Of a stretch of DNA of 64,000 nt, positions 1 through 64,000 are shown in pieces. The first letter of the stretch is position 1. Each line of letters begins with the position of its first letter. The stretch is from Candidatus Marinarcus aquaticus. GTDB lineage: Bacteria > Campylobacterota > Campylobacteria > Campylobacterales > Arcobacteraceae. Both the position numbers and the translations under genes were made by a program. Where the stretch lies: NCBI RefSeq assembly GCF_004116335.1, contig NZ_PDKN01000002.1, forward strand, positions 1 to 64,000, in the 5' to 3' direction. The notes under the pieces are model-generated. The model was not told where the DNA came from, ran no database searches, and saw nothing but the letters and a program-made list of their open reading frames with translations.

Positions 1-162
<162 letters not shown>

Positions 163-172
163 TCATTAAATT

Positions 173-490
173 TTATAAATATGTATTTAATTTCTCTTCA
201 AGAGCAGCTTTTGAGGTTGCTCCAATAATTTGGTCAAGCACTTCGCCATCTTTTACAAAAAGAATAGTAGGAACAGAACGAATACCATATTTCATTGTTA
301 AATCTTGTTCATCTTCCGTGTTGACTTTACAAATTTTTGCTTTCCCTTCGAAATCTTGGGCTAACTGTTCAATAACAGGTGCAATCATTCTACAAGGTCC
401 ACACCAAGGAGCCCAAAAGTCGACGAGAGAAACTCCCTCTTTAATGGTTTGTTCAATTGTATCTTGTGTTAAATCTATATATTTTGCCAT
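173..490 (-). CDS. trxA: Thioredoxin
   Basis: A 105-residue thioredoxin, the usual family length. The redox motif WCGPC is at residues 29-33 and the cis-proline loop SVPT is around 72-75. It reduces disulfides of cytoplasmic proteins and here most likely supplies electrons to the peroxiredoxin encoded 8 bases upstream; it is itself recharged by the thioredoxin reductase that follows. I chose the ATG at 490 because AGGA lies six bases before it; a TTG two codons upstream would lengthen the protein but lacks a suitably spaced ribosome site. No unusual residues are visible. Confidence 0.95.
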   Translation of the reverse strand: MAKYIDLTQDTIEQTIKEGVSLVDFWAPWCGPCRMIAPVIEQLAQDFEGKAKICKVNTEDEQDLTMKYGIRSVPTILFVKDGEVLDQIIGATSKAALEEKLNTYL

Positions 491-498
491 AATCAATC

Positions 499-1095
499 CT
501 ATAATTTGTCTTCATTTTTACCTAAGTATTCAGCCACACCTTCAGTTGAAGCTTTCATGCCTTCATCACCTTTGTTCCATCCTGCTGGACACACTTCACC
601 ATGCTCATTGGTAAAAATCATGGTATCCACCATTCGAATCATCTCATCAATGTTTCTTCCAAGTGGTAAGTCATTGATAACGGCGTGTCTGATTGTTCCA
701 TCTTTGTCAATTAAAAATGATCCTCTAAGAGCAACAGAGTCTGCAAATAATACGTCATAATCTTTTGAAATTTGTTTGCTCAAATCTGCAACCATTGGAA
801 ATTTCACTCGTCCTATTCCCCCATTTTCAACGGGAGTCTCTCTCCATGCAAAGTGTGAGAACTGTGAATCTACAGAACAACCAATAACTTGAATCCCTCG
901 CTCTTCAAAATCTTTGACTCTTTTTGAGAACGCAATGATTTCTGATGGGCATACAAATGTGAAGTCAAGTGGCCAGAAAAATAACACGGCACCTTTTTCA
1001 CTAATATTTTCATATAAATTAAAATCCTCTACAATTTGTCCATCAGCAAGCACTGCTGTTGCTGTAAAATCGGGAGCTTTTTTTGTTACTAACAT
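499..1095 (-). CDS. ahpC: 2-Cys peroxiredoxin (AhpC/Tsa family)
   Basis: A 198-residue typical 2-Cys peroxiredoxin. The peroxidatic cysteine is C49 in FTFVCPSE and the resolving cysteine is C169 in GEVCPAGW. It reduces hydrogen peroxide and organic hydroperoxides in the cytoplasm, forming an intersubunit disulfide that thioredoxin reduces. It is the first gene of a run with trxA and trxB, so a TrxA-dependent cycle is more likely than AhpF. A GGIG motif (92-95) is present, but the C-terminal YF motif linked to overoxidation sensitivity is YL here. The start is ATG 1095 with AAGGA upstream. A TATACT box and a 16-bp perfect inverted repeat lie upstream. Confidence 0.95.
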   Translation of the reverse strand: MLVTKKAPDFTATAVLADGQIVEDFNLYENISEKGAVLFFWPLDFTFVCPSEIIAFSKRVKDFEERGIQVIGCSVDSQFSHFAWRETPVENGGIGRVKFPMVADLSKQISKDYDVLFADSVALRGSFLIDKDGTIRHAVINDLPLGRNIDEMIRMVDTMIFTNEHGEVCPAGWNKGDEGMKASTEGVAEYLGKNEDKL

Positions 1096-1130
1096 TTTTT
1101 TTCCTTAAATAATTTTTTTCTTGTGTTGAA

Positions 1131-1136
1131 AGTATA
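1131..1136 (-). promoter_or_regulatory. Likely -10 box of the peroxiredoxin operon
   Basis: Reading the minus strand, TATACT lies 35 bases before the peroxiredoxin start codon, leaving a leader of roughly 30 bases with the ribosome site AAGGA. No good -35 hexamer is visible at 17-base spacing, which is common for AT-rich Campylobacterota promoters. This is inferred from sequence only. Confidence 0.5.
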
Positions 1137-1166
1137 ACGATTTAAATTTAAATAAATATTAATAAA

Positions 1167-1201
1167 TTTTATTAAAGGATAAAAATTATCCTTTAATAAA
1201 A
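1167..1201. repeat. 16-bp perfect inverted repeat with 3-base loop
   Basis: Bases 1167-1182 and 1186-1201 are exact reverse complements separated by AAA. The core is ATTAAAGGATAA / TTATCCTTTAAT. It lies about 35 bp upstream of the likely -10 box of the peroxiredoxin operon. It could be an operator for a peroxide or redox regulator, or an A/T-rich terminator hairpin for the gene at 1408-1800; the second role is weakened because another hairpin already follows that gene. Confidence 0.6.
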
Positions 1202-1382
1202 GAGTTTTTCAAATGCAATTATTGCTTACACTATTTGTGTACTGCGATTCAATAAGAATAAGATGAAGTGAAGTTTGGGATTAAAAAAGTATAGGAGGTA
1301 TTCTTTTAAATACTTTATATAAAACTTTTTAATTCTATTTTACAATCATTATTAATTAATTGTTAGAGTTATTTATTTTAAG

Positions 1383-1408
1383 ACGCAAGCAGCTATTGCT
1401 GCTTGTGT
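1383..1408 (-). terminator. Hairpin after the NifX-like gene
   Basis: CAAGCAGC (1386-1393) and GCTGCTTG (1398-1405) form a perfect 8-bp stem with a four-base loop, directly after the stop codon of the minus-strand gene at 1408-1800. The downstream T-tract on the minus strand is weak, so termination efficiency is uncertain. Confidence 0.5.
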
Positions 1409-1800
1409 TATATGAATTGCGCTGAAGTCTCTTGCAAAATTTTTCCTACTTCTAAGGAATCACCATTGTATTTCACAATCTTAATACCTTGTGATATAAA
1501 AGAATTTGCAGTATTTTTACACGCTTTTTGTACAACAATATAGTTACACTCTTTTAAAGCTGTCCCCATTTTGTTGTGTTGTGCAATATGCTCTTCATCA
1601 TCATGGTCATGACTACATACATGATCCTCTTGGGCATGATGATGGTCAAGATCTGTTCGTGGATTAGCAATGATGTTTTCTAAATTGAATGATTTGAACA
1701 TCCCTGACCCTGCCAAAGAGTAGATTGCAAACTTTGGTGTGTGTCCTGCATTGCTAAAAAAAGTTAAGTTTTCGTCTTTTACTGGAATTGCTATTTTCAT
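1408..1800 (-). CDS. NifX/NifB-type cofactor-binding domain protein with His-rich insert
   Basis: A 130-residue protein beginning MKIAIPVKDE, with a later segment TALKECNYIVVQ. This matches the dinitrogenase iron-molybdenum cofactor-binding family (PF02579: NifX, NafY, and many small proteins in organisms that do not fix nitrogen). Between the two halves, at about residues 52-76, is a histidine- and acid-rich insert (DHHH, HDHDDEEH) that could bind metal. No nif genes lie nearby, so a role in nitrogenase assembly is not supported. The neighbours are a redox operon downstream and a histidine kinase on the other strand. The fold call is good; the function is unknown. Confidence 0.75.
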   Translation of the reverse strand: MKIAIPVKDENLTFFSNAGHTPKFAIYSLAGSGMFKSFNLENIIANPRTDLDHHHAQEDHVCSHDHDDEEHIAQHNKMGTALKECNYIVVQKACKNTANSFISQGIKIVKYNGDSLEVGKILQETSAQFI

Positions 1801-1977
1801 GTGTAAACCTTTATAAATTATAATCGTAGATTATACCACGATTTAAGTTTAATTATACAATTTCTACTTGAGTTAGCCTTTAATTTAGAGTCAAATATAA
1901 AAAAAGAATTTTATCAATAGATAATTTTTTATATAAGATGTCATTATACTAAAACATTTTTTGAAGTAGAAATAGTG

Positions 1978-1983
1978 TATAAT
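1978..1983 (+). promoter_or_regulatory. TATAAT box immediately before the orphan kinase
   Basis: A perfect TATAAT ends only five bases before the ATG at 1989. If it is the -10 element, transcription would begin at or within a base or two of the start codon, giving a leaderless message. No Shine-Dalgarno sequence is visible before this ATG. Inference only. Confidence 0.35.
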
Positions 1984-1988
1984 TAAGC

Positions 1989-3761
1989 ATGACTGAGAAA
2001 AGAAAAAATATTAATTATCTTTTATATACTATTATTATAACACTGATAGTTTTTTCATTATTTGCATTTAAAGAATTGCTTGGAAGCATTGAAAATATTG
2101 AAGAGGATATTTTCCAAACGCAAGCACACACCAATGAAAAAAATATGCAATCTTTGATGTCGGATAAACAAAATTCGACACTCTCTATTGCATTGGTACT
2201 TTCACAAGACAGAAGTGTTCAGAACTTCTTACTCAACGGTGAGGGTGTGAAAGTACAAATGGAACAACTCTCGCAATTATTAAAAGAAAAAACCCATTAT
2301 CGCTCTACATGGATTCATATTATTGACAAAAATGGCACCAGTCTGTATCGAAGTTGGACGAAAAAAGCGGGTGATAATGTGCTTAATGTACGAAAAGATT
2401 TACAAAGAATGCATCAAAACCCCAAAATCATGAATACGATCAGTACGGGTATTTTTGACATGACGTTTAAATCGATGGTGCCTATTTTTAAAAATGAAAC
2501 GTTTATTGGCAGTGTGGAAGTCATTACCAAATTTAATTCCATTACAAAAAAAATCCAAGCAGATGGCATTGAACCGATTATCTTAGTGGATAAAACCTAT
2601 AAAAATCAACTGAAAAAACCCTATACAAAACTCTTTATTGATGATTATTATGTGGCCAATATCAATGTAAACTCAAAAATTGTTGATTATGTACGTCAAA
2701 AAGGGGTGGAACGTTTCTGGGCTAAAAACAGTTATGAGACCATGGATGGTTATTTTGTTTCGTATTATCACATTAAAGATATTGATGGAAAACTCATGGC
2801 CACAACGGTTTTTTTCTCTCCTTTACACGAAGTACAAACTGGACACTTGGACTACTTTAAAAATATCGCTTTAGTGCTATCTTTCAGTGCTATTGTTGGG
2901 TTTGTTTTAAGTATGGTTTTGATTTACAACTATTTAAAACGGCAAGAACAGGTGAACTTGAACAGTGTATTACGTACGTATAATCAAAAGTTGAAATCTA
3001 AAATAAAAAAAGAGATTGAAAACAGCCGTAAAAAAGATATCATCGTTGCACAACAAAGCAGACTTGTGGCTTTAGGTGAAATGATTGGAAATATTGCGCA
3101 TCAGTGGCGACAACCACTCAGTGCCATTTCGACTGCAACAAGTGGTTTACAAATCAAATATGAGTTTGGAAATTTAAATAAAGAGGAGTTTTTGGAGTTG
3201 ACCAATGGTATCATGCACAACACCAAATTTCTTTCAGATACCATTGAAGATTTCAGAACCTTTTTCCAAAAAGATAAAGAACAGGTCAACTTCAGTCTCT
3301 CTACTCTTGTATTTGAAACATACAATATTATTAAAGCACTTTATAACACACAACACATTGATGTCTTTTTTGATTTGGATGAATCCATCATGTACAGAGG
3401 TTATAAAAGTGAGCTTTCACAAGTGCTTTTAAATCTTTTTAATAACTCAAAAGATGCACTTGCACAAGTCAGTAATGAGAACAAAATGGTTTATATTAAA
3501 ACCTATGAGACCAAAGAAGCACTCTTTTTAGAGTTTCATGACAGTGGGGGTGGTGTTGATGAACAGTATAATGAAAAAATCTTCGATCCATACTTTACAA
3601 CCAAACATCAAAGTAATGGTACAGGAATAGGACTTTATATGAGTAAAGAGATTATTTCAAAACACTTTGACGGAGATATTTCGAACCAAAATGCTCACTT
3701 TGTTGTGGATGGAAAAGAGTATTTTGGTGCTAATTTTGTGATTGTACTTCCTAAAGTTTAA
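1989..3761 (+). CDS. Orphan sensor histidine kinase with periplasmic Cache-type sensor
   Basis: A 590-residue membrane histidine kinase. A transmembrane helix lies near residues 9-28, a periplasmic double-Cache-like sensor covers roughly 30-285, and a second helix lies around 295-315. A short coiled coil leads to the H-box NIAHQWRQPL with phospho-accepting H371. The ATPase domain has the N-box NLFNNSKDAL (N485), the G1 box DSGGGVD and the G2 box GTGIGLYMSKE. The H-box style is typical of Campylobacterota kinases. No response regulator gene adjoins it, so it is an orphan. Its sensor aligns by eye with the kinase-less protein at 57943-58836. A TATAAT sits directly before the start. Confidence 0.93.
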   Translation: MTEKRKNINYLLYTIIITLIVFSLFAFKELLGSIENIEEDIFQTQAHTNEKNMQSLMSDKQNSTLSIALVLSQDRSVQNFLLNGEGVKVQMEQLSQLLKEKTHYRSTWIHIIDKNGTSLYRSWTKKAGDNVLNVRKDLQRMHQNPKIMNTISTGIFDMTFKSMVPIFKNETFIGSVEVITKFNSITKKIQADGIEPIILVDKTYKNQLKKPYTKLFIDDYYVANINVNSKIVDYVRQKGVERFWAKNSYETMDGYFVSYYHIKDIDGKLMATTVFFSPLHEVQTGHLDYFKNIALVLSFSAIVGFVLSMVLIYNYLKRQEQVNLNSVLRTYNQKLKSKIKKEIENSRKKDIIVAQQSRLVALGEMIGNIAHQWRQPLSAISTATSGLQIKYEFGNLNKEEFLELTNGIMHNTKFLSDTIEDFRTFFQKDKEQVNFSLSTLVFETYNIIKALYNTQHIDVFFDLDESIMYRGYKSELSQVLLNLFNNSKDALAQVSNENKMVYIKTYETKEALFLEFHDSGGGVDEQYNEKIFDPYFTTKHQSNGTGIGLYMSKEIISKHFDGDISNQNAHFVVDGKEYFGANFVIVLPKV

Positions 3762-3799
3762 CATCAACTAGTCAAAATAAGATAAAGGATAAAGATAGC

Positions 3800-4135
3800 A
3801 TGAAACAATTTATTCTTTTCATGGTATTATATAATATTGGATTGGCTTCAAACTATGCCGGTTTACTCTTTGATGGTAATTGTGTGACCTGTCATCACAA
3901 AACCAAAGCTATTTCAGCACCTTCAATCAAAGAGGTCAAAGAGAATTATTTAAGAGCATTTCCAAACAAAGATGATTTTGTGTTGTATATGTCCAATTGG
4001 GTTCATGCGCCTAATGAAGAGACCTCTATCATGCAAAATGCCATTTTAAAGTATGGTTTAATGCCGATGTTATCGTATGACAAAAAAACACTTGAAGAGA
4101 TCAGTGCTTATATTTATGATATGAAGTTTGATTAA
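3800..4135 (+). CDS. Small periplasmic c-type cytochrome
   Basis: A 111-residue protein with a signal peptide of about 16 residues (cleavage near LAS-NYA) and one haem-binding CVTCH at residues 28-32. A methionine-containing segment near residue 97 (LMPML) could supply the sixth haem ligand. It is probably an electron carrier or haem-based partner in the periplasm. It starts 38 bases after the orphan kinase on the same strand and could be co-transcribed with it, but the substrate and redox partner are unknown. Confidence 0.85.
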   Translation: MKQFILFMVLYNIGLASNYAGLLFDGNCVTCHHKTKAISAPSIKEVKENYLRAFPNKDDFVLYMSNWVHAPNEETSIMQNAILKYGLMPMLSYDKKTLEEISAYIYDMKFD

Positions 4136-4150
4136 AACAAAGGAGTTCGT

Positions 4151-4861
4151 ATGAAGTGGCTTTTTAACTCTCCCATTGCACACAGAGGATTGCATACAAA
4201 AAATGTGTGTGAGAACTCTTTAAATGCTTTTGCTCAAGCCATAGAGCATAGTTATGGTATTGAACTGGATGTTCAACTCACTCAAGATGGTAAAGTGGTG
4301 GTGTTTCATGATTTGAATACTTTTCGTTTAACCAATAAAGATTTGGAAGTTGACAAAACAGAGTACGCAGAGTTAAAAATACTCTCATTGGGAAACAATC
4401 AAGAACATATTCCATTGCTTAAAGAGGTTTTGGATTTGGTTCAAGGAAAAGTCCCTTTATTAATAGAGTTAAAAGTGTTTGAGTATAACGGTGAACTTGA
4501 AAAGGCAGTCTCTAAATTGCTTGATAAATATCATGGCGAGTATGCTGTGTGTTCATTTAACCATCAAAGTTTAAAATGGTTTAAAAACCACTCACCGCAG
4601 ATACCAAGAGGTCTGCTTTTTGGGGAAGAGAGAAAGAAGGTATCGTTGCGTGATTTTTTTAACTTTATCTATTATTTTGATGCCACAAAACCCAATTTTA
4701 TATCGTTGAATAAATCATTACTGAAAAGTAAGATTGTACGTTTTTGCACGATGATTAAAATGCCTATAATTATTTGGACAGTCAACAGTGCCCAAGAGCA
4801 AAAAAAGGCTTTAAAAAAAGCCAATGCGGTTATTTTTGAAGGTTTTATGCCTTCAAATTAA
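4151..4861 (+). CDS. Glycerophosphodiester phosphodiesterase
   Basis: A 236-residue cytoplasmic GDPD family enzyme with no signal peptide. The family hallmarks are at the N-terminus: AHRG (11-14), then EN, ELDVQLTQDG and FHDLNTFRLT, which contain the metal and catalytic histidine residues. A later IELK motif supplies another metal ligand. It hydrolyses glycerophosphodiesters to glycerol-3-phosphate plus an alcohol, feeding phospholipid recycling. It is preceded by the ribosome site AAAGGAG and converges with the DUF89 gene; the two stop codons share the tetranucleotide TTAA at 4858-4861. The exact substrate is not predictable. Confidence 0.92.
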   Translation: MKWLFNSPIAHRGLHTKNVCENSLNAFAQAIEHSYGIELDVQLTQDGKVVVFHDLNTFRLTNKDLEVDKTEYAELKILSLGNNQEHIPLLKEVLDLVQGKVPLLIELKVFEYNGELEKAVSKLLDKYHGEYAVCSFNHQSLKWFKNHSPQIPRGLLFGEERKKVSLRDFFNFIYYFDATKPNFISLNKSLLKSKIVRFCTMIKMPIIIWTVNSAQEQKKALKKANAVIFEGFMPSN

Positions 4862-5733
4862 CCCTGTTTTAGAATAATATCTCCCACATTTTTTGAAATG
4901 GCATTGGCCACGACATTGCATTTGACTTTAAATAAAAAGAAGACGCGTTTGTCTTTTTGTGACTCTAAACATTCAAAATTTCCCATCCCTTTTGAGATAA
5001 TGACATCGGCTTTTTCAAACATATGTCTGAATGTCGTGGTAGCTCTTTGAAGCTCTAAACCTGGGGTATCGACTCCTGTACTGACAACATTTGCAAATTT
5101 ATCAATGCCAATTTGAAAAGCCTCTTTGGTGGTGATGTCATTGATGATGGGTTTCCCACGTGTGGCATAGGTTATTTTTTTCTCTGGATACATCCGTGTG
5201 ATGATTTTTATAAGAATTTTATCAAATACATTTTCACCTGCATTGTCTGCGAGTATGAGAATATTGTTTTTGGTTTCAATTTGTTTGGCCAATTTTGCAT
5301 AGTCGTTAATTGCAAAGTTGGTATGAAATACTTTGTTGATCTCTTGCTCTAAACTGAACTGCTCTTTGGCTCCAAAGTCAATTACATTTCCAGCCACAGA
5401 GGCTTTAATAGCAGTAAAGAGTTTGTCATCTTCTTGTCGTATTTTTTTTTCAATAAAAGGCACAAATGTCAGTGCATTTTCAATAGAGGCTTGTTTGATG
5501 GACTCAAGTGGATCTGCGCAGTTTGTTTTTTGTGCCAAATATTCATATACATCACGTGCCACGTAGGGAGGTGTGTGCTCAAACGAAAAACTTTTTGAAC
5601 GTTTTTCAACCTCTTTTTGAATCTCTAAAGCCTCTTTTTCATCGAGTTGTAAATGGTCAATGGCTTTGTCAATTTGCCCTACAATACAGTGTACACAATC
5701 ATTTGTAATATTCATATATTTTATAAACCTCAT
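4858..5733 (-). CDS. DUF89 / ARMT1-like metal-dependent phosphatase family protein
   Basis: A 291-residue protein of the DUF89 family (damage-control phosphatase fold, also called ARMT1-like; the bacterial and archaeal branch resembles AF1104). Evidence is the N-terminal cysteine pair in CVHC, the metal-site segment ADNAGENVFDKILI and the later segment ISKGMGNFECL. Family members dephosphorylate damaged sugar-phosphate metabolites with a divalent metal; the substrate here is unknown. The ATG at 5733 is used; an in-frame ATG at 5715 just before NITNDC is an alternative start. It converges with the phosphodiesterase gene with overlapping stops. Confidence 0.8.
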   Translation of the reverse strand: MRFIKYMNITNDCVHCIVGQIDKAIDHLQLDEKEALEIQKEVEKRSKSFSFEHTPPYVARDVYEYLAQKTNCADPLESIKQASIENALTFVPFIEKKIRQEDDKLFTAIKASVAGNVIDFGAKEQFSLEQEINKVFHTNFAINDYAKLAKQIETKNNILILADNAGENVFDKILIKIITRMYPEKKITYATRGKPIINDITTKEAFQIGIDKFANVVSTGVDTPGLELQRATTTFRHMFEKADVIISKGMGNFECLESQKDKRVFFLFKVKCNVVANAISKNVGDIILKQG

Positions 5734-5896
5734 AAGTTTTTGGTCTGCTATTATCGTTTTTTCTTACTTATTAAAGCATAAAAAAATAGAACATTTATCG
5801 ATATTTTTGTAAAATTCCAAACGCTTATGAGGTTTGTCATCTTTTTATCATTTGACTTTTATACAATCACAACGATTTTTTGTAGAGGAAGAGATT

Positions 5897-7198
5897 TTGG
5901 GTTATTTTAAACTGAAAAAACACAACACGAATGTCAAAACAGAGTTTGCAGCAGGCTTTACTACTTTTTTAACCATGTTGTATATCGTACCAGTGAATGG
6001 GTTTATTCTTTCAGATGCTGGTTTGCCAATGGATGCTGTTGTTACTGCGACGGCTTTGATTACTATTTTAGCAACTTTGTTTAGTGGGCTTTGGTCCAAT
6101 ACGCCTATTGCTATGAGTGTGGGAATGGGATTAAATGCTTATTTCTCTTACGGATTGGTTCTTGGAATGAAAATTCCATGGCAAACGGCTTTAGGGATTG
6201 TCTTTTTATCGGGGATTATTTTTGTGATTTTGTCATTTACAAACTTTCGTGTTTGGATTATGACGTCAATTCCACTGAATTTACGCCGAGCAATCAGTGC
6301 GGGTATTGGTACCTTTATTGCGTTTATTGGTTTAAAACAGATGGGTATGATTGTTGGCAGTGATGCCACACTGGTTAAATTGGGTGATTTTTCAAACCCT
6401 AATGTGATTTTAGGTTTGATTGGTTTGGTATTGGCTTTCTTTTTTTACGCACATAAAATCAGAGGGGCATTTATTTTCTCCATTGCAATCACCTCTGGCA
6501 TTGCGTGGGCTTTTGGAATAGGCTCTTTGCCTAAAGAGTTCATCTCAGTACCTGCATCAATTTCACCTATCTTTTTGCAACTTGATATTGTAAGTGCACT
6601 TTCCCTCTCTCTTTTGCCCATCATCGTAACTTTTTTAATTACGGATATGTTTGATACCTTAGGAACATTAACAGGTGTTGGAGCACGGGCTAACTTGTTT
6701 CAAGAAGAGAACAATAAAGAGGATAAAAGTCTTCAAAAAACACTTGAAGCCGATGCCATTTCAACCGTTGGAGGAAGTCTGCTTGGGGTTTCAACGACCA
6801 CAAGTTTTATTGAAAGTGCCAGTGGCGTTGAAGCGGGTGGTCGAACAGGATTAACGGCTGTGTTTACTGCACTGTTTTTTGTAACAACGCTGTTTATGTT
6901 GCCTATTTTTAAATCCATTCCTTCTAATGCCATTTACCCAGTACTCGTGGTGGTTGGAGTATTGATGTTTACTGAACTTGGAAAAATCAATTTTAAAAAA
7001 ATGGATTTTGCAACGAGTGCAGGTACATTTTTTATTGTGTTATTGATGCCTTTGACCTTTTCAATCACCAATGGTATAGCAGCAGGTTTTGTTATCTATA
7101 CGTTTATCAAAGTGGCCAAAAAAGAGTATGAAGATTTAAATATCGGTATTCTTTTAATCACTTTAATCAGTTTTTTAGTTTTTATATTACAAGGATAG
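5897..7198 (+). CDS. Purine permease, AzgA-type NCS2 transporter
   Basis: A roughly 433-residue, multi-pass inner-membrane permease of the nucleobase-cation symporter 2 group, AzgA branch (PbuG/PbuO-like), which imports adenine, guanine or hypoxanthine with protons. Evidence is the N-terminal pattern FKLKKHNT..KTEFAAGFTTFLTM, the SVGMGLNAYF motif, the acidic TDMFDTLGTL segment and STTTSFIESASG. I set the start at TTG 5897, because AGAGGA lies 7 bases upstream and family members begin at this point; an upstream TTG at 5834 would add 21 unrelated residues without a usable ribosome site. It is followed after 7 bases by a purine phosphoribosyltransferase. Confidence 0.9.
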   Translation: MGYFKLKKHNTNVKTEFAAGFTTFLTMLYIVPVNGFILSDAGLPMDAVVTATALITILATLFSGLWSNTPIAMSVGMGLNAYFSYGLVLGMKIPWQTALGIVFLSGIIFVILSFTNFRVWIMTSIPLNLRRAISAGIGTFIAFIGLKQMGMIVGSDATLVKLGDFSNPNVILGLIGLVLAFFFYAHKIRGAFIFSIAITSGIAWAFGIGSLPKEFISVPASISPIFLQLDIVSALSLSLLPIIVTFLITDMFDTLGTLTGVGARANLFQEENNKEDKSLQKTLEADAISTVGGSLLGVSTTTSFIESASGVEAGGRTGLTAVFTALFFVTTLFMLPIFKSIPSNAIYPVLVVVGVLMFTELGKINFKKMDFATSAGTFFIVLLMPLTFSITNGIAAGFVIYTFIKVAKKEYEDLNIGILLITLISFLVFILQG

Positions 7199-7205
7199 AT
7201 TTTAT

Positions 7206-7649
7206 ATGGAAAAATATTATTACGGATACAACGAGTTTTTGGAAGATACGAAAGTATTAATCAATAAGGTCAAACCTTATGGTGCAGATGTGCTTTTGGG
7301 TATCTCCAGAGGAGGCTTAACGCTTTCACACTTTATGGGGCAAGCATTGGATAATCGAAATGTGTTTACTCTTAATTCGATTCATTACAATAAAACAGAA
7401 AAGTTGGATACGTTTGATATATTTAATATCCCTGATTTAAGTAAAGCCAAAAAAGTGTTGATTTTAGATGATATTATCGATACAGGTGAAACCATGGTAG
7501 AAATTTTAAAAATACTCAATGAAAAATTTCCTCATGTTGAGTTTAAATTGGCCACACTTTTTTATAAAAAAACGGCCTTGATTTCCCCAGATTTTACGGT
7601 TAAAGAGGCACCTGCTTGGATTGATTTTCTTTGGGAAGTCGATATTTAA
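7206..7649 (+). CDS. Purine phosphoribosyltransferase (Gpt/Hpt-like)
   Basis: A 147-residue type I phosphoribosyltransferase. The PRPP-binding motif is VLILDDIIDTGET near residues 88-100, and the C-terminal segment APAWIDFLWEVD resembles the purine-binding end of xanthine-guanine phosphoribosyltransferase. The early GISRGG loop is also family-typical. It converts a purine base and PRPP to the nucleotide. It lies 7 bases after the purine permease, so the pair is an uptake-and-salvage unit. Whether it prefers guanine, xanthine or hypoxanthine cannot be read from the sequence. Confidence 0.88.
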   Translation: MEKYYYGYNEFLEDTKVLINKVKPYGADVLLGISRGGLTLSHFMGQALDNRNVFTLNSIHYNKTEKLDTFDIFNIPDLSKAKKVLILDDIIDTGETMVEILKILNEKFPHVEFKLATLFYKKTALISPDFTVKEAPAWIDFLWEVDI

Positions 7650-7717
7650 TCTTTTAAAAGTATATTATTGTTACAAATTCGAAGTTTCGTAAAAATTAAA
7701 TAATATATAAAGATATT

Positions 7718-7739
7718 TTTTCACCCTAAAGGGTGAAAA
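7718..7739 (+). terminator. Hairpin between purine operon and receptor gene
   Basis: TTTTCACCC (7718-7726) and GGGTGAAAA (7731-7739) form a perfect 9-bp stem with a TAAA loop, 68 bases after the phosphoribosyltransferase stop. The stem's own 3' side is A-rich and no long T-run follows, so it may be a weak terminator or an RNA or protein recognition element for the receptor operon that starts 62 bases later. Confidence 0.45.
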
Positions 7740-7801
7740 TGTAACTTTCTTTTGTTAAAATGATAACGTTTTTAAAATAATTTAATTCATATAGGTTTTT
7801 A

Positions 7802-9742
7802 ATGAGATATATTCTGGTTCTACTGCTTTTTTTTATTCACTCACTTTATGCAAATGCTGACTCATTAGACTCACTTCTAGAGGAGTATGAAAGCACCTCT
7901 TTAAACTCTTTGCAAACCGTAGATGAAAAGATGGGGCATGTTGTTGTCTATTCTCAAAAAGAGATTCGTCTCATGCAGTATGACACCTTGGATGATATTT
8001 TAAAAGAGTTGCCTCGAAAAAACCTTAATAAAAATCGATTTGGAGTCAACTCTTCAGCTCTTTCTGGTACCAGTGTGAGTGTGAGTGGTTTTTTCCGTTT
8101 TTTTATCAATGACCATGAGATAAGCTCTATTCATACTCAGTCTTCATCAATTACTTGGGGAGATATGCCTTTAGACTTTGTGGATTATATCGAGGTCTAT
8201 TACGGAGACAGTTCCTTTGCATTGGGAAACTCAACGGGAGTCTATTTTATCCGTATTTATACGAAAAATGCTCAAAAAATCAATGGTGGAGAGATTGTTT
8301 ATAAGGTTACAGACAATGGTTCGAATACACAAAGCGTGATGCATTCACAAACGTTGAGTAATGGCTGGTCATATCTCTTTTTTGCAAGCAGAAACAACGT
8401 GAATGATGAGAGTGACTCCAACTATTCTGAAACGATTGATAATGATTCACAACGAGAATATTATTATCTTGATTTAAGCAATGATCGTACCAAAATCAAT
8501 TTGGCCTACAGTCATCTTGACAAAGATGCCTATTTATCGTTATCAAAAGATTTAGACCCTGATGAAGGCACAATCAAAGCTGAAAGTATCTATTTTGATG
8601 TAAGTCACTATTTTTTAGAGGATAAATCTTTAAAGCTGAACCTCTCTTATGACATTAACAATCGTTTTTTTTACCAAAAAAATGACGGTGGTTTATCCAT
8701 TGTGCCTATTCGAAACCCTTATATACCTGTTTATAATATCAGTTCTTACATGGAAGATTTAGAATTAACCAAGAAAAATCTTTATCTTTCAAAATCGACA
8801 CAGTTTGGTGACCATACGCTCTTTACAGCTTTTAACTATACAAACAACAAGTATAAAGTCAAAAACAGAAAATACACTGAGACGTTTATTCCAACAAACA
8901 TAACCACAAATTACTCTGTGGATCACTTTAATGATTTTGAAGAGGAGAGCATTTACTCCTTTTTATTACAAGATGAGTATCGACCTTTTGATGACTTGGT
9001 GTTAATTGGAAACTTGAAGCTTGATCGATATAAACGAAATGATTTTGTGGATGATAGTACGGAGACACTTTATCGTGCAGGATTTATCTATACACCTACA
9101 CAAAACTTTGGTTTAAAAGGATTTTATAATAAAACCTATATTCCACCAAGTTTTTATAATATTGACTTTATCAGTGCCAATGAAGAGGAAATCAAGACTC
9201 AAAAGTATCGATTTTATACGTTAGAAGGAGTTTTCACCACTGAAAATTCAAAAACAAGTTTACAATATAATAACATTCGGATCAATGATTTTGTTTATTT
9301 GACTCCTGTTGGATTTATCAATGTGCCGTATGTGATTCGTACGGAAGGGTTTATTTTTAACTATGAGTATCTTTTTAATAATACCGATAAATTACAGTTT
9401 AACTATTTTGTCACGACATTGAATCGCTCTGCAACCAATGCAGACAGAGGTGGTTTTTTAAAATATATGGCTAAGAAAGGAAACTTTGAGTATTTTGGTT
9501 CGGTAGTATACCGAAACAGTTATGATTATGATGAGATTACTGTACCAAGCAGTTTTGATATGAATGTGGGAGCAACATACTATTTTAGTAATGATATCAG
9601 TTTGGGATTAAAAGTAGAAAATCTTTTAGATAAATCGACACAAACGGTTTATACGGATATGAGTGATACGAATAATCCTGAACAATATGTGTTTAAAGAT
9701 CGTGCTCGAAGCGCTATTTTGACACTGAAGTGGGTGTTTTAA
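7802..9742 (+). CDS. TonB-dependent-receptor-like outer membrane protein
   Basis: A 646-residue protein with a signal peptide (cleavage near residue 17, LYA-NAD). Residues about 40-165 resemble a TonB-dependent receptor plug: VVVYSQKEIRLMQYDTLDDI, then VDYIEVYYGDSSFALGNSTG. The rest has the alternating polar/aromatic pattern of a beta-barrel and ends in a phenylalanine (LKWVF), as outer membrane proteins do. Haem or siderophore residues are not recognisable. It is first of three overlapping genes with a periplasmic protein and a GGDEF-EAL enzyme, which suggests that substrate or signal detection at the outer membrane is linked to c-di-GMP. The family call is good; the ligand is unknown. Confidence 0.85.
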   Translation: MRYILVLLLFFIHSLYANADSLDSLLEEYESTSLNSLQTVDEKMGHVVVYSQKEIRLMQYDTLDDILKELPRKNLNKNRFGVNSSALSGTSVSVSGFFRFFINDHEISSIHTQSSSITWGDMPLDFVDYIEVYYGDSSFALGNSTGVYFIRIYTKNAQKINGGEIVYKVTDNGSNTQSVMHSQTLSNGWSYLFFASRNNVNDESDSNYSETIDNDSQREYYYLDLSNDRTKINLAYSHLDKDAYLSLSKDLDPDEGTIKAESIYFDVSHYFLEDKSLKLNLSYDINNRFFYQKNDGGLSIVPIRNPYIPVYNISSYMEDLELTKKNLYLSKSTQFGDHTLFTAFNYTNNKYKVKNRKYTETFIPTNITTNYSVDHFNDFEEESIYSFLLQDEYRPFDDLVLIGNLKLDRYKRNDFVDDSTETLYRAGFIYTPTQNFGLKGFYNKTYIPPSFYNIDFISANEEEIKTQKYRFYTLEGVFTTENSKTSLQYNNIRINDFVYLTPVGFINVPYVIRTEGFIFNYEYLFNNTDKLQFNYFVTTLNRSATNADRGGFLKYMAKKGNFEYFGSVVYRNSYDYDEITVPSSFDMNVGATYYFSNDISLGLKVENLLDKSTQTVYTDMSDTNNPEQYVFKDRARSAILTLKWVF

Positions 9743-10197
9743 TGAAAAAGTTATTACTTCTACTGAGCCTTACTTCAGTATTGTTGGCTAAACAATACAC
9801 CTTTTTAGTGGATGATTATGATAAAGAGCTTGAACTGGAAGCCAAAATTATTTTTAACATTGCCACATCATCAAGTCAAAAACCTGTGCGGTTGTTTATT
9901 CCCAATATGTCAGTTGCCGAAGAGAAATCATTTTCACGATATTTTACAATTTCTAAAGATTGTGAAAATGCCAATTTTGTGTATGTGAAAAAAAGTGTGG
10001 AAATTGATCATAAGTGTTATAATAAAAAACGACTCTTTTTTACCAATAATTATGAAAAACTGCTTTCTGACACTAAGTTTTATGGGGCATTTTTTTGGAA
10101 TAAAAGCCGACCCAATATTGTGTTTATTAAAAACAGACTGACTAAAGACAATATTCAACTTCCCAATACGTATCAAAAATACGTTGAGGATTTTTGA
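9742..10197 (+). CDS. Unknown small periplasmic protein
   Basis: A 151-residue protein with a clear signal peptide (MKKLLLLLSLTSVLLA, cleavage before KQYTF). I do not recognise the family. The mature part is about 135 residues with two cysteines (in KDCEN and HKCYN) that could form a disulfide. Its ATG overlaps the receptor stop codon (TAATG), and its own stop overlaps the next start (TGATG), so all three genes are translationally coupled. A reasonable inference is a periplasmic go-between for the outer membrane receptor and the Cache sensor of the GGDEF-EAL protein. The start at 9742 is preferred to a GTG at 9730, which would put residues ahead of the signal peptide. Confidence 0.75.
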   Translation: MKKLLLLLSLTSVLLAKQYTFLVDDYDKELELEAKIIFNIATSSSQKPVRLFIPNMSVAEEKSFSRYFTISKDCENANFVYVKKSVEIDHKCYNKKRLFFTNNYEKLLSDTKFYGAFFWNKSRPNIVFIKNRLTKDNIQLPNTYQKYVEDF

Positions 10198-12095
10198 TGA
10201 AGACGAGGTTTTTTATTAAAAATCCTATCTATCTTATTCTTCTGACGCTCTCAATTGCAACCATTCTGATTTTATTGCTTTTTGGTACTTTTAAGCTTGA
10301 AGACAAAATTGAAGATAAGATGTTTGAAATTTCAACTTTGGATGTTATTTCAATCACTCAAAACAGTGCAAACAACATTGAAAACCTTCTTAATCCAGAA
10401 AAAGATTACATCTCTCAAATTCAAAAAGATATGCCATTGCGACACCATATTGAAAAAAACCTTGAATTGTTACTGACTAAAAATATCAAATATGCGTATG
10501 TGATTTATCGAGATAAAAAAGGAACATTTCGTTTTTTAGCAGATGGGTCAGACCCTTCTGATAAAGCATTTGTCAATCAAAAACTGGATGTCTTTAGTCC
10601 TAAGTGGAATGAAATTTATGAAATTAAAGAGCCTTTGATGATTCGACACACATTTTTACAAGAGTTATCGATGAGTTATTTGGTTCCTATTTCACAAAAT
10701 GGCCAAGTAGAGTTGATTCTTGTGATTGATTTTTCGATTAAAAAAATTGAGAATATCAACCAAATCATTGAATGGATGAAAAATGCTATTTTGAGTATCA
10801 TTGTTATTATTGCTATCTTTTTACTGGTATTGATTATTCAAACCATCAAATACACGGCGGTTAAAAAAACAGCGTATATTGATAAACTCACCAATGTATA
10901 TAACCGTAATTACTTGCATGAACTTCAAGAGTTTGTTAATTTGAATGATTATATTTTAGCTGCGATTGATATTGACCACTTTAAAAAAGTCAATGATACA
11001 TATGGGCATGAAGTAGGAGATAAAGTACTCAAACAAGTTGCTAATACCATACTTTTGAATATTCGTACGAAAGATGATATTGTCATACGTTATGGTGGGG
11101 AAGAGTTTTTACTTCTTATTCGAACAACAAGAGACGATCATTTAAGTGCTTTGAATGTTTTAGAAAGAATTTTTAAGAATATTCAAGAGAACCATTTTCA
11201 TGTGACCAAAAAAGAGTATATTGAAGTGACTATCTCTGTTGGAGTGAACTTGGTACCAGAAAAATCACGTACGTTCTCAGATGCTTTTAAACTGGCTGAT
11301 ATTGCTCTGTATAACGCAAAAAATAAAGGTCGAAATAACATTGAGGTTTACGATGAACAAGGGAATGGAAATGGTTTAACACTTTCTATTAATGAGATAA
11401 AAGATGCGATGGAAGAGCAACGAGTCATATGTCATTATCAAGCCATTGTGGATGCCAAAACACAAGAGATTTCTCACTATGAGGCACTCTTAAGAGTGCG
11501 GGATAAAGAGGGAAATATTTTAATGCCGTATCAAATATTGCCTGTTATTAAAGGAACGTTTATTCTACGTAATATCACTAAGACCGTACTTAAAATTTGT
11601 CGTAAGAAGCTTTTAGAACGTCCTGATATCAGTGTTAATGTCAATTTAAATCCTCAAGATATTATCAATGAATCCATTCTTAAAATGCTTATAGAGTATG
11701 CCCGTGAAGATCAATTAGGAAGTCGATTGGGCATTGAGATTGTGGAGAGTGAAGATATAATAAATTGTCCAGATGCTAAAGAGAACCTTTTGATGCTTAA
11801 AAATTTGGGTTATAAAATTTTTATTGATGATTTTGGAAGTGGGTATTCTAACTTCATTTACCTCACACAAATTAAAACCGATTACATCAAAATTGATGGA
11901 GAAATTATAAAAAATATTTTAACGGACAGAGTCTCTTATTTATTGGTTAAAAACATTGTGGAGTTTTCAAAAGAGGCCAATATTAAGGTCATTGCAGAGT
12001 ATGTCAGTAATGAAGAGATTTTCTCTGAAATTCAAATGTTAGGCGTGGATTATGCGCAAGGATACTATTTCAGTAAACCAGCTGATTTAGTGTAG
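10197..12095 (+). CDS. Membrane GGDEF-EAL protein (c-di-GMP turnover)
   Basis: A 632-residue inner-membrane signalling enzyme: helix near residues 12-30, periplasmic sensor about 31-195, second helix about 196-218, GGDEF domain about 225-380 and EAL domain about 390-630. GGEEF at about 300-304 is a competent diguanylate cyclase signature. The EAL domain keeps EAL (429-431), the IDDFGSGYSN metal-site motif, YIKIDG and QGYYFSKP, so phosphodiesterase activity is also plausible. No RxxD inhibitory site was identified with confidence. It overlaps the preceding periplasmic gene (TGATG). Which activity dominates, and whether the sensor responds to the periplasmic partner, is open. Confidence 0.93.
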   Translation: MKTRFFIKNPIYLILLTLSIATILILLLFGTFKLEDKIEDKMFEISTLDVISITQNSANNIENLLNPEKDYISQIQKDMPLRHHIEKNLELLLTKNIKYAYVIYRDKKGTFRFLADGSDPSDKAFVNQKLDVFSPKWNEIYEIKEPLMIRHTFLQELSMSYLVPISQNGQVELILVIDFSIKKIENINQIIEWMKNAILSIIVIIAIFLLVLIIQTIKYTAVKKTAYIDKLTNVYNRNYLHELQEFVNLNDYILAAIDIDHFKKVNDTYGHEVGDKVLKQVANTILLNIRTKDDIVIRYGGEEFLLLIRTTRDDHLSALNVLERIFKNIQENHFHVTKKEYIEVTISVGVNLVPEKSRTFSDAFKLADIALYNAKNKGRNNIEVYDEQGNGNGLTLSINEIKDAMEEQRVICHYQAIVDAKTQEISHYEALLRVRDKEGNILMPYQILPVIKGTFILRNITKTVLKICRKKLLERPDISVNVNLNPQDIINESILKMLIEYAREDQLGSRLGIEIVESEDIINCPDAKENLLMLKNLGYKIFIDDFGSGYSNFIYLTQIKTDYIKIDGEIIKNILTDRVSYLLVKNIVEFSKEANIKVIAEYVSNEEIFSEIQMLGVDYAQGYYFSKPADLV

Positions 12096-12182
12096 GCATG
12101 TGTACACCTATCATTGAATGTAGGCTCTTCATAAAGAGTTGGTTTATGCACATACCAGTAAGCCAAACATTAACTTTCTTAG

Positions 12183-12188
12183 TATAAA
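12183..12188 (+). promoter_or_regulatory. Candidate -10 box of the channel operon
   Basis: TATAAA, followed by AT, lies about 40 bases before the channel start, with the ribosome site AGGA at 12214-12217 between them. No clear -35 is seen. A weak CTCTT/AAGAG hairpin just upstream (around 12126-12139) may end the preceding operon. Confidence 0.4.
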
Positions 12189-12225
12189 ATTTCAAAAATT
12201 TAAATGATTATATAGGATGAACAGA

Positions 12226-13029
12226 ATGAAAAACAGCAAAATGATGCTGACAATAAAAGAGATACGAGATGCCAGTTGGTTTTCAAATCTTACCACAGCT
12301 ATTATTATTTTATACGCTTCAGTATTGGGGTTTAAAACGCTTGATGAAGCCGCTCAGCCATATGGCAATATTCTTTATATCTTTGACTGGGTGATTACTA
12401 TTTATTTTGTCATAGAAATTGCCATTAAGATGATTGCAGAAGAGCGTTTACGAGATTTTTTTAAAAATGGGTGGAATAATTTTGACTTTATCATTGTGGC
12501 CATTACATTAGTGCCTTTAGAAAACAGCTCTTTTGCAGCCATTGCACGGCTTATGAGGGTCTTTAGAATCTTACGACTTTTTACTGCTCGACCAGAGTTG
12601 AAACGTATCATTGATATGCTTATAAAAGCAGTACCTTCGATTATTGATATTGTGATACTCATGTTTATCATCTTCTATATCTATGCAATTATTGGGAGTT
12701 TTGTATTCCAAGATTTACCTTCAGGGTTATGGAGTAACTTCTTAACAGCGATGTTGACTCTTTTTAGAATTTTAACCTTTGAAGATTGGACCGATGTGAT
12801 GTATGAAGCCATGGAGGTCTACCCTTGGGCGTGGGCATACTTTGTCAGTTTTGTTATCATTGCTGCGTTTGTTTTCTTTAATTTGTTTGTGGCTGTTATT
12901 ATTGGCGAGATGCAAAAATTGCAAGAAGAAGATATGAAGCAAGAGATTCATGAAGAACATGAAAAAATTGACCAACTTTTAAAAGAGGTTCAAGAGTTAA
13001 AGGCACTGATAAAAGAGCGTGAAAAGTGA
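12226..13029 (+). CDS. One-domain voltage-gated cation channel, NavAb-like, with calcium-type filter
   Basis: A 267-residue six-helix channel subunit of the bacterial voltage-gated sodium channel family (NaChBac/NavAb). The S4 voltage sensor has four arginines at three-residue spacing: R108, R111, R114, R117. The pore filter is TFEDWTD at residues 184-190, where NavAb has TLESWSM; the extra acidic residues at the S178 and M181 positions resemble the engineered calcium-selective forms of this family. S6 keeps the conserved asparagine in FFNLFVAVII (N219). Residues about 229-267 form the coiled-coil tail that tetramerises these channels. The start is ATG 12226, 8 bases after AGGA. The last codons overlap the exonuclease gene. 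Confidence 0.95.
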   Translation: MKNSKMMLTIKEIRDASWFSNLTTAIIILYASVLGFKTLDEAAQPYGNILYIFDWVITIYFVIEIAIKMIAEERLRDFFKNGWNNFDFIIVAITLVPLENSSFAAIARLMRVFRILRLFTARPELKRIIDMLIKAVPSIIDIVILMFIIFYIYAIIGSFVFQDLPSGLWSNFLTAMLTLFRILTFEDWTDVMYEAMEVYPWAWAYFVSFVIIAAFVFFNLFVAVIIGEMQKLQEEDMKQEIHEEHEKIDQLLKEVQELKALIKEREK

Positions 13030-13550
13030 TTATACTGGACTTTGAAACCAACACTCAAAATGAGCGTGATGTCATTGAAGTAGCGGCTGTTAAAGTAAGT
13101 TATGAAAAGAGTGAGTGGAAAGTTTTAGATAAGTTTCATCGATACTATTTTTCCCGTTATCCTGTCAATCCATACTCCTATGAGGTGCATAAGTTATCCC
13201 CTGAGTTGATTTCGGATATACGAGATGGTGTAGAGTATGCTCGTTATTTCAATGAAGATGAGGAGTTTATTGAGTTTTGTGCAGGTGCAAGTACGCTTGT
13301 GGCACACAACATCAGTTTTGAGTTACGTCATCTACGAAATATCATCTACTTTGAAAACCATATCTGTACCATGAAAGAGAACAAACCAAAGGTCAAAGCA
13401 CTGAATCGTCAAGGCAGAATAAAAAATCCCACACTGGATGAAGTGTGTCTGTATTATGGTATTGAGTTTGATAAAAGCAAACACCACAGTGCCACTTATG
13501 ATGTGACCAAAACCTTTCAAATATTAAAAAAGATGCAAGGGGTTGTATGA
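13026..13550 (+). CDS. DEDDh 3'-5' exonuclease (DnaQ/RNase T fold)
   Basis: A 174-residue exonuclease domain protein. It has the four-acid DEDDh motif: LDFETN with D5 and E7, then VAHNISFEL, and HHSATYDV with the general-base histidine and final aspartate. Such enzymes trim DNA or RNA 3' ends with two metal ions. The GTG start at 13026 overlaps the channel stop in GTGA, and its own stop overlaps the next start in ATGA, so the three products are translationally coupled. A proofreading role is unlikely, since the true epsilon subunit usually carries a polymerase-binding tail absent here. The substrate is unknown. Confidence 0.88.
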   Translation: MIILDFETNTQNERDVIEVAAVKVSYEKSEWKVLDKFHRYYFSRYPVNPYSYEVHKLSPELISDIRDGVEYARYFNEDEEFIEFCAGASTLVAHNISFELRHLRNIIYFENHICTMKENKPKVKALNRQGRIKNPTLDEVCLYYGIEFDKSKHHSATYDVTKTFQILKKMQGVV

Positions 13551-13921
13551 GTACTATTACTTTAGAGTATCATCAAATGATGGATGATAAGGTTATTAAA
13601 AAAGAGTTGAGTTTTTCAGAAGAACTTTTAACCTCACCTTATGCACTTGCTTCTTTGTTTGTCATTCAAGTTGAGGGGCGTTCAATGCAACCTTTGATAA
13701 AAGACAAAGCATTGGTTATAGCCGATTTATCGCAAAAAGTTTTTGAAGAAGAGGGCATATTTTTAGTTGATTATGAGAATAAAATGTGGATAAAAAAAGC
13801 CAGTATGGTTGAAGATAAAAAGTGTTTTGTCTCGATTAATCCTGAGTTTTCACATTTAGTGTATGAAGCTAAAGAGGTTGCAATCATTGCAAAAGCCATA
13901 TTGACTTTTACAAATCTTTAA
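13547..13921 (+). CDS. Stand-alone S24/LexA-type peptidase domain protein
   Basis: A 124-residue protein matching the C-terminal half of LexA/phage repressors. The serine nucleophile lies in VEGRSMQP (S46), followed by IKDKALVIAD, and the lysine general base is probably K83 or K84 in MWIKKAS; NPEF aligns with the NPxY region of LexA. There is no helix-turn-helix domain and no obvious Ala-Gly cleavage site, so it is not a normal self-cleaving repressor. The ATG overlaps the exonuclease stop. It might respond to DNA damage through RecA or act as a small protease. It converges with the next gene through shared TTAA at 13918-13921. Confidence 0.8.
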   Translation: MSTITLEYHQMMDDKVIKKELSFSEELLTSPYALASLFVIQVEGRSMQPLIKDKALVIADLSQKVFEEEGIFLVDYENKMWIKKASMVEDKKCFVSINPEFSHLVYEAKEVAIIAKAILTFTNL

Positions 13922-14250
13922 AATAACTCTCCGAGTTGGTCATCTAAATACTCATCTATTTTTTTTATAAATATTTCAAAAGAGAGACTTCCCTCTTTAT
14001 CAAAAAGAACAATCTCTTCTCCAAAGTCGTTTCGAATGAAATGATTGTTCTGTAGTGTTACTTTTTTATAGAGTTTTTGGCTTAAATCATCTGATTCCTC
14101 TTTGTGGTATAAGAACCATTTACAAGTCGAGTCCTCAATGCGAATAAGACCATAAGTATTATCCTCATCCACATAGTCTTGAATGGTGCCATTTCCAAAA
14201 CGTGCGCCTACTACCATGTCGTATTCATTCAGTATTGTTTCCATCATCAT
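13918..14250 (-). CDS. Unknown 110-residue acidic protein coupled to the helicase
   Basis: I do not recognise this protein. It is soluble, acidic, without signal peptide or membrane helix, and its early segment GARFGNGTIQDYVDEDNTYG may be part of a small beta-barrel. Its start overlaps the stop of the DEAD-box helicase (AAATGATGATGG), so it is the second gene of that operon. Three consecutive ATG-containing positions exist; the third (14244) has the best distance from AGGA, so two fewer residues at the N-terminus are possible. A helicase partner or RNA-binding role is only a guess from context. Confidence 0.7.
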   Translation of the reverse strand: MMMETILNEYDMVVGARFGNGTIQDYVDEDNTYGLIRIEDSTCKWFLYHKEESDDLSQKLYKKVTLQNNHFIRNDFGEEIVLFDKEGSLSFEIFIKKIDEYLDDQLGELF

Positions 14251-15506
14251 TTCCTAAAAGTTCTGTTATCATCACGTTTTGTGGTTTTTTTAGTTTTGGG
14301 TTTTCTCTCTTTTAACCCTTTTTTGACGCTGAGTTTCTTTGTTTTTGGTTTCTTCATACGTGGCGCTTTTTCTGTGGGTTCATAGCCATCAATGCTTTGT
14401 CTTGGGATATTGATGATGAGTTCTTTTTCAATTTCAGCCATTTGTTTATACTCTTTGGTGCAAAGTAACGTAATGGCAACACCTTCTTTTCCTGCTCGTC
14501 CTGTCCGTCCAATTCGGTGCGTGTAGTCTTGTATTCCTTCAGGCAGTTCATAATTGATGACATAAGGCAACTCTTCAATATCAATTCCACGTGCAGCAAT
14601 ATCGGTTGCGACTAATACTCGAATCTCACCCGCTTTAAACTTACGAAGTGCTCGAGCTCGTGCTGGTTGTTTGATATCTCCATGAATTGCAAGTGCAGGA
14701 AGTCCATCCAAGTTGAGTGTATCAACAATTTCATCGACGCAGGCTTTGGTGTTGGCAAAGACCAAAACTTGTTGGAAGTTTCGTGAACCAATTAAAAAAG
14801 AGAGCAGTTCTCTTTTTTTTTCAAAATCCACTTTAATGATTTGTTGCTCAATGATTTTAACGGTTGAACGTTGAGCAGCAACTTCAATCACCATAGGATC
14901 AAAGAGAAACTCTTTGGCCAGTTTTTTTACATTTTGAGTTAAAGTAGCACTGTACATCATGATTTGTCGTTTGGGACTTGCAAGTGGGAAAATAGCTTCA
15001 ATATCTTCTAAAAATCCCATATCTAACATGGTATCCACTTCATCTAGAACAATTTGATTGACACTGCTTAAATCAACACTTTTATTTTGAATATGTTCCA
15101 TGAGTCGACCTGACGTTGCCACTAAAATATCAATACCCTTTTCAATTTTCTTCGCTTGTTCTTTAGCGCTTAATCCCCCTACAGCTATTGCATGGGTAAT
15201 GTCTAAGTGTCGTGAATAGTGAGAGATGTTTTTAGCAACTTGTGCGGCCAGTTCTCTTGTGGGAACTAAAATAAGTGCTCGTAAAATGGTCTCTTTCTCT
15301 TTTTTTTGTTGGCTGATATTTTGAAGTATGGGCAGTAAAAATGCAGCGGTTTTCCCCGTACCACTTTGTGCGGTGCCCAATACATCTTTCCCATTTAGAG
15401 CAATGGGTATGGCTTTTTTTTGTATGGCCGTTGGTTTTTCATACCCTTCTTCTTGAAGAGCTTTGATGATTTGCGGCATTAAATTGAGTGTTTCAAATGC
15501 TTTGAT
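14247..15506 (-). CDS. DEAD-box ATP-dependent RNA helicase, probable AUC start
   Basis: An approximately 419-residue RhlE-like DEAD-box helicase for RNA unwinding in ribosome assembly or mRNA decay. Motifs in order: Q motif GYEKPTAIQ, motif I SGTGKT, Ia PTREL, Ib TSGR, II as DEVD rather than DEAD, III SAT, IV-VI including ARGIDIEE and HRIGRTGRAG, then a basic K/R-rich tail. The first ATG (15479) lacks a ribosome site and omits the conserved Q-motif phenylalanine. Upstream in frame are TTT GAA ACA CTC and, just after TAAGGA and a TAA stop, two ATC codons. I place the start at the ATC 15506, giving MKAFETLNL. With ATG 15479 the protein would be 410 residues. Confidence 0.85.
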   Translation of the reverse strand: MKAFETLNLMPQIIKALQEEGYEKPTAIQKKAIPIALNGKDVLGTAQSGTGKTAAFLLPILQNISQQKKEKETILRALILVPTRELAAQVAKNISHYSRHLDITHAIAVGGLSAKEQAKKIEKGIDILVATSGRLMEHIQNKSVDLSSVNQIVLDEVDTMLDMGFLEDIEAIFPLASPKRQIMMYSATLTQNVKKLAKEFLFDPMVIEVAAQRSTVKIIEQQIIKVDFEKKRELLSFLIGSRNFQQVLVFANTKACVDEIVDTLNLDGLPALAIHGDIKQPARARALRKFKAGEIRVLVATDIAARGIDIEELPYVINYELPEGIQDYTHRIGRTGRAGKEGVAITLLCTKEYKQMAEIEKELIINIPRQSIDGYEPTEKAPRMKKPKTKKLSVKKGLKERKPKTKKTTKRDDNRTFRK

Positions 15507-15512
15507 GATGTG

Positions 15513-15518
15513 TCCTTA
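15513..15518 (-). promoter_or_regulatory. Ribosome site TAAGGA that decides the helicase start
   Basis: On the minus strand, TAAGGA is followed by CAC ATC ATC AAA GCA TTT. The TAA of this element is also the in-frame stop that prevents any more distant start. The nearest in-frame ATG is 33 bases farther on and has no ribosome site of its own. The site is 3 bases from the first ATC and 6 from the second, which fits the second. Confidence 0.6.
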
Positions 15519-15667
15519 TGGTAAATAGTATAAAAAGTAAACGGATTATAACATGAGAATATAAAAATAACAAACTCAATGGAAAAAATATAGAACTTGC
15601 TAAGAAACAATAAAGAATTTAAGCTTCTTCAAGTATAATAAATAAAATTATTCTTTAAAGGCAAGTC

Positions 15668-16363
15668 ATGAGAAAAATGAGTATCATCAGTGACAAGATT
15701 AAAAACAGTAAAAGCAACTATTTTGGTCGTGGCCATTTTGAAACCATCATCAAAGAGAACAAAAACCAAATTTTAGAGTGGTTTGATAATCTTGTGCCCG
15801 TACAAGAACAAATTAAAGAACTGAATGCTTTGGGTTGCGATAACCTTCAAAAAAGAAATTATGTACGTATCATTACAAAGTTGTTTCCACAAGAGTATCG
15901 ACAATTCATCTCAATGAACATTCTTTTGCGAGACATTGATGCTATCACTGCAGTTGTCAAAGGGATACACGATACCAGAAAACAGTACGACACACTCACT
16001 GAACATCTTAAACTCAAATTTCCAGGGCGCCATCACAAGTTTGTTGACTTTCATACATATCAGCAGTTTGTAACGTTTTATAAAGAAGATTTAATCAATC
16101 GTGCACTCAATTTTGAGATTGATGAGAGTATTGAAATAGAACCACATCAACAATATATTTATAATGTCTATGCCGATAAAAAAACAGACAAACAAGAAGC
16201 GGTTCAAGAGGAATTAAAAGAGCTTACCTCTCAACAAGAAACAGCAGGCCAAGCAGAAGAAGCGGTTGAAACTGCTGTAGAGATTAAAGAGGGAAAAACG
16301 TCATCAAAAGTTGATAAAGATAATAAAACAAACTGGATGAAAGTGTTACTTAAAGGAGTTTAA
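15668..16363 (+). CDS. Unknown soluble protein with charged low-complexity tail
   Basis: A 231-residue protein I do not recognise. Residues 1-165 look alpha-helical and globular, rich in aromatic and basic residues (FGRGHFETIIKENK, FPQEYRQF, KFPGRHHKFVDF). Residues about 175-220 are low complexity, dominated by E, Q, A, K and T. There is no signal peptide or membrane segment. The ATG at 15668 has AAAGG 6 bases upstream. The gene sits alone between the helicase (divergent) and the fructosamine-kinase gene (convergent, one base apart), so context says little. Replication or mobilisation-like roles were considered but nothing specific supports them. Confidence 0.7.
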   Translation: MRKMSIISDKIKNSKSNYFGRGHFETIIKENKNQILEWFDNLVPVQEQIKELNALGCDNLQKRNYVRIITKLFPQEYRQFISMNILLRDIDAITAVVKGIHDTRKQYDTLTEHLKLKFPGRHHKFVDFHTYQQFVTFYKEDLINRALNFEIDESIEIEPHQQYIYNVYADKKTDKQEAVQEELKELTSQQETAGQAEEAVETAVEIKEGKTSSKVDKDNKTNWMKVLLKGV

Positions 16364-16364
16364 T

Positions 16365-17171
16365 TTAAAAACCAAACTTCTTTAAAATACGTTCAATACC
16401 ATTCATATAACTCACCCCAAAAGCTCGAACATGAACCAAATAGGAGTAGAGGTTGTAAATATCCACTCTCTCTTCAAAGAACCCTTTTTCTATGGGATTG
16501 AGCTCATCATAGGTATTATAAAAAACATCGCCTAATGTGTTAAACATTTTAATAAATGCCAGTTCAACTTCATTGTGTCCATAATAAATGGCAGGATCAA
16601 TGAAATAAACACTCTCTTTTGTGGGAATGATATTACCGTTCCAGACATCTCCATGTAATAAAGAGGGTTGTTTAGGTTCATATAAATAGTTGGGAATTTT
16701 ATCTGTAAAAGATTCAATGCGTCTTAATAAATCAAGCTCTATGGCTCCCTCTTCAAATGCTAAAATCGCGAAACTCAAAATACGTTGTTCGATAAAAAAA
16801 TCAATCCATGATTTTTTAGTAAGATTGGATTGCAAATAACCACCAATCGTTGTATTCATCTCAAACCCATAGGTTTCCTGGGTGTGTTGGTGTAACTTTG
16901 AAAGTTGCAGAGCTATGATCTCTTCGTGTTGAGTTGTCAATGTGCTTTGAGCAGGAATATACTGCGTTGTTAAGAGATTATCTTTCATAGAGATAATATC
17001 AGGTACATTTAATCCATGTTTTTTTAAATAGTTGAGCATAAAGGCTTCAATTTCAACAATTTTTGCATCACTTGATTCTTTTAAGATGTGTGTTTCATTT
17101 TTAGTGTGGATTTTGTAAATTGAGGCAATTGAACTTTGAGATAAAAGTGTTCTTGTTGTATGTGTTGTCAT
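16365..17171 (-). CDS. Fructosamine kinase family protein
   Basis: A 268-residue member of the fructosamine-3-kinase/ketosamine-3-kinase family, related to aminoglycoside phosphotransferases. Evidence is the catalytic segment LLHGDVWNGNI, the metal-binding DPAIYYGHNEVELAF, and an N-terminal ATP-binding lobe with HILKESSDA. These kinases phosphorylate sugars attached to amines, allowing repair of glycated proteins; bacterial members may act on ribulosamines or erythrulosamines. It is monocistronic as far as the sequence shows, preceded by an unusually strong ribosome site, and ends one base from the unknown gene on the other strand. Confidence 0.88.
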   Translation of the reverse strand: MTTHTTRTLLSQSSIASIYKIHTKNETHILKESSDAKIVEIEAFMLNYLKKHGLNVPDIISMKDNLLTTQYIPAQSTLTTQHEEIIALQLSKLHQHTQETYGFEMNTTIGGYLQSNLTKKSWIDFFIEQRILSFAILAFEEGAIELDLLRRIESFTDKIPNYLYEPKQPSLLHGDVWNGNIIPTKESVYFIDPAIYYGHNEVELAFIKMFNTLGDVFYNTYDELNPIEKGFFEERVDIYNLYSYLVHVRAFGVSYMNGIERILKKFGF

Positions 17172-17173
17172 AA

Positions 17174-17182
17174 ATCACCTCC
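17174..17182 (-). promoter_or_regulatory. Near-perfect Shine-Dalgarno sequence
   Basis: GGAGGTGAT on the minus strand, two bases before the fructosamine-kinase ATG if counted from its end, is complementary to nine bases of the usual 16S rRNA 3' end. Most genes here have only AGGA or AAGG, so this message should be translated strongly. Confidence 0.6.
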
Positions 17183-17282
17183 GAAAGAAGTTGTTACATT
17201 GTAGCACAATAGAATAAATAATAATTAAATCATACCATCTAGTCACAATGTTTCATTCAGAAGTGAGTTTACTACAATACCT

Positions 17283-19208
17283 TTAGAAATCTTCCCACTC
17301 TTGCTCTTTTTGAACGGTTTCTGTGGGTTTTACTTTGGGTTTTTTAATCTGCTCTTGAGCAACTTCTTCTTCAATATGAATGGAGTCTTTACCTTTAAAC
17401 TCTTTTTTATTGGCATCATCCACAATCATTTTAGCAATACTGTCTGTTTTGATTGCCACATCATGAGTTTGTGATGCGACCATTGCATTTTGTTGAGTTT
17501 GTTGGTCAAGTTGATTAACGGCATCATTGATTTGTTCAATACCAACAAGTTGCTCTTTTGAAGCATTTTCAATATTGGAGATGGTTTCAATGGTTTGTGA
17601 AATGTTTTGGTTGAGTTTTTCATACCCTTCAATCATATCACTGGCAATGGATTTACCTTCATTGGCTTTAGTTGTTGCATTTTCCACTAAAAATTTTATC
17701 TTTTTGGCTGCTTCTGCACTTCTGCTTGCAAGATTTCTTACTTCTTGCGCAACGACTGCAAACCCTTTTCCTGCTTCACCTGCAGTGGCAGCTTCAACAG
17801 CAGCATTGAGTGAAAGGATATTGGTTTGGAAAGCAATTTGATCAATGACCGTAATGGCTTCATTGATTGAGTTGACTTGATCGTTAATTTCATCCATTGA
17901 TTTATTGGTTGCATTGGCTAGTTTTGCCCCCTCTTGTGCCGATTGTGTTACATTATTAGAGTAGGTTGCCATTTGTGCAATGTTATCGGTGTTGTGTCGG
18001 ATATTACTTGTGATTTCTTCAAGAGCAGCGGCTGTCTCTTCAAGTGAAGAAGCTGCTTCGTTGGAACTGGCATTAAGCATATCGACATTTTTAAGCAGTA
18101 TGTTTGAACTGTTATCTAAAATAAGTCCATTGGTTTTACTTTCAACCAACATACCAGTAATGGAATCACCTAAACTGTTCACTCCCGTTGCAAGTTTAAG
18201 TAAATGCTCTTTAAGTCCTTCGGTTTTAATCCGATTTAAGTAGGTGTATTGACTGTACTCTTCTAAAATAGAGAGGATGGCATCAATGTTGTTCTCTAAA
18301 TTATCGGCCATTTTGTTGAGTACATTTTTGAGTTCTTGTAAAGCAGGATTAGAGACATTGCCTTCTAATCTTTGACATAAATCTCCACTTTCAAACTCAT
18401 TTAACACTGTGATGGTTTGATCAATGAGTTCTCGATCCTCTTCGATGCCTTTTTGTGTTTTTTGAATATTGACATTTACCACTTTGGCCATCTCTCCAAA
18501 TTCATCTTTGGATGTATCATTTAAAAAGGAGATGTTATCTTGTTCTCGATTTAAGTAATTGAAAAAACTCAATAAGCCCGATTTAAACTCTTCAATCGAT
18601 TTTAAAACCGTATTGGAAATAACCAACGATACCAGTATAAAGATGATAATAGCAATAATTACAAGAGCTATTAAAATGGTATTGAGTTGAGTAACAGCAT
18701 CCTCTTTTAATGTAATAGCACTTTGATTAATATGTTCTAAATCTTTGGCAATTTTCAATCCAATATTGACCATTTTTTGTACGGTTTGTTCCATTTCTAA
18801 AGAGTCTTTAGTTTGATTTGCTTGTTGTGTTTGTTCTATTTTCATTTCTGAAAACGTATAAAAATAGTTAAGATAACTTTGGATATCGTTTATGATTCCA
18901 TCACATAATTCAACATTTTTTTTCGCAGACAGACCTGATTGAAATACGGTTACCTCTTTTTTTAAAAATTCAAACTGATTTTCAACATTAAGTGCAGTTT
19001 GTTGTGAAGGATTACGTAAAAACTGATACACGGCAATTCTTGCGTTAAGAAGATTTTGAACAAGCAGTTCACTTTTGCTTGCAGCAGTGTTCCTGATATT
19101 TGCAATGGAACTGTAGTGTTGGTAAATGAATGTTGTAAAAAATACAATGACAATAAAAAAAAGCGGAAATAAAAACAGCTTTTTTTTGGTGTTTAAATGA
19201 GTAAACAT
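17283..19208 (-). CDS. Methyl-accepting chemotaxis protein with CheR-docking tail
   Basis: A 641-residue chemoreceptor: helix near residues 9-29, a mostly helical periplasmic region to about 185, a second helix about 190-210, a HAMP-like linker and a long cytoplasmic coiled coil. The signalling tip is [19 protein letters not shown] followed by [13 protein letters not shown], the hallmark of MCPs. The C-terminus, after a K/P/T/E-rich linker, is EWEDF, matching the aromatic-x-x-aromatic pentapeptide that binds CheR or CheB in other bacteria. The start is ATG 19208 with AAAGGA upstream; longer in-frame extensions lack a ribosome site. It is the third gene after a degenerate ATPase domain and a soluble histidine kinase. 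Confidence 0.93.
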
Positions 19209-19228
19209 AAGTGATTCCTTTATTAAGA

Positions 19229-19963
19229 TTATTTTATAAATGTGATTGTAAACTCTGCTCCACAATAGTGTTCGCCTTCATATGTAAATTTAGAGTTTTG
19301 AACTTTTATGCTGCCATGCATATGTTCTTCAATGATTTTTTTAACCATACAGAGTCCTATTCCACTCCCTTTTGTTGGGGATTTGGATGTAAAGTGTTTG
19401 GTGAAGATGATGTTGGTGTCTTCAAAAGGGATACCTCCCGCACTGTCTTTAATACTTAAAACAATCAATTTGTCTTTGACGCACGCCCGGATAAAAATCA
19501 GATTTCTTTTATGTAAGTTGTATTCATACAGTGCATAAATGGAGTTGTTTAAAATGTTTAAAATAACTTGCATAAACTCCACTTCAATGCCAAATAACGT
19601 GGCTTCATCCAATTCGGAAAAAACCTCTATTTGATTGTTATTCAGAAGGGGTTGAATGATATTGATGGAGCTTAAAATGGATTGTTTTAAACTGAAAGGT
19701 TGAACATAATTTTTTTGATGAATAAAATCGTTAAAATAGTTCATGGTTGTTAAAAGATGCTCAATGTTTTGGTTGATGGACTCTAACGTCTCTTTATAAT
19801 GCTCCTCTTTACAAAGTCCCAACTCTCTTTTTAAAAGTGTGCCACTTGAAAGTGTATAAATCGCGTAGAGCGGTTGTTTCCATTGATGCATGATGTTTTG
19901 CATGACTTCGGCAACTTGAAGAAGTTTTTGGGATTTTTTATCAAATTGAGTATCAGGCATCAT
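19229..19963 (-). CDS. Soluble histidine kinase without sensor domain
   Basis: A 244-residue kinase with no membrane helix or sensor domain. The H-box is [13 protein letters not shown] near residue 27, the N-box ILNNSIYAL, the G1 box KDSAGGIP and the G2 box [12 protein letters not shown]. The overall style is that of the Campylobacterota IAHQWRQPL kinases. Only a short helix precedes the histidine, so input must come from a partner protein. It lies between a degenerate ATPase-domain gene upstream (6 bases) and a chemoreceptor downstream (20 bases), which makes a joint complex plausible. No response regulator is adjacent. The first of two tandem ATG codons is used. Confidence 0.87.
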
Positions 19964-19969
19964 GTCCCA

Positions 19970-20518
19970 CTAGTGCATCGTTTTAGATTGTAAAATATAG
20001 GTTTGTCCAGAGTACTTTTGGTTGTTATGCATAAACTCTGAATGGACAATATTCAATCTTGCATTGATGGTTTGATTGATGATTTTTTGATGAATATAAT
20101 GACCATAAATACTCTCTAAATATGCAGGTGATGTAAAGGATTTAGAAGAGGAGCTTACATTAAAATGAAGCTCCAACTCATTGAGTTGATTTTTGGTAAA
20201 GGATTCTATAAATATGACTTTCTTTTTGTTGGTGGGTTTGCTTGATATTGTGAATAAAATAGAGTTAAGAATATTTAAAATAATCAAACGAAAATGTTCT
20301 TCGTAGGAATTACATTCAATTTTTTCACAGTGATTTAAAACAGAAATATTATAAAGTTTAAAGAGTTGTTGTAGTGTTTCAACTGATTGTTCAATGCAAC
20401 TGTTCAGACAGAATATCTTTTTTTCTGGTTCGTTGTTGATCACACTATCAAACAAAGTATTCGTATTGATAATATGTTGTAAGTGGTAGGGAACCGCATT
20501 ATTTGAAGTGGTGTTCAT
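19970..20518 (-). CDS. Degenerate histidine-kinase ATPase-domain protein
   Basis: A 182-residue protein that looks like a decayed copy of the kinase ATPase domain encoded next to it. The segment RLIILNILNSILFTIS aligns with the N-box region, and the final NNQKYSGQTYIL aligns with [12 protein letters not shown] at the end of the neighbouring kinase and KEYFGANFVIV at the end of the orphan kinase. The H-box is missing and the glycine-rich G1 and G2 boxes are not recognisable, so ATP binding and phosphotransfer are unlikely. It is first of three genes ending in the chemoreceptor. A regulatory pseudokinase or dimer partner is inferred; simple decay is the alternative, though the frame is intact. 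Confidence 0.65.
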   Translation of the reverse strand: MNTTSNNAVPYHLQHIINTNTLFDSVINNEPEKKIFCLNSCIEQSVETLQQLFKLYNISVLNHCEKIECNSYEEHFRLIILNILNSILFTISSKPTNKKKVIFIESFTKNQLNELELHFNVSSSSKSFTSPAYLESIYGHYIHQKIINQTINARLNIVHSEFMHNNQKYSGQTYILQSKTMH

Positions 20519-20731
20519 AAAAAGTAATCTCCCCTAAATTATGTATTCTTTATGTAAATCAAGTATAATGTGCCAAACAAAACGAAATGTGACTTTGTGC
20601 AAACGTGCTCTTAATTATTGGAAGTTCAGAGCAGAATAAGTCAATAAAAATATAAAAACAACTTATAATTGTTTTTTTGATACGGTGTTATTTATTAAAA
20701 ATTACTATGAATTATAGAATTCAATTATATT

Positions 20732-20801
20732 TATCCTATAGAGTAAAGATTAAATGCAATTATAACGATATAGTTATATTGTCACTATATCCTATAGGAT
20801 A
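20732..20801. promoter_or_regulatory. Palindromic operator array before the XRE regulator gene
   Basis: TATCCTATAGGATA at 20788-20801 is a perfect 14-bp palindrome that contains the ribosome site AGGAT and ends five bases before the ATG. TATCCTATAGAGTA at 20732-20745 is an imperfect second copy 56 bp upstream. Between them GATATAGT (20767-20774) and ACTATATC (20784-20791) form an 8-bp inverted repeat. The position over the translation start suggests autorepression by the XRE protein. Confidence 0.55.
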
Positions 20802-20805
20802 AAAA

Positions 20806-21057
20806 ATGGAAGTTGATTTTTCAAATATAGATGAGGAGGAAATAACCAGGTTTTATCGTCGTATTTCTCGTAACATAAAAAGAGTGAGATTGCAAAAAAA
20901 TATGAGTCAATTAGATGTTGCATTAGAGCTTGGTATCAAGTCAGTTGCATTTTATTCTAATTGTGAAAACTTAAAATACAACAAGCATTTTAATCTTGAA
21001 CACATATATAAAATTGCAAAATTATTTGATATGCAACCGCATGAGTTCTTAAAATGA
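20806..21057 (+). CDS. Small XRE-family DNA-binding regulator
   Basis: An 83-residue protein that is essentially one helix-turn-helix domain of the Cro/CI (XRE) type: IKRVRLQKNMSQLDVALELG contains the first helices and LFDMQPHEFL the last. It probably binds the palindromes just upstream and represses itself. No toxin or partner gene adjoins it on the same strand, since the next gene is a DUF423 membrane protein 48 bases on, so a toxin-antitoxin role is not supported. The target genes are unknown; the divergent kinase/chemoreceptor operon, whose start is 287 bp away, is a possible target. Confidence 0.85.
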   Translation: MEVDFSNIDEEEITRFYRRISRNIKRVRLQKNMSQLDVALELGIKSVAFYSNCENLKYNKHFNLEHIYKIAKLFDMQPHEFLK

Positions 21058-21105
21058 AATGTTACAAAAGTTGTGCTATACTGTAAAAAAAATTGGAAGT
21101 GAATA

Positions 21106-21486
21106 ATGAATGCAAATACAAAAAAGTTTTTAATCTTGGGCTCACTTTTGATGCCTTTAGCGATTGGTTTTGGAGCTTTTGGAGCTCATGGATTAAGAAG
21201 TTTAGTCTCTCCTGAAATGCTTAAAGTGTTTCATACGGGTGTGGAGTATCAGTTTTATCATGCGTTAGGTATGTTTGTGGTTGCTTTTTGTGCCCATTTC
21301 AAACCTGAAGAGAATTATATTAACATTGCAGGTATTCTCATGCTTGTTGGTGTGGTGATTTTCTCCTTTTCACTCTATTTCTTAGTGCTTTTTAATGTGC
21401 CTATGTTAGGAATGATTACGCCCATTGGTGGTGTTACGATGATTATAGCTTGGATTATTTTACTTATTGGAATAATACGAGATTAA
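21106..21486 (+). CDS. DUF423 membrane protein (YgdD-like)
   Basis: A 126-residue inner-membrane protein with four predicted helices. The segments IGFGAFGAHGLR and YQFYHALGMF are typical of the DUF423/YgdD family. The molecular function of this family is not established. A ribosome site is weak (GGAAG). It follows the XRE regulator on the same strand and ends within a hairpin shared with the convergent upp gene. Confidence 0.88.
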   Translation: MNANTKKFLILGSLLMPLAIGFGAFGAHGLRSLVSPEMLKVFHTGVEYQFYHALGMFVVAFCAHFKPEENYINIAGILMLVGVVIFSFSLYFLVLFNVPMLGMITPIGGVTMIIAWIILLIGIIRD

Positions 21487-21507
21487 CACACTCTTAGAGT
21501 GTGTTAA
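21483..21507. terminator. Bidirectional terminator, loop is the upp stop codon
   Basis: TTAACACACTC (21483-21493) and GAGTGTGTTAA (21497-21507) form an 11-bp perfect stem. The three-base loop TTA is the stop codon of upp on the minus strand, and the left arm contains the stop codon of the DUF423 gene. The symmetric arms could stop transcription from both sides. Confidence 0.7.
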
Positions 21508-22114
21508 ATGCTCGATCACCTGCATCTCCCAATCCTGGACAGATATAGTTGTTTTCATTGAGCTTTTCATCAATTTGTGCAATGTACATGTGAATATCAC
21601 TGTGTAGGTCATTGACTCTTTGCACTCCATGTGATGAGCCAATAATATTAAGCGTAATAATCTCTTTGGGTTCATGCTGTTTGACCACATCAATGCCATC
21701 ACTTAAACTTCCTCCTGTAGCAACCATGGGGTCAAGAAGTACCACTATTTTGCCTTTTAAGTCAGGCAATTTCTCATAAAAAAGATGACTTTTTGCAGTT
21801 GTTTCATCACGTTTCATGGCTAAAAAACCACTTTGGGCATGTTTAAATATCTCGAACACTCCATTGAGCATCGGTTCGCCTGCTCTTAAAATAGGAATAA
21901 AAACCAATTTTTTTTCATCAATAAAGGTAGTATTGAGAGGTCCTTGCCATGTTGTGATGGTTTTTGAAAAAGTTTCATGGGTGTTAAACGCTTCACAGAC
22001 CAACAGTTTTGCAATTTGTTCGATATAACTTCTAAATTCATGCGGTTTGGTATTGGTGTCGCGAAGAATATTGACCAGATGTTTAATCACAGCATTTGAG
22101 CTTTCTTGATACAT
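21494..22114 (-). CDS. upp: Uracil phosphoribosyltransferase
   Basis: A 206-residue enzyme that converts uracil and PRPP to UMP in pyrimidine salvage. The PRPP loop is VVLLDPMVATGGS and the uracil-binding C-terminal segment is YICPGLGDAGDR, both diagnostic. I set the start at ATG 22114, which has AGGAG 5 bases upstream and fits the family length; a longer in-frame reading reaches back to 22228 but overlaps the opposite-strand YajQ gene and lacks a ribosome site. The gene stands alone, convergent with the DUF423 gene and divergent from yajQ. Confidence 0.95.
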   Translation of the reverse strand: MYQESSNAVIKHLVNILRDTNTKPHEFRSYIEQIAKLLVCEAFNTHETFSKTITTWQGPLNTTFIDEKKLVFIPILRAGEPMLNGVFEIFKHAQSGFLAMKRDETTAKSHLFYEKLPDLKGKIVVLLDPMVATGGSLSDGIDVVKQHEPKEIITLNIIGSSHGVQRVNDLHSDIHMYIAQIDEKLNENNYICPGLGDAGDRAFNTL

Positions 22115-22204
22115 TGGGGCTCCTTTTAATTCATACTGTATTGTATCAAATTTCTTTATAAATTTTTTTTGGTAAGATATAAAAAAAGATTTAAGGACAG
22201 ACGT

Positions 22205-22708
22205 ATGGCAAAAGCAAAAGAACATCATTTTGATATTTCAGCAAAATTGGACATGCAAGAGATGAAAAATGCGGTTGTTCAAGCACAAAAAGAGGTGGAC
22301 AATCGATATGACTTTAAAGGGGTTACTAAAGAGATTAACCTCAATGAAGCAGCAAAGTCAGTGGTATTATTAAGTGCAACGGACAATAAAGTAGAAGCAA
22401 TCTATGATGTTTTGATTTCTAAAATGAATAAAAGAGGGATCTCTATTAATTCACTTGAAGAGGTAAAAAAAGAGGATGCCAGTGGCGGAAATAAAAAATA
22501 CAGTTATAAAATTATAGACAGTATTGAAAAAGATGAAGCCAAAACGATTCAAAATGAGATTAAAAAACTTAAACTCAAAGTCACTGCTGTTAATCAAGGC
22601 GATGAGATACGAGTGACGGGTAAAAATATTGATGATTTACAAGAAGTGATGAAACACTTGCGAAGTTTAGAACTCAAAGCGCCTTTGGTTTTTGATAATT
22701 TTCGATAG
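22205..22708 (+). CDS. yajQ: YajQ family nucleotide-binding protein
   Basis: A 167-residue cytoplasmic protein with the YajQ pattern: FDISAKLDMQEMKNAV, VDNRYDFKG near the N-terminus, and LKAPLVFDNFR at the end. Some members bind cyclic di-GMP and act as effectors; others have been linked to phage or RNA functions. The ATG at 22205 is preferred, with AAGGA upstream, and gives the normal family length. Its presence with a GGDEF-EAL enzyme in the same window is suggestive but not evidence that the two work together. Confidence 0.92.
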   Translation: MAKAKEHHFDISAKLDMQEMKNAVVQAQKEVDNRYDFKGVTKEINLNEAAKSVVLLSATDNKVEAIYDVLISKMNKRGISINSLEEVKKEDASGGNKKYSYKIIDSIEKDEAKTIQNEIKKLKLKVTAVNQGDEIRVTGKNIDDLQEVMKHLRSLELKAPLVFDNFR

Positions 22709-22709
22709 A

Positions 22710-23315
22710 TCAAAAATTATTGTGAATTTTTAAAACGGCTTCTAAGCCGTTTGCCTCTTCTAAAATTTTCAGTTCAGGATTCAGCGTATTTCGTGTAGAG
22801 GACAGATGCCCTTGAATGGTCTGCAAAGTGTGCCAAAACCTCTCATAAAATGGTGTTTGTATCTTTTTGATTTTTTTAGCTTTAATTACTTCAACAATTG
22901 TATCAATAATATGCATATAAAAAATTTTATTTTTAGCACGTTGCAGTTTATACTCTTTCATTACTTGTAAATTTCCTACAAAAGCCTCTTTTTCTATTGA
23001 GCTTAAAAGACGGTGTTGTTTCACTTCTTCAATCTCTTCATCTAAATGAACCAAATAGTCATTGATCTCTTTTGTCATGGTTTTTTCAATGTCAGGATGG
23101 TAGTGCAAAATCACTTTTAACATCTCCTTTTCATTGAGTCTTTGAGTGTTATTACTGTAACAAAAAGAGTCACTTGTATAATCGCAATGGTCAATGGCTG
23201 TGAGTATTTGAATGGCAATGATTAAATAGACATATTTGTCCTCTTTCCCATCTTTAAAACTGATTCCGTGTTCTGAAATCATGGGTTTGGGACCTGCATA
23301 TTTAAGTTGCATCAT
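22710..23315 (-). CDS. Conserved-looking unknown protein
   Basis: A 201-residue soluble protein I cannot name. It begins MMQLKYAGPKPMISEHGISF and carries a YVYLIIAIQILTAID segment, then a long, mostly helical, lysine- and glutamate-rich region (VHLDEEIEEVKQHR). The ATG at 23315 follows AAGGAT at the right distance; nine residues could be added by an upstream ATG at 23342. It converges with yajQ, one base apart. No catalytic motif stands out. Confidence 0.75.
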   Translation of the reverse strand: MMQLKYAGPKPMISEHGISFKDGKEDKYVYLIIAIQILTAIDHCDYTSDSFCYSNNTQRLNEKEMLKVILHYHPDIEKTMTKEINDYLVHLDEEIEEVKQHRLLSSIEKEAFVGNLQVMKEYKLQRAKNKIFYMHIIDTIVEVIKAKKIKKIQTPFYERFWHTLQTIQGHLSSTRNTLNPELKILEEANGLEAVLKIHNNF

Positions 23316-23385
23316 GGTATCCTTATTGATAATATAATTCAATTATAAGATAAGAAGACTTAATTATAATCAAGGCGTATTAAAA

Positions 23386-23961
23386 ATGAATAACATCATC
23401 AAAGATTTTAAAAAGCACCCTTTAACGCAGACTCGATTTGTGCACCCTGTGAAGTTGACCTATGAACAAAACGGTAAGCAAAAAGCGTGGGAAGCAGTAC
23501 AAAGCTTTGATAGTGTTGCTGTGTTGCTTTATCATACGCAACAAGATGCTTTTGTTTTGGTCAAGCAGTTTCGACCACCTGTATACTTAAATGATGAAAG
23601 TAAAACTTTTACTTATGAATTGTGTGCAGGTATTATTGATAAAGATAAATCACTTGAAGAGATTGTCAAAGAGGAGATTGATGAAGAGTGCGGCTATAAT
23701 GTGGCTTTAGAGAACATTCAAAAAATCACTTCGTTTTATACCAATGTGGGTGTGAGTGGTGCGAAACAACATCTCTTTTTTGCTTGCATTGATGAGAGCA
23801 TGAAAATGCATGAAGGAGGGGGAGTTCATGATGAACAAATTGAACTTTTGTATCTGCCTTTTAAAGAAGCAAAAGCATTTGTTTATGATGAAGAAAAAGC
23901 CAAAACACCGGGGCTAATTTTCTCATTTTATTGGTTTTTTGAAAACATCAAATCGCTTTAA
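23386..23961 (+). CDS. NUDT14-like Nudix hydrolase (nucleotide-sugar pyrophosphatase)
   Basis: A 191-residue Nudix enzyme. The Nudix box starts at GIIDKDKSLEE and ends EEIDEECGY; two box positions differ from consensus (E to K at position 7, R to E at position 15), while the metal-binding EExGY acids remain. The flanking text (DSVAVLLY, LVKQFRPPVY, YELCAG, SLEE, EECGY) resembles human UDP-sugar pyrophosphatase NUDT14 more than classic ADP-ribose pyrophosphatases. It probably cleaves UDP-glucose or ADP-ribose to a sugar phosphate and a nucleoside monophosphate. It converges with the phospholipase gene, sharing TTAA at the stops. Confidence 0.85.
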   Translation: MNNIIKDFKKHPLTQTRFVHPVKLTYEQNGKQKAWEAVQSFDSVAVLLYHTQQDAFVLVKQFRPPVYLNDESKTFTYELCAGIIDKDKSLEEIVKEEIDEECGYNVALENIQKITSFYTNVGVSGAKQHLFFACIDESMKMHEGGGVHDEQIELLYLPFKEAKAFVYDEEKAKTPGLIFSFYWFFENIKSL

Positions 23962-24968
23962 CGTGAGAGCGAAATACCAAACCCAATGCGGTTAATCTCA
24001 TGGTCATAATCAATCAAGCTGTCACCATAACCGCTTGAGAGTTGAATATAACCAAAAGTATCTTTGCTTCCAGGAAAAGGGAAAAGCCAACTGGCTTGTG
24101 CAAACCCTTTGTTATCATCATTGAATTTTAAGTTATTACGCAGTAAAAGTTTAAACGTATGCTCTCCATAAGCATAAATTAAATTCAAATCACCGTACCC
24201 TAAGTAGTCTTCAATATCACGATTATCATCATCACTTTTTTTCTCAGGAATTCGGTACCAAACGCGTGGAACAGCAAAAAAGTTTTCAAATTGAAAATAA
24301 CCTTCTAAATAGAGGCGGTTCCATGACCTCGAATCATTTCCATGTTGACCGTTGGATTCATGTAGAAAACCTATTTTATATGCTTTTAAAGTGGATTCTT
24401 CATGATTAAAATAGGGTGCTAACATATAGATTTCAGGTTGATAATTGGTCTCTCTAAAAGGGGATGAGTCCGAATAGATTTGCCACCACGAGGTTTGTGT
24501 GTATCCAAAGTTCAATGTCTCTTTTAAACCAAAAAGGTTATAACTGATGGGTTTTTTAATACTGATTTGAAATTTCGCTTCATTTCTGTCTCTGTCTTCA
24601 CGTGATTTTGTGTCATAACTGATGGGTAAAAAGTAGTTCTCTTTATACGGATAGATATTAAAAGCTGAAGACAAAGCTTGTTCAATAGCACTGTTGGTGG
24701 TTTTATCTTCCACTTCTTTAAAAGCCTTTTTGATGTGATTTAATCCATTTTTGAGATTGACTTTCTCTTGTTCCACTTCATCCATACTTTGAAGCGTGGC
24801 CTCTAACTCTTCTTTTGTATCTTCATTTTTTAAAGCCAGTTGTTTATAAATCAACATCGCCTCTTTATATTGCCCCGCTTCTTCAAGCTGCATCGCTTTT
24901 TTGATTTGTTCATCTTGACTCAAAAGAGTGGATATGGTTAAAAAGAGTAAAAGTATCGATTTTTTCAT
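23958..24968 (-). CDS. pldA: Outer membrane phospholipase A
   Basis: A 336-residue outer-membrane phospholipase A1 (OMPLA). A signal peptide covers about residues 1-17. Residues about 20-100 are helical and TPR-like (IKKAMQLEEAGQYKEAMLIY), an unusual extension before the barrel. The catalytic segment FLHESNGQHGNDSRSWNR around residue 203 contains the histidine, serine and downstream asparagine of the OMPLA active site, and SASWLFPFPG-like barrel strands follow. The enzyme removes mislocalised phospholipids from the outer leaflet; in Campylobacter it is linked to haemolysis. The C-terminal residue is arginine, not the usual phenylalanine. Confidence 0.9.
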   Translation of the reverse strand: MKKSILLLFLTISTLLSQDEQIKKAMQLEEAGQYKEAMLIYKQLALKNEDTKEELEATLQSMDEVEQEKVNLKNGLNHIKKAFKEVEDKTTNSAIEQALSSAFNIYPYKENYFLPISYDTKSREDRDRNEAKFQISIKKPISYNLFGLKETLNFGYTQTSWWQIYSDSSPFRETNYQPEIYMLAPYFNHEESTLKAYKIGFLHESNGQHGNDSRSWNRLYLEGYFQFENFFAVPRVWYRIPEKKSDDDNRDIEDYLGYGDLNLIYAYGEHTFKLLLRNNLKFNDDNKGFAQASWLFPFPGSKDTFGYIQLSSGYGDSLIDYDHEINRIGFGISLSR

Positions 24969-24999
24969 GTTAATATTTTAGTGTGTGTATGCTTTGATT

Positions 25000-25028
25000 T
25001 TGATTTTGAAAAGATAAAATGATATAAT
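25000..25028 (+). promoter_or_regulatory. Promoter of rpe
   Basis: TTGATT at 25000-25005 and TATAAT at 25023-25028 are separated by 17 bases, the best sigma-70 type match noticed in the window. The leader to the rpe ATG at 25056 is about 20 bases and contains the ribosome site AAAGGG. Confidence 0.7.
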
Positions 25029-25055
25029 CCCGAAAACAGTTTATAAAGGGTCTTA

Positions 25056-25697
25056 ATGTTAGTAGCACCTTCAATACTTTCAGCCGATTTTGGAAAATTA
25101 AATGAAGAGATAAAAGCAATATGTGATGGTGGATGTGATTTGATTCACGTGGATGTGATGGATGGACATTTTGTGCCGAATATGACGATTGGACCAGTGG
25201 TCGTTAGTCCGGTTGCAAAAGTGGCAACAAAACCTTTAGACGTACACTTGATGGTGGAGAATAACAGCTTTTTTATTGATCTTTTTGCCCCACTTAAACC
25301 CGAATATATCTCTTTTCATATTGAGAGTGAAAAGCATCCACACCGTGTGATTCAAAAAATCAGAAGCTTGGGAATTAAACCTGCTATTGTTTTAAACCCC
25401 CACTCAACCCCTGAAAGTATTGAGTATTTGCTTGAAGATTTAGACATGGTTCTTTTAATGTCTGTAAACCCAGGTTTTGGTGGACAAAAGTTCATTGAAA
25501 ATGTTGTTGAAAAGACGAAAAAACTCAAAGCACTTATTGAAAAAAGAAATCCAAACTGCCTGATTGAAGTCGATGGTGGAGTCAATGATAAAAATATCCA
25601 TATCTTAAAAGAAGCAGGTGTGGATATTGTTGTGGCTGGTTCATATGTCTATGGTGCGCCTGATTATGCACAAGCAATTAAAAGTTTACAAGTTTAA
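25056..25697 (+). CDS. rpe: Ribulose-phosphate 3-epimerase
   Basis: A 213-residue TIM-barrel enzyme that interconverts ribulose-5-phosphate and xylulose-5-phosphate. Diagnostic segments: APSILSADF at the N-terminus, HVDVMDGHFVPN with metal and catalytic residues, HLMVE, MSVNPGFGGQ and VDGGV near the end. It has its own strong promoter and is followed at 78 bases by trpF, which has a separate candidate promoter. Confidence 0.97.
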   Translation: MLVAPSILSADFGKLNEEIKAICDGGCDLIHVDVMDGHFVPNMTIGPVVVSPVAKVATKPLDVHLMVENNSFFIDLFAPLKPEYISFHIESEKHPHRVIQKIRSLGIKPAIVLNPHSTPESIEYLLEDLDMVLLMSVNPGFGGQKFIENVVEKTKKLKALIEKRNPNCLIEVDGGVNDKNIHILKEAGVDIVVAGSYVYGAPDYAQAIKSLQV

Positions 25698-25751
25698 CAG
25701 TAATACAAAGGGCTGTTAATCGCTCTTTTACTGGAAATAGGTTATTATTTT

Positions 25752-25757
25752 TATACT
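25752..25757 (+). promoter_or_regulatory. Candidate -10 box of trpF
   Basis: TATACT lies 19 bases before the trpF TTG start, in the 78-base gap after rpe, with AAGAAGG between it and the start. There is no clear -35. It may add to read-through from the rpe promoter. Confidence 0.4.
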
Positions 25758-25775
25758 TTAAAAGAAGGTTAATGA

Positions 25776-26369
25776 TTGAGCAGAGTTAAAATATGTGGGA
25801 TTACCAATTTAGAAGATGCACTCAATGCCATTAAAGCAGGCGCAGATGCTTTAGGGTTTGTTTTTTATGAAAAATCACCTCGTTATATCACCTCAAAACA
25901 AGCACGAGAGATTGTAGAAGCAATTCCTCCTTTCATACAAACAGTGGGACTGTTTGTCAATGAGAGTGAAACCATCATTAACCAAATCTCAGCTGAAGCC
26001 AAAATGCAACTGGCACAAATCATTGATGATAATAATCAATTAAATTATAAACAACTCAACATCAAACATGTTCGAGTTATTCGAGCCCAAAGTAAAGAGG
26101 ATATTCTAAATATTCAAGATGAATATGTGCTTGTGGATGCCTTTGTTCCTTCCTTTGGAGGAGAAGGTAAACGTGTGGCTTTAGAGTGGTTTGATGATGT
26201 GGATTGTTCTAAAATCATTCTTGCAGGTGGTCTTAAAGCGCGAAATCTTAAAGAGCTTCATGGATATAACTTTTATGGTGTGGATGTCAGCAGTGGCGTA
26301 GAGGCTTCAAAACGTAAAAAAGATGATCAAAAGATGATTGACTTTGTAAGTAAAGCGCATGAAATCTAG
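25776..26369 (+). CDS. trpF: Phosphoribosylanthranilate isomerase
   Basis: A 197-residue tryptophan-pathway enzyme. Diagnostic segments are KICGITN at residues 4-10, GADALGFVFYEKSPR, VGLFVN, ILAGGL and YGVDVSSGVE with the phosphate-binding region. It catalyses the third step from anthranilate, just before TrpC, which lies about 8 kb away at 34441-35235, so trp genes are dispersed here. The start is TTG 25776: an ATG four bases earlier is out of frame and hits a stop quickly. It overlaps the exonuclease gene by 11 bases. Confidence 0.95.
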   Translation: MSRVKICGITNLEDALNAIKAGADALGFVFYEKSPRYITSKQAREIVEAIPPFIQTVGLFVNESETIINQISAEAKMQLAQIIDDNNQLNYKQLNIKHVRVIRAQSKEDILNIQDEYVLVDAFVPSFGGEGKRVALEWFDDVDCSKIILAGGLKARNLKELHGYNFYGVDVSSGVEASKRKKDDQKMIDFVSKAHEI

Positions 26370-27153
26370 AAAGAAGAGACATCCTCAAGTCAACGCGTTG
26401 GAGCTTTTGGTTAATAAGCTTCGAAAAAGAGACTATGCGCTTGAAGAGTTTTTAGAATTGCTTTCAAAAATTGAGACCAACTTTTTTGAAAATCCACAAT
26501 TAGAACTGGAATTGCTCATATCCAACGGCTTACCAATTGTTGTAGAAAATGATAAAGTGAGTTTGCTCACCTCAAAACGTTTCATCAGTGAACAAACCTT
26601 TTGTATTGTTGACATTGAAACCAATGGAAGCAATGCACACAAAGGACAAATCATTGAACTGGGTGCAGTAAAAATCAAAAATGGTAAAGTCATAGAACAG
26701 TATGACTCTTTGGTTTATGCCAAAGATATTCCTGCATATGTTCAAGACGTCACCAATATTACACCAGATATGCTTGTGGGAGCCCCACCTCTTAAAGAGG
26801 TATTAGAAGAGTTTAAACTCTTTTTAGAAGACGATGTTTTTGTAGCCCATGATATTAAGTTTGATTATAAATTTATCTCTGACTCATTTGAGAAATATGA
26901 TTTAGGAAAACTTCAAAACAGAAAGTTATGTACAATTGATTTGGCCAAACGAACCATTTTTGCACAACGTTATGGATTGGACTTTTTAAAAGAGTTACTC
27001 GATATTGATACACACAAACAACACCGTGCACTTAATGATGCAATCAGTACCACACATATATTTGAAAACTCATTGAAAAACTTGCCCAAAGAGGTAAAAA
27101 CCGTTGAAGAGCTCATTGTATTTTCAAAATCTGACAATATCTTAAAATCATAA
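26359..27153 (+). CDS. DEDDh 3'-5' exonuclease with N-terminal extension
   Basis: A 264-residue protein with a basic N-terminal region of about 85 residues (MKSRKKRHPQ...) and then a DnaQ-like exonuclease domain: VDIETNGS with the first two acids, VAHDIKFDYKF and KQHRALNDAIST with the histidine and last aspartate. It resembles stand-alone PolC/DnaQ-type exonucleases used in DNA repair or RNA trimming in Campylobacterota. The ATG overlaps the end of trpF, so the genes are coupled, probably only by genome compaction. It is the second such exonuclease in the window besides 13026-13550. Confidence 0.88.
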   Translation: MKSRKKRHPQVNALELLVNKLRKRDYALEEFLELLSKIETNFFENPQLELELLISNGLPIVVENDKVSLLTSKRFISEQTFCIVDIETNGSNAHKGQIIELGAVKIKNGKVIEQYDSLVYAKDIPAYVQDVTNITPDMLVGAPPLKEVLEEFKLFLEDDVFVAHDIKFDYKFISDSFEKYDLGKLQNRKLCTIDLAKRTIFAQRYGLDFLKELLDIDTHKQHRALNDAISTTHIFENSLKNLPKEVKTVEELIVFSKSDNILKS

Positions 27154-27216
27154 ATTTTTTTATACGTCTGTTAGTCTTTTTTATGTAACATTTTTTAAAT
27201 AGATAAAAGGTGAAAA

Positions 27217-28854
27217 ATGAAACATATAATATTGGGTGTTTGCATCCTTATTTTGTTATCGGGTTGTGCAACCACAGGTGTTCAAAATATACAGATGGAT
27301 AAAAGTTATGGATCCATAAAAGAGAGTACAATAGCGTTTGTATCGGGTAGTTTTAATGTTCCAAATGGCAGTATTTGTCAAAAGGCGATAGAGAATACCC
27401 GTCAACATTTATCCAAAAGTACGATTCTACATGATGAATATCGAGCACGTGATATTCAAATTGTTAACTTGGAAAAAAATCCAAGATATATCACTAAATT
27501 AATTTTAAATAAATACCAAACGAATAACAGAAACAGTGGTTGTAAGCCAAGTGTTATTGGAGTTACGGTGCAAATTGAAGACATAGAATATATTACAAAA
27601 AATTGGAAAGGGGATATTGATTCTACTAAAATCAATAACGTTTTTAGAAATGAGTCTCCCAAAGTGATTTGGAAAGGTGATTTTACGTTAGTTTTTAGTA
27701 ATAATACAAAGCTGGATGATCTGTTTGAAGTAATCTTAAACTCATTAGATAAAGCGGCAGTATTGCCTACAAAAACGAAAACAATAGCTGAAATTAAACA
27801 AATAAAAGCGTTAGAACAAGAGAAAAATGCCAAAATCTTTTTAAAACAGTGCCTTACGAATGAAGATAATCTTAAATTGAACTATGATGCCAACTTAAAA
27901 ACTTTATGCATAGGAAAAGCAGGCTTTGCTCATGTACAAAGAGAATATCATAAAAATAAAAAAGAGACACTGTTTCCAATCTCAACAAAGATTGAAGAGT
28001 ATGTTACAGCTGATAAAGCGTGTTCATCCATAGGTTATAGTGTGGTCAACGGTGAAGAGTTGAAACATAAATTAAATTTTAAACAGACCTACGAACAGCA
28101 ATTAAATGAGAAGTTTAATCGTGATTGTAAGATAGAACGCGTCAATGGATTGAACTTTTTGGTTTGTAAAAATAAGAACAAAAAAGAGTATTTCATAGAA
28201 GAATCACGTAAAACAGCAAATAGAATTTACGATAAGACTTTAGTTCATGTGGAGAAGTTATGTTTTGACAAATTAAAGGCATTTAATCAAAGCAAAGATA
28301 AAAAAGTATTTGAAGATAACTTTACAAATGAAGAAATCAACCAATCTTTCACGTTAGAAAGGTTGGACTTCTCTTCACAGTTAAAAGATGAACGATACAA
28401 CTTCTCTTTTTATAATGGAGGAACCTCTTTACAAAAAGATGATGGTAAGTTTTATTTTGTAGGAAAAAGATTAGAAGGAGAGAAAACAAAACCAACTAGA
28501 GTTGAAGAGTATTATTTCTTTTTAGAAGATGAGAAGAATTATAATCTTAATAATGGCAAGTTTGAATTTACAAAAAAAGTTGTTAAAGAGTTTGATAAAG
28601 ATGGATACGACCAAGAAGGATATGACTACAGGGGATATAATAAAAAAGGGTACAATAAATTAGGCTACGATATGAATGGTTTAGATGTACATGGTTATAA
28701 CAAACATGGATGGAATCCAAAGTTAAGAATACGAGGAAAACAGATATTTGATGCGAAAGGATATGACCAAAGAGGTTATGATAAAAATGGATATGATAAA
28801 GATGGGTATGACCGCGATGGTTGGAATCCAAAGTTGAAAAAATTCAGAAAATGA
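27217..28854 (+). CDS. Lipoprotein with C-terminal GYDxx pentapeptide repeats
   Basis: A 545-residue lipoprotein: signal peptide with lipobox LSGC (C17), then about 440 residues I cannot assign, with several cysteines and a lysine-rich character. From residue 463 there are two runs of five-residue repeats of the form G-Y-(D/N)-x-x: eight units ending GWNPKL (498-503), a 12-residue spacer, then five units ending again GWNPKL (535-540). The tail is basic. The repeats sit beside aromatic and acidic residues and might bind metal, sugar or cell wall. It is monocistronic, between an exonuclease gene and a hairpin shared with oorC. The function is unknown. Confidence 0.8.
   Translation: MKHIILGVCILILLSGCATTGVQNIQMDKSYGSIKESTIAFVSGSFNVPNGSICQKAIENTRQHLSKSTILHDEYRARDIQIVNLEKNPRYITKLILNKYQTNNRNSGCKPSVIGVTVQIEDIEYITKNWKGDIDSTKINNVFRNESPKVIWKGDFTLVFSNNTKLDDLFEVILNSLDKAAVLPTKTKTIAEIKQIKALEQEKNAKIFLKQCLTNEDNLKLNYDANLKTLCIGKAGFAHVQREYHKNKKETLFPISTKIEEYVTADKACSSIGYSVVNGEELKHKLNFKQTYEQQLNEKFNRDCKIERVNGLNFLVCKNKNKKEYFIEESRKTANRIYDKTLVHVEKLCFDKLKAFNQSKDKKVFEDNFTNEEINQSFTLERLDFSSQLKDERYNFSFYNGGTSLQKDDGKFYFVGKRLEGEKTKPTRVEEYYFFLEDEKNYNLNNGKFEFTKKVVKEFDKDGYDQEGYDYRGYNKKGYNKLGYDMNGLDVHGYNKHGWNPKLRIRGKQIFDAKGYDQRGYDKNGYDKDGYDRDGWNPKLKKFRK
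28603..28836 (+). repeat. Tandem 15-bp-period coding repeats (GYDxx)
   Basis: Two arrays of 15-base units encode G-Y-(D/N)-x-x. Units vary at the DNA level (GGATATGAC, GGTTATGAT, GGATACGAC), so the protein pattern is conserved more than the bases. Both arrays close with the same GWNPKL, suggesting that a whole array was duplicated. Confidence 0.8.
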
Positions 28855-28859
28855 TAGGT

Positions 28860-28885
28860 TATAAACAGCCAATTGGCTGTTTATA
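28860..28885. terminator. 26-bp perfect palindrome between convergent genes
   Basis: TATAAACAGCCAA (28860-28872) is followed directly by its reverse complement TTGGCTGTTTATA (28873-28885). It starts 5 bases after the stop of the repeat lipoprotein and ends 1 base before the oorC stop codon, so it can act as a terminator for both strands. Confidence 0.75.
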
Positions 28886-28886
28886 A

Positions 28887-29447
28887 TTAGATTTGTTTTG
28901 CTTCTGCAGCGTATTTTAATCCTAAGTCAAACGCTTTGTTATTGATATCGTGTACTTTTGCAGGTACTTTTGAAAGCATTGTTGTTCTTAAAATTTCATT
29001 ATCAACAGTTTCACCCGTCATATAGTTTGCAATAGAAAGAGCAAGAACGGATTGTGTAATCACGTTTCCGACTTCTTCTTTAGCAATGGTGATGATTGGA
29101 ATCTCATAAATCTTCCATTTTTGTCTGTCCTCTTCAGTTGGTGTAACTAAGTTAGGTTCAATTACAATAACTCCGCCTGGTTTAACACCTTTTTTGAACT
29201 GGTCATAAGATACTTGTGCAACTGAAAGCATGAAATCAATTTCACCATCATTTGCATATGGAAATAATATTTCACCATCTTCTAAAGTAATATCAACTAC
29301 GGTTGCTCCACCTCTTACTTGTGAGGTATATGTAGAAGTTTTTAAACCATTTCCACCCGCTTTAATTTTAGCAGCAGCAAAAATAGATCCAGCAAGAAGT
29401 ACACCTTGTCCACCAACACCTGTAAATCTCATTAATGTTCTAGCCAT
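28887..29447 (-). CDS. oorC: 2-oxoglutarate:acceptor oxidoreductase, gamma subunit
   Basis: A 186-residue gamma subunit. The start RFTGVGGQGVLLAG and the following STYTSQVRGGATVVDI are typical of the gamma domain of 2-oxoacid:ferredoxin oxidoreductases. In Campylobacterota the OorDABC enzyme replaces the 2-oxoglutarate dehydrogenase complex, making succinyl-CoA and passing electrons to flavodoxin or ferredoxin. It is the last gene of the operon, 9 bases after oorB, with AAGGAG as ribosome site. Confidence 0.95.
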   Translation of the reverse strand: MARTLMRFTGVGGQGVLLAGSIFAAAKIKAGGNGLKTSTYTSQVRGGATVVDITLEDGEILFPYANDGEIDFMLSVAQVSYDQFKKGVKPGGVIVIEPNLVTPTEEDRQKWKIYEIPIITIAKEEVGNVITQSVLALSIANYMTGETVDNEILRTTMLSKVPAKVHDINNKAFDLGLKYAAEAKQI

Positions 29448-29456
29448 TGTGTCTCC

Positions 29457-30290
29457 TTATAGTTGAACCGCTGTTTTATTCTGATGTGCTTCTTGTACTT
29501 TTTTGTACATATCAGTATATTCAGCAGCTTCTGTGTCTTGTTTTAAGATACCAGTTGGGAATAACCCTTTTTGTTCTTCTTCACTCATTTTGTCAAACTT
29601 TGTTTTTGCAACTGTAATAGAGTCAATCCACTCTAAGTTTGCCATTGCTGAGTTCATTTTGTTTTTTCTACCTAAGTTAACGTGGCAGTTTGAGAAAATA
29701 TCAAAGAAAGAGTAACCGTTGTGCTCTAAACCTTTAACAAATACTCTTTCAAGTTTTTTAGGATCAAGCATCGTCTCTCTTGCAACAAATGATGCTCCTG
29801 CTCCAATAGCTAATTTACAAGCATCAAATGTAGGGTCAATGTTTCCTCGTTTCATTGTAACTGTCCACATACCTTGAGGCGTAGTTGGAGAAGTTTGAGA
29901 GTTTGTTAACCCGTAAATGAAGTTGTTGACAACGATATGGTTAATATCGATATTTCTTCTACATCCATGAATGGTATGGTTACCACCAATTGCAAGTCCA
30001 TCACCGTCACCTGATACACAAATTACGTGTTTATCTGGGTTCGCTAATTTAACACCCGTAGCATACGCAATTGTTCTACCGTGAGTAGTGTGAATGGTAT
30101 TACAGTTGATGTAAGATGAGAATCGTCCTGAACACCCAATACCAGATACAACACACACATCGTCCATGTTCCATCCAAGTTTATCAATTGCTCGGATAAG
30201 TGCTTTTAAAATAACACCATCTCCACATCCCCAACACCATAGTGTTGGCATTTTATTAGTTCTTAAATATTCATCATAATTAAATGCCAT
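29457..30290 (-). CDS. oorB: 2-oxoglutarate:acceptor oxidoreductase, beta subunit
   Basis: A 277-residue thiamine-diphosphate-binding beta subunit. Key segments are WCWGCGDG near the N-terminus, THGRTIAYATGVKLANP, and the ThDP/metal motif GDGDGLAIGGNH continuing to NNFIYGLTNSQTSPT. It forms the catalytic core with OorA. It starts 1 base after the end of oorA, so translation is likely coupled. Confidence 0.96.
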   Translation of the reverse strand: MAFNYDEYLRTNKMPTLWCWGCGDGVILKALIRAIDKLGWNMDDVCVVSGIGCSGRFSSYINCNTIHTTHGRTIAYATGVKLANPDKHVICVSGDGDGLAIGGNHTIHGCRRNIDINHIVVNNFIYGLTNSQTSPTTPQGMWTVTMKRGNIDPTFDACKLAIGAGASFVARETMLDPKKLERVFVKGLEHNGYSFFDIFSNCHVNLGRKNKMNSAMANLEWIDSITVAKTKFDKMSEEEQKGLFPTGILKQDTEAAEYTDMYKKVQEAHQNKTAVQL

Positions 30291-30291
30291 C

Positions 30292-31422
30292 TTACATTCC
30301 TTTCACTTTTTCAACGATTTCAAGAGGTGCAATTGGTCGACCGTTTGCTTTAAACAACGTATCGAAATCTTGTCGTCCACTTGCTCTTTGAATCTCTTCT
30401 AAGTATTGACCTAAGTTTAACTCAGTTACCAATACTTTTTGAATTTTGTCGCATAACTCTTTGATTCTTTTTGCAGGGCTTGGCCATAAAGTAATTGGTC
30501 TGAACATACCTACTTTAATTCCTTCTGCTCTTAATCTGTTAACAGCTTCTTTAACAGATAAAGCCATTGAACCGTATGCAATAATCATAATCTCTGCATC
30601 ATCTAACATATACTCTTCATTTGACTCAATTTCATCAGTGTAGTTTTCAACTTTTCTGAACAATCTTTTCATTAAGTCATCACACATTTGCTCATCTTCA
30701 GTTGGGTGACCGTTAAAGTCATGGTGAAGACCAGTATAGTGGTATCTGTACCCTTTAAACATTGGGTTCAATACGGCTGGTTGGTCATTAGGAACATTGT
30801 ATGGCTCATACTCTTTTGCTGGACCATCAAATGTAGCTCTTGGTTTGATACCTGCTTTTACCTCTTCTAAAGTAGGCAGTACAGCTTTACCACTCATGTG
30901 ACCAATGGTTTCATCTAAAAGTACAAATACAGGTTGCATGAATCTGTCTGCAAGGTTAAATGCTCTTACCGTTTCAGTATAACATTCAGAGAGTGTACCT
31001 GCACATAACGTGATTGATTTATAATCTCCGTGTGTTGGAGATTTTGCTTGTAAAATATCTCCTTGAGCAACACGAGTTGGAAGACCAGTCGATGGACCAC
31101 CTCTCATGACGTTAACAATTACTAATGGAACTTCTGCAATATACGCAAGACCAATGTTTTCAGATTTTAAAGAAATCCCTGGACCTGAAGTCGCAGTTAA
31201 TGATCTCTTTCCAGACATAGCACCACCGATTGCTGCACAAATACCTGCAATCTCATCTTCCATTTGAATCGATGCACCACCTGCAGCAGGTAGTAAATCT
31301 GAAATAGTGTGCATTACTTCACTTGAAGGAGTAATTGGATATCCACCAAAAAACTCACATCCAGCATCCACTGCAGCAATTGCTGCCAAGTCATTACCAG
31401 TTGAAATTATTTCTCTAGCCAT
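30292..31422 (-). CDS. oorA: 2-oxoglutarate:acceptor oxidoreductase, alpha subunit
   Basis: A 376-residue alpha subunit. Diagnostic segments are GCEFFGGYPITPSSEVM near the N-terminus, MEDEIAGICAAIGGAMSGK, ATSGPG, and a C-terminal half with YGSMALSVKEAV. It binds the substrate and completes the ThDP site with OorB. It is 10 bases after oorD and 1 base before oorB on the minus strand. Confidence 0.96.
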   Translation of the reverse strand: MAREIISTGNDLAAIAAVDAGCEFFGGYPITPSSEVMHTISDLLPAAGGASIQMEDEIAGICAAIGGAMSGKRSLTATSGPGISLKSENIGLAYIAEVPLVIVNVMRGGPSTGLPTRVAQGDILQAKSPTHGDYKSITLCAGTLSECYTETVRAFNLADRFMQPVFVLLDETIGHMSGKAVLPTLEEVKAGIKPRATFDGPAKEYEPYNVPNDQPAVLNPMFKGYRYHYTGLHHDFNGHPTEDEQMCDDLMKRLFRKVENYTDEIESNEEYMLDDAEIMIIAYGSMALSVKEAVNRLRAEGIKVGMFRPITLWPSPAKRIKELCDKIQKVLVTELNLGQYLEEIQRASGRQDFDTLFKANGRPIAPLEIVEKVKGM

Positions 31423-31432
31423 TCATTCTCCC

Positions 31433-31750
31433 TTAAGCGCTTAAAACTCTGTAGTTGTTATTCTTAATCGCTTCACCACGAGCTTTTGCTTCGTCGGTTA
31501 ATTTAGCGAATTTAAATTCTTTCTTGTCTGCAACATAGATTGCGAAGTCTGGACACGACAACTCACAATCCGTACAACCAATACATGATTCACTTGCTAC
31601 AATAGAAATCATTGCACCTAAAGTCGAAGTTGGTTCTGGTTTCATTGCAAGCACACCAGCAGGACAAACAGATACGCATACATCACATGCTTTACATCGG
31701 TTTGTATCTACCCATACTGGAGTATTTGCAGGAGCTTCCATAATTGCCAT
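31433..31750 (-). CDS. oorD: 2-oxoglutarate:acceptor oxidoreductase, delta (ferredoxin) subunit
   Basis: A 105-residue ferredoxin-like subunit with two 4Fe-4S motifs, CKACDVCVSVCP (about residues 18-29) and CIGCTDCELSCP (about 56-67). It carries electrons from the ThDP site of OorAB towards flavodoxin, ferredoxin or quinone. It is first in the operon, which is the usual oorDABC order. The start is ATG 31750 with AAGGGG upstream. Confidence 0.96.
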   Translation of the reverse strand: MAIMEAPANTPVWVDTNRCKACDVCVSVCPAGVLAMKPEPTSTLGAMISIVASESCIGCTDCELSCPDFAIYVADKKEFKFAKLTDEAKARGEAIKNNNYRVLSA

Positions 31751-32091
31751 TTTTTCCCCTTAATTTTAGTAGATAAATACATGAGAATAAACTCAAATAT
31801 TAATGTTATGATAATAACCTATATTCATATAATATTTCGTAAAATAGGGATTATTTTAGAGCAATATCAATGCTTGTTACATTTTGATACAAGAAAAGTT
31901 GACATAAAAAAACGATGCATTTGTCCATATTATATTGAGATTTATGAATACTTATAATTTGAATTGTTACATTATTTCTCTTTTAAATTCACTGAGATAT
32001 GATTAGAATCATAAAAGCTCTTTTCCTCGCCCCAAACTTTTTATTTTTATTGGGTATAATTACAAAAAATCAGAGATGCAAAAGGAATGGC
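31751..32091. other. 341-bp divergent intergenic region
   Basis: The region separates oorDABC (minus) from the tRNA methyltransferase gene (plus). It is very AT-rich. The plus-strand TATAAT at 32055-32060 is the clearest element. AT-rich blocks such as TATATG on the minus strand around 31819-31830 could serve oorD, but I cannot pick one. An open reading frame extending back to 31999 is not considered coding. Confidence 0.5.
32055..32060 (+). promoter_or_regulatory. -10 box of the trmN6-ykgJ-TPR-trpC operon
   Basis: A perfect TATAAT lies 31 bases before the TTG start at 32092, with AAAGGA at 32081-32085 in between. A transcript starting near 32067 would exclude the longer reading frame that begins at 31999. 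No -35 is apparent. Confidence 0.6.
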
Positions 32092-32805
32092 TTGGTTTTA
32101 TATCAACCCCAAAACGGGTACTGTTATAACAGCGATACACACTTTTTATACCATTTTATTGTTCAAAATCTTAATACGTTTAAAAACAATCAAGGTCAAC
32201 TTTTAGATATTGGGAGTGGAAGTGGGATTTTAGGGCTCTTAATCAAACGTGATTTTCCCAAATTTCACCTCAATCAAAGCGAAGTGCAAGAGGAGTTTAT
32301 TTGGCTTTCAAGTAAAAATGCACAAACCAATGGCTTAAAAAATAAGATGTATGAAGGGAATTTTTTAACACAGAGCTTTGAACAAAAGCAATTTGATATT
32401 TGTGTCTCAAATCCACCATTTTATCATGGAAGTGTGATAAAAAGTGAAAATAAAATTCTTAAAATTGCACGTTATAATGACTCCATGCCTTTGGAAAAAT
32501 TCATTCAAAAAACTTACGATATTTTAAAGCCAAAAGGTAAGTTTTTCTTTTGTTATGATGTTAAGCAGATAAATGATATTATGTTACTTTTAAACAAATA
32601 TAAATTTAATATTGAATCGATGCAGTTTATATATCCAAAGAGAGACAGAGATGCTACCTTGGTATTGGTTTATGCCAGAAAGAACTCCAAATCTTTGACA
32701 AAGGTTTTTCCTCCTTTGATGGTCTTTGAGAATGAAGACTTCACGCAAGACGTTCAAAACATTTATGAAAAAACACAAACACACAGTATAAAAGTAGAAA
32801 TATGA
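32092..32805 (+). CDS. trmN6: tRNA1(Val) adenine-N6 methyltransferase family protein
   Basis: A 237-residue SAM-dependent methyltransferase. Motif I is LDIGSGSGILGLLI and the adenine-N6 catalytic motif is VSNPPFYHGS. The N-terminus LYQPQNGYCYNSDTHFLYHF matches the TrmN6/YfiC pattern, which methylates A37 of a valine tRNA. I use TTG 32092, supported by AAAGGA 5-6 bases upstream and a TATAAT before that; a longer frame from ATG 31999 adds a hydrophobic stretch that the family lacks. It is first of four overlapping or abutting genes ending in trpC. Confidence 0.85.
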   Translation: MVLYQPQNGYCYNSDTHFLYHFIVQNLNTFKNNQGQLLDIGSGSGILGLLIKRDFPKFHLNQSEVQEEFIWLSSKNAQTNGLKNKMYEGNFLTQSFEQKQFDICVSNPPFYHGSVIKSENKILKIARYNDSMPLEKFIQKTYDILKPKGKFFFCYDVKQINDIMLLLNKYKFNIESMQFIYPKRDRDATLVLVYARKNSKSLTKVFPPLMVFENEDFTQDVQNIYEKTQTHSIKVEI

Positions 32806-33182
32806 GTCTTTTAACCCATAAAGAGTTTCCTTATTCGTTTGATGCAAACGAGTGTGCAAAATGCCAAGGAAACTGCTGTATTGGAGAGTCAGGTTATATT
32901 TGGATCAATAAAGATGAACTCCAGAACTTGGCGAAGCTGCTTAACATCAGTATTGAAGAGTTGGGTAGACATTATTTAAAGAAAGTAGGGTATAAATACT
33001 CTATTGTTGAAAAAAAGATTGCACAAGATAATTATGCGTGCATCTTTTTTGATTTAGAAAAACGCCAATGTAGTGTCTATGAAGCCAGACCGAGTCAATG
33101 TCGTACGTTCCCTTTTTGGGACTATTTTAAAAAAAATGAACAGGAGGTATATGAAGAGTGCCCAGCTGTAAAACCACTTTAA
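32802..33182 (+). CDS. YkgJ family cysteine-cluster protein
   Basis: A 126-residue protein of the YkgJ/Fe-S oxidoreductase-like zinc- or iron-binding family. The conserved cysteines are in CAKCQGNCC (18-26), YACIFFD and QCSVYEARPSQCRTFPFW. The family's role is not established; some members are thought to hold an Fe-S cluster. The ATG overlaps the methyltransferase stop (ATGA), and the end overlaps the TPR lipoprotein start by 25 bases. Confidence 0.88.
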   Translation: MSLLTHKEFPYSFDANECAKCQGNCCIGESGYIWINKDELQNLAKLLNISIEELGRHYLKKVGYKYSIVEKKIAQDNYACIFFDLEKRQCSVYEARPSQCRTFPFWDYFKKNEQEVYEECPAVKPL

Positions 33183-34441
33183 TTGCACTTTGTAGTATAC
33201 TGCTGTTTGGTGCTTGTTCGCTTAATCAAGCTGCGATTTCTGCGGATCAAAAGCTTTTTGAAAAAGAGGATGAGTATATTTTGTATGCTTTAGAGTACAC
33301 ACGACAAAGCAACTATGAAAAAAGCCGAGATATTTATATCAAGCTGTTTGATGAAACCAATAAAAGCGAGTATTTACTTAAAGCATTGCGTTTTTCAATT
33401 CAACTTAAAGATTTTGAGTTGGTCAAAGAGCTGTGTGAAGAAAATATGCAGATCACACAAAATGAGTATGAAGATATGTATCGCATCTATATTGTGGCAC
33501 TGATTAATCTTGAAGAGTTTGATAAGGCATTGATTGAGGCTAAAAAACTGCTCAAAGCTCATAATAATATTTTAAACTATGAACTCATTGGAAATGTTTA
33601 TTACATGAAAAAAGAATTTTATGAAGCAGCAGAGTATTTAGAGAGTGCTTACAGCGTCAATCATAACCCTTCAACACTTTTAAGTTTGGTTAATATTCTT
33701 TATTCATTTATCAATGAAAAAGAGAAAGCCATCTCTTATTTGGAGACCCATATCCGACTTCAAGGATGCAGTATTGAGGTGTGTACGAAACTTCTAGCCA
33801 TTTATCAAGAAGAGCAAAATATGGATGGTGCGATCTCTATTTTAAAGAAGACGTACAACACTTTTAAAGCCCAAGAGAACTTCAATGGTATGATAAAAGT
33901 CTATAAACTTTTGATTGCGTATCTGGAGAAAAAAGATATCAATGAAGCGATTGCTTTTTTAGAGAAAAATCATATTGATGATTTGAAATTGATTGATTTA
34001 TACAAACGAGCCAACCGAATGGATGAAGCACTGACATTGGTAAAAAAAGTCTATAAACTCAATAAAAATATTGATTTGTTAGCCCAAATTGCTATTTTGG
34101 AGTTTGAGAGTGCTAAAGATAAACGCAAAGTGCTTAAAAGTGTGATTAAAAAGTTTGAAGATGTGTTGGTGATTTTAGACAACCATGTTTATCAAAACTA
34201 TTTGGGTTATTTACTCATTGATTATAATATCAATGTTAAAAAAGGGTTGTCTTTGGTGGAGCAAGCGTTGAAAAAAGCCCCTAATAACTTGGCTTATATT
34301 GACTCATTGGCATGGGGCTTGTACAAACAAAAACGGTGCAAAGAGGCCAAAAAACACATGAAACATATTGTCGATACGATTGGTTTACAGGATGATGAAA
34401 TCAAACACCATTGGAAAAAAATACAGGAGTGCGGTAAATAA
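33158..34441 (+). CDS. TPR-repeat lipoprotein
   Basis: A 427-residue lipoprotein with lipobox LFGAC (C20) and then repeated helical pairs of the tetratricopeptide type, for example [43 protein letters not shown] and [24 protein letters not shown] lipoproteins scaffold envelope complexes. The start is GTG 33158, 10 bases after a strong AGGAGG; an earlier ATG at 33151 is out of frame and short. The stop overlaps the trpC start (TAATG). The link to trpC is probably only transcriptional. Confidence 0.87.
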
Positions 34442-35235
34442 TGATTTTAGATGAAATTATTGAAAGAACAAAAAAAGATTTAGAGAAAAGAAAAAAAGAT
34501 ATCAGTTTAGATTTATTGGGACGAAGTTTGGCTTCAAACCCTTTCCCTCCAAGAGATGTAAAACCTTATTTAACATCAAGCAAAGAGGAACCTGTACGAA
34601 TCATTGCTGAGGTGAAAAAAGCAAGTCCAAGTAAAGGCATCATTAAAGAGGATTTTGACCCACTATTAATTGCTCAAAGCTACAGCAACAGTGGTGCCAA
34701 TGCGATTTCAGTTTTGACAGAACCTCACTACTTTAAAGGAGACTTGGAGTACTTAACTCAAATCAGACGTTATGTACCAACGCCACTATTAAGAAAAGAT
34801 TTTATTGTGGATAAATATCAAATTGTTGAAGCGTTGGTCTATGGAGCTGATTTTATTTTACTCATTGCTAAAGCCTTAAGCACTAAAGAGCTCAAAGAGT
34901 TGTATGAGTATGCACTGCACTTAGGATTAGAAGTATTGGTTGAAATTCATGATAAAGAGGATTTAACTAAAGCGATGAAATGTGGAGCCAATATTATTGG
35001 TATTAACCATCGAAACCTTGATACCTTTGAAATGGATATGAAACTGTGTGATGAACTCATACCTATGATTCCCAATGGCAAAATCATTGTTGCAGAAAGT
35101 GGAGTAAGTGATGTGGATACGATTAAACGTCTCAATTCTATAGGTGCTGATGCCTTTTTAATTGGGGAGCACTTTATGAGAGTGCCGTCAATTGAAGAGG
35201 AATTAACAAAATTCAAAAACGCCGTTAACGCATAA
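34441..35235 (+). CDS. trpC: Indole-3-glycerol phosphate synthase
   Basis: A 264-residue TIM-barrel enzyme of tryptophan synthesis, acting after TrpF. Diagnostic segments: [37 protein letters not shown] with the catalytic lysine, [10 protein letters not shown] and AESGV near the end. It is the last gene of a four-gene operon with unrelated upstream genes. Its final codons form the left arm of a 13-bp inverted repeat whose right arm lies 100 bases downstream. Confidence 0.96.
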
Positions 35236-35351
35236 GATTGATTTAAAATCTATGCGTTATTGTAAAAATTGAGAAACTCATTTACTTTATGTAAACTCCT
35301 ACCTCAATTTTTACAGCTTGCCTTTTCCTTTTAAATTCTCTTATGCGTTAA
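35225..35351. repeat. Nested inverted repeats between trpC and the LRR gene
   Basis: The outer arms TTAACGCATAAGA (35225-35237) and TCTTATGCGTTAA (35339-35351) are exact reverse complements. The inner arms TGTAAAAATTGAG (35261-35273) and CTCAATTTTTACA (35303-35315) are also exact, around a loop that contains TTTAC/GTAAA. A third copy, ATCTATGCGTTAT (35249-35261), can pair imperfectly with the left outer arm, giving two competing folds. It lies between two convergent genes and overlaps the trpC stop. It may be a terminator region, a small RNA or a small repeat element. Confidence 0.65.
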
Positions 35352-35355
35352 ATAT

Positions 35356-36855
35356 TTAAATCTCTGCGGTAAAAACAAGTTCACGAATCTCAGTCTCACT
35401 GAGTTCTTTTTGTTTCTCCTCAACAGTAGGTGGGTTTTTGATCTCCATGACTTTCTCTTTTAAAGAGTGCAGTTGATATTTTGTGAGATTTTTAAGCAAC
35501 GTATCATTGATCATCTCTTTTTTCAAAGCATTGTTGCTAATCATTTTTGAAATAACATTTTGAAGGTTCTTTTTGGTCTTTTCAAAGTTGACTTCTTCTT
35601 CGGTTAATGCAATATACTCTTTATCTAAATAATCCATCACAGCCATGCCAGGATATTTATAGGTTTTAATGCCATTATAGACAAACTCTTGTCCTTTAAT
35701 GGATGAGATAGCCACACTTGTGAAAACAGATCCTTGTACAGAAATCATGCCCTCGAGACTTGTAAGCGGATTGTGTGAGCAGATATAATCCTCTTTTACA
35801 ATGCCAGGAGAAAACTCCAATGAAGCAATATTATTTCTTAAAACAATAAAACTTTTTCCTACTTCTTTAGGGCCACCACGAAGTGAAGAAATTTCATTTT
35901 TAAATGCAAGAAAACTTCCACCCACTTTTCGTGGAGAGCCTTCTAAACTGACCAATTCATTATCGCTGATGTCAAAATCACCCTCAACTTCATTGAAGTT
36001 TAATGGCAGTTTTGAAAGATTGGCAAGACGATCTGAGAGTCGAACGTTGCCTTCTACATTCACTGAGTTGTCTTCTAAAATAGTGTAGTTCTTGACTTGG
36101 TTTTTATCCAACCACTTTATAATTTCTTCTTGGTTATTCAGAGCGACTACAGGTTTATAGACATGAGAAACCACATCTTTACCCACATATTTCCAATATT
36201 TTTTCTCTTCATCAAAGCTGCTTTGCAAGTGGTTCAAACGATAATCTGTTAAGATATTCCAACCAATATCATCGGCAACACTGTTAAGATCTTTGAGTCG
36301 GTTCCAGTAGCAAATATAGTCTTGTGCCACCGTAATAGGTCCACCATAAAGTGTCTCTATATAGTTACCTGAGCAATCAAAGGTACCTTCAACATATTTA
36401 GGTCCACCACGTAAAGAGATGATTTTATTGTTTGAACATTTGAAGTATCCCTTTACTGTTCTTGGACTTCCTTTAATGGATTCTAACTCATTATTTGAGC
36501 AATCAAAATAACCTAAAACCTCTTTGGGCGCATAGGATAAATCTTTGAGTTTATTAAATGAACAGTTGAAGTCACCCACTTTTTGGGGAGCCCCAAAAAG
36601 AATATCTAAGTTGTTGTTTGAACAGTTGAAATCTTTGGTCACTTGATTTGGGCACCCTTCTAAAGAGACTAATCCATTATCGCTGATATCAAAATATCCA
36701 TCGACCAAATCAAATTCTACAGGTAAACGTTTGTTTTTTAATTTACCTTTTAAATTGACACTTCCATACACGTTGACTTGGAAGTTGCTTGTAACACTGT
36801 AATTACTAATCGAAAAGCTGTCTAACCAATCTTCTATCTCTTTTACGCTTCTCAT
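35356..36855 (-). CDS. Internally duplicated leucine-rich-repeat-like protein
   Basis: A 499-residue cytoplasmic protein (no signal peptide). Two halves begin alike: IEDWLDSFSISNYSVTSN near residue 6 and IIKWLDKNQVKNYTILED near residue 240. Each continues into repeats of about 20 residues with the pattern F-(D/N)-C-S-x-N-x-L-x-S-L-x-G-x-P-x-x-V. I count about seven units in the first half and four in the second, where several have drifted. The last 100 residues are helical and charged. Such repeats suggest protein binding, but no partner is evident. It is monocistronic and flanked by AT-rich gaps. Confidence 0.75.
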   Translation of the reverse strand: MRSVKEIEDWLDSFSISNYSVTSNFQVNVYGSVNLKGKLKNKRLPVEFDLVDGYFDISDNGLVSLEGCPNQVTKDFNCSNNNLDILFGAPQKVGDFNCSFNKLKDLSYAPKEVLGYFDCSNNELESIKGSPRTVKGYFKCSNNKIISLRGGPKYVEGTFDCSGNYIETLYGGPITVAQDYICYWNRLKDLNSVADDIGWNILTDYRLNHLQSSFDEEKKYWKYVGKDVVSHVYKPVVALNNQEEIIKWLDKNQVKNYTILEDNSVNVEGNVRLSDRLANLSKLPLNFNEVEGDFDISDNELVSLEGSPRKVGGSFLAFKNEISSLRGGPKEVGKSFIVLRNNIASLEFSPGIVKEDYICSHNPLTSLEGMISVQGSVFTSVAISSIKGQEFVYNGIKTYKYPGMAVMDYLDKEYIALTEEEVNFEKTKKNLQNVISKMISNNALKKEMINDTLLKNLTKYQLHSLKEKVMEIKNPPTVEEKQKELSETEIRELVFTAEI

Positions 36856-36988
36856 TTTTTGTCACCTTAATAACAGGACGTTGTAGTTAAAAAAATATTA
36901 TTAAATATTCTAATTGATAAATTTTATCATTTTATTTCTTATATATTATTAATTTCAAAGGTTTACATGGAGCGTGTTATAACTATAT

Positions 36989-37005
36989 TTTTTGTGTGAC
37001 AAAAA
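36989..37005 (-). terminator. Small hairpin after the CsgG-like gene
   Basis: TTTTTGT and ACAAAAA flank a GTG loop, about 35 bases after the stop of the minus-strand gene at 37040. Its stem is short and A/T-rich, so support is weak. Confidence 0.3.
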
Positions 37006-37039
37006 TTTGAGGAAAAGTTATTTGTGATAATATAAAAAG

Positions 37040-38053
37040 TTATTTTATGAGGTTTTTAACTTTATTTCTTTCATTTTGATTATGTTTTATTCTTAATATG
37101 GCTTCGGAAATCTCTTCAGGTAGCTCTTTTTCTATGGCAAGTTTTTCAGCTTGAACATAAAATTTAAGTGCCTCATCTAAGTTATTCAGTGCTTCATAAC
37201 TCAACGCTAAATTATAGAGTACAACATAGCTGTTAGGAATTTCACGATGAAGTTGCATAAGAAGTTCTTGTGCTTCGCTGTAATGGTTGTTTTGAAGCAT
37301 TTTGAGAGCATTTTCAAATCGATTCTCTTGAGATGTTGTCATCTCTTGATCCATCTCTTCAAGTAAAATAACACTGAATGTTCGATAAGATGGCGCAATA
37401 TCTTTAAGTACTTTTTTAGCAATTCGTTGTGCCAATACAGCATTTCTTGTACTTTTGCTGTCCAATAAAGTTCGTTCACTGCCACATGCACTTTGTGTAT
37501 CCTCTTCTAAATAACGCTCAGAAAATATGACGTGAGCACTCTCAACTTCAGTGAGTTTGATTTGCGTTAAGACACTGTATGTGTTGGTTTGACAATGCAT
37601 AAAAATTTTTGAATAACGGATACACTCTTTGTCTTTATTATATTGAGCACATCGATTGTAGTTATTGACAATTTTATTATAGTGCCGTCTTTGCATACGT
37701 GAATGAATCACTTCTCCCGTTAAAAAAGCTTTGACTTGTGTCAGGCCTTTAATCGAACTAAAATCTTTAATATCAACCAATGCAGAGTCGTTGAGTCGTT
37801 TTTCTTTTAAAATTTCTTCTAAATGCTCACGCTCAACTAAGGTGAAATAGGGTTTGTTTTCAATTTTTAATTTGGATAATTCAGCAATAATACTGGCTCG
37901 TTGTCCAATCTTGTCTTGTTTAAACTCTAAAACAGAGAGTTGACGACTGCTTGGGTTGTTGACTTTAGAAGATTGAAGTGAACTAATGGTGACTTTTGGA
38001 GCACACCCTGTGAAAAAGAGTAGAAAAGAAAGGAACAGAAGACTCTTTTTCAC
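37040..38053 (-). CDS. CsgG-family lipoprotein with C-terminal TPR
   Basis: A 337-residue lipoprotein with lipobox FTGC near residue 17. The middle region (LSVLEFKQDKIGQRASIIAE, YFTLVEREHLEEILKEK, FLTGEVIHS) follows the CsgG-like pattern of outer-membrane secretion and assembly lipoproteins. An inserted cysteine-rich stretch (NRCAQYNKDKECIRYS) is unusual. Residues about 255-315 are TPR-like (YVVLYNLALSYEALNNLDEA). There are no curli genes nearby, so curli secretion is not supported; LpoB/PenP-type or flagellar FlgT-like roles are possible. The start is GTG 38053 with AAAGGG upstream. It is the last gene of a long minus-strand run. Confidence 0.75.
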   Translation of the reverse strand: MKKSLLFLSFLLFFTGCAPKVTISSLQSSKVNNPSSRQLSVLEFKQDKIGQRASIIAELSKLKIENKPYFTLVEREHLEEILKEKRLNDSALVDIKDFSSIKGLTQVKAFLTGEVIHSRMQRRHYNKIVNNYNRCAQYNKDKECIRYSKIFMHCQTNTYSVLTQIKLTEVESAHVIFSERYLEEDTQSACGSERTLLDSKSTRNAVLAQRIAKKVLKDIAPSYRTFSVILLEEMDQEMTTSQENRFENALKMLQNNHYSEAQELLMQLHREIPNSYVVLYNLALSYEALNNLDEALKFYVQAEKLAIEKELPEEISEAILRIKHNQNERNKVKNLIK

Positions 38054-38063
38054 AAATAACCCT

Positions 38064-38741
38064 TTATTTAAAAAGTGCAGAACCCACACGTATCATATTT
38101 GAACCGCATTTAATGGCCAACTCATAGTCGTTACTCATTCCCATAGAGCAGTAAATTGCCCCTAATGGTTCTAATTCCTTAAAGATAGCATGTGTTGTTT
38201 TGAAGCTTTTTATGATGGCTTCTTCATCTTCAACATGCGCACCAATACTCATAACTCCTTTGAGTTTGATATTTGGACAGGTATCTAAAATAGTCTTATA
38301 TGTAGAGATAGCATCTTCAGGTAAAATACCTGTTTTACTCTCTTCATACGCTGAATTGATTTGAAGCAGACATGACATGTTTTTACTTTTTGATTCAAGC
38401 TTTTTTTGCAGTTCTTGGGCTAACTCTAAAGAGTCTAAGCTTTGCATCAAGGTAGGGTTTAAATCAATGAGGTTATTGATTTTGTTTTTTTGAAGACGCC
38501 CCACAAAGTGCCACTCTAAAGGAAACTCTTCAAGTGTTTCACTCTTTTGTTTCAGATCTTGTACTTTGTTTTCTCCAAAGGCTCGTTGTCCTGCTTCATA
38601 AAGTTTTTCTATATCTTGGGCCGTTGAGTATTTACTGATGCCGATGATTTTTACAATATGGTGATGACTCACACTCAAACGAGCAGTTTCAACTTCAGCA
38701 ATGACTCTATCTAAATTCTCAATGGCTGTTTTAGTATCCAT
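38064..38741 (-). CDS. YggS/PROSC family PLP-binding protein
   Basis: A 225-residue single-domain PLP-binding protein of the YggS family, which buffers pyridoxal phosphate and affects amino-acid metabolism. Evidence is the PLP-lysine region ISKYSTAQDIEKLYEAGQ, FGENKVQD, WHFVGRLQKNK and the C-terminal MGMSNDYELAIKCGSNMIRVGSALF. It is 5 bases after rseP and 10 bases before the CsgG-like gene. Confidence 0.93.
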   Translation of the reverse strand: MDTKTAIENLDRVIAEVETARLSVSHHHIVKIIGISKYSTAQDIEKLYEAGQRAFGENKVQDLKQKSETLEEFPLEWHFVGRLQKNKINNLIDLNPTLMQSLDSLELAQELQKKLESKSKNMSCLLQINSAYEESKTGILPEDAISTYKTILDTCPNIKLKGVMSIGAHVEDEEAIIKSFKTTHAIFKELEPLGAIYCSMGMSNDYELAIKCGSNMIRVGSALFK

Positions 38742-38746
38742 TTTTT

Positions 38747-39802
38747 CTATCCTTGCATCAAACGATTGATATCGTTAAAAATTCCCAATAACATAAGACC
38801 CGCTAAAATGACCCAACCTGTAATGGTTAAAATCATAAAGACTCTGTCACTTGGTTTTCGTCGTGTGATCATTTCATAAAGATTAAACATAATGTGCCCA
38901 CCATCCAGTGCTGGAATAGGCAGTAAGTTTAAGACCCCTAAGTTCACTGAAATCAGTGCCATAATAGAAAATAGAGCAATGATTCCACTTTGTGAAGCAT
39001 CTGAAATGACTTTTCCAATGGTAATTACACCACCCACTTCACTGCTTGGAATAATGCCTTGGATGAGTTTTTGAACACCTAAGAAAATCATTTTTGAAGA
39101 CTCAATGGTTTTATCATAAGCAAATACAAGCGCTTCAATAGGGTTATGGTGAATGGTGACAACCTTAGGTGCAGGAGAAATCCCGATCATTCTTTTTTTA
39201 ATCTCTTCGCCAAAGATGTTTTGTGCATCTGAGATATGAGGATTAATATTAATCACACGCATGGTGTTCTCTCGTTTGATATGAAGTTGAATCATACCTT
39301 GTGAGTTTTTAATAAAATTACCAATATCATCCCACGTTTTTACCTCTTTGCCATTGATTCTTAGAATTTCATCATTTATTTGAATCCCTGCTTTTGATGC
39401 AGGAGAGTTTTCTAAGACTTTTCCAATAGTAGGAGCAAGTGCATTACTTCCCATGAGTGCAATGGCAAAGTATAATACAGCAGCCAATGCAAAGTTGGCA
39501 AAAGGGCCAGCAAAAAGTATGACAATACGTTGCCAAGGCTTTTTGTTGTTGTAAGAATCATCTCCCGCTTCATTGAGGTTGGGTTTCGAGTCATCTTGCC
39601 CTTTCATTCGCACATATCCACCCAAAGGGATAAGTGAGAATTGCCACGTTGTACCTTTAAACTCTTTTGAAATGAGACGTTTTCCAAATCCAATTGAGAA
39701 TGTGTGCACGGTAACACCAAAAAAACGTGCGGCTAAAAAATGTCCTAATTCATGGATAAATACAAGTATGGATAGAACAATAAGAAAATTAATTAAACCC
39801 AT
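38747..39802 (-). CDS. rseP: Site-2 membrane metalloprotease (RseP family)
   Basis: A 351-residue M50-family intramembrane protease. The zinc motif HELGH is at residues 17-21, the second zinc ligand motif NLLPIPALDGGH lies near residue 295, and one PDZ domain (ILRINGKEVKTWDDIGNF) lies between. It cleaves membrane-anchored proteins, such as anti-sigma factors or signal-peptide remnants, within the membrane. The neighbours pgsA and yggS-like genes make a membrane-biogenesis cluster. Confidence 0.94.
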   Translation of the reverse strand: MGLINFLIVLSILVFIHELGHFLAARFFGVTVHTFSIGFGKRLISKEFKGTTWQFSLIPLGGYVRMKGQDDSKPNLNEAGDDSYNNKKPWQRIVILFAGPFANFALAAVLYFAIALMGSNALAPTIGKVLENSPASKAGIQINDEILRINGKEVKTWDDIGNFIKNSQGMIQLHIKRENTMRVININPHISDAQNIFGEEIKKRMIGISPAPKVVTIHHNPIEALVFAYDKTIESSKMIFLGVQKLIQGIIPSSEVGGVITIGKVISDASQSGIIALFSIMALISVNLGVLNLLPIPALDGGHIMFNLYEMITRRKPSDRVFMILTITGWVILAGLMLLGIFNDINRLMQG

Positions 39803-39804
39803 AA

Positions 39805-40347
39805 TTATCCTTTAAAATATTCTTTACTGTACTCATATCCAGAGTACAGTGTTAATGCAACTGCAATCCAAAGTAGAGCAGTGGCATAAGGCCAATTCAT
39901 GATTAAAAATCCAATGGCAATCATTTGCACCACGGTTTTTACTTTGCCTGCCATAGATGCAGCCACACTTTTACCTTCGGCAACTGCCATGACCCGAAGT
40001 CCTGTGATGAAAAACTCTCGTGTAAGAATTAAAAAGACAGCCCACACACTTGCACGGTCAATCAACATAAGACCTAAAAAACCTGCAAGCATGAGCATCT
40101 TATCTGCCAGTGGATCTAAAATAGCTCCCAGCTTTGTTTTTTGATCCCAGTTTCGTGCAATAAAACCATCAAAAAAGTCTGTCACTGAAGCAATGACAAA
40201 GATTAAACCTGCAAAGTAATCCAACCAACTTGGATGCCATGAAGCAAAGAGTTCATTGTTTCTATCAACTAAAAACCACAGCATCAAAGGGGCCAAAGCA
40301 ATTCTAAAAAGCGCCAGTAAATTAGGTGTATTTAAAGCTTTCTTCAT
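39805..40347 (-). CDS. pgsA: CDP-diacylglycerol-glycerol-3-phosphate 3-phosphatidyltransferase
   Basis: A 180-residue integral membrane enzyme. The CDP-alcohol phosphotransferase signature appears as SVTDFFDGFIARNWD followed by LGAILDPLADK, with its conserved aspartates. It makes phosphatidylglycerol phosphate. Its ATG overlaps the fabL-like stop by one base (TAATG), and it ends 2 bases before rseP. Confidence 0.94.
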   Translation of the reverse strand: MKKALNTPNLLALFRIALAPLMLWFLVDRNNELFASWHPSWLDYFAGLIFVIASVTDFFDGFIARNWDQKTKLGAILDPLADKMLMLAGFLGLMLIDRASVWAVFLILTREFFITGLRVMAVAEGKSVAASMAGKVKTVVQMIAIGFLIMNWPYATALLWIAVALTLYSGYEYSKEYFKG

Positions 40348-41114
40348 TATCTGAACGTTGTTCCACCATCAACAATAAGCGTATGACCTGTAACCCATGA
40401 AGCTTCATTGGTGCATAACCAGTAACACGCATTGGCTAAATCTTCTGGTTGACCCATTCTATTAAGTGCAGAAAGCTCAGCAGTTTTTTGTTTCACTTCT
40501 TCATAATTTGTGAATGCTCGTAATGCATCGGTTTCAATTGGACCACCTGAAACGGCATTGACTCGAATACCTATCTCTCCAAGTTCAGTTGCAGCATATC
40601 GTACCATTGCTTCAACGGCAGCTTTATTGGTACCATGACCTGCATAGTTTTCGATGTAGACTAAATTTCCTGTTGAACTTAATGAAACAATGGCACCACC
40701 ACCTATTTTTTCCATTCGTTTAGCGGCTTGTTGTGCACCACAAACAAAGGCGTTGACAGTGGCTGTGTAGATGTTGTTCAAACCTTTTGGTTTGAGTTTC
40801 ATAAATCGCCCATATCCACCTACAACAGCTCGTCCATAAATCATTGCATTTGAGATAAAGTAATCAACTCGGTCGAAATCTTCATCGATTTTTGCAAAGA
40901 GCTCTTTATAGTTCTCTGGTTCTAAAATATTAAAAGCATAACATCGTGCTTTAATTCCGTATGTTGACTCTAAGTCTTTGACCATCTCTTTGGCCACCTC
41001 TTCATTTGAGTTATACGTAAACGCTACATTGACTCCCTCTTTAGCGAAACGATACGCTGTCGCTCGACCAATTCCTTTTGTAGCACCTGAAATAACTAAT
41101 GTTTTACCTTGCAT
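40347..41114 (-). CDS. fabL: FabL-type enoyl-ACP reductase
   Basis: A 255-residue short-chain dehydrogenase/reductase. The Rossmann motif is SGATKGIGRATA. The active site is NYAGHGTNKAAVEA, where tyrosine and lysine are six residues apart (Y-x6-K) as in enoyl-ACP reductases; ordinary SDRs have Y-x3-K. The stretch NAVSGGPIETDALRAF and the ending LIVDGG match Bacillus FabL closely. It catalyses the last step of fatty-acid elongation with NADPH. It sits between dapA and pgsA with one-base overlaps on both sides. No FabI is seen in this window. Confidence 0.85.
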   Translation of the reverse strand: MQGKTLVISGATKGIGRATAYRFAKEGVNVAFTYNSNEEVAKEMVKDLESTYGIKARCYAFNILEPENYKELFAKIDEDFDRVDYFISNAMIYGRAVVGGYGRFMKLKPKGLNNIYTATVNAFVCGAQQAAKRMEKIGGGAIVSLSSTGNLVYIENYAGHGTNKAAVEAMVRYAATELGEIGIRVNAVSGGPIETDALRAFTNYEEVKQKTAELSALNRMGQPEDLANACYWLCTNEASWVTGHTLIVDGGTTFR

Positions 41115-42001
41115 TATTTTTTTACCTCATATTGTTGAATTACATCTTCTAATTTTTTCATTGTATCTGCACTTGGCATGGTAAGTGGCAGACGATACTC
41201 TAAAGTATCTAAAAGACCCGCAATGTACATGGCGGCCTTAATTGGGATGGGGTTGCTCTCTACAAACAGTGCCGTGTTAATCGCATAGAGTTCGTTGTGA
41301 ATTTTACGTGCTGTTTCAAAGTCACCCTCTAATGTTGCATGTACCAATTTACTTTTTAAGTTTGGAAGTAAGTTGGCTGTAACAGAGATAATCCCTTTCC
41401 CACCATTTGCAAGCATAGGAAAATCAATGGCATCATCTCCTGAAATCACACAAAAGTCCGGTCGTTCGGAAATAAGTTGTGTGGCTCGCTCCAGTGAACC
41501 CGTTGCCTCTTTAATGGCGTAGATGTTTTTTACATCATCATACAATCGAATGGCAGTAGAGGCTTCAATATCAACCCCGGTTCTTCCTGGTACGTTATAT
41601 AGCATAAAAGGAATCTCAACGGAAGTTGCAATGGCTTTATAGTGTTGATATAACCCCTCTTGAGTTGGTTTGTTATAATATGGAGCCACAGATAAAAGTC
41701 CATCTGCTCCCACGGCTTGTGCATGTTTTGCAATATCACACGCTTCATGGGTTGCATTTGACCCAGCACCGGCAATAACTTTAACATGTGTATTTTTACA
41801 TGTAGCAACCGCAATTTCAATACACTCTTTATGCTCTGCATGGCTTAAAGTGGCACTCTCTCCTGTTGTCCCCACAGGAACAACAGCATCCATACCTTGT
41901 TCAATTTGTCTTTGTATCAGTCTTTCATAACTCGCAGTATCCAGTTTCCCATCTTTAAATGGCGTAATCAATGCGGTCATTGCACCAATAATATTATCCA
42001 T
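41114..42001 (-). CDS. dapA: 4-hydroxy-tetrahydrodipicolinate synthase
   Basis: A 295-residue TIM-barrel enzyme that condenses pyruvate and aspartate semialdehyde for lysine and peptidoglycan synthesis. Diagnostic segments: [10 protein letters not shown] at the N-terminus, [32 protein letters not shown] with the catalytic tyrosine, and [10 protein letters not shown] with the Schiff-base lysine. The stop overlaps the fabL start (TAATG). Confidence 0.97.
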
Positions 42002-42037
42002 CCTATCTTTTCCTTTTAAAATTATCTGTTATTATTT

Positions 42038-42056
42038 GTTTGATACTGTATCAAAC
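42038..42056 (-). terminator. 19-bp odd palindrome after the M16 peptidase gene
   Basis: GTTTGATAC (42038-42046), T, GTATCAAAC (42048-42056) form a perfect inverted repeat in the 58-base gap between the M16 peptidase stop and dapA. No T-run follows on the minus strand, so it may attenuate read-through or act as an mRNA processing or operator site rather than a full terminator. Confidence 0.4.
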
Positions 42057-42059
42057 GGT

Positions 42060-43403
42060 TTACTCTTTATCTTTTTTCAAAATCACAGTTGTAGAGTTTT
42101 TCTTGGTTAAATATTTTTTTGCAACTTCCACAATATCTGCAATTTTAAGTTTTTCAATATTCGCCTCATGTTCAAATAAAGGTTTAATATTCTCTCTTAC
42201 AAAGTAGCTACCATATAAAGAGGCCACACTGCTAGAGTTTTCCAATGAAAATACGAAGTCTGCTTTGGTATTGATTTTAATCTTCTCCAACTCAGACTTC
42301 TTAATCTTGCCTTCTTTAATCTCTTCAATGATTTGAAGAATCTCTTTTTCAACCTCTTTGGCTTTTACATTTGGGTTGCATACCGCAATAAACATAAACA
42401 CGCCTGGGTCTTTAAGTTCCATATTGTATGCATAAATTCCATTGACCAGTCGTTTTTCATCGACCAGTTTTTTATGTAAAATGGAGCTCTTCCCTGAACT
42501 TAACAGCTCACTTAATGCTGAAAGTGCAACTTGATCTTTATGTTCAAAGTTGGGTACATGATACGCCATGGCCAACATTTGAACTTGAGAGTCTTTATAG
42601 ATTGTAACTCTCTTTTCACCATCTTGTACGGGTTCTACTGTATGTATACTTTCAGGAATCTCTTTGGTGTTCTTAATGCTTTTGAAGTACTCTTTAGTCT
42701 CTTCAAATACTTTGTCTTTATCTATGTCTCCTGCGACAATTACAATGGCATTTTTTGGTTGATAATAGGTTGCATGAAACTCTTTAATGTCTTCAATCGT
42801 CCAGTTTTTAATATCATGGGTAAACCCAATTGGTGTCCAGTGGTATGGGTGATATAAATAGGTATTGTTAAAGAGTCGAAACTGTAAATATCCCATTGGG
42901 TTATTGTCTGTTCTCCAACGTCTCTCTTCTGCAACAACATCACGTTCTGGCTGAAACTCTTCATCTTTAAGTGTTAAGTTTTCCATCAATTCTGCAAACA
43001 GTTCTAAAGATTTAGAGATGTTTTGAGTACTTGATTTGATGTAATAGTGCGTATAATCAAATGATGTTGAGGCGTTGTTTACTCCGCCAAATCCTTTTAC
43101 AATTTCATCAAATTCACCTGCATCAAGATTTTTAGTTGATTTGAAATTGAGGTGTTCAAGCATGTGTGCAATACCTGATTTTCCCATTGTTTCATTTCTA
43201 CTTCCAACTTTATAAAAAATATCTGTTGTAATAACATTGGTTCCATTTTGCATTGGAATAGCAACAATTTGTAACCCATTTTCCAGAGTTTGTGTATAAT
43301 ATTTTGGTAAGCTGTTGCTCATTAACTCTCCTGTTAATAAAATGAATAGTGAAAAATGAATAACGGACCATTTTTTAAGAATGGTTAATATTGTTTTATT
43401 CAT
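42060..43403 (-). CDS. M16-family zinc peptidase
   Basis: A 447-residue insulinase-like peptidase. The inverted zinc motif HMLEH is at about residues 80-84 and the downstream acidic ligand region is VVAEERRWRTD. The second half is the catalytically silent M16 domain. From ATG 43403 the first 25 residues form a plausible export signal (WSVIHFSLFILLTG); an alternative ATG at 43322, with AGGAGAG just upstream, would give a cytoplasmic form starting MSNSLPKYY. Both have ribosome sites, so two forms are possible. It lies between pyrD and dapA, an order I recall as conserved in Campylobacter. Confidence 0.9.
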   Translation of the reverse strand: MNKTILTILKKWSVIHFSLFILLTGELMSNSLPKYYTQTLENGLQIVAIPMQNGTNVITTDIFYKVGSRNETMGKSGIAHMLEHLNFKSTKNLDAGEFDEIVKGFGGVNNASTSFDYTHYYIKSSTQNISKSLELFAELMENLTLKDEEFQPERDVVAEERRWRTDNNPMGYLQFRLFNNTYLYHPYHWTPIGFTHDIKNWTIEDIKEFHATYYQPKNAIVIVAGDIDKDKVFEETKEYFKSIKNTKEIPESIHTVEPVQDGEKRVTIYKDSQVQMLAMAYHVPNFEHKDQVALSALSELLSSGKSSILHKKLVDEKRLVNGIYAYNMELKDPGVFMFIAVCNPNVKAKEVEKEILQIIEEIKEGKIKKSELEKIKINTKADFVFSLENSSSVASLYGSYFVRENIKPLFEHEANIEKLKIADIVEVAKKYLTKKNSTTVILKKDKE

Positions 43404-43412
43404 TTAAACCCT

Positions 43413-44471
43413 TTATTTTAAATCTGAACCGATCACTTCTTGAATGTTTTTAAAGCCATCTTTGTGCATCAATTGAAGCAATCCAAGATTGATGTTTCGA
43501 ACCATTCCTGGCCCTTCAAAAATAAGACCAGTATAGCATTGTACTAAAGAAGCACCTGCCTTTAAACGTCGGTATGCTTCTTGCGCATCGCTGATTCCAC
43601 CCACGCTGATTAAAACCGTTTTACCGTACAACTCTTTGGCAATGGCTTTAAAAAGTTCATACGATTTCTCTCTTAATACTGCACCTGAAAGTCCACCAAT
43701 ATCTTTTGGGTTTGGAACAAGCGAGTAGTCAATGGTGGTATTGGTTGCAATAATACCATCTGCACCACTTTTAACAGCTGTGTTACATAACTCAATGGCT
43801 ACATCGGCTTCCATATCGGGAGCAATTTTAAGAAAAATAGGCTTTTGCGTTAAACTTTTTGCCATGGTAAAAAGCTCAGTAATAAAAGCTTCATTTTGTA
43901 AATCACGAAGGTTTGGTGTGTTTGGACTTGAAATATTAATCACCAAATAATCACTGATATCTTTAAATCGATTGATTAAGATTTTATAATCTTCCAGTGC
44001 ATGTTCTTGGGGTGTTGTTTTGTTTTTACCAATATTAGCACCAATAGGAATAGAGTACGGATACACCTTTGCTAAATTTTTAGCAACAACAAATGAACCT
44101 TCATTGTTGAATCCCATTGCATTTTGAAGACTCTTTTGGTTTGGATGTCGAAACAGTCTTGGTTTTGGGTTTCCCTCTTGCGGACGAGGTGTCATGGTAC
44201 CAATTTCAGTAAAACCAAACCCCAGTGCTTTCATACCTCTTATCATGGTTGCATTTTTGTCAAAACCTGCCCCTAAACCAACAGGATTTTGAAACGTCAT
44301 GCCTAAAATTTCTTGTTGTAAATCATCACTGATAATAAAATTTCTTTTGACCATGTAGTTGTCAATGCTCTTTAAATAAGGCAAGGTTCTTAATCCACAC
44401 TCTGCAATGGCATGCGCCGTTTCAGGGTTAAACATAAACAGTATTTTCTTTAATCCTTCGTATTTAAACAA
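43413..44471 (-). CDS. pyrD: Dihydroorotate dehydrogenase (quinone), class 2
   Basis: A 352-residue flavoenzyme of pyrimidine synthesis. It has the class-2 N-terminal membrane-associating helices (YEGLKKILFMFNPETAHAIA), then NPVGLGAGFDKN, NISSPNTPNLRDLQ with the catalytic serine, and VGGISDAQEAYRRL and AGASLVQCYTGL for FMN binding. It passes electrons to the quinone pool. It lies between msbA and the M16 peptidase gene, 9 bases before the latter. Confidence 0.96.
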   Translation of the reverse strand: MFKYEGLKKILFMFNPETAHAIAECGLRTLPYLKSIDNYMVKRNFIISDDLQQEILGMTFQNPVGLGAGFDKNATMIRGMKALGFGFTEIGTMTPRPQEGNPKPRLFRHPNQKSLQNAMGFNNEGSFVVAKNLAKVYPYSIPIGANIGKNKTTPQEHALEDYKILINRFKDISDYLVINISSPNTPNLRDLQNEAFITELFTMAKSLTQKPIFLKIAPDMEADVAIELCNTAVKSGADGIIATNTTIDYSLVPNPKDIGGLSGAVLREKSYELFKAIAKELYGKTVLISVGGISDAQEAYRRLKAGASLVQCYTGLIFEGPGMVRNINLGLLQLMHKDGFKNIQEVIGSDLK

Positions 44472-44541
44472 TGTGCACCTTTTTAAAAATTTTAATATTT
44501 TATCGAAATTGCTTTGAAATAATCTTAATTATAAAACAAAG

Positions 44542-46251
44542 CTAGATATTTGCAAGGTTGTGAAGACGTTGATACTCTTTGCATGATGTTTTCAATTCTG
44601 CTTCACTTCCCATACATACAATTTTCCCTTGCTTAAACACGGCAATATTATTGGCATGTTTAATTGTACTTAAACGGTGTGCAATGATAAACGTGATTTT
44701 ATCTTTGCTGATTTCTCCAATCACTTCTGAGATAATGGATTCACTCTCATTATCCAATGCCGATGTTGCTTCATCTAAAATAAGAATTTTAGGGTTTTTA
44801 TATAAAGCTCTGGCAATGGCAATACGTTGTCTTTGCCCTCCACTTAAGTTCACTCCAAACTCATCGAGTATGGTATGAATACCTTGTGAAAGACCTTGTA
44901 CAAACTCATACGCATGGGCTTGTTTAAGCACTTCGATGACTCTTTGTTCATCAATTTCTTGACCATAGGCAATATTGGCTGCAACGGTGTCATTAAAGAT
45001 ATAAACTCGTTGCGTTACAATAGAGATATTGTCTCTTAAAGCAACAGAATTAAGCTCTTTAATGTTCACCCCATTAAAGAGAATCTCTCCCTCATTGGCT
45101 TCATAGAATCTTGGAATAAGGTTGACTAATGAACTTTTTCCTCCACCACTGTCTCCTACAAGTGCAATGGTCTCTCCCAAGTTAGCTTCTAAGGAGATAC
45201 TCTCTAAGGCTACTTTTTCATCATATTTAAGTTGCACATTTTTAAACTCTATTTTCTCTAACTTCTCAGGAAAAGCTTCACTTCCTGATGGAATCTCTGA
45301 CTCTAAAGCTAAAATTTGATTGATACGTTCATTGGCTGCAAGTGCACTTTGCATTTTGTTGTATAAAGATGAAAGCCGTTTAATAGGCGTGTAAAGCATA
45401 AAAAGTGCTGCCATAAATGAGAAAAATGCACCTACAGTAAGAGTGCCATCAATGACTTGGTGCCCTCCAATGATAATAACAGCTGCCACTGCTACTGCAC
45501 CCAGAGTCTCCATAAGCGGTGAAACCAATTCATTGGTCTTAACACTTTTGATACTGACGTTAAAAAACTTTTGGTTGTATTGACCAAATTTCGTGCTCTC
45601 TAACTCTTCAGTAGAGTTGGCTTTGATGATTTCAATGTTGTTAAACGTTTCACTTAAATGCGATGTGATGTCTGAAATAGACTCTTGTGATTTAAATGAG
45701 AGTTTCTTCATTTTTTTAGCAAGTCGTGAAAGGGGATAAATAGCAATGGGCATGACTACCAAACCATAAAATGCAAGTTCTGGACTTTGGTAAATAACGA
45801 CACCCACTAAAGCAATGATGGTTAAAACTTCTCGTAAAAACTCTGCAATGTGACTGGATACGGTATTTTGAATTTTATTAATATCATTGGTAATACGAGA
45901 AATCAGCTCTCCACCATGTCTTTTTTGGAAAAAATCAATATCCAAAGTGAGAATATGGCTTAAAAGTTTGTCTCTTACTTGACGAATAATATCTTGTCCC
46001 ACATAAGAGATATAATACGCTTGTATATAACCACCAAACCCTTTAGCAAAATACAAAACAATCACAAAAAAAGGCAAAATTTGAAGCATTTGCTGATCTT
46101 TGGCAATAAAAATTTCATCTAAGAGTGGTTTAATAACATACGCACTTCCACTTGAACCACCTGCTACCATTAACATACCAATAAAGGCATAAAAAAATTT
46201 GAGTTTATAGTTGGCGTAGTAGGGGATATACTGTTTAAAAAAATCTAACAT
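44542..46251 (-). CDS. msbA: Lipid A / multidrug ABC exporter (MsbA-like)
   Basis: A 569-residue half-transporter: six membrane helices in residues 1-310, then one ATPase domain with Walker A GDSGGGKS, signature LSGGQ, Walker B ILILDEATSALD and H-loop AHRLST. It most likely flips lipid A core across the inner membrane, as in other Gram-negatives, and lies next to murJ, which flips lipid II. The second glycine-rich Walker residue is normal. Multidrug export by relatives cannot be excluded. Confidence 0.88.
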   Translation of the reverse strand: MLDFFKQYIPYYANYKLKFFYAFIGMLMVAGGSSGSAYVIKPLLDEIFIAKDQQMLQILPFFVIVLYFAKGFGGYIQAYYISYVGQDIIRQVRDKLLSHILTLDIDFFQKRHGGELISRITNDINKIQNTVSSHIAEFLREVLTIIALVGVVIYQSPELAFYGLVVMPIAIYPLSRLAKKMKKLSFKSQESISDITSHLSETFNNIEIIKANSTEELESTKFGQYNQKFFNVSIKSVKTNELVSPLMETLGAVAVAAVIIIGGHQVIDGTLTVGAFFSFMAALFMLYTPIKRLSSLYNKMQSALAANERINQILALESEIPSGSEAFPEKLEKIEFKNVQLKYDEKVALESISLEANLGETIALVGDSGGGKSSLVNLIPRFYEANEGEILFNGVNIKELNSVALRDNISIVTQRVYIFNDTVAANIAYGQEIDEQRVIEVLKQAHAYEFVQGLSQGIHTILDEFGVNLSGGQRQRIAIARALYKNPKILILDEATSALDNESESIISEVIGEISKDKITFIIAHRLSTIKHANNIAVFKQGKIVCMGSEAELKTSCKEYQRLHNLANI

Positions 46252-46321
46252 CGAGTTCCTTATAATATCTACATTTATTATGAAAAGAGGATATTATAGC
46301 CAAATCCTTTAAAAGGATAGC

Positions 46322-47623
46322 TTAGGACTTTAAAAGAGTATAGAAACGTCGGAAACCAAACGCTTTGATAGTGAGATAAAAAAGAATAAATCCACTTAAT
46401 GTTGATGCAAATGCTAACCCAGCAGCTTCAAATGGAATGATAAAAGCCAATGAAAAAACAATGTTCCAAGCAAGCGCTTTCATTGAAATTTTAGCAGCCA
46501 AAAACTGTTTATCCGTTGCGTATAACCACAGTGAAAATATCTTTGCTAACCCAAAAGGGATAAGTCCAATGAGATACATGGTCAGAATCAGTGCCGTGTT
46601 TTGAGTATCTGTTGATGTAAAGGCTCCTCTTTCAAAAAGCAATCGAATAATAAGTTCATCAAAAACGATGCCAACAAGAGTCGCGACACTTAAAAGACCT
46701 AACAAAATCATGAATGACTTTTTCATCAACTCCAATGCTCTGTTTTCATCTCTGTTTTTAATCGCTTTTGCGACCATTGGAAACAGTGCAATGGAAGTGG
46801 CAATGGCAAAAAGAGCCAATGGCAGTTGAAAAATACGGTTTCCATAATACAAATATGAGATGTTTCCAGCAACTAAAAAAGAGGCCAACCAGGTATCTAA
46901 AAAAGCAGAAATATGGGTAGTTGATGAACCCATCGTCGCACTTAAAAAGTTTTTATAAAACTTATTGGTGGTGTTGTTTCTAAGCTTTTTAAAGGTGAAG
47001 ACTTTAAGCAAATTTTTGCGTTTCATTGCCATGATATGCACCAATACTTGTAAAACTCCACCTGCAAGGACGCCATAACTTAAATAGTATGTGATGGTGT
47101 ATTTGTCCATATTTTGTGAAAGCAAGAGTGCTGCAATAAGGGTTAAATTTAACAGTGCTGTTGAGTATGCAGTGGTGGCAAAATGATTTTTATACTGAAG
47201 CAGTGCCGCCATAAAAGTAACAATAAATATCAAAGGCAAATAGTAAAAGTTTATGGCAACCAGTGGCGCAGCTAAATCAACGGTGTCTTGCGAAAACCCA
47301 ATGGCAATGGCTTTTGTAATGACGTGTGAAAAAAGAGTTACAATGAGTGATAAAACAATGATAAATGCTAAAAATTGTAAAAAGACAATCGATGAAAAAC
47401 GGATTTTTTGTCGTGTTTTGGCATAAGCTGGAATAAAGGCTTGTGTAAATGCCCCTTCTGCAAAAATTCTTCGAAACAGATTGGGTACTTTAAAAGCAAT
47501 AAAAAAGATGTCTGAAAAGATATTTGCTCCTAAAATAGAAGCCATCAGTAAATCTCGGATAAATCCTAAAATACGTGATGTTAAGATACCACTGCTGTTG
47601 GTGAAGATTGATTTAATTAACAC
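46322..47623 (-). CDS. murJ: Lipid II flippase
   Basis: A 433-residue polytopic membrane protein of the MurJ/MviN family, with 12 or more helices. The N-terminus SIFTNSSGILTSRILGFIRD and the later FRRIFAEGAFTQAFIPAY are the family signature. It flips the peptidoglycan precursor to the periplasm. The start is GTG 47623, giving MLIKSIFTN as in relatives; a GTG three codons earlier is possible. It overlaps the nuclease gene by about 11 bases and has no obvious ribosome site, so translation is probably coupled. Confidence 0.93.
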   Translation of the reverse strand: MLIKSIFTNSSGILTSRILGFIRDLLMASILGANIFSDIFFIAFKVPNLFRRIFAEGAFTQAFIPAYAKTRQKIRFSSIVFLQFLAFIIVLSLIVTLFSHVITKAIAIGFSQDTVDLAAPLVAINFYYLPLIFIVTFMAALLQYKNHFATTAYSTALLNLTLIAALLLSQNMDKYTITYYLSYGVLAGGVLQVLVHIMAMKRKNLLKVFTFKKLRNNTTNKFYKNFLSATMGSSTTHISAFLDTWLASFLVAGNISYLYYGNRIFQLPLALFAIATSIALFPMVAKAIKNRDENRALELMKKSFMILLGLLSVATLVGIVFDELIIRLLFERGAFTSTDTQNTALILTMYLIGLIPFGLAKIFSLWLYATDKQFLAAKISMKALAWNIVFSLAFIIPFEAAGLAFASTLSGFILFYLTIKAFGFRRFYTLLKS

Positions 47624-49133
47624 GGAAATCACTTTTTTGATAAATTATAATTTGAACATGAGATTTATAGTATCCCAAATGTCCTGACATTATAGTGATA
47701 TTTTGCCCATTGTTGGGTAAAAGAGTTTTATCTTTGGCGTAGAGTTTGATCTTTTTATCATCAAAATATACATAGCCATTTTTAAATACACCTGTTAAGT
47801 TTGTGATGATTTCATTTTGTTGTTCTAAATCAAATAAATCAATACTGTTCGCCTCTTTGTAAAAAGAAGAGGGATTTATGGTGTTCACTTTATGCGCTAC
47901 GATTGTAAAATTTTTAATCTCTTTAAGACCAAAATAGTTCTGTATTTGTTCCACTTCTAAATCATATACCTCACCTAAATTTAACTCTTTAGCATTGTTA
48001 AACGCATAAATAGCTCGGCTCTTTTTTTGTTTTAAAATGGCACTGTTATCATGTTTGTATATCACCATGACCTCTTTTAATGTAAGGGGTTTATCCAAAC
48101 GTTTTGTTTTGTAAAGATACCCTGTCGTGTAATCAGGCAGTGTATCCTTGGTGGGTACATAGGGTTTGGTATCAAACGAGGCCATGATAGGAAGATGGTC
48201 AGAGTAACCTCTGTTTTTATTCCATCGTTTGATATTTCTATTTTGATACAAGTAGTCTGGTTTAAAGACTTGAAAACTCTCTTCAAGATAAGAGATGTTT
48301 TGATTATCAAACAAAGAGGCACTGAGTAAAATGTTGTCAGGTGTTTGATTGTGTCCTTTGTAGATGTAGCTGAACCGTTCATTATAAGGCAGGTCAAGCC
48401 AGAGGTTATAATGCACTTTTTGCGTATGATTTAAGATGTTTTTTTTAAGAACAAATTCATTGTCCAGTGTGGTATTTAAAATTTGATTGATGCCTGTAAT
48501 GCCTAAAGAGTCATTGAGCTTTTTATCCTGTTTTAAACTTAAGTATTCGTTGTAATTGGAGTTAAAATCTCCCAATAAAATATAATCAATGTCGTGCGCG
48601 AGGGCGTCGATATATTTTTTTAATGCCAAAGCGTACTCTATACGTGCACTTTCTGGTTGTCTTTTTGAACTCCAGTGATTGTTAAAGAGGTGAAACTTTT
48701 TATTCTCAATGAGCACAATGACCTTTTGAATATGTCGTATGGTTTTCGATTTTGAAGTGACATAGACTCTTTTTGGGTTAAGCAACTTATATTTACTGAT
48801 AAATGCTGTACCTACAGCTGTTTTACTGTTTTTTAAAAAATGATGATATTGGTATTGTGGTACTTTTTGAAGCAAAGCATCCAAAGCTGCTTGTGACTCT
48901 ATTTCTTGTAAGGCAACAATATCTGCATTCATTTCATTGAGGACTTGTGCAAGATTATTGAGTTTGGTTTCTTGTATTTGTGTATCCCATTGCCCTTTTT
49001 TAGGGATATACTCTTTGTACTCTGTCTGGTCATAATTCAAATCAAAAAGGTTTTCTACATTATATGTGGCAACACTGAATGGGGTCGCATGAAGATAACA
49101 GAGTGTCAATATAAAAAGGATGAGTTTTTTCAT
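47613..49133 (-). CDS. Exported endonuclease/exonuclease/phosphatase family protein
   Basis: A 506-residue protein with a signal peptide (MKKLILFILTLCYLHA). Residues about 20-325 are the DNase I-like fold: ATYNVENLFD, VALQEIESQ, LLGDFNSNYNE and YSDHLPIMASF carry the metal and catalytic residues. Residues about 330-506 are an extra domain, probably beta-rich and OB-like (LTLKEVMVIYKHDNSAIL, NLTGVFKNGYVYFDD). It could degrade extracellular DNA or RNA for nutrients, or be a phosphatase. It is the first gene of the long minus-strand run and overlaps murJ. Confidence 0.86.
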   Translation of the reverse strand: MKKLILFILTLCYLHATPFSVATYNVENLFDLNYDQTEYKEYIPKKGQWDTQIQETKLNNLAQVLNEMNADIVALQEIESQAALDALLQKVPQYQYHHFLKNSKTAVGTAFISKYKLLNPKRVYVTSKSKTIRHIQKVIVLIENKKFHLFNNHWSSKRQPESARIEYALALKKYIDALAHDIDYILLGDFNSNYNEYLSLKQDKKLNDSLGITGINQILNTTLDNEFVLKKNILNHTQKVHYNLWLDLPYNERFSYIYKGHNQTPDNILLSASLFDNQNISYLEESFQVFKPDYLYQNRNIKRWNKNRGYSDHLPIMASFDTKPYVPTKDTLPDYTTGYLYKTKRLDKPLTLKEVMVIYKHDNSAILKQKKSRAIYAFNNAKELNLGEVYDLEVEQIQNYFGLKEIKNFTIVAHKVNTINPSSFYKEANSIDLFDLEQQNEIITNLTGVFKNGYVYFDDKKIKLYAKDKTLLPNNGQNITIMSGHLGYYKSHVQIIIYQKSDFRVN

Positions 49134-49216
49134 AGAGGAATTATAGTTTAATTTTGATTATAAAAAGGTGTTGTAATTGTTACAACAAAACCCAAAGGTT
49201 TCGTTGTAAATTGGAT

Positions 49217-49870
49217 TTATTTTTTAGAGTTAAGTCGTGATTGATACTCTTGTGGGTGTTTACACACAGGACACATTTTAAGTGCTTTTTTACCTCTGTG
49301 AACGTGTCCACAGACTTCACAAATCCACTCTTCTTCGTCATCATCACTGACATGTTCTTTTCCTGCTTCAAGTCTTTCAAGAAGAGATTTGTACATATTT
49401 TCATGTTCGATTTCAATTTTTCCAATAAGGTCTAACATTCTTGAAATATCATTGTGACCTTCCTCTTTAGCAATTTTTGCAAAATCAGGATACATCGTAA
49501 CATTCTCATAACTTTCACCTGCAATGGCAATACCTAAGTTCTCTAAAGTATCTCCTAGTTCTTTTCCACTGTTTAATAAGTTGTAGGCTTTTAGCTCAAG
49601 TTTTGCGTGCATTTTTTCATTGTTTGCTGCACGTTGGAAATGCTCAGCAATATCTCTGTAACCCTCTTTTTGTGCTACTTTTGCAAAATATTCGTATTTA
49701 TTTCGAGCCATTGATTCGCCTGCGAATGCTTTCATAAGATTTACAGAAGTTAAATTTTTTGTAATCATTTCCATCTCTTGATCACAACAGGTCAGTTTTC
49801 CCCCACCTACACTTGTAACTTCTACAACGTTACCACATTTATTACACTTGTATGATTCATACTGTCTCAT
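49217..49870 (-). CDS. rrc: Desulforubrerythrin (three-domain rubrerythrin)
   Basis: A 217-residue non-haem iron protein with three modules: an N-terminal desulforedoxin-like iron site (C9, C12, C28, C29), a four-helix rubrerythrin domain with the di-iron carboxylate motifs (GESMARNKYEYF, NNEKMHAKL, EIEHENMY), and a C-terminal rubredoxin-like site (CEVCGH and CPVCKH). This architecture is known from Campylobacter jejuni Rrc and acts as a hydrogen peroxide reductase. It is divergent from a PerR-like gene, and its -10 box lies inside an inverted repeat. The start is ATG 49870 with AAGGAG. Confidence 0.93.
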   Translation of the reverse strand: MRQYESYKCNKCGNVVEVTSVGGGKLTCCDQEMEMITKNLTSVNLMKAFAGESMARNKYEYFAKVAQKEGYRDIAEHFQRAANNEKMHAKLELKAYNLLNSGKELGDTLENLGIAIAGESYENVTMYPDFAKIAKEEGHNDISRMLDLIGKIEIEHENMYKSLLERLEAGKEHVSDDDEEEWICEVCGHVHRGKKALKMCPVCKHPQEYQSRLNSKK

Positions 49871-49910
49871 TCTTTCTCCTTAAGTTATATTGGATAATTT
49901 TTTTCCTTTG

Positions 49911-49932
49911 AGAATTATACGCGACTAATTCT
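49911..49932. promoter_or_regulatory. Operator-like repeat over the rrc -10 box
   Basis: AGAATTA (49911-49917) and TAATTCT (49926-49932) form a 7-bp inverted repeat with an 8-base spacer. On the minus strand TATAAT (49914-49919) overlaps the left arm and is well placed as the rrc -10 box. With perR next door, PerR repression is a natural hypothesis. Confidence 0.5.
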
Positions 49933-50079
49933 TAAAAGAAAATAATTATCCACAAATAATTTCTTTTATTAACGAACACTTTCAATTATATTATATATAC
50001 TTTTAAGATAAAGTATAGTAATTAAACGAAATTAAAATAAAAATTACTTATTATACAGTTTTAAAATAAGGTTTTTAAT

Positions 50080-50481
50080 ATGAATTATGTAGATTTATTA
50101 AAAAGATATAATTTAAAGGTTACACCGCAAAGAGTAGCAATTGTTCAAGAATTAAATGATTATGGACATTTAAACATTGATCAACTCTACAATAAAATGG
50201 TGAATAAATTTCCAACAATTTCATTGGCTACTATTTATAAAAATATGAATGCCATGATTGAAAAGCTATTTATTCAAGAAGTGAAAATTCCAAATGAAAA
50301 ATCAGTGTACGAACTCTCTAAAGAGCAACATGCACATGTGGTTTGTGAAAAATGTAAGAAGATTGAAGATGTGGTTTTAAATACAACGGCATTGATGAGT
50401 GAAGCACAAAGCAAATCTCATTTTCAAATCAACAGTTCTGCATTTGTCTTCAGTGGAATTTGTTCAGAGTGTTCAAAATAG
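50080..50481 (+). CDS. perR: PerR-like Fur family regulator
   Basis: A 133-residue Fur-family repressor. The winged helix is LKVTPQRVAIVQEL to ISLATIYKNMNAMIEK; the C-terminal dimer domain has HAHVVCEKCKKIED and GICSECSK, giving the two CxxC pairs of the structural zinc site. The length and lack of a long histidine-rich segment fit PerR better than Fur. Its neighbour is the peroxide-reducing desulforubrerythrin, which it probably controls in response to peroxide. The peroxiredoxin operon at the window start is another candidate target. Confidence 0.85.
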   Translation: MNYVDLLKRYNLKVTPQRVAIVQELNDYGHLNIDQLYNKMVNKFPTISLATIYKNMNAMIEKLFIQEVKIPNEKSVYELSKEQHAHVVCEKCKKIEDVVLNTTALMSEAQSKSHFQINSSAFVFSGICSECSK

Positions 50482-50502
50482 TCTGTTACAGACTGTTTTG
50501 AA
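50472..50502. terminator. Bidirectional terminator, loop is the exchanger stop codon
   Basis: TTCAAAATAGTCTG (50472-50485) and CAGACTGTTTTGAA (50489-50502) pair with one mismatch. The loop TTA (50486-50488) is the stop codon of the minus-strand exchanger gene, and the left arm includes the perR stop. Confidence 0.65.
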
Positions 50503-51403
50503 TCACCAAACCAAGAACTACGAGTAACGCAATCCCTGCACTTTTATTATAAAGTTTATTTGCTGCTATAAAGACCAACATCAGTGATACTATAAACGCC
50601 GCACTGATATCAAAAAAGTTTCCTGATAGATTTACATTAAGTGGGTTAACAATTGAACTTAATCCCAATACCATGGTAAAGTTTGCTACGTTTGATCCAA
50701 TGATATTTCCAATGGCTAAATCAGCATTGTTTTTAATGGCCGATTGAATAGATATCATTAATTCGGGCAGACTTGTACCAAAGGCAACTAAAAACAGACC
50801 AATCACCCACTCACTGATACCAAACGTTCGAGCAATGTTTGAAGCACTCTCCACAGCAAAATCGGCTCCTCCAATAGTAAGCACAAAACCAATCAATAAA
50901 AAGAGGATTGTTTTTAACCAGTTGAATTTTTCATTGGCCAAATCTTCATCGACTTCTTCAACTTGATTGCTTTGAATGAGAAAGATAAGATAAGCGCCCA
51001 TAAGAATAAGAAATAAAACACCATCAACTAAGTTGAGCTTTCCATCAATGGCCATTAAAATAAAAACGAGAATAGGGAACAATGCCCATGCGGAATCTTT
51101 TGCAAAAATATCTCGTTTGGGTGTAATGTTTTTAGCAATTAAAAAAACCAATCCCAATACCAATGAGATATTAAAAATGGTACTTCCAATCACGTTTGCT
51201 ACAGCAATATCTCCGCTTCCTTTGAGTGAAGCTGACATTGATACTGCCATTTCAGGTAAGCTTGTTCCCACTGCAACCAAAGTAGCACCAATTACAAAGT
51301 GAGAGATGTTGTAGTGAAGTGCAATACGTTCACTCTCTTTAATAATAAAATCTGCACCATAAATCAGTGCAGTCATAGCGACTATAAAAATAATAAAATC
51401 CAT
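50486..51403 (-). CDS. Calcium/sodium antiporter (CaCA family, YrbG-like)
   Basis: A 305-residue membrane exchanger with about ten helices. The two alpha repeats are VAVGTSLPEMAVSMSASL and VAFGTSLPELMISIQSAI, with downstream NVIGSTIFNIS and NIIGSNVANFT, the ion-binding signature of the cation/calcium exchanger superfamily. It would use the sodium or proton gradient to export calcium. It overlaps ybeY by one base. A calcium exporter in the same genome region as a channel with a calcium-type filter is noteworthy, though they are 37 kb apart. Confidence 0.93.
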   Translation of the reverse strand: MDFIIFIVAMTALIYGADFIIKESERIALHYNISHFVIGATLVAVGTSLPEMAVSMSASLKGSGDIAVANVIGSTIFNISLVLGLVFLIAKNITPKRDIFAKDSAWALFPILVFILMAIDGKLNLVDGVLFLILMGAYLIFLIQSNQVEEVDEDLANEKFNWLKTILFLLIGFVLTIGGADFAVESASNIARTFGISEWVIGLFLVAFGTSLPELMISIQSAIKNNADLAIGNIIGSNVANFTMVLGLSSIVNPLNVNLSGNFFDISAAFIVSLMLVFIAANKLYNKSAGIALLVVLGLVIQNSL

Positions 51404-51825
51404 TAAAAACTGTTCCTTACGATTAAACTTTTAGGTAAATTAAATGCTTTAATAAGCTCCTCTTCCTTTGTTCGGTGTTGACCCTCATCCACCTCATGGT
51501 CGTATCCAACCAAGTGCAATAAACCATGTATAAAAAGAAGTGCCATTTCATTTTCGAATGAGTGACCATACTCTTGTGCTTTGTCTTGCACATAGTTGTA
51601 TGAAATCACAATTGAACCCAAAGGCATATTGGGTAAATCAAACTCTAAAGGAAATGAAAGTACATCCGTAGCTTTGTCTAAACCTCGGTGTTCTAAATTA
51701 AGTTCTTGAATATGTGCATTGTCTGTAATGATGAGTTCTAAATCTTTTTGTGTAACTTCAGCTGTGATTTGTTCAAGCAGTTCCAGTGGAACATCATAGT
51801 GTGTTTGATTCTCTAACTCAATCAT
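51403..51825 (-). CDS. ybeY: rRNA maturation endoribonuclease
   Basis: A 140-residue YbeY metalloprotein. The zinc motif HGLLHLVGYDHE (H-x3-H-x5-H) lies near residue 107. ATDVLSFPLEFD and LGSIVIS are further family segments. It takes part in 16S rRNA 3'-end processing and ribosome quality control. It is upstream of the exchanger gene with a one-base overlap. Confidence 0.95.
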   Translation of the reverse strand: MIELENQTHYDVPLELLEQITAEVTQKDLELIITDNAHIQELNLEHRGLDKATDVLSFPLEFDLPNMPLGSIVISYNYVQDKAQEYGHSFENEMALLFIHGLLHLVGYDHEVDEGQHRTKEEELIKAFNLPKSLIVRNSF

Positions 51826-51910
51826 GGTTTACCTATTTGTATTGATTTAATGGTGCAATAGTATCGAAAATTTGTTGAAAAAGTATAAAAAAGTGTGTAA
51901 GAGAGTAGGG

Positions 51911-51934
51911 AAGTGCTCGTTAAATTGAGCACTT
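51911..51934 (-). terminator. Hairpin enclosing the stop of the small membrane protein gene
   Basis: AAGTGCTC (51911-51918) and GAGCACTT (51927-51934) form an 8-bp perfect stem. The TAA stop of the minus-strand gene at 51920 lies in the 8-base loop, so the hairpin includes its last codons. Confidence 0.55.
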
Positions 51935-52102
51935 CTTTGTAATCATGCAAAGTGGACAAAAGTTGGTTACACCTGCAATTAAAGGAATAATCCCTAAAAA
52001 AAACCAGGCATTTCCTGTAATAAGACCAATTGCAATGAAAATTACTCCAAAAATAACTCTAAAAGATCGGCAAAATCGTTTAATTTTATCAAAAAGATTC
52101 AT
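51920..52102 (-). CDS. Small DUF2892-like membrane protein
   Basis: A 60-residue protein with two hydrophobic helices (VIFGVIFIAIGLITGN and FFLGIIPLIAGVTNF) and a C-terminal CPLC pair plus a further cysteine. It resembles the DUF2892 / YgaP-like membrane segment that often occurs beside rhodanese domains. The start is ATG 52102 with AAGGAA upstream; 10 residues more are possible from 52132. The function is unknown; the cysteine pair may handle sulfur or metal. Confidence 0.75.
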   Translation of the reverse strand: MNLFDKIKRFCRSFRVIFGVIFIAIGLITGNAWFFLGIIPLIAGVTNFCPLCMITKKCSI

Positions 52103-52210
52103 TGTTTGTTTCCTTGAAATATAATAAAACATAATTATATCTTATAAATATAAAAATATATTTAAGAAAATAAAAATATATATAAATATTAATAAAACTT
52201 ATATTTTATC

Positions 52211-53560
52211 TTAAAAAAGTTCAATCATTTTAACCACTTCATCTACTTCAAAACACTTCATATTTTTAATGTTTTTAGGTTTACTGGCAATAATCGCTTT
52301 TGTGATACCTTGTGTAGAAGCCTCTTTTAATCGAATATCCATAGAATAGACATCTTTGATTTCACCTGTGAGACTCACTTCACCAACAAAAACAGACTCT
52401 TTTGAAATGGGCCTGTTTCTAAATGAAGAGATAATGGCTGCAATAACAGCTAAATCGGCTGAACTCTCTTTTATTTTTATGCCACCACTGATATTGATAA
52501 ATACATCATAATGATTTAAAGGCAAATCAAGTTTTTTCTCTAACAGTGCTAAGAGCATGTTTAATCTGTTTGAATCAAAACCGGTGGCACTGCGTTTTGG
52601 ATTGGGGTAGGTTGACTCAGTTACCAGTGCTTGAACTTCTAAAATAAGTGCTCGCGTACCTTCAACACTGACGGTTAAAGCGGAACCTGCTTGAGGTTTA
52701 CTTCGGTCAAAGAATTTTGAAGCGATATCTTTAGCACTGATAAGCCCTTCATTGCGCATTTCAAAAATACCTATTTCACTGGTACTTCCAAAACGGTTTT
52801 TAAATCCTCGAAGCATTCGTATTTCTCGACTGGCTTCTCCTTCAAAATATAAAACAGTATCCACCATGTGTTCAAGAACTCTAGGACCAGCAATACTTCC
52901 ATCTTTGGTAATATGCCCAATAATAAACATCGCAATATTGCTCTCTTTTGCTTTTCTCATAAGCTCAAAAGTAATCTCTCTCACTTGTGAAACGCTTCCG
53001 GGAGCGGATGTTAGGTTTCCTGAATAAATGGTTTGAATGGAGTCAATAATCACCACTTCATACTCTTGACGTAGCAGTTCGGCTTGTATCTCTTCAAGTT
53101 TGATTTCGGAAAGTAAATAGAGATTTTCATGATTGGATTCTAAACGATTGGCACGTATTTTAATCTGACCCGAACTCTCTTCCCCTGAGACATAAAGCAC
53201 TTTTTTATTGGTTTTAGCAATGTTTCCTGCTACTTTTAAAAGCAAGGTAGATTTCCCTACACCTGGACTTCCACCAATTAAGGTCAAACTTCCTGGAACA
53301 ATTCCACCACCTAAAACCAAATCAAACTCTTCATCATTGGATGAAAAACGAGTAATATCATCTTGCTGAATTTCTGTGATGGGTTTGGCTTTGGATTCAC
53401 TGTAACTGACTTGTGAAATTTGTTTTAAAACTTCTTGTTGCTCTTCATTGAGTTCAATAAAACTCTCCCATGAGCCACAATTTGGACATTTACCTAACCA
53501 TTTACTTGACTGTTCTCCACAATGTTGACACTCAAAAAGTGAACGTTTCCTTTTTGCCAT
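52211..53560 (-). CDS. radA: DNA repair protein RadA
   Basis: A 449-residue RecA-like recombination helper. In order it has an N-terminal zinc finger (CQHCGEQ and CPNCGSW), an ATPase core with Walker A GGSPGVGKST, the RadA-specific KNRFG motif (RGFKNRFGSTSE), and a C-terminal Lon-protease-like domain (INISGGIKIKESSADLA). It promotes branch migration in recombination. It is monocistronic, divergent from the EamA transporter gene. Confidence 0.96.
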   Translation of the reverse strand: MAKRKRSLFECQHCGEQSSKWLGKCPNCGSWESFIELNEEQQEVLKQISQVSYSESKAKPITEIQQDDITRFSSNDEEFDLVLGGGIVPGSLTLIGGSPGVGKSTLLLKVAGNIAKTNKKVLYVSGEESSGQIKIRANRLESNHENLYLLSEIKLEEIQAELLRQEYEVVIIDSIQTIYSGNLTSAPGSVSQVREITFELMRKAKESNIAMFIIGHITKDGSIAGPRVLEHMVDTVLYFEGEASREIRMLRGFKNRFGSTSEIGIFEMRNEGLISAKDIASKFFDRSKPQAGSALTVSVEGTRALILEVQALVTESTYPNPKRSATGFDSNRLNMLLALLEKKLDLPLNHYDVFINISGGIKIKESSADLAVIAAIISSFRNRPISKESVFVGEVSLTGEIKDVYSMDIRLKEASTQGITKAIIASKPKNIKNMKCFEVDEVVKMIELF

Positions 53561-53691
53561 AGACCTATCCTTTGATTATTACAAATAATTCTTGGTCACT
53601 TTTAGTTGACCTTCTATTTATGTTGGTATAATACAAAAATATTTGTTAAGCGAACAAAAACATTTCAATTTGTAATATCTTAAGGTCTGTT

Positions 53692-54573
53692 TTGAACAAA
53701 ATCTCCCCTTTTAAAGCACACATGTATGTACTATTGGCCACTTTCTTAGTTGCTGGGTCGTTTATTGCTTCTGAAAAATTGGCACAAGTAGTGAACCCGT
53801 TTTCACTCACTTTGTATCGGTTTTTTTTCTCACTGATTATTCTTGCACCCTTTGTTATCTTCCGGTCATCATTTCGTGCTAAGATTCTATCAACGATGCC
53901 AAGAGCGATGATAATAAGTCTTTTTTACTCCCTTTATTTTATGGCACTGTTTGAGTCGCTGAAAAGTACGACAGTGTTGAACACAGGAACACTGTATACG
54001 CTCGTGCCACTTATTACAGCAATTTTGGCATTGTTTGTTTTTAAAGAAAAAATTGGTTTTAAAAAATTGTTGGTTTATATTGTTGGACTTATTGGAACGT
54101 TATGGGTTGTTTTTAAAGCCGATGTTGCGCTGATGCTCTCTTTTAGTCTGAACAGTGGAGATTATATCTTTATGTTAGGAGCACTGAGCATGTGTTGCTA
54201 CTCTATTTCATTGAAGCTTTTATATAGAGATGACAATCCAATTGTACTGGTGTTTTGTACTCTTATTGGTGGTTCTATTTGGATGTTTTTGGCCACCATG
54301 GTTTTAAATGAACCACTCAATTGGGATAAAATCGAAGGTGAACTTTTTTATCATATGACTTACTTGATCATAGGTACAACTATCTTAACGCTTTTTTTAT
54401 ATCAAAAAACAACGGTGATTTTAGGTCCAACAAAAGTGATGTCTTATATCTATTTAAACCCAGTGGCTGTGGCATTGTTGGCGTATGTTGTTAATGCACA
54501 AAGTATACAAGCAATGGTAATTCCTGGTATTATTATATCCGCAATGGCAACCATTATTTTACAAAAATCCTAA
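53692..54573 (+). CDS. EamA/DMT-family transporter
   Basis: A 293-residue protein with ten predicted helices arranged as two EamA repeats (VLLATFLVAGSFIASEKLA and YIFMLGALSMCCYSISLKLL). Drug/metabolite transporters of this type move small metabolites; the substrate is unknown. The start is TTG 53692 with AAGG upstream. It is followed 11 bases later by the YqiA-like esterase gene. Confidence 0.9.
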   Translation: MNKISPFKAHMYVLLATFLVAGSFIASEKLAQVVNPFSLTLYRFFFSLIILAPFVIFRSSFRAKILSTMPRAMIISLFYSLYFMALFESLKSTTVLNTGTLYTLVPLITAILALFVFKEKIGFKKLLVYIVGLIGTLWVVFKADVALMLSFSLNSGDYIFMLGALSMCCYSISLKLLYRDDNPIVLVFCTLIGGSIWMFLATMVLNEPLNWDKIEGELFYHMTYLIIGTTILTLFLYQKTTVILGPTKVMSYIYLNPVAVALLAYVVNAQSIQAMVIPGIIISAMATIILQKS

Positions 54574-54584
54574 AAGGAGATCAT

Positions 54585-55136
54585 ATGATTATTTATATTC
54601 ACGGTTTTGGAAGCAGTGGATTTGGTGGGAAAGCCAAACTTTTTAAAGAGCATTTCAAAGATAACATTATCATGCCCTCTTTGAGTTATGTACCATCTTT
54701 AGCCATTCACACTTTAGAGCAACTCATTGAACTTTTTTTAAAAAAAGGAGAAAAGGTGAGTTTGATAGGCTCCTCTTTAGGTGGGTATTATTCGATGTAT
54801 CTTGCCAATAAATTTGGCTTAAAGGCAGTATTAATTAATCCTGCCACTACTCCCTATAAAACGCTCGATAAAATTGGAATGGCTACGAATTATTTTGATT
54901 TATCGAGTTTTGAAGTGACACAAGAACACATGCAAGCATTGAAATTTTTAGAAGTCAAAACCTTTAAAAATCAACAAAATTTTTTGTTGCTGTTACAAAC
55001 TGGTGATGAGTTATTAAACTATAAAGATGCTTTAAAAAAACTGCCACAAGCTCCTCGTATTGTACAAGAAGGTGGCGATCATAGTTTTGTTAATATTGAT
55101 GATTATTTTGATGAAATTGCAGATTTTGTTAAGTAG
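54585..55136 (+). CDS. YqiA-like alpha/beta hydrolase
   Basis: A 183-residue small esterase of the YqiA/UPF0227 family. The oxyanion region is IYIHGFGSSGFGGKA, the nucleophile elbow is GSSLGG, and the late GGDHSF carries the catalytic histidine. It hydrolyses short acyl esters, possibly CoA esters. It follows the EamA transporter on the same strand with ribosome site AAAGGAG. Confidence 0.88.
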   Translation: MIIYIHGFGSSGFGGKAKLFKEHFKDNIIMPSLSYVPSLAIHTLEQLIELFLKKGEKVSLIGSSLGGYYSMYLANKFGLKAVLINPATTPYKTLDKIGMATNYFDLSSFEVTQEHMQALKFLEVKTFKNQQNFLLLLQTGDELLNYKDALKKLPQAPRIVQEGGDHSFVNIDDYFDEIADFVK

Positions 55137-55137
55137 T

Positions 55138-55162
55138 TCGAAGTGAGTTGAACTCACTTCGA
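55138..55162. terminator. Hairpin between the esterase and tsdA-like genes
   Basis: TCGAAGTGAG (55138-55147) and CTCACTTCGA (55153-55162) form a perfect 10-bp stem with TTGAA as loop, right after the esterase stop and before the convergent tsdA-like stop, so it can serve both strands. Confidence 0.65.
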
Positions 55163-55171
55163 TAAAGAAGA

Positions 55172-56098
55172 TTACTCTCCTTTGATAGTTTTTAAATCTA
55201 AACCAAACTCTTTGAAGTTTGTTTCTACAGTATGTTTCTCTTCAAGTACTTTTGAGTTGTAATAACCCATCTCTTCTTTTGGTAAGAGTCTTGTTTTCAG
55301 ATCAAATGGCGCTCTCTCTTGAGCGTTCATATAAATAACCACGTCTGCAACCTCTTGATCACTTAAACTGTTACCTTGCCCCAATGGCATGTTTGATTTA
55401 ACCCAAGCAGCTGCTTTATCAAGTTTACTCATACCAGCACCCGTGTTGTAGCTCAACCAGTTACCATTGGCATCTTTACCCCATAACGGAGGGAATGCTC
55501 CAGCAATACCTTCACCGTTTTGCCCGTGACATGATGCACATTGAGAAGCATAGACTGCTTTACCTGCTACATAGTTTGCATGAGTTGCTTTTTTTTGAAT
55601 CGCTTTAAAGTGTTTTACCCCTTTAGGATAGAGTTTGGTGTTGTGTACACTCCAAGGTCCTTTTTCATTCATTTTAATCGTATGACCTTCTGATAACCAC
55701 GTAATATAAGCAGCAATTGCCATACTCGCTTCTGTGTCAATGATAGGTCGTTTACCGTTCATACTTCGCATAAAACAGTTGTTTGATCTGTCTTGAAGTG
55801 ATTGAACTGTTTTTTCTCTTTTTGACCATGCCGGGAATGCTGCAGCTGTACCAATCCAGCTAGAAATACCTTCACCTGTACCTACTTTACCATCACTCCC
55901 TTTTAAGTGACAGCTTTTACATTGAAGTTTATTTCCAACAAGGTCTTTTGTTAAAGGATGTGTGTCTGTATTATTTACAATATCCTCACCTAATTTAACC
56001 AATTCACCCACTTCTCCCGATGGGTAGTTTGCTGGAGCTTTATACTCAAATGCAAACATAAGTGATGCTAAACTTAGAAATAGAATCAACTTTTTCAT
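55172..56098 (-). CDS. tsdA: TsdA-like dihaem cytochrome c (thiosulfate dehydrogenase / tetrathionate reductase)
   Basis: A 308-residue exported protein with a signal peptide (about 16 residues) and two CxxCH haem sites: C60-C63-H64 and C187-C190-H191. Between them SNNCFMRSMNG has C108 where TsdA places its unusual cysteine haem ligand, and SNMPLGQ offers methionine for the second haem. TsdA interconverts thiosulfate and tetrathionate; in Campylobacter it mainly reduces tetrathionate. It follows a kinase, a response regulator and a Cache sensor gene, all on the minus strand, which probably control it. Direction of catalysis cannot be told from sequence. Confidence 0.85.
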   Translation of the reverse strand: MKKLILFLSLASLMFAFEYKAPANYPSGEVGELVKLGEDIVNNTDTHPLTKDLVGNKLQCKSCHLKGSDGKVGTGEGISSWIGTAAAFPAWSKREKTVQSLQDRSNNCFMRSMNGKRPIIDTEASMAIAAYITWLSEGHTIKMNEKGPWSVHNTKLYPKGVKHFKAIQKKATHANYVAGKAVYASQCASCHGQNGEGIAGAFPPLWGKDANGNWLSYNTGAGMSKLDKAAAWVKSNMPLGQGNSLSDQEVADVVIYMNAQERAPFDLKTRLLPKEEMGYYNSKVLEEKHTVETNFKEFGLDLKTIKGE

Positions 56099-56175
56099 AA
56101 CTTCTCCTTTTTGTTTGATTTATTGTAACGGATTATTGTTACTTTAATGTATACAATAAAAGAGATGAATTAAGA

Positions 56176-57300
56176 TTATTTTAAGAAATTATATTGAAAA
56201 GAGGTGCCGAGCTCTTCACTGGAATCTACATCAATAAGAATATTATTCTCTTCACAGATATTTTTCACAATATTCAAACCAATACCAAACCCACCTTTAA
56301 TGGAGTTTTCTTTGTAGTATCGATTGAAAATACGTTTGGTGTCTTGAATGACTTCCCCAATATTATGCACTGCAAAAAGGGTACGTTGGTCTTCTTGTAT
56401 TAGGTTTATTTCAATGGTTGTTTTTTTGTAAGAGTATTTAATGGCGTTAGAAACAGTGTTATCAATGATACGTTGAAGATGCATTCTGTTGATTTGAACT
56501 TGAACATCTTTTTGAATATGAGCTTCTAAAGTGAGCTCTTTTGAATGTGTCAAACTCTCAAATTGGTCTAATCGTTGTGAAAGCAAATAAGAAAAATCTA
56601 CCCACTCTTTATTGTAATTCACGCTTTTTTGTTTGATTAAATACTCAATGTCTTCATAAACCAAAAAAAGATTTTTAGTCGCATTCATTGAGCGTTGCAA
56701 CTCTTTGGTGTGAGGTTGCTTTTCATGAAGCATCTCTAAGTTCATTTGTATTACACCCAAAGGGGTTTTGAGTTCATGCATGGCATCATTAAAAAAAGCA
56801 TCCAAGTACTCATTGACTTTTTTATAAGGTTCAATGCTTGCTTGAATAAGCAAGAAGCTTGAAATAACAATAAAGAGTCCCACACAAATGACTAAAAGGA
56901 AGATTTTTAAATAAATCTCTTGATAACTGATGTTTTTAGAGATAATCAGTTTACTCGCACCCAAGCGGTTGTGTGCAAGGTTAAACTCTATACTCACAGG
57001 TTGTTTGATGTTCTCTAAGTGTGAAGTTTCATAAATAACATTGTCCTGTTTATCAAGTAACATCACCTCATACTTAAATGATTTTGGCACAACAAAAGTA
57101 TCGCTTTTAGAGGTTGAAAAATCATAAATGGCACGTTGAATTTTTTGTGCATGTTCAAACAAAACACGTTGTTGAGCTGTGATGTGATTCTCTATTTCAA
57201 GTTGACCATAGAAGTATGAAGGTAAGGCAATAAAGATAAAAAAGATGGCACTGTATATCAGTGTGATACGCAGGATGAAGTGTCTACTGTTTTCGAGCAA
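56176..57300 (-). CDS. Sensor histidine kinase of the tsdA-linked system
   Basis: A 374-residue kinase: helix near residues 11-31, periplasmic region to about 130, second helix about 132-155, then the H-box AMHELKTPLGV and an ATPase domain with N-box IIDNTVSNAIKYS and G2 box KGGFGIGLNIV. The G1 box is HNIGE rather than DxGxG. Its start overlaps the response regulator gene by 17 bases, so the two are a cognate pair. The tsdA-like gene follows after 77 bases. The periplasmic part is short, so the separate Cache protein encoded upstream may supply ligand detection. Confidence 0.9.
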   Translation of the reverse strand: MLENSRHFILRITLIYSAIFFIFIALPSYFYGQLEIENHITAQQRVLFEHAQKIQRAIYDFSTSKSDTFVVPKSFKYEVMLLDKQDNVIYETSHLENIKQPVSIEFNLAHNRLGASKLIISKNISYQEIYLKIFLLVICVGLFIVISSFLLIQASIEPYKKVNEYLDAFFNDAMHELKTPLGVIQMNLEMLHEKQPHTKELQRSMNATKNLFLVYEDIEYLIKQKSVNYNKEWVDFSYLLSQRLDQFESLTHSKELTLEAHIQKDVQVQINRMHLQRIIDNTVSNAIKYSYKKTTIEINLIQEDQRTLFAVHNIGEVIQDTKRIFNRYYKENSIKGGFGIGLNIVKNICEENNILIDVDSSEELGTSFQYNFLK

Positions 57301-57946
57301 TTTTATATCCTAAACCTCGTTGGTTGATGATAAACTCTTTTGAGGTTTTATCGCGTATTTTTTTAATGCAGACACGAATATCTGCTTCACAAATATAGCG
57401 ATCATCCCAAACTTCACTTCGAAGTTGCTCGATGGAAATGTATTGGTTCTGTTTAGAAATCAGACAAAAAACCACTTCACTCTCTTTTTTAGTCAGTGAA
57501 ACCAACTCATTATTTTTAAAAAGCTCCTGTTTAACAACATCATAGGTGTAATCCTCAAGCAGTTCTAGTCGTTGATGACTCTTTGCATAATAGAGTTTAA
57601 TGAGTTGTTCGAGTCGATACTTCAGCTCTTTTGGGGAGAAAGGTTTTTTTAAATAGTCATTGCAGCCCAACTCATACCCCAAACTTAAGTTATTGATATC
57701 TGTCAAAGAGGTGATATAAATCACTGGAGTCTCATCTCCTCTTGAACGTAACTCTTTAACCAGTTCATATCCATTGAGTGTGGGTACACGAATATCTAAA
57801 ATCAAAATATGGTAGTTGTTATCATAAATTGCATCAAGAGCCTCTTGCCCATCTTCATAAGCATCCACGTCATAGCCTAAAGACTCTAAATACTCTTTGA
57901 TACTTTGGTTATAATCGAAATCATCTTCAAGTAAAAGCAGTTTCAT
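57284..57946 (-). CDS. OmpR-family response regulator
   Basis: A 220-residue regulator: receiver domain with acidic pair at the N-terminus (LLLEDDFDYN), phospho-accepting aspartate in ILILDIRVPTLNG, and the lysine in LKKPFSPKE; then a winged-helix output domain (VVFCLISKQNQYISIEQLRSEVWDDR, IRVCIKKIRDK). It probably activates or represses the downstream tsdA-like gene. It overlaps both the upstream Cache protein gene (4 bases) and the kinase gene (17 bases). Confidence 0.93.
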   Translation of the reverse strand: MKLLLLEDDFDYNQSIKEYLESLGYDVDAYEDGQEALDAIYDNNYHILILDIRVPTLNGYELVKELRSRGDETPVIYITSLTDINNLSLGYELGCNDYLKKPFSPKELKYRLEQLIKLYYAKSHQRLELLEDYTYDVVKQELFKNNELVSLTKKESEVVFCLISKQNQYISIEQLRSEVWDDRYICEADIRVCIKKIRDKTSKEFIINQRGLGYKIARKQ

Positions 57947-58836
57947 TCTATGTTCACCTTTGATTTGGATATATACGGTGCAGTGTTATTGTAGTTGCTG
58001 TTAAGTTGAACATGGTCTTCGTTATTAATGCCCGTTAAGATATAACCCAATTTGTGATGACTTAAATCATAATACGCAAAATAACTGAATGAATAGTGTG
58101 GGGTTGAAACATAACCATAATCTTTGAGATGAGTTAAGTTCAAATGTTCAAGTGCAACTGGAGAAACATCATTGACCACAACATACTCTTGGTAAATGGG
58201 CTGTTGTTTAAGTTCTGTAGCAATGTTAAGATGTTTTTTATCCAACAATACAAACAGCGTGTACCCTTTTTGTTTGAGTTGAGAAGAGAGATACTCAAAA
58301 TCAATGATGGTTTCAAGTGAACCAATCATGTCATTATCTTCCATAATAGGAGAGATGGCTTTGATATTGAGACGTTTTCCCAGTTCAATTGAGACAAGGG
58401 GCTTTTTATCTTTTTTGACTTTGACCAAACCTTGTCTGAAATCTCGAAGTAAAACATCTTTGATAGAGATATCCCAGTTTCTTAAATAAGTTGTCAGATT
58501 TCGGTTGTGAATTTGTACTTCAAAATGGCTGTTTTGAAGCATCTTAAGTGTCTGTATTTTTTTATTGACAATGGAAAAACTCTCATCACGGTTTTGCTCT
58601 TTAAAGCTTTCGATGATCTCTTTGTCTTCTGCTAAAAGAAGTGAGAGTGAAAGGGCATAACGTTTCTGCTCTTCAAAGAGGTTTCGAGTCGTGTTCAGAG
58701 CATTTTCAAGTTGATTGATTTGAGAGGTATTATTATTAATTTGTGTGAGCACGTAAAAGACGCACCCAATTAAAATGGAGGCTAAAATAACGATGATACT
58801 TAAGTATCTGTTGGTTTTAGAACGCCAAAAGTTCAT
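57943..58836 (-). CDS. Kinase-less membrane-anchored Cache sensor protein
   Basis: A 297-residue protein with one N-terminal membrane helix (about 13-32) and a periplasmic double-Cache-like domain, but no kinase, HAMP or cyclase output. Its whole length aligns by eye with the sensor of the orphan kinase at 1989-3761: SLLLAEDKEIIESF with ALVLSQDRSVQNFL, ISPIMEDNDMIGSLETI with MVPIFKNETFIGSVEVI, and FVLLDKKH with IILVDKTY. It overlaps the response regulator gene by 4 bases. It probably feeds signal to the downstream kinase as an accessory sensor. A truncated kinase is the alternative, but gene order and overlap argue for function. Confidence 0.8.
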   Translation of the reverse strand: MNFWRSKTNRYLSIIVILASILIGCVFYVLTQINNNTSQINQLENALNTTRNLFEEQKRYALSLSLLLAEDKEIIESFKEQNRDESFSIVNKKIQTLKMLQNSHFEVQIHNRNLTTYLRNWDISIKDVLLRDFRQGLVKVKKDKKPLVSIELGKRLNIKAISPIMEDNDMIGSLETIIDFEYLSSQLKQKGYTLFVLLDKKHLNIATELKQQPIYQEYVVVNDVSPVALEHLNLTHLKDYGYVSTPHYSFSYFAYYDLSHHKLGYILTGINNEDHVQLNSNYNNTAPYISKSKVNIE

Positions 58837-58848
58837 CGTTATGTACTC

Positions 58849-59781
58849 TTATTGAGTATAAATTTCATCAAGTAAAGAGTCTACAAACTCATCAGGGCTA
58901 AACGGCATTAAATCATCCGCTTGCTCACCAATACCAATATAAAAAATAGGCAATTCAAGTTGATTTGAAATAGAAAAGAGTGCGCCCCCTTTTGCTGTAC
59001 CATCAAGCTTGGTGACAATAATACCATCTACACCGACCATTTCGTTAAATGCTTTGGCTTGTGCAATGGCAGTATTGCCTTGTGTTCCATCTAAAATCAT
59101 GATTTTTTGATGTGGGGCACCTTCACACGCTTTTGCACACACTTTGACAATTTTTTTAAGTTCATTGCTTAAGTTGGTTTGAGTTTGTAATCGACCCGCA
59201 GTATCCACAATGACGTGGTTGATGTTTTTTGCACGTGCTGATGAAATCGTATCAAATGCAACCGCACTTGGGTCATGCCCTTGTTTGGTTTTAATAATAG
59301 GCACACTCAATTTGTCTGCCCAAGTACTTAACTGCTCAATGGCTGCAGCTCTGAAGGTATCACCTGCACCTAAAAGCACACTTTTCCCACTTTTTTTGTA
59401 CATATTGGCAAGCTTTGCAATGGTCGTGGTTTTACCTGCACCATTGACCCCAATAATAAGTTCCACAAAGGGTGAGGGCATATTGCTCACATCAATTTCA
59501 GGAGCATGTTCAAAGAGCATGACCAAACGGTGTCGAAGTTGAGGGCGTGTAATCATCTCAGGAAGTCCATCCATGGCTTTTTCGATGATTTCATACTCCA
59601 CATCTGCTTCAATTAAAAGCTCTTCAACCTCTTCAAAAGCTATCTTCTCTTTTTTTTGAGGCACGACATTTTTGATGTTGTCAAAGGTTTTTTCTAATGC
59701 TTTGGAGAGAAAGCTTTTTGATGCGTTGCTGCTTTCAATACTCTCTTGTGTTGCCTCATTTTTTTTGAAAATTCCAAACAT
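58849..59781 (-). CDS. ftsY: Signal recognition particle receptor FtsY
   Basis: A 310-residue SRP GTPase of the FtsY type. The P-loop is GVNGAGKTTTIAKLA; DTFRAAAIEQL, DTAGRLQTQ and TKLDGTAKGG are the other GTPase motifs. It docks ribosome-SRP complexes to the SecYEG translocon. The acidic N-terminal region is short. Its ATG overlaps the stop of the TlpA-like gene by one base. Confidence 0.96.
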   Translation of the reverse strand: MFGIFKKNEATQESIESSNASKSFLSKALEKTFDNIKNVVPQKKEKIAFEEVEELLIEADVEYEIIEKAMDGLPEMITRPQLRHRLVMLFEHAPEIDVSNMPSPFVELIIGVNGAGKTTTIAKLANMYKKSGKSVLLGAGDTFRAAAIEQLSTWADKLSVPIIKTKQGHDPSAVAFDTISSARAKNINHVIVDTAGRLQTQTNLSNELKKIVKVCAKACEGAPHQKIMILDGTQGNTAIAQAKAFNEMVGVDGIIVTKLDGTAKGGALFSISNQLELPIFYIGIGEQADDLMPFSPDEFVDSLLDEIYTQ

Positions 59782-60338
59782 TATTCTGCTTCCAACCCTT
59801 TTTTGATATCAATTTCTAACATCTCTTCAGGAACAATACCGATGTACTTACGAATAAGCGTTCCATTTTTGTCAAAAAGCAACATTGTTGGAATCGATTT
59901 GACACCACCTACGGCATCGGCAAGAGTGAAATTTGTTGTATGATTGGTCACAGGAAATTGAATTTCATACTCTTCAATAAAAGCATTCATATCCTCTTTG
60001 GTTTTACTTTTCTCAACCAATACACCAATGACTTCAAACTGCTCTTTGTAACGCTCTCTAAGTCTGTTTAAATGAGGAATTTCTGCCTTACATGGAGGAC
60101 ACCATGTTGCAAAAAAGTTGAGCAATACCACTTTGTTCTCTTGCCCTGAGAAGATGATTTTATTCTTAGAAATAGTAGTGCTTATGAGTTGGTCATTGTT
60201 TGTTTTTAACTCAATAACGGTTGGTTCTTGTTCTTTTGCAATCGCATTTTTAATTGCTTCTGGATCTTTTGAATCACAACCTGTTAACAAAAAAATAATA
60301 GATAAAATTACAAAAAATGATATGTTTTTAAACTGCAT
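59781..60338 (-). CDS. TlpA/ResA-like thioredoxin-fold lipoprotein
   Basis: A 185-residue lipoprotein with lipobox LLTGC (C21) and a periplasmic thioredoxin-fold domain with active site WCPPC (79-83) and the loop SIPTM. Proteins of this type reduce disulfides in the periplasm, often for cytochrome c maturation. The window encodes several c-type cytochromes, which gives it a role, though no ccm/ccs genes adjoin it. The start is ATG 60338 with AAAGGA; a longer form from 60362 would put residues before the signal peptide. Confidence 0.88.
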   Translation of the reverse strand: MQFKNISFFVILSIIFLLTGCDSKDPEAIKNAIAKEQEPTVIELKTNNDQLISTTISKNKIIFSGQENKVVLLNFFATWCPPCKAEIPHLNRLRERYKEQFEVIGVLVEKSKTKEDMNAFIEEYEIQFPVTNHTTNFTLADAVGGVKSIPTMLLFDKNGTLIRKYIGIVPEEMLEIDIKKGLEAE

Positions 60339-60399
60339 TTTAATTCCTTTGGGTAAAATCATTTATTGGGTTTGAATTCTACCCAAGTAAGGCTTAAAT

Positions 60400-60939
60400 A
60401 TGATAAACAAAGATCACTGTAAAAGTGATTTTAGAAAATCGTGTATTAATAAATTAAGGTTTATTAGTTCATACAACAATTTGAAGAAAGATAAGATAAT
60501 AGTTAATAAACTGCAGGAAGTTATTGAGACACTGAATGCAAAAAAGATTTTAATGTATATTCCTATGGATATAGAAGTAGACATTTTACCTTTAATTCAT
60601 AAACTTCGACAAAGGGGGGTTGAAGTTTTCGTACCACGGATGGAAGGTGAAAGTTTTAAAGCAGTTAAATTTAGGTTGCCGTTGCACAAAAAAAAGTTTG
60701 GTATCAAAGAACCATCAAACTCACACTTAAAAACAAAGATTGACTTGGCCATTGTTCCTGTGGTAGGAATTGATGGAGCAGGGAAGCGTATCGGCTTTGG
60801 AAAAGGCATGTACGATCGATTTTTTTATGCACTGAAACAACAACCGACTATTGTTTTTACTCAAAGAACACTTTGTATGACTCACCAAATCTTAAGTAAT
60901 CAATACGATATTCAAGCAGATTATATAATTACAGGTTAA
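60400..60939 (+). CDS. 5-formyltetrahydrofolate cyclo-ligase family protein
   Basis: A 179-residue enzyme of folate one-carbon metabolism that converts 5-formyl-THF to 5,10-methenyl-THF with ATP. Diagnostic segments are YIPMDIEVDILPLI, VPRMEG and the ATP-binding RIGFGKGMYDRFF. It is upstream of rny on the same strand, with 35 bases between the ATG of rny and its stop. Confidence 0.93.
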   Translation: MINKDHCKSDFRKSCINKLRFISSYNNLKKDKIIVNKLQEVIETLNAKKILMYIPMDIEVDILPLIHKLRQRGVEVFVPRMEGESFKAVKFRLPLHKKKFGIKEPSNSHLKTKIDLAIVPVVGIDGAGKRIGFGKGMYDRFFYALKQQPTIVFTQRTLCMTHQILSNQYDIQADYIITG

Positions 60940-60974
60940 GTCGCAATAACCAAGTTTATTTTAAAGGTTTGGAA

Positions 60975-62522
60975 ATGGAGATGTTTATAATAGAGGGATT
61001 ATTTGTCGCTATTTTCAGCAGCGTCATTACTGCTTATGTAGTACGGAAAATTAACAAAGCAAAATTTGATATTTATATTGAACAAGCAAAAGCAAAAGCA
61101 AAAGTAATCGAACACGAAGCTGAAGTGATTTTAAAAGATGCACAAATAAAAGCAAAAAAAGAGTTTGAACGTGAATTTAAACACGCCAAACGTGACTACG
61201 ATGATATGTTTTCTAAAATTCAACGAAAAGAGAAAGAACTCAATGAACATTTAGAATCCGAACTGACATCAATTAAAAAATCCAAAGAAGATATTGAAGA
61301 GAAAAATCGAATTATTACAACCCTAAAAGAGGGATTGAAAAATCAGAAAAAGACATTTGAAGAGAAGATTTCAAAAGCACTGAAAGTACTTGAAAATGCT
61401 TCAGGATTAACACAACAAGAGGCAAAAGAGCTGATGATTGAAAAGGTCAAAGAGGATTCAAGAGCCCAAATTGCTTCAATTTTTAGAAAGAAATATAAAC
61501 TGGCAGAACAACACGCCAAAGAAGAGATTAATAACATGCTTTCTCAAGCAGTGACCAGATACGCTGGTGAGTTTGCAGCTGAACGTCTGATCAACAATAT
61601 TCCAATTAATGATGAAGAGACCAAGGGAAAAATTATTGGTAAAGAGGGTCGTAATATTAAGGCTTTAGAGATGCTTTTAGGTGTGGATATTATCATTGAT
61701 GATACGCCTAATACCATTACAATTTCTTCATTTAATCTCTACAGACGCGCGGTGGCAACAAAGACCATACAAGAACTTCTTGAAGATGGACGAATTCAAC
61801 CTGCACGTATTGAAGAGATTTACAATAAAGTGAAAAACGAGTTTGACAACAACATCCAAAAAGAGGGTGAAGATGTGGTGATGGATTTAGGGATTAAATC
61901 GATGCATCCAGAGTTGATTAAACTTGTGGGAAGACTGAGATACAGAGCTTCATACGGTCAAAATGCCTTAGCGCATACACTTGAAGTAGCGCACCTTTCA
62001 GGTCTTCTTGCTGCGCAAATGGGTGGTGATGCAATTTTAGCACGGCGTGCAGGATTGATGCACGACATTGGAAAAGCATTGACACATGACATGCCAGGCA
62101 GTCATGTCGATTTAGGGGCACAAATCTGTAAACGGTATAATGAACCAGATACCGTGATTAATGCGATTTATGCTCATCATGGACATGAAGAACCAATCAA
62201 TGTTGAGAGTGCATCTGTGTGTGCAGCTGATGCATTAAGTGCTGCTCGACCAGGTGCGAGAAGGGAAGTTTTAGAGAGTTTCTTAAAACGAGTAGAAGAG
62301 GTTGAAAACATCTCTACGAGTAAAATGGGCGTCATTAATGCCTTTGCTATTAATGCAGGACGAGAGGTTCGTGTGATTGTAAAAGCAGAGTTGGTTAATG
62401 ATGATGAGGCGGTATTGCTTGCATCTGAGATTGCAAAAGATATTGAAGAGAAAGTTCAATACCCAGGTGAAATTAAAGTGAATGTGATTCGTGAGTTAAG
62501 GGCAGAATCATACGCACGATAA
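60975..62522 (+). CDS. rny: Ribonuclease Y
   Basis: A 515-residue membrane-anchored endoribonuclease that begins mRNA decay. It has an N-terminal helix (IIEGLFVAIFSSVITAYVV), a coiled coil to about residue 180, a KH domain (GKEGRNIKALEMLLGVDI), and an HD domain (ARRAGLMHDIGKALTHD) with the metal-binding histidine-aspartate pair. The start is ATG 60975, 7 bases after AAAGG; a TTG two codons earlier is less well placed. It is followed by two hairpins that should end the transcript. Confidence 0.96.
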   Translation: MEMFIIEGLFVAIFSSVITAYVVRKINKAKFDIYIEQAKAKAKVIEHEAEVILKDAQIKAKKEFEREFKHAKRDYDDMFSKIQRKEKELNEHLESELTSIKKSKEDIEEKNRIITTLKEGLKNQKKTFEEKISKALKVLENASGLTQQEAKELMIEKVKEDSRAQIASIFRKKYKLAEQHAKEEINNMLSQAVTRYAGEFAAERLINNIPINDEETKGKIIGKEGRNIKALEMLLGVDIIIDDTPNTITISSFNLYRRAVATKTIQELLEDGRIQPARIEEIYNKVKNEFDNNIQKEGEDVVMDLGIKSMHPELIKLVGRLRYRASYGQNALAHTLEVAHLSGLLAAQMGGDAILARRAGLMHDIGKALTHDMPGSHVDLGAQICKRYNEPDTVINAIYAHHGHEEPINVESASVCAADALSAARPGARREVLESFLKRVEEVENISTSKMGVINAFAINAGREVRVIVKAELVNDDEAVLLASEIAKDIEEKVQYPGEIKVNVIRELRAESYAR

Positions 62523-62577
62523 GAAGAAGCACTCGCTTCTTCAAACACTTTAGTGCTTAAAAGGTTTCATACCTTTT
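62523..62577 (+). terminator. Paired hairpins after rny
   Basis: GAAGAAGC (62523-62530) and GCTTCTTC (62535-62542) form an 8-bp stem starting one base after the rny stop; AAAAGGT (62559-62565) and ACCTTTT (62571-62577) form a second, T-ended stem just before the convergent aldo/keto reductase stop. Together they can stop both converging transcripts. Confidence 0.6.
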
Positions 62578-62581
62578 GCAA

Positions 62582-63421
62582 CTACAGTAATGCATCTATA
62601 CGAAGCAACTCTTCTTGATTGAGTTTAAATTCAAAAATACTCAAATCCTCTTGCATATGTTTTACTGAAGTAGTACCAATGAGTGGAATGATTTGTCGTT
62701 GTGTTAAATAACGATAAAAGAGTTGGGCTGGTGTTTTTTGATATTTTCTGGCAATATGAAAAAGAGTTTCACTGCCTAAAATATGAGGATTGGCGGTAAG
62801 TGTCCAAAATCCCAAATATAAAATACCTTTTTCATTGCACCAAGCTCTTATTTTTTGATCATAATTGGTATCTTTGTAAAAACGGTTTTGAACAACTGCT
62901 GGTTTGACTTTGGCATTTGTATAGAGTTTCTCAATTGTTTGCAGGTCATAACAGTTTGAAATACCCAGTTGTTTGACCTCTTTGTTTTCATACAGACTCT
63001 CCATAGCGCTCCAAACACTCATTAAAGATTTAAATGGAAAAAGAGGCGAGTGTAAGACTAAAGAGTCAATATAATCTGTTTGCAGGTTTTTTTGGCTTAC
63101 TTGAAATGAATGAAGAACTTGTTGAAACAAAGTGTCGTTGGGGTTATAGGGAACAGAGTTTTCGTCTTGACCCTCTTTGGGCGTAAACTTGGTCTCTAAA
63201 AAGAGCTCTTCACGTGTGAGTAAACCACTTTGTATTGCTTGTGCAATACCATCCCCCACACCTTTTTCATTATAGTGTCTGGGTTGACATGCCGTATCAA
63301 TGCCTCGAAATCCCGCTTTTAAAGCGGCTTCAACTAAAGTGGCTGTTTCCTCTTTTTTCCATGCCGTACCATAAAGTAAAGCAGGGATTTGAACGTTTTC
63401 ATTGCTTATAAGATAATTCAT
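62582..63421 (-). CDS. Aldo/keto reductase
   Basis: A 279-residue NADPH-dependent aldo/keto reductase. The catalytic tetrad is visible: D in RGIDTA, Y in RHYNEKGVG, K in LETKFTP, and H in LVLHSP. The C-terminal IIPLIGTTS is the cofactor-phosphate region. It reduces aldehydes or ketones; the substrate is unknown. It is monocistronic, with divergence from the DUF4405 gene excluded since both lie on the minus strand, 73 bases apart. Confidence 0.93.
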   Translation of the reverse strand: MNYLISNENVQIPALLYGTAWKKEETATLVEAALKAGFRGIDTACQPRHYNEKGVGDGIAQAIQSGLLTREELFLETKFTPKEGQDENSVPYNPNDTLFQQVLHSFQVSQKNLQTDYIDSLVLHSPLFPFKSLMSVWSAMESLYENKEVKQLGISNCYDLQTIEKLYTNAKVKPAVVQNRFYKDTNYDQKIRAWCNEKGILYLGFWTLTANPHILGSETLFHIARKYQKTPAQLFYRYLTQRQIIPLIGTTSVKHMQEDLSIFEFKLNQEELLRIDALL

Positions 63422-63494
63422 ACTGACTCTTTATATTTTTTATAAAGAGTATAACCACAGCAACTTTAGGTCAATGTTAAATAAAATGTGAAGG

Positions 63495-63983
63495 TTATTG
63501 TTTTAAAAGAGAAATAATGTTAAATCCTGAAGTGTTGTTTTTTTGAGCAAACTCTTCTAAACTATGTTCGTTTGATTCTACTACAAACCCTTTTGCTTCT
63601 AACACTTTTTTAGCTTCACTCTCATCTACTTTTAACACTTTAAAGACGTCTTGAAGAGGTGCTTTCATAATGCTTGTTAAGATAATAGCTTTGCCACTTG
63701 GGGGTTGATTTAGACTTTGAACAATAAATCCACTGGTCACAATAAACATCAAAGCAACACTGGTATAAAATGTTCTTTTATTGAAGTAACTTTTCATGGC
63801 ATTCCAGTTTACCATCACGTGTCCCAATACGATTATTATAAATGCTAAACCTAAAAGCTCATGCAGAAGTTTAACATTGGCATTAAATATATGAAAATAG
63901 AGCATGATTCCTGTTAAACCCATTACAAAAAATCCTACGGTTGTAAGAGATGTTGCCCACTCTCTGAATTGTCGTTTGTTCAC
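63495..63983 (-). CDS. DUF4405-like membrane cytochrome b-type protein
   Basis: A 162-residue membrane protein with four helices in the first 95 residues and histidines in LYFHIF, LLHELLG and LGHVMVN that could bind haem, as in the cytochrome b561-like DUF4405 family. The C-terminal 65 residues are soluble (LQDVFKVLKVDESEAKKVLEAKG) and resemble a small helical domain linked to sulfur-oxidoreductase neighbours in other genomes. The start is GTG 63983 with AAAGGAG. Upstream sequence runs out of the window, so operon partners are unknown. Confidence 0.75.
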   Translation of the reverse strand: MNKRQFREWATSLTTVGFFVMGLTGIMLYFHIFNANVKLLHELLGLAFIIIVLGHVMVNWNAMKSYFNKRTFYTSVALMFIVTSGFIVQSLNQPPSGKAIILTSIMKAPLQDVFKVLKVDESEAKKVLEAKGFVVESNEHSLEEFAQKNNTSGFNIISLLKQ

Positions 63984-64000
63984 TTATTCTCCTTTATGTA

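Follow-up and report, generated by a model that had tools for sequence, protein, structure and literature searches.

A conserved voltage-gated channel with an acidic TFEDWTD selectivity filter in Candidatus Marinarcus aquaticus and other Arcobacteraceae

The window analyzed here, a 64,000-nucleotide stretch of the Candidatus Marinarcus aquaticus genome, encodes a real and conserved bacterial voltage-gated ion channel with three acidic rings in its pore. Channels of this kind are already known, and the protein is a new member. With moderate confidence, we propose that it forms a homotetrameric, depolarization-activated BacNav channel that passes both Na+ and Ca2+, and whose Na+ current is blocked by Ca2+. 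The relevant features of the window are as follows.

12217–13029, + strand: coding sequence of a single-domain, six-helix voltage-gated cation channel of 270 aa (ORF, Pfam Ion_trans, AlphaFold2 model, structure matches)
12274–12588, + strand: voltage-sensor domain S1–S4, residues 20–124, with counter-charges D57 and E67 in S2 and D90 in S3 (model helices, orthologue comparison)
12535–12588, + strand: S4 helix, carrying the gating arginines R111, R114, R117 and R120 (sequence, orthologues, model)
12775–12795, + strand: selectivity filter T187-F188-E189-D190-W191-T192-D193 (sequence, orthologues)
12787–12819, + strand: P2 helix after the filter, residues 191–201 (spacing comparison across channels)
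12829–13023, + strand: S6 helix continuing into a C-terminal helix, a probable coiled coil (sequence, model)
13026–13550, + strand: DnaQ-type 3'-5' exonuclease (PF00929), whose start codon overlaps the channel stop codon (ORF, Pfam, neighbor comparison)
50486–51403, − strand: Na_Ca_ex family exchanger, 37 kb from the channel gene and unlinked to it

Channel protein and genomic neighborhood

The 270-aa product matches Pfam Ion_trans with an E value of 1.3e-46; position 12226, taken as the start in the original prediction, is a second, in-frame ATG within the same ORF. An AlphaFold2 monomer model based on a 55-row alignment reached a pLDDT of 92 and replaced a model from 11 close rows only (pLDDT 65). 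Its best matches among solved structures were NavAb, CavAb and NaChBac, while a search of viral folds returned no match. The protein combines the six helices, S4 arginines, counter-charges and S6 asparagine of voltage-gated Ion_trans channels. Among 28 orthologues, R111, R114 and R120 are invariant and R117 is arginine in 27 and lysine in one; all four arginines match those of NaChBac. The counter-charges D57, E67 and D90 are kept in 28/28 orthologues and in NaChBac. In the S6 alignment, N222 corresponds to NaChBac N225, and A217 and A226 occupy the positions of T220 and G229. Since Ala mutants of NaChBac at T220 and G229 inactivate slowly (PMC7041947), slow inactivation is predicted for the natural channel. 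The only other Ion_trans protein of the genome, read from its sequence, is a K+ channel with a TVGYGD motif and a C-terminal nucleotide-binding region, which leaves the window channel as the sole BacNav-type channel.

Outside the window, the channel and exonuclease genes are adjacent in just one genome, the second of the genus, and exonuclease and S24 peptidase genes follow the channel gene in this genus only. In most Arcobacteraceae, genes read from their sequences as purine permease, PRTase or DUF423-like lie upstream and upp/uraA downstream. A conserved operon partner was rejected because the neighbors differ among lineages. A module of TonB-receptor-like, 155-aa and GGDEF-EAL genes (7802–12095) adjoins the channel gene in the two genomes of the genus; near the channel it also occurs, in reversed orientation, at loci L055, L069 and L162. 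The CaCA-type exporter, put forward in the original prediction as supporting context, is indeed encoded in the window; its distance from the channel gene and the presence of its near-universal family in 11/14 control genomes led us to reject functional coupling.

Conservation of the filter and placement of the channel

Protein searches revealed homologues in half of 60 relatives, falling into two sharply distinct groups. Members of the first are 56–85% identical to the window channel, and every one that was read carries TFEDWTD; members of the second are 30–39% identical and have TLESWSM filters, except for a few divergent channels. Among 101 genomes of the family, 51 contain the TFEDWTD type, 39 the NavAb type, and 23 both. 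The filter, predicted to be TFEDWTD with the key Glu kept, was confirmed at 12775–12795 and is invariant in 51/51 family orthologues; a degenerate DNA pattern for it matched in 51 of the 101 genomes, at the same 51 loci as the protein search. It was likewise present in all 29 unbiased Campylobacterota orthologues read, i.e., 27 with tallied filter codons plus L035 and L036, which were checked separately, and it shows no variation in the TFEDWTD clade within Campylobacterota. Conservation claims are based on the protein searches and the subsequent pattern check; the named loci L051–L130 were found mainly via the pattern, so that their filter counts are biased. In the 27 tallied orthologues, codons vary at 5/7 filter positions, Trp having a single codon and D7 always being GAT. 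Such synonymous variation indicates that the residues are held by selection rather than reflecting recent copying.

Each subunit contributes three acidic filter residues, which would amount to 12 in a tetramer. Numbering onward from the key Glu places D190 and D193 at NavAb S178 and M181, as originally proposed; however, alignment programs set D193 against NavAb G182, the post-filter stretch being one residue shorter than that of NavAb. P2 is one residue shorter than in the TLESWSM channels and NaChBac, lacks their Arg-Pro pair and has an extra Glu. The spacing from filter to S6 is 20 in 136/136 TFEDWTD and 5/5 TLEDWTD channels but 21 in 48/48 TLESWSM channels and NaChBac, and the Arg-Pro pair, found in the same 48/48 and NaChBac, is absent from acidic-filter channels. 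The net charge of the filter-to-S6 segment is −4.6, compared with −1.0 in TLESWSM channels. The post-filter spacing of the window channel allows a gap-free alignment to domains I and II of Cav3.

A tree of 87 channels, calculated without the filter columns, connects the TFEDWTD channels of Campylobacterota first to marine gammaproteobacterial TFEDWTD channels (100/98), then to TLEDWTD channels (98/92) and then to NaChBac (99/99), the deepest joins being less certain due to the long branches of NaChBac and L241. TLESWSM channels of the same Campylobacterota fall outside this acidic-filter clade, and forcing both types into a joint clade costs 88 log units and is rejected (p-AU 4.7e-5). The test rules out derivation from NavAb and corrects the description of the channel as “NavAb-like”, as do the identity of 31–39% to the NavAb-type channels that these bacteria carry and the missing TLESWSM filter, P2 Arg-Pro and 21-residue spacing. 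TFEDWTD clade members come from salt-requiring or marine groups, e.g., Halomonas, Idiomarina, Marinomonas and Alteromonas. The TFEDWTD channels of Halomonadaceae group with the window clade, and TLEGW-type channels are placed elsewhere. In one short locus of Aliagarivorans taiwanensis (L121), two TFEDWTD channels were observed.

The published AnclNav (ancestor-like BacNav) group stands apart from NavAb-like channels, nearest to a Bacillus group (PMC7041947). The window channel has a TLESW-like filter with added acidic residues and branches apart from NavAb-like channels even in lineages holding both, and is therefore likely an AnclNav; its placement beside NavPp, which AnclNav groups with CavMr and the proteins of H. 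elongata and T. turnerae, is indirect. The solved structures searched contained no close AnclNav, and a plasmid search for NavPp and CavMr returned other groups. Asp190 at filter position 4 sets the channel apart from CavMr-type Cav channels, which have Gly.

Independent replacements of the acidic residues have occurred several times across the wider clade, with one return to the longer post-filter loop. At position 4, Asp was gained or lost at least five times in a 122-row tree, counting NaChBac and the long-branched L241. TFESWAT and TFESWTS channels are nested inside TFEDWTD groups, and TFESWAT channels have regained the 21-residue spacing with one extra post-filter residue, like NaChBac. 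Within the TFEDWTD clade, both aspartates have been lost from L200, L202, L206 and L226, and from L239 and L268 (TFESWAT, TFESWTS).

Two further channel groups were encountered. Head-to-tail pairs of single-domain channel genes occur in Pseudomonadota at L253 (G614), L256 (G526) and L262 (G463), and also at G502:C22:12982-14610. Gly4, also present in CavMr and in domains I/III of animal Cav channels, is found in the filters of all three pairs read, one gene of each pair having TTEGWP[TS] and the other T[MS]EGWPD; such pairs might assemble into a heteromeric Ca2+ channel in bacteria. Other Campylobacterota families contain a third, divergent group (~30% identical; L134 and L137 with TLEGWSE, L138 and L139 with TFESWSE, as well as L140 and L141), whose filters are TLEGWSE, TFESWSE, TGDSWSE and TGESWSG, the Gly4 ones being CavMr-like.

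Predicted permeation

In the model proposed above, the protein would act as an ancestor-like BacNav that belongs, within the tree of bacterial channels, to the NaChBac side. Upon depolarization, S4 would open the pore of the homotetramer; the 12 acidic side chains round the filter mouth would bind divalent ions, Na+ and Ca2+ would both pass, and millimolar external Ca2+ would slow or block the Na+ current in a NavPp-like manner. The nearest measured filter, the native TLEDWTD of the Plesiocystis pacifica AnclNav NavPp, prefers Na+ (PCa/PNa 0.308) and is Ca2+-blocked; the reversal potential follows Na+, though some Ca2+ passes (PMC7041947). The window channel thus appears more likely to be a mixed Na+/Ca2+ channel than a proven calcium channel. 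The change at position 2 is not expected to shift its class by itself, since the corresponding NavAb L176F replacement alone created no Ca2+ block (PMC10349818). Transferred to CavMr, the filter TLEDWTD gave a poorly selective channel with PCa/PNa of 13.8 (PMC7041947), indicating that the filter by itself is not decisive; this backbone-dependent disagreement is another reason to prefer mixed permeability with Ca2+ block. The TLEDWTD sister group, the complete S4 and counter-charges and the marine or salt-requiring hosts also support it. Counting against it, the H. elongata AnclNav yielded no current in Sf9 cells (PMC7041947), conduction within the clade is so far inferred only, and acidic filters engineered into NavAb and NaChBac backbones are Ca2+-selective, NaChBac being the nearest solved one-domain sequence. 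Named Halomonas members among our loci carry TFEDWTD.

Those engineered channels form the basis of a second, more tentative reading, namely a native, highly Ca2+-selective channel whose EDWTD rings act as in CavAb and CaChBac and admit Ca2+ on depolarization for signaling. The three acidic residues per subunit, the gain of Ca2+ selectivity by NaChBac upon acidic substitution, the missing Arg-Pro in P2, the more negative filter-to-S6 segment, and the gap-free alignment to Cav3 are all consistent with it. However, NavPp is Na+-preferring and Ca2+-blocked, and gained no Ca2+ permeability with the CavAb-type filter TLEDWSD or with TLEDWAD; in CavMr and NavPp backbones, high Ca2+ selectivity is conferred by Gly rather than Asp at position 4, as in NavPp-D4G (PMC7041947). 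PCa/PNa was 7.7 for CavMr-G4D and 1.7 for NavPp-T6V (PMC7041947). Engineered NavAb is a weak guide to a channel of a separate clade, and CavAb, which as a NavAb mutant presumably keeps the longer loop, is a poor structural stand-in. The original proposal of a native calcium or mixed channel hence stays plausible, but its derivation from CavAb is contradicted by NavPp. Rather unlikely, and slightly more so than the reading on which it builds, is a scenario in which a native, strongly Ca2+-selective Asp4 channel with a mechanism unlike that of CavMr Gly4 is retained by about half of the Arcobacteraceae genomes sampled, and in about a quarter of the genomes works beside a NavAb-type Na+ channel of the same cell as a natural bacterial Nav/Cav pair.

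A plain Na+ channel, in which the acidic residues adjust how the pore responds to divalent ions in seawater and permeation is essentially of Na+, is improbable. It would agree with the Na+-tracking reversal of NavPp and with the gammaproteobacterial TFESWAT and TFESWTS members, which demonstrate that near-Na+-type filters exist in this scaffold, but NavPp does pass some Ca2+, and the acidic filter is invariant although 23 of the genomes also hold a TLESWSM channel, which argues against redundancy. A recent mutation, an assembly artefact or a decaying gene can practically be dismissed, as the frame is open, all 51 orthologues share the filter with varying codons and the S2, S3, S4 and S6 landmarks are invariant; nothing in favor of such an origin was found, and sequencing error or absence of the filter from close relatives, conceived as refutations of the original prediction, are excluded.

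One family thus keeps a native acidic-filter channel beside the NavAb type, and related lineages repeatedly lost the acidic residues, which makes the matter testable: the channel allows a direct test of filter charge versus scaffold in setting Na+/Ca2+ selectivity, with the TFESWAT and TFESWTS relatives as natural mutants for comparison. NavAb, the parent of engineered CavAb, has relatives whose cells also hold a native acidic-filter channel. Should it prove permeable to Ca2+, the channel would point to voltage-driven entry of Ca2+ among marine bacteria of a common group. A role proposed for such channels in alkaliphilic Bacillus is to supply Na+ for motility and pH homeostasis (PMC4225499), which we regard as a lead only.

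Comparison with known channels

NavPp, from a marine myxobacterium, and the window channel are both single-domain voltage-gated channels of marine hosts, and Leu to Phe at position 2 is their sole filter difference; this likeness is judged from the NavPp filter. NaChBac of Bacillus halodurans (PDB 6vwx), on the sister branch to the acidic-filter clade, had the top target TM-score among the listed matches (0.81) and shares the S2, S3 and S4 charges. It differs in its TLESWAS filter, the post-filter stretch longer by one residue, the P2 Arg-Pro pair, and T220 and G229 in place of Ala/Ala. NavAb and CavAb (PDB 3rvy, 5klb) have the same fold as the window channel, which is acidic at the counted S178D and M181D positions, and a NavAb-type paralogue shares the genome with a TFEDWTD channel in 23/101 family genomes; yet the window channel keeps Glu where CavAb has Asp, and has the shorter post-filter stretch and the low identity to the NavAb type described above. 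CavMr, the native Ca2+ channel of Meiothermus ruber, is also a one-domain protein and has Glu3 and Asp7 in common with the window filter, but its Gly4 and Val6, which are required for Ca2+ selectivity (PMC7041947), are replaced by Asp4 and Thr6 in the window channel.
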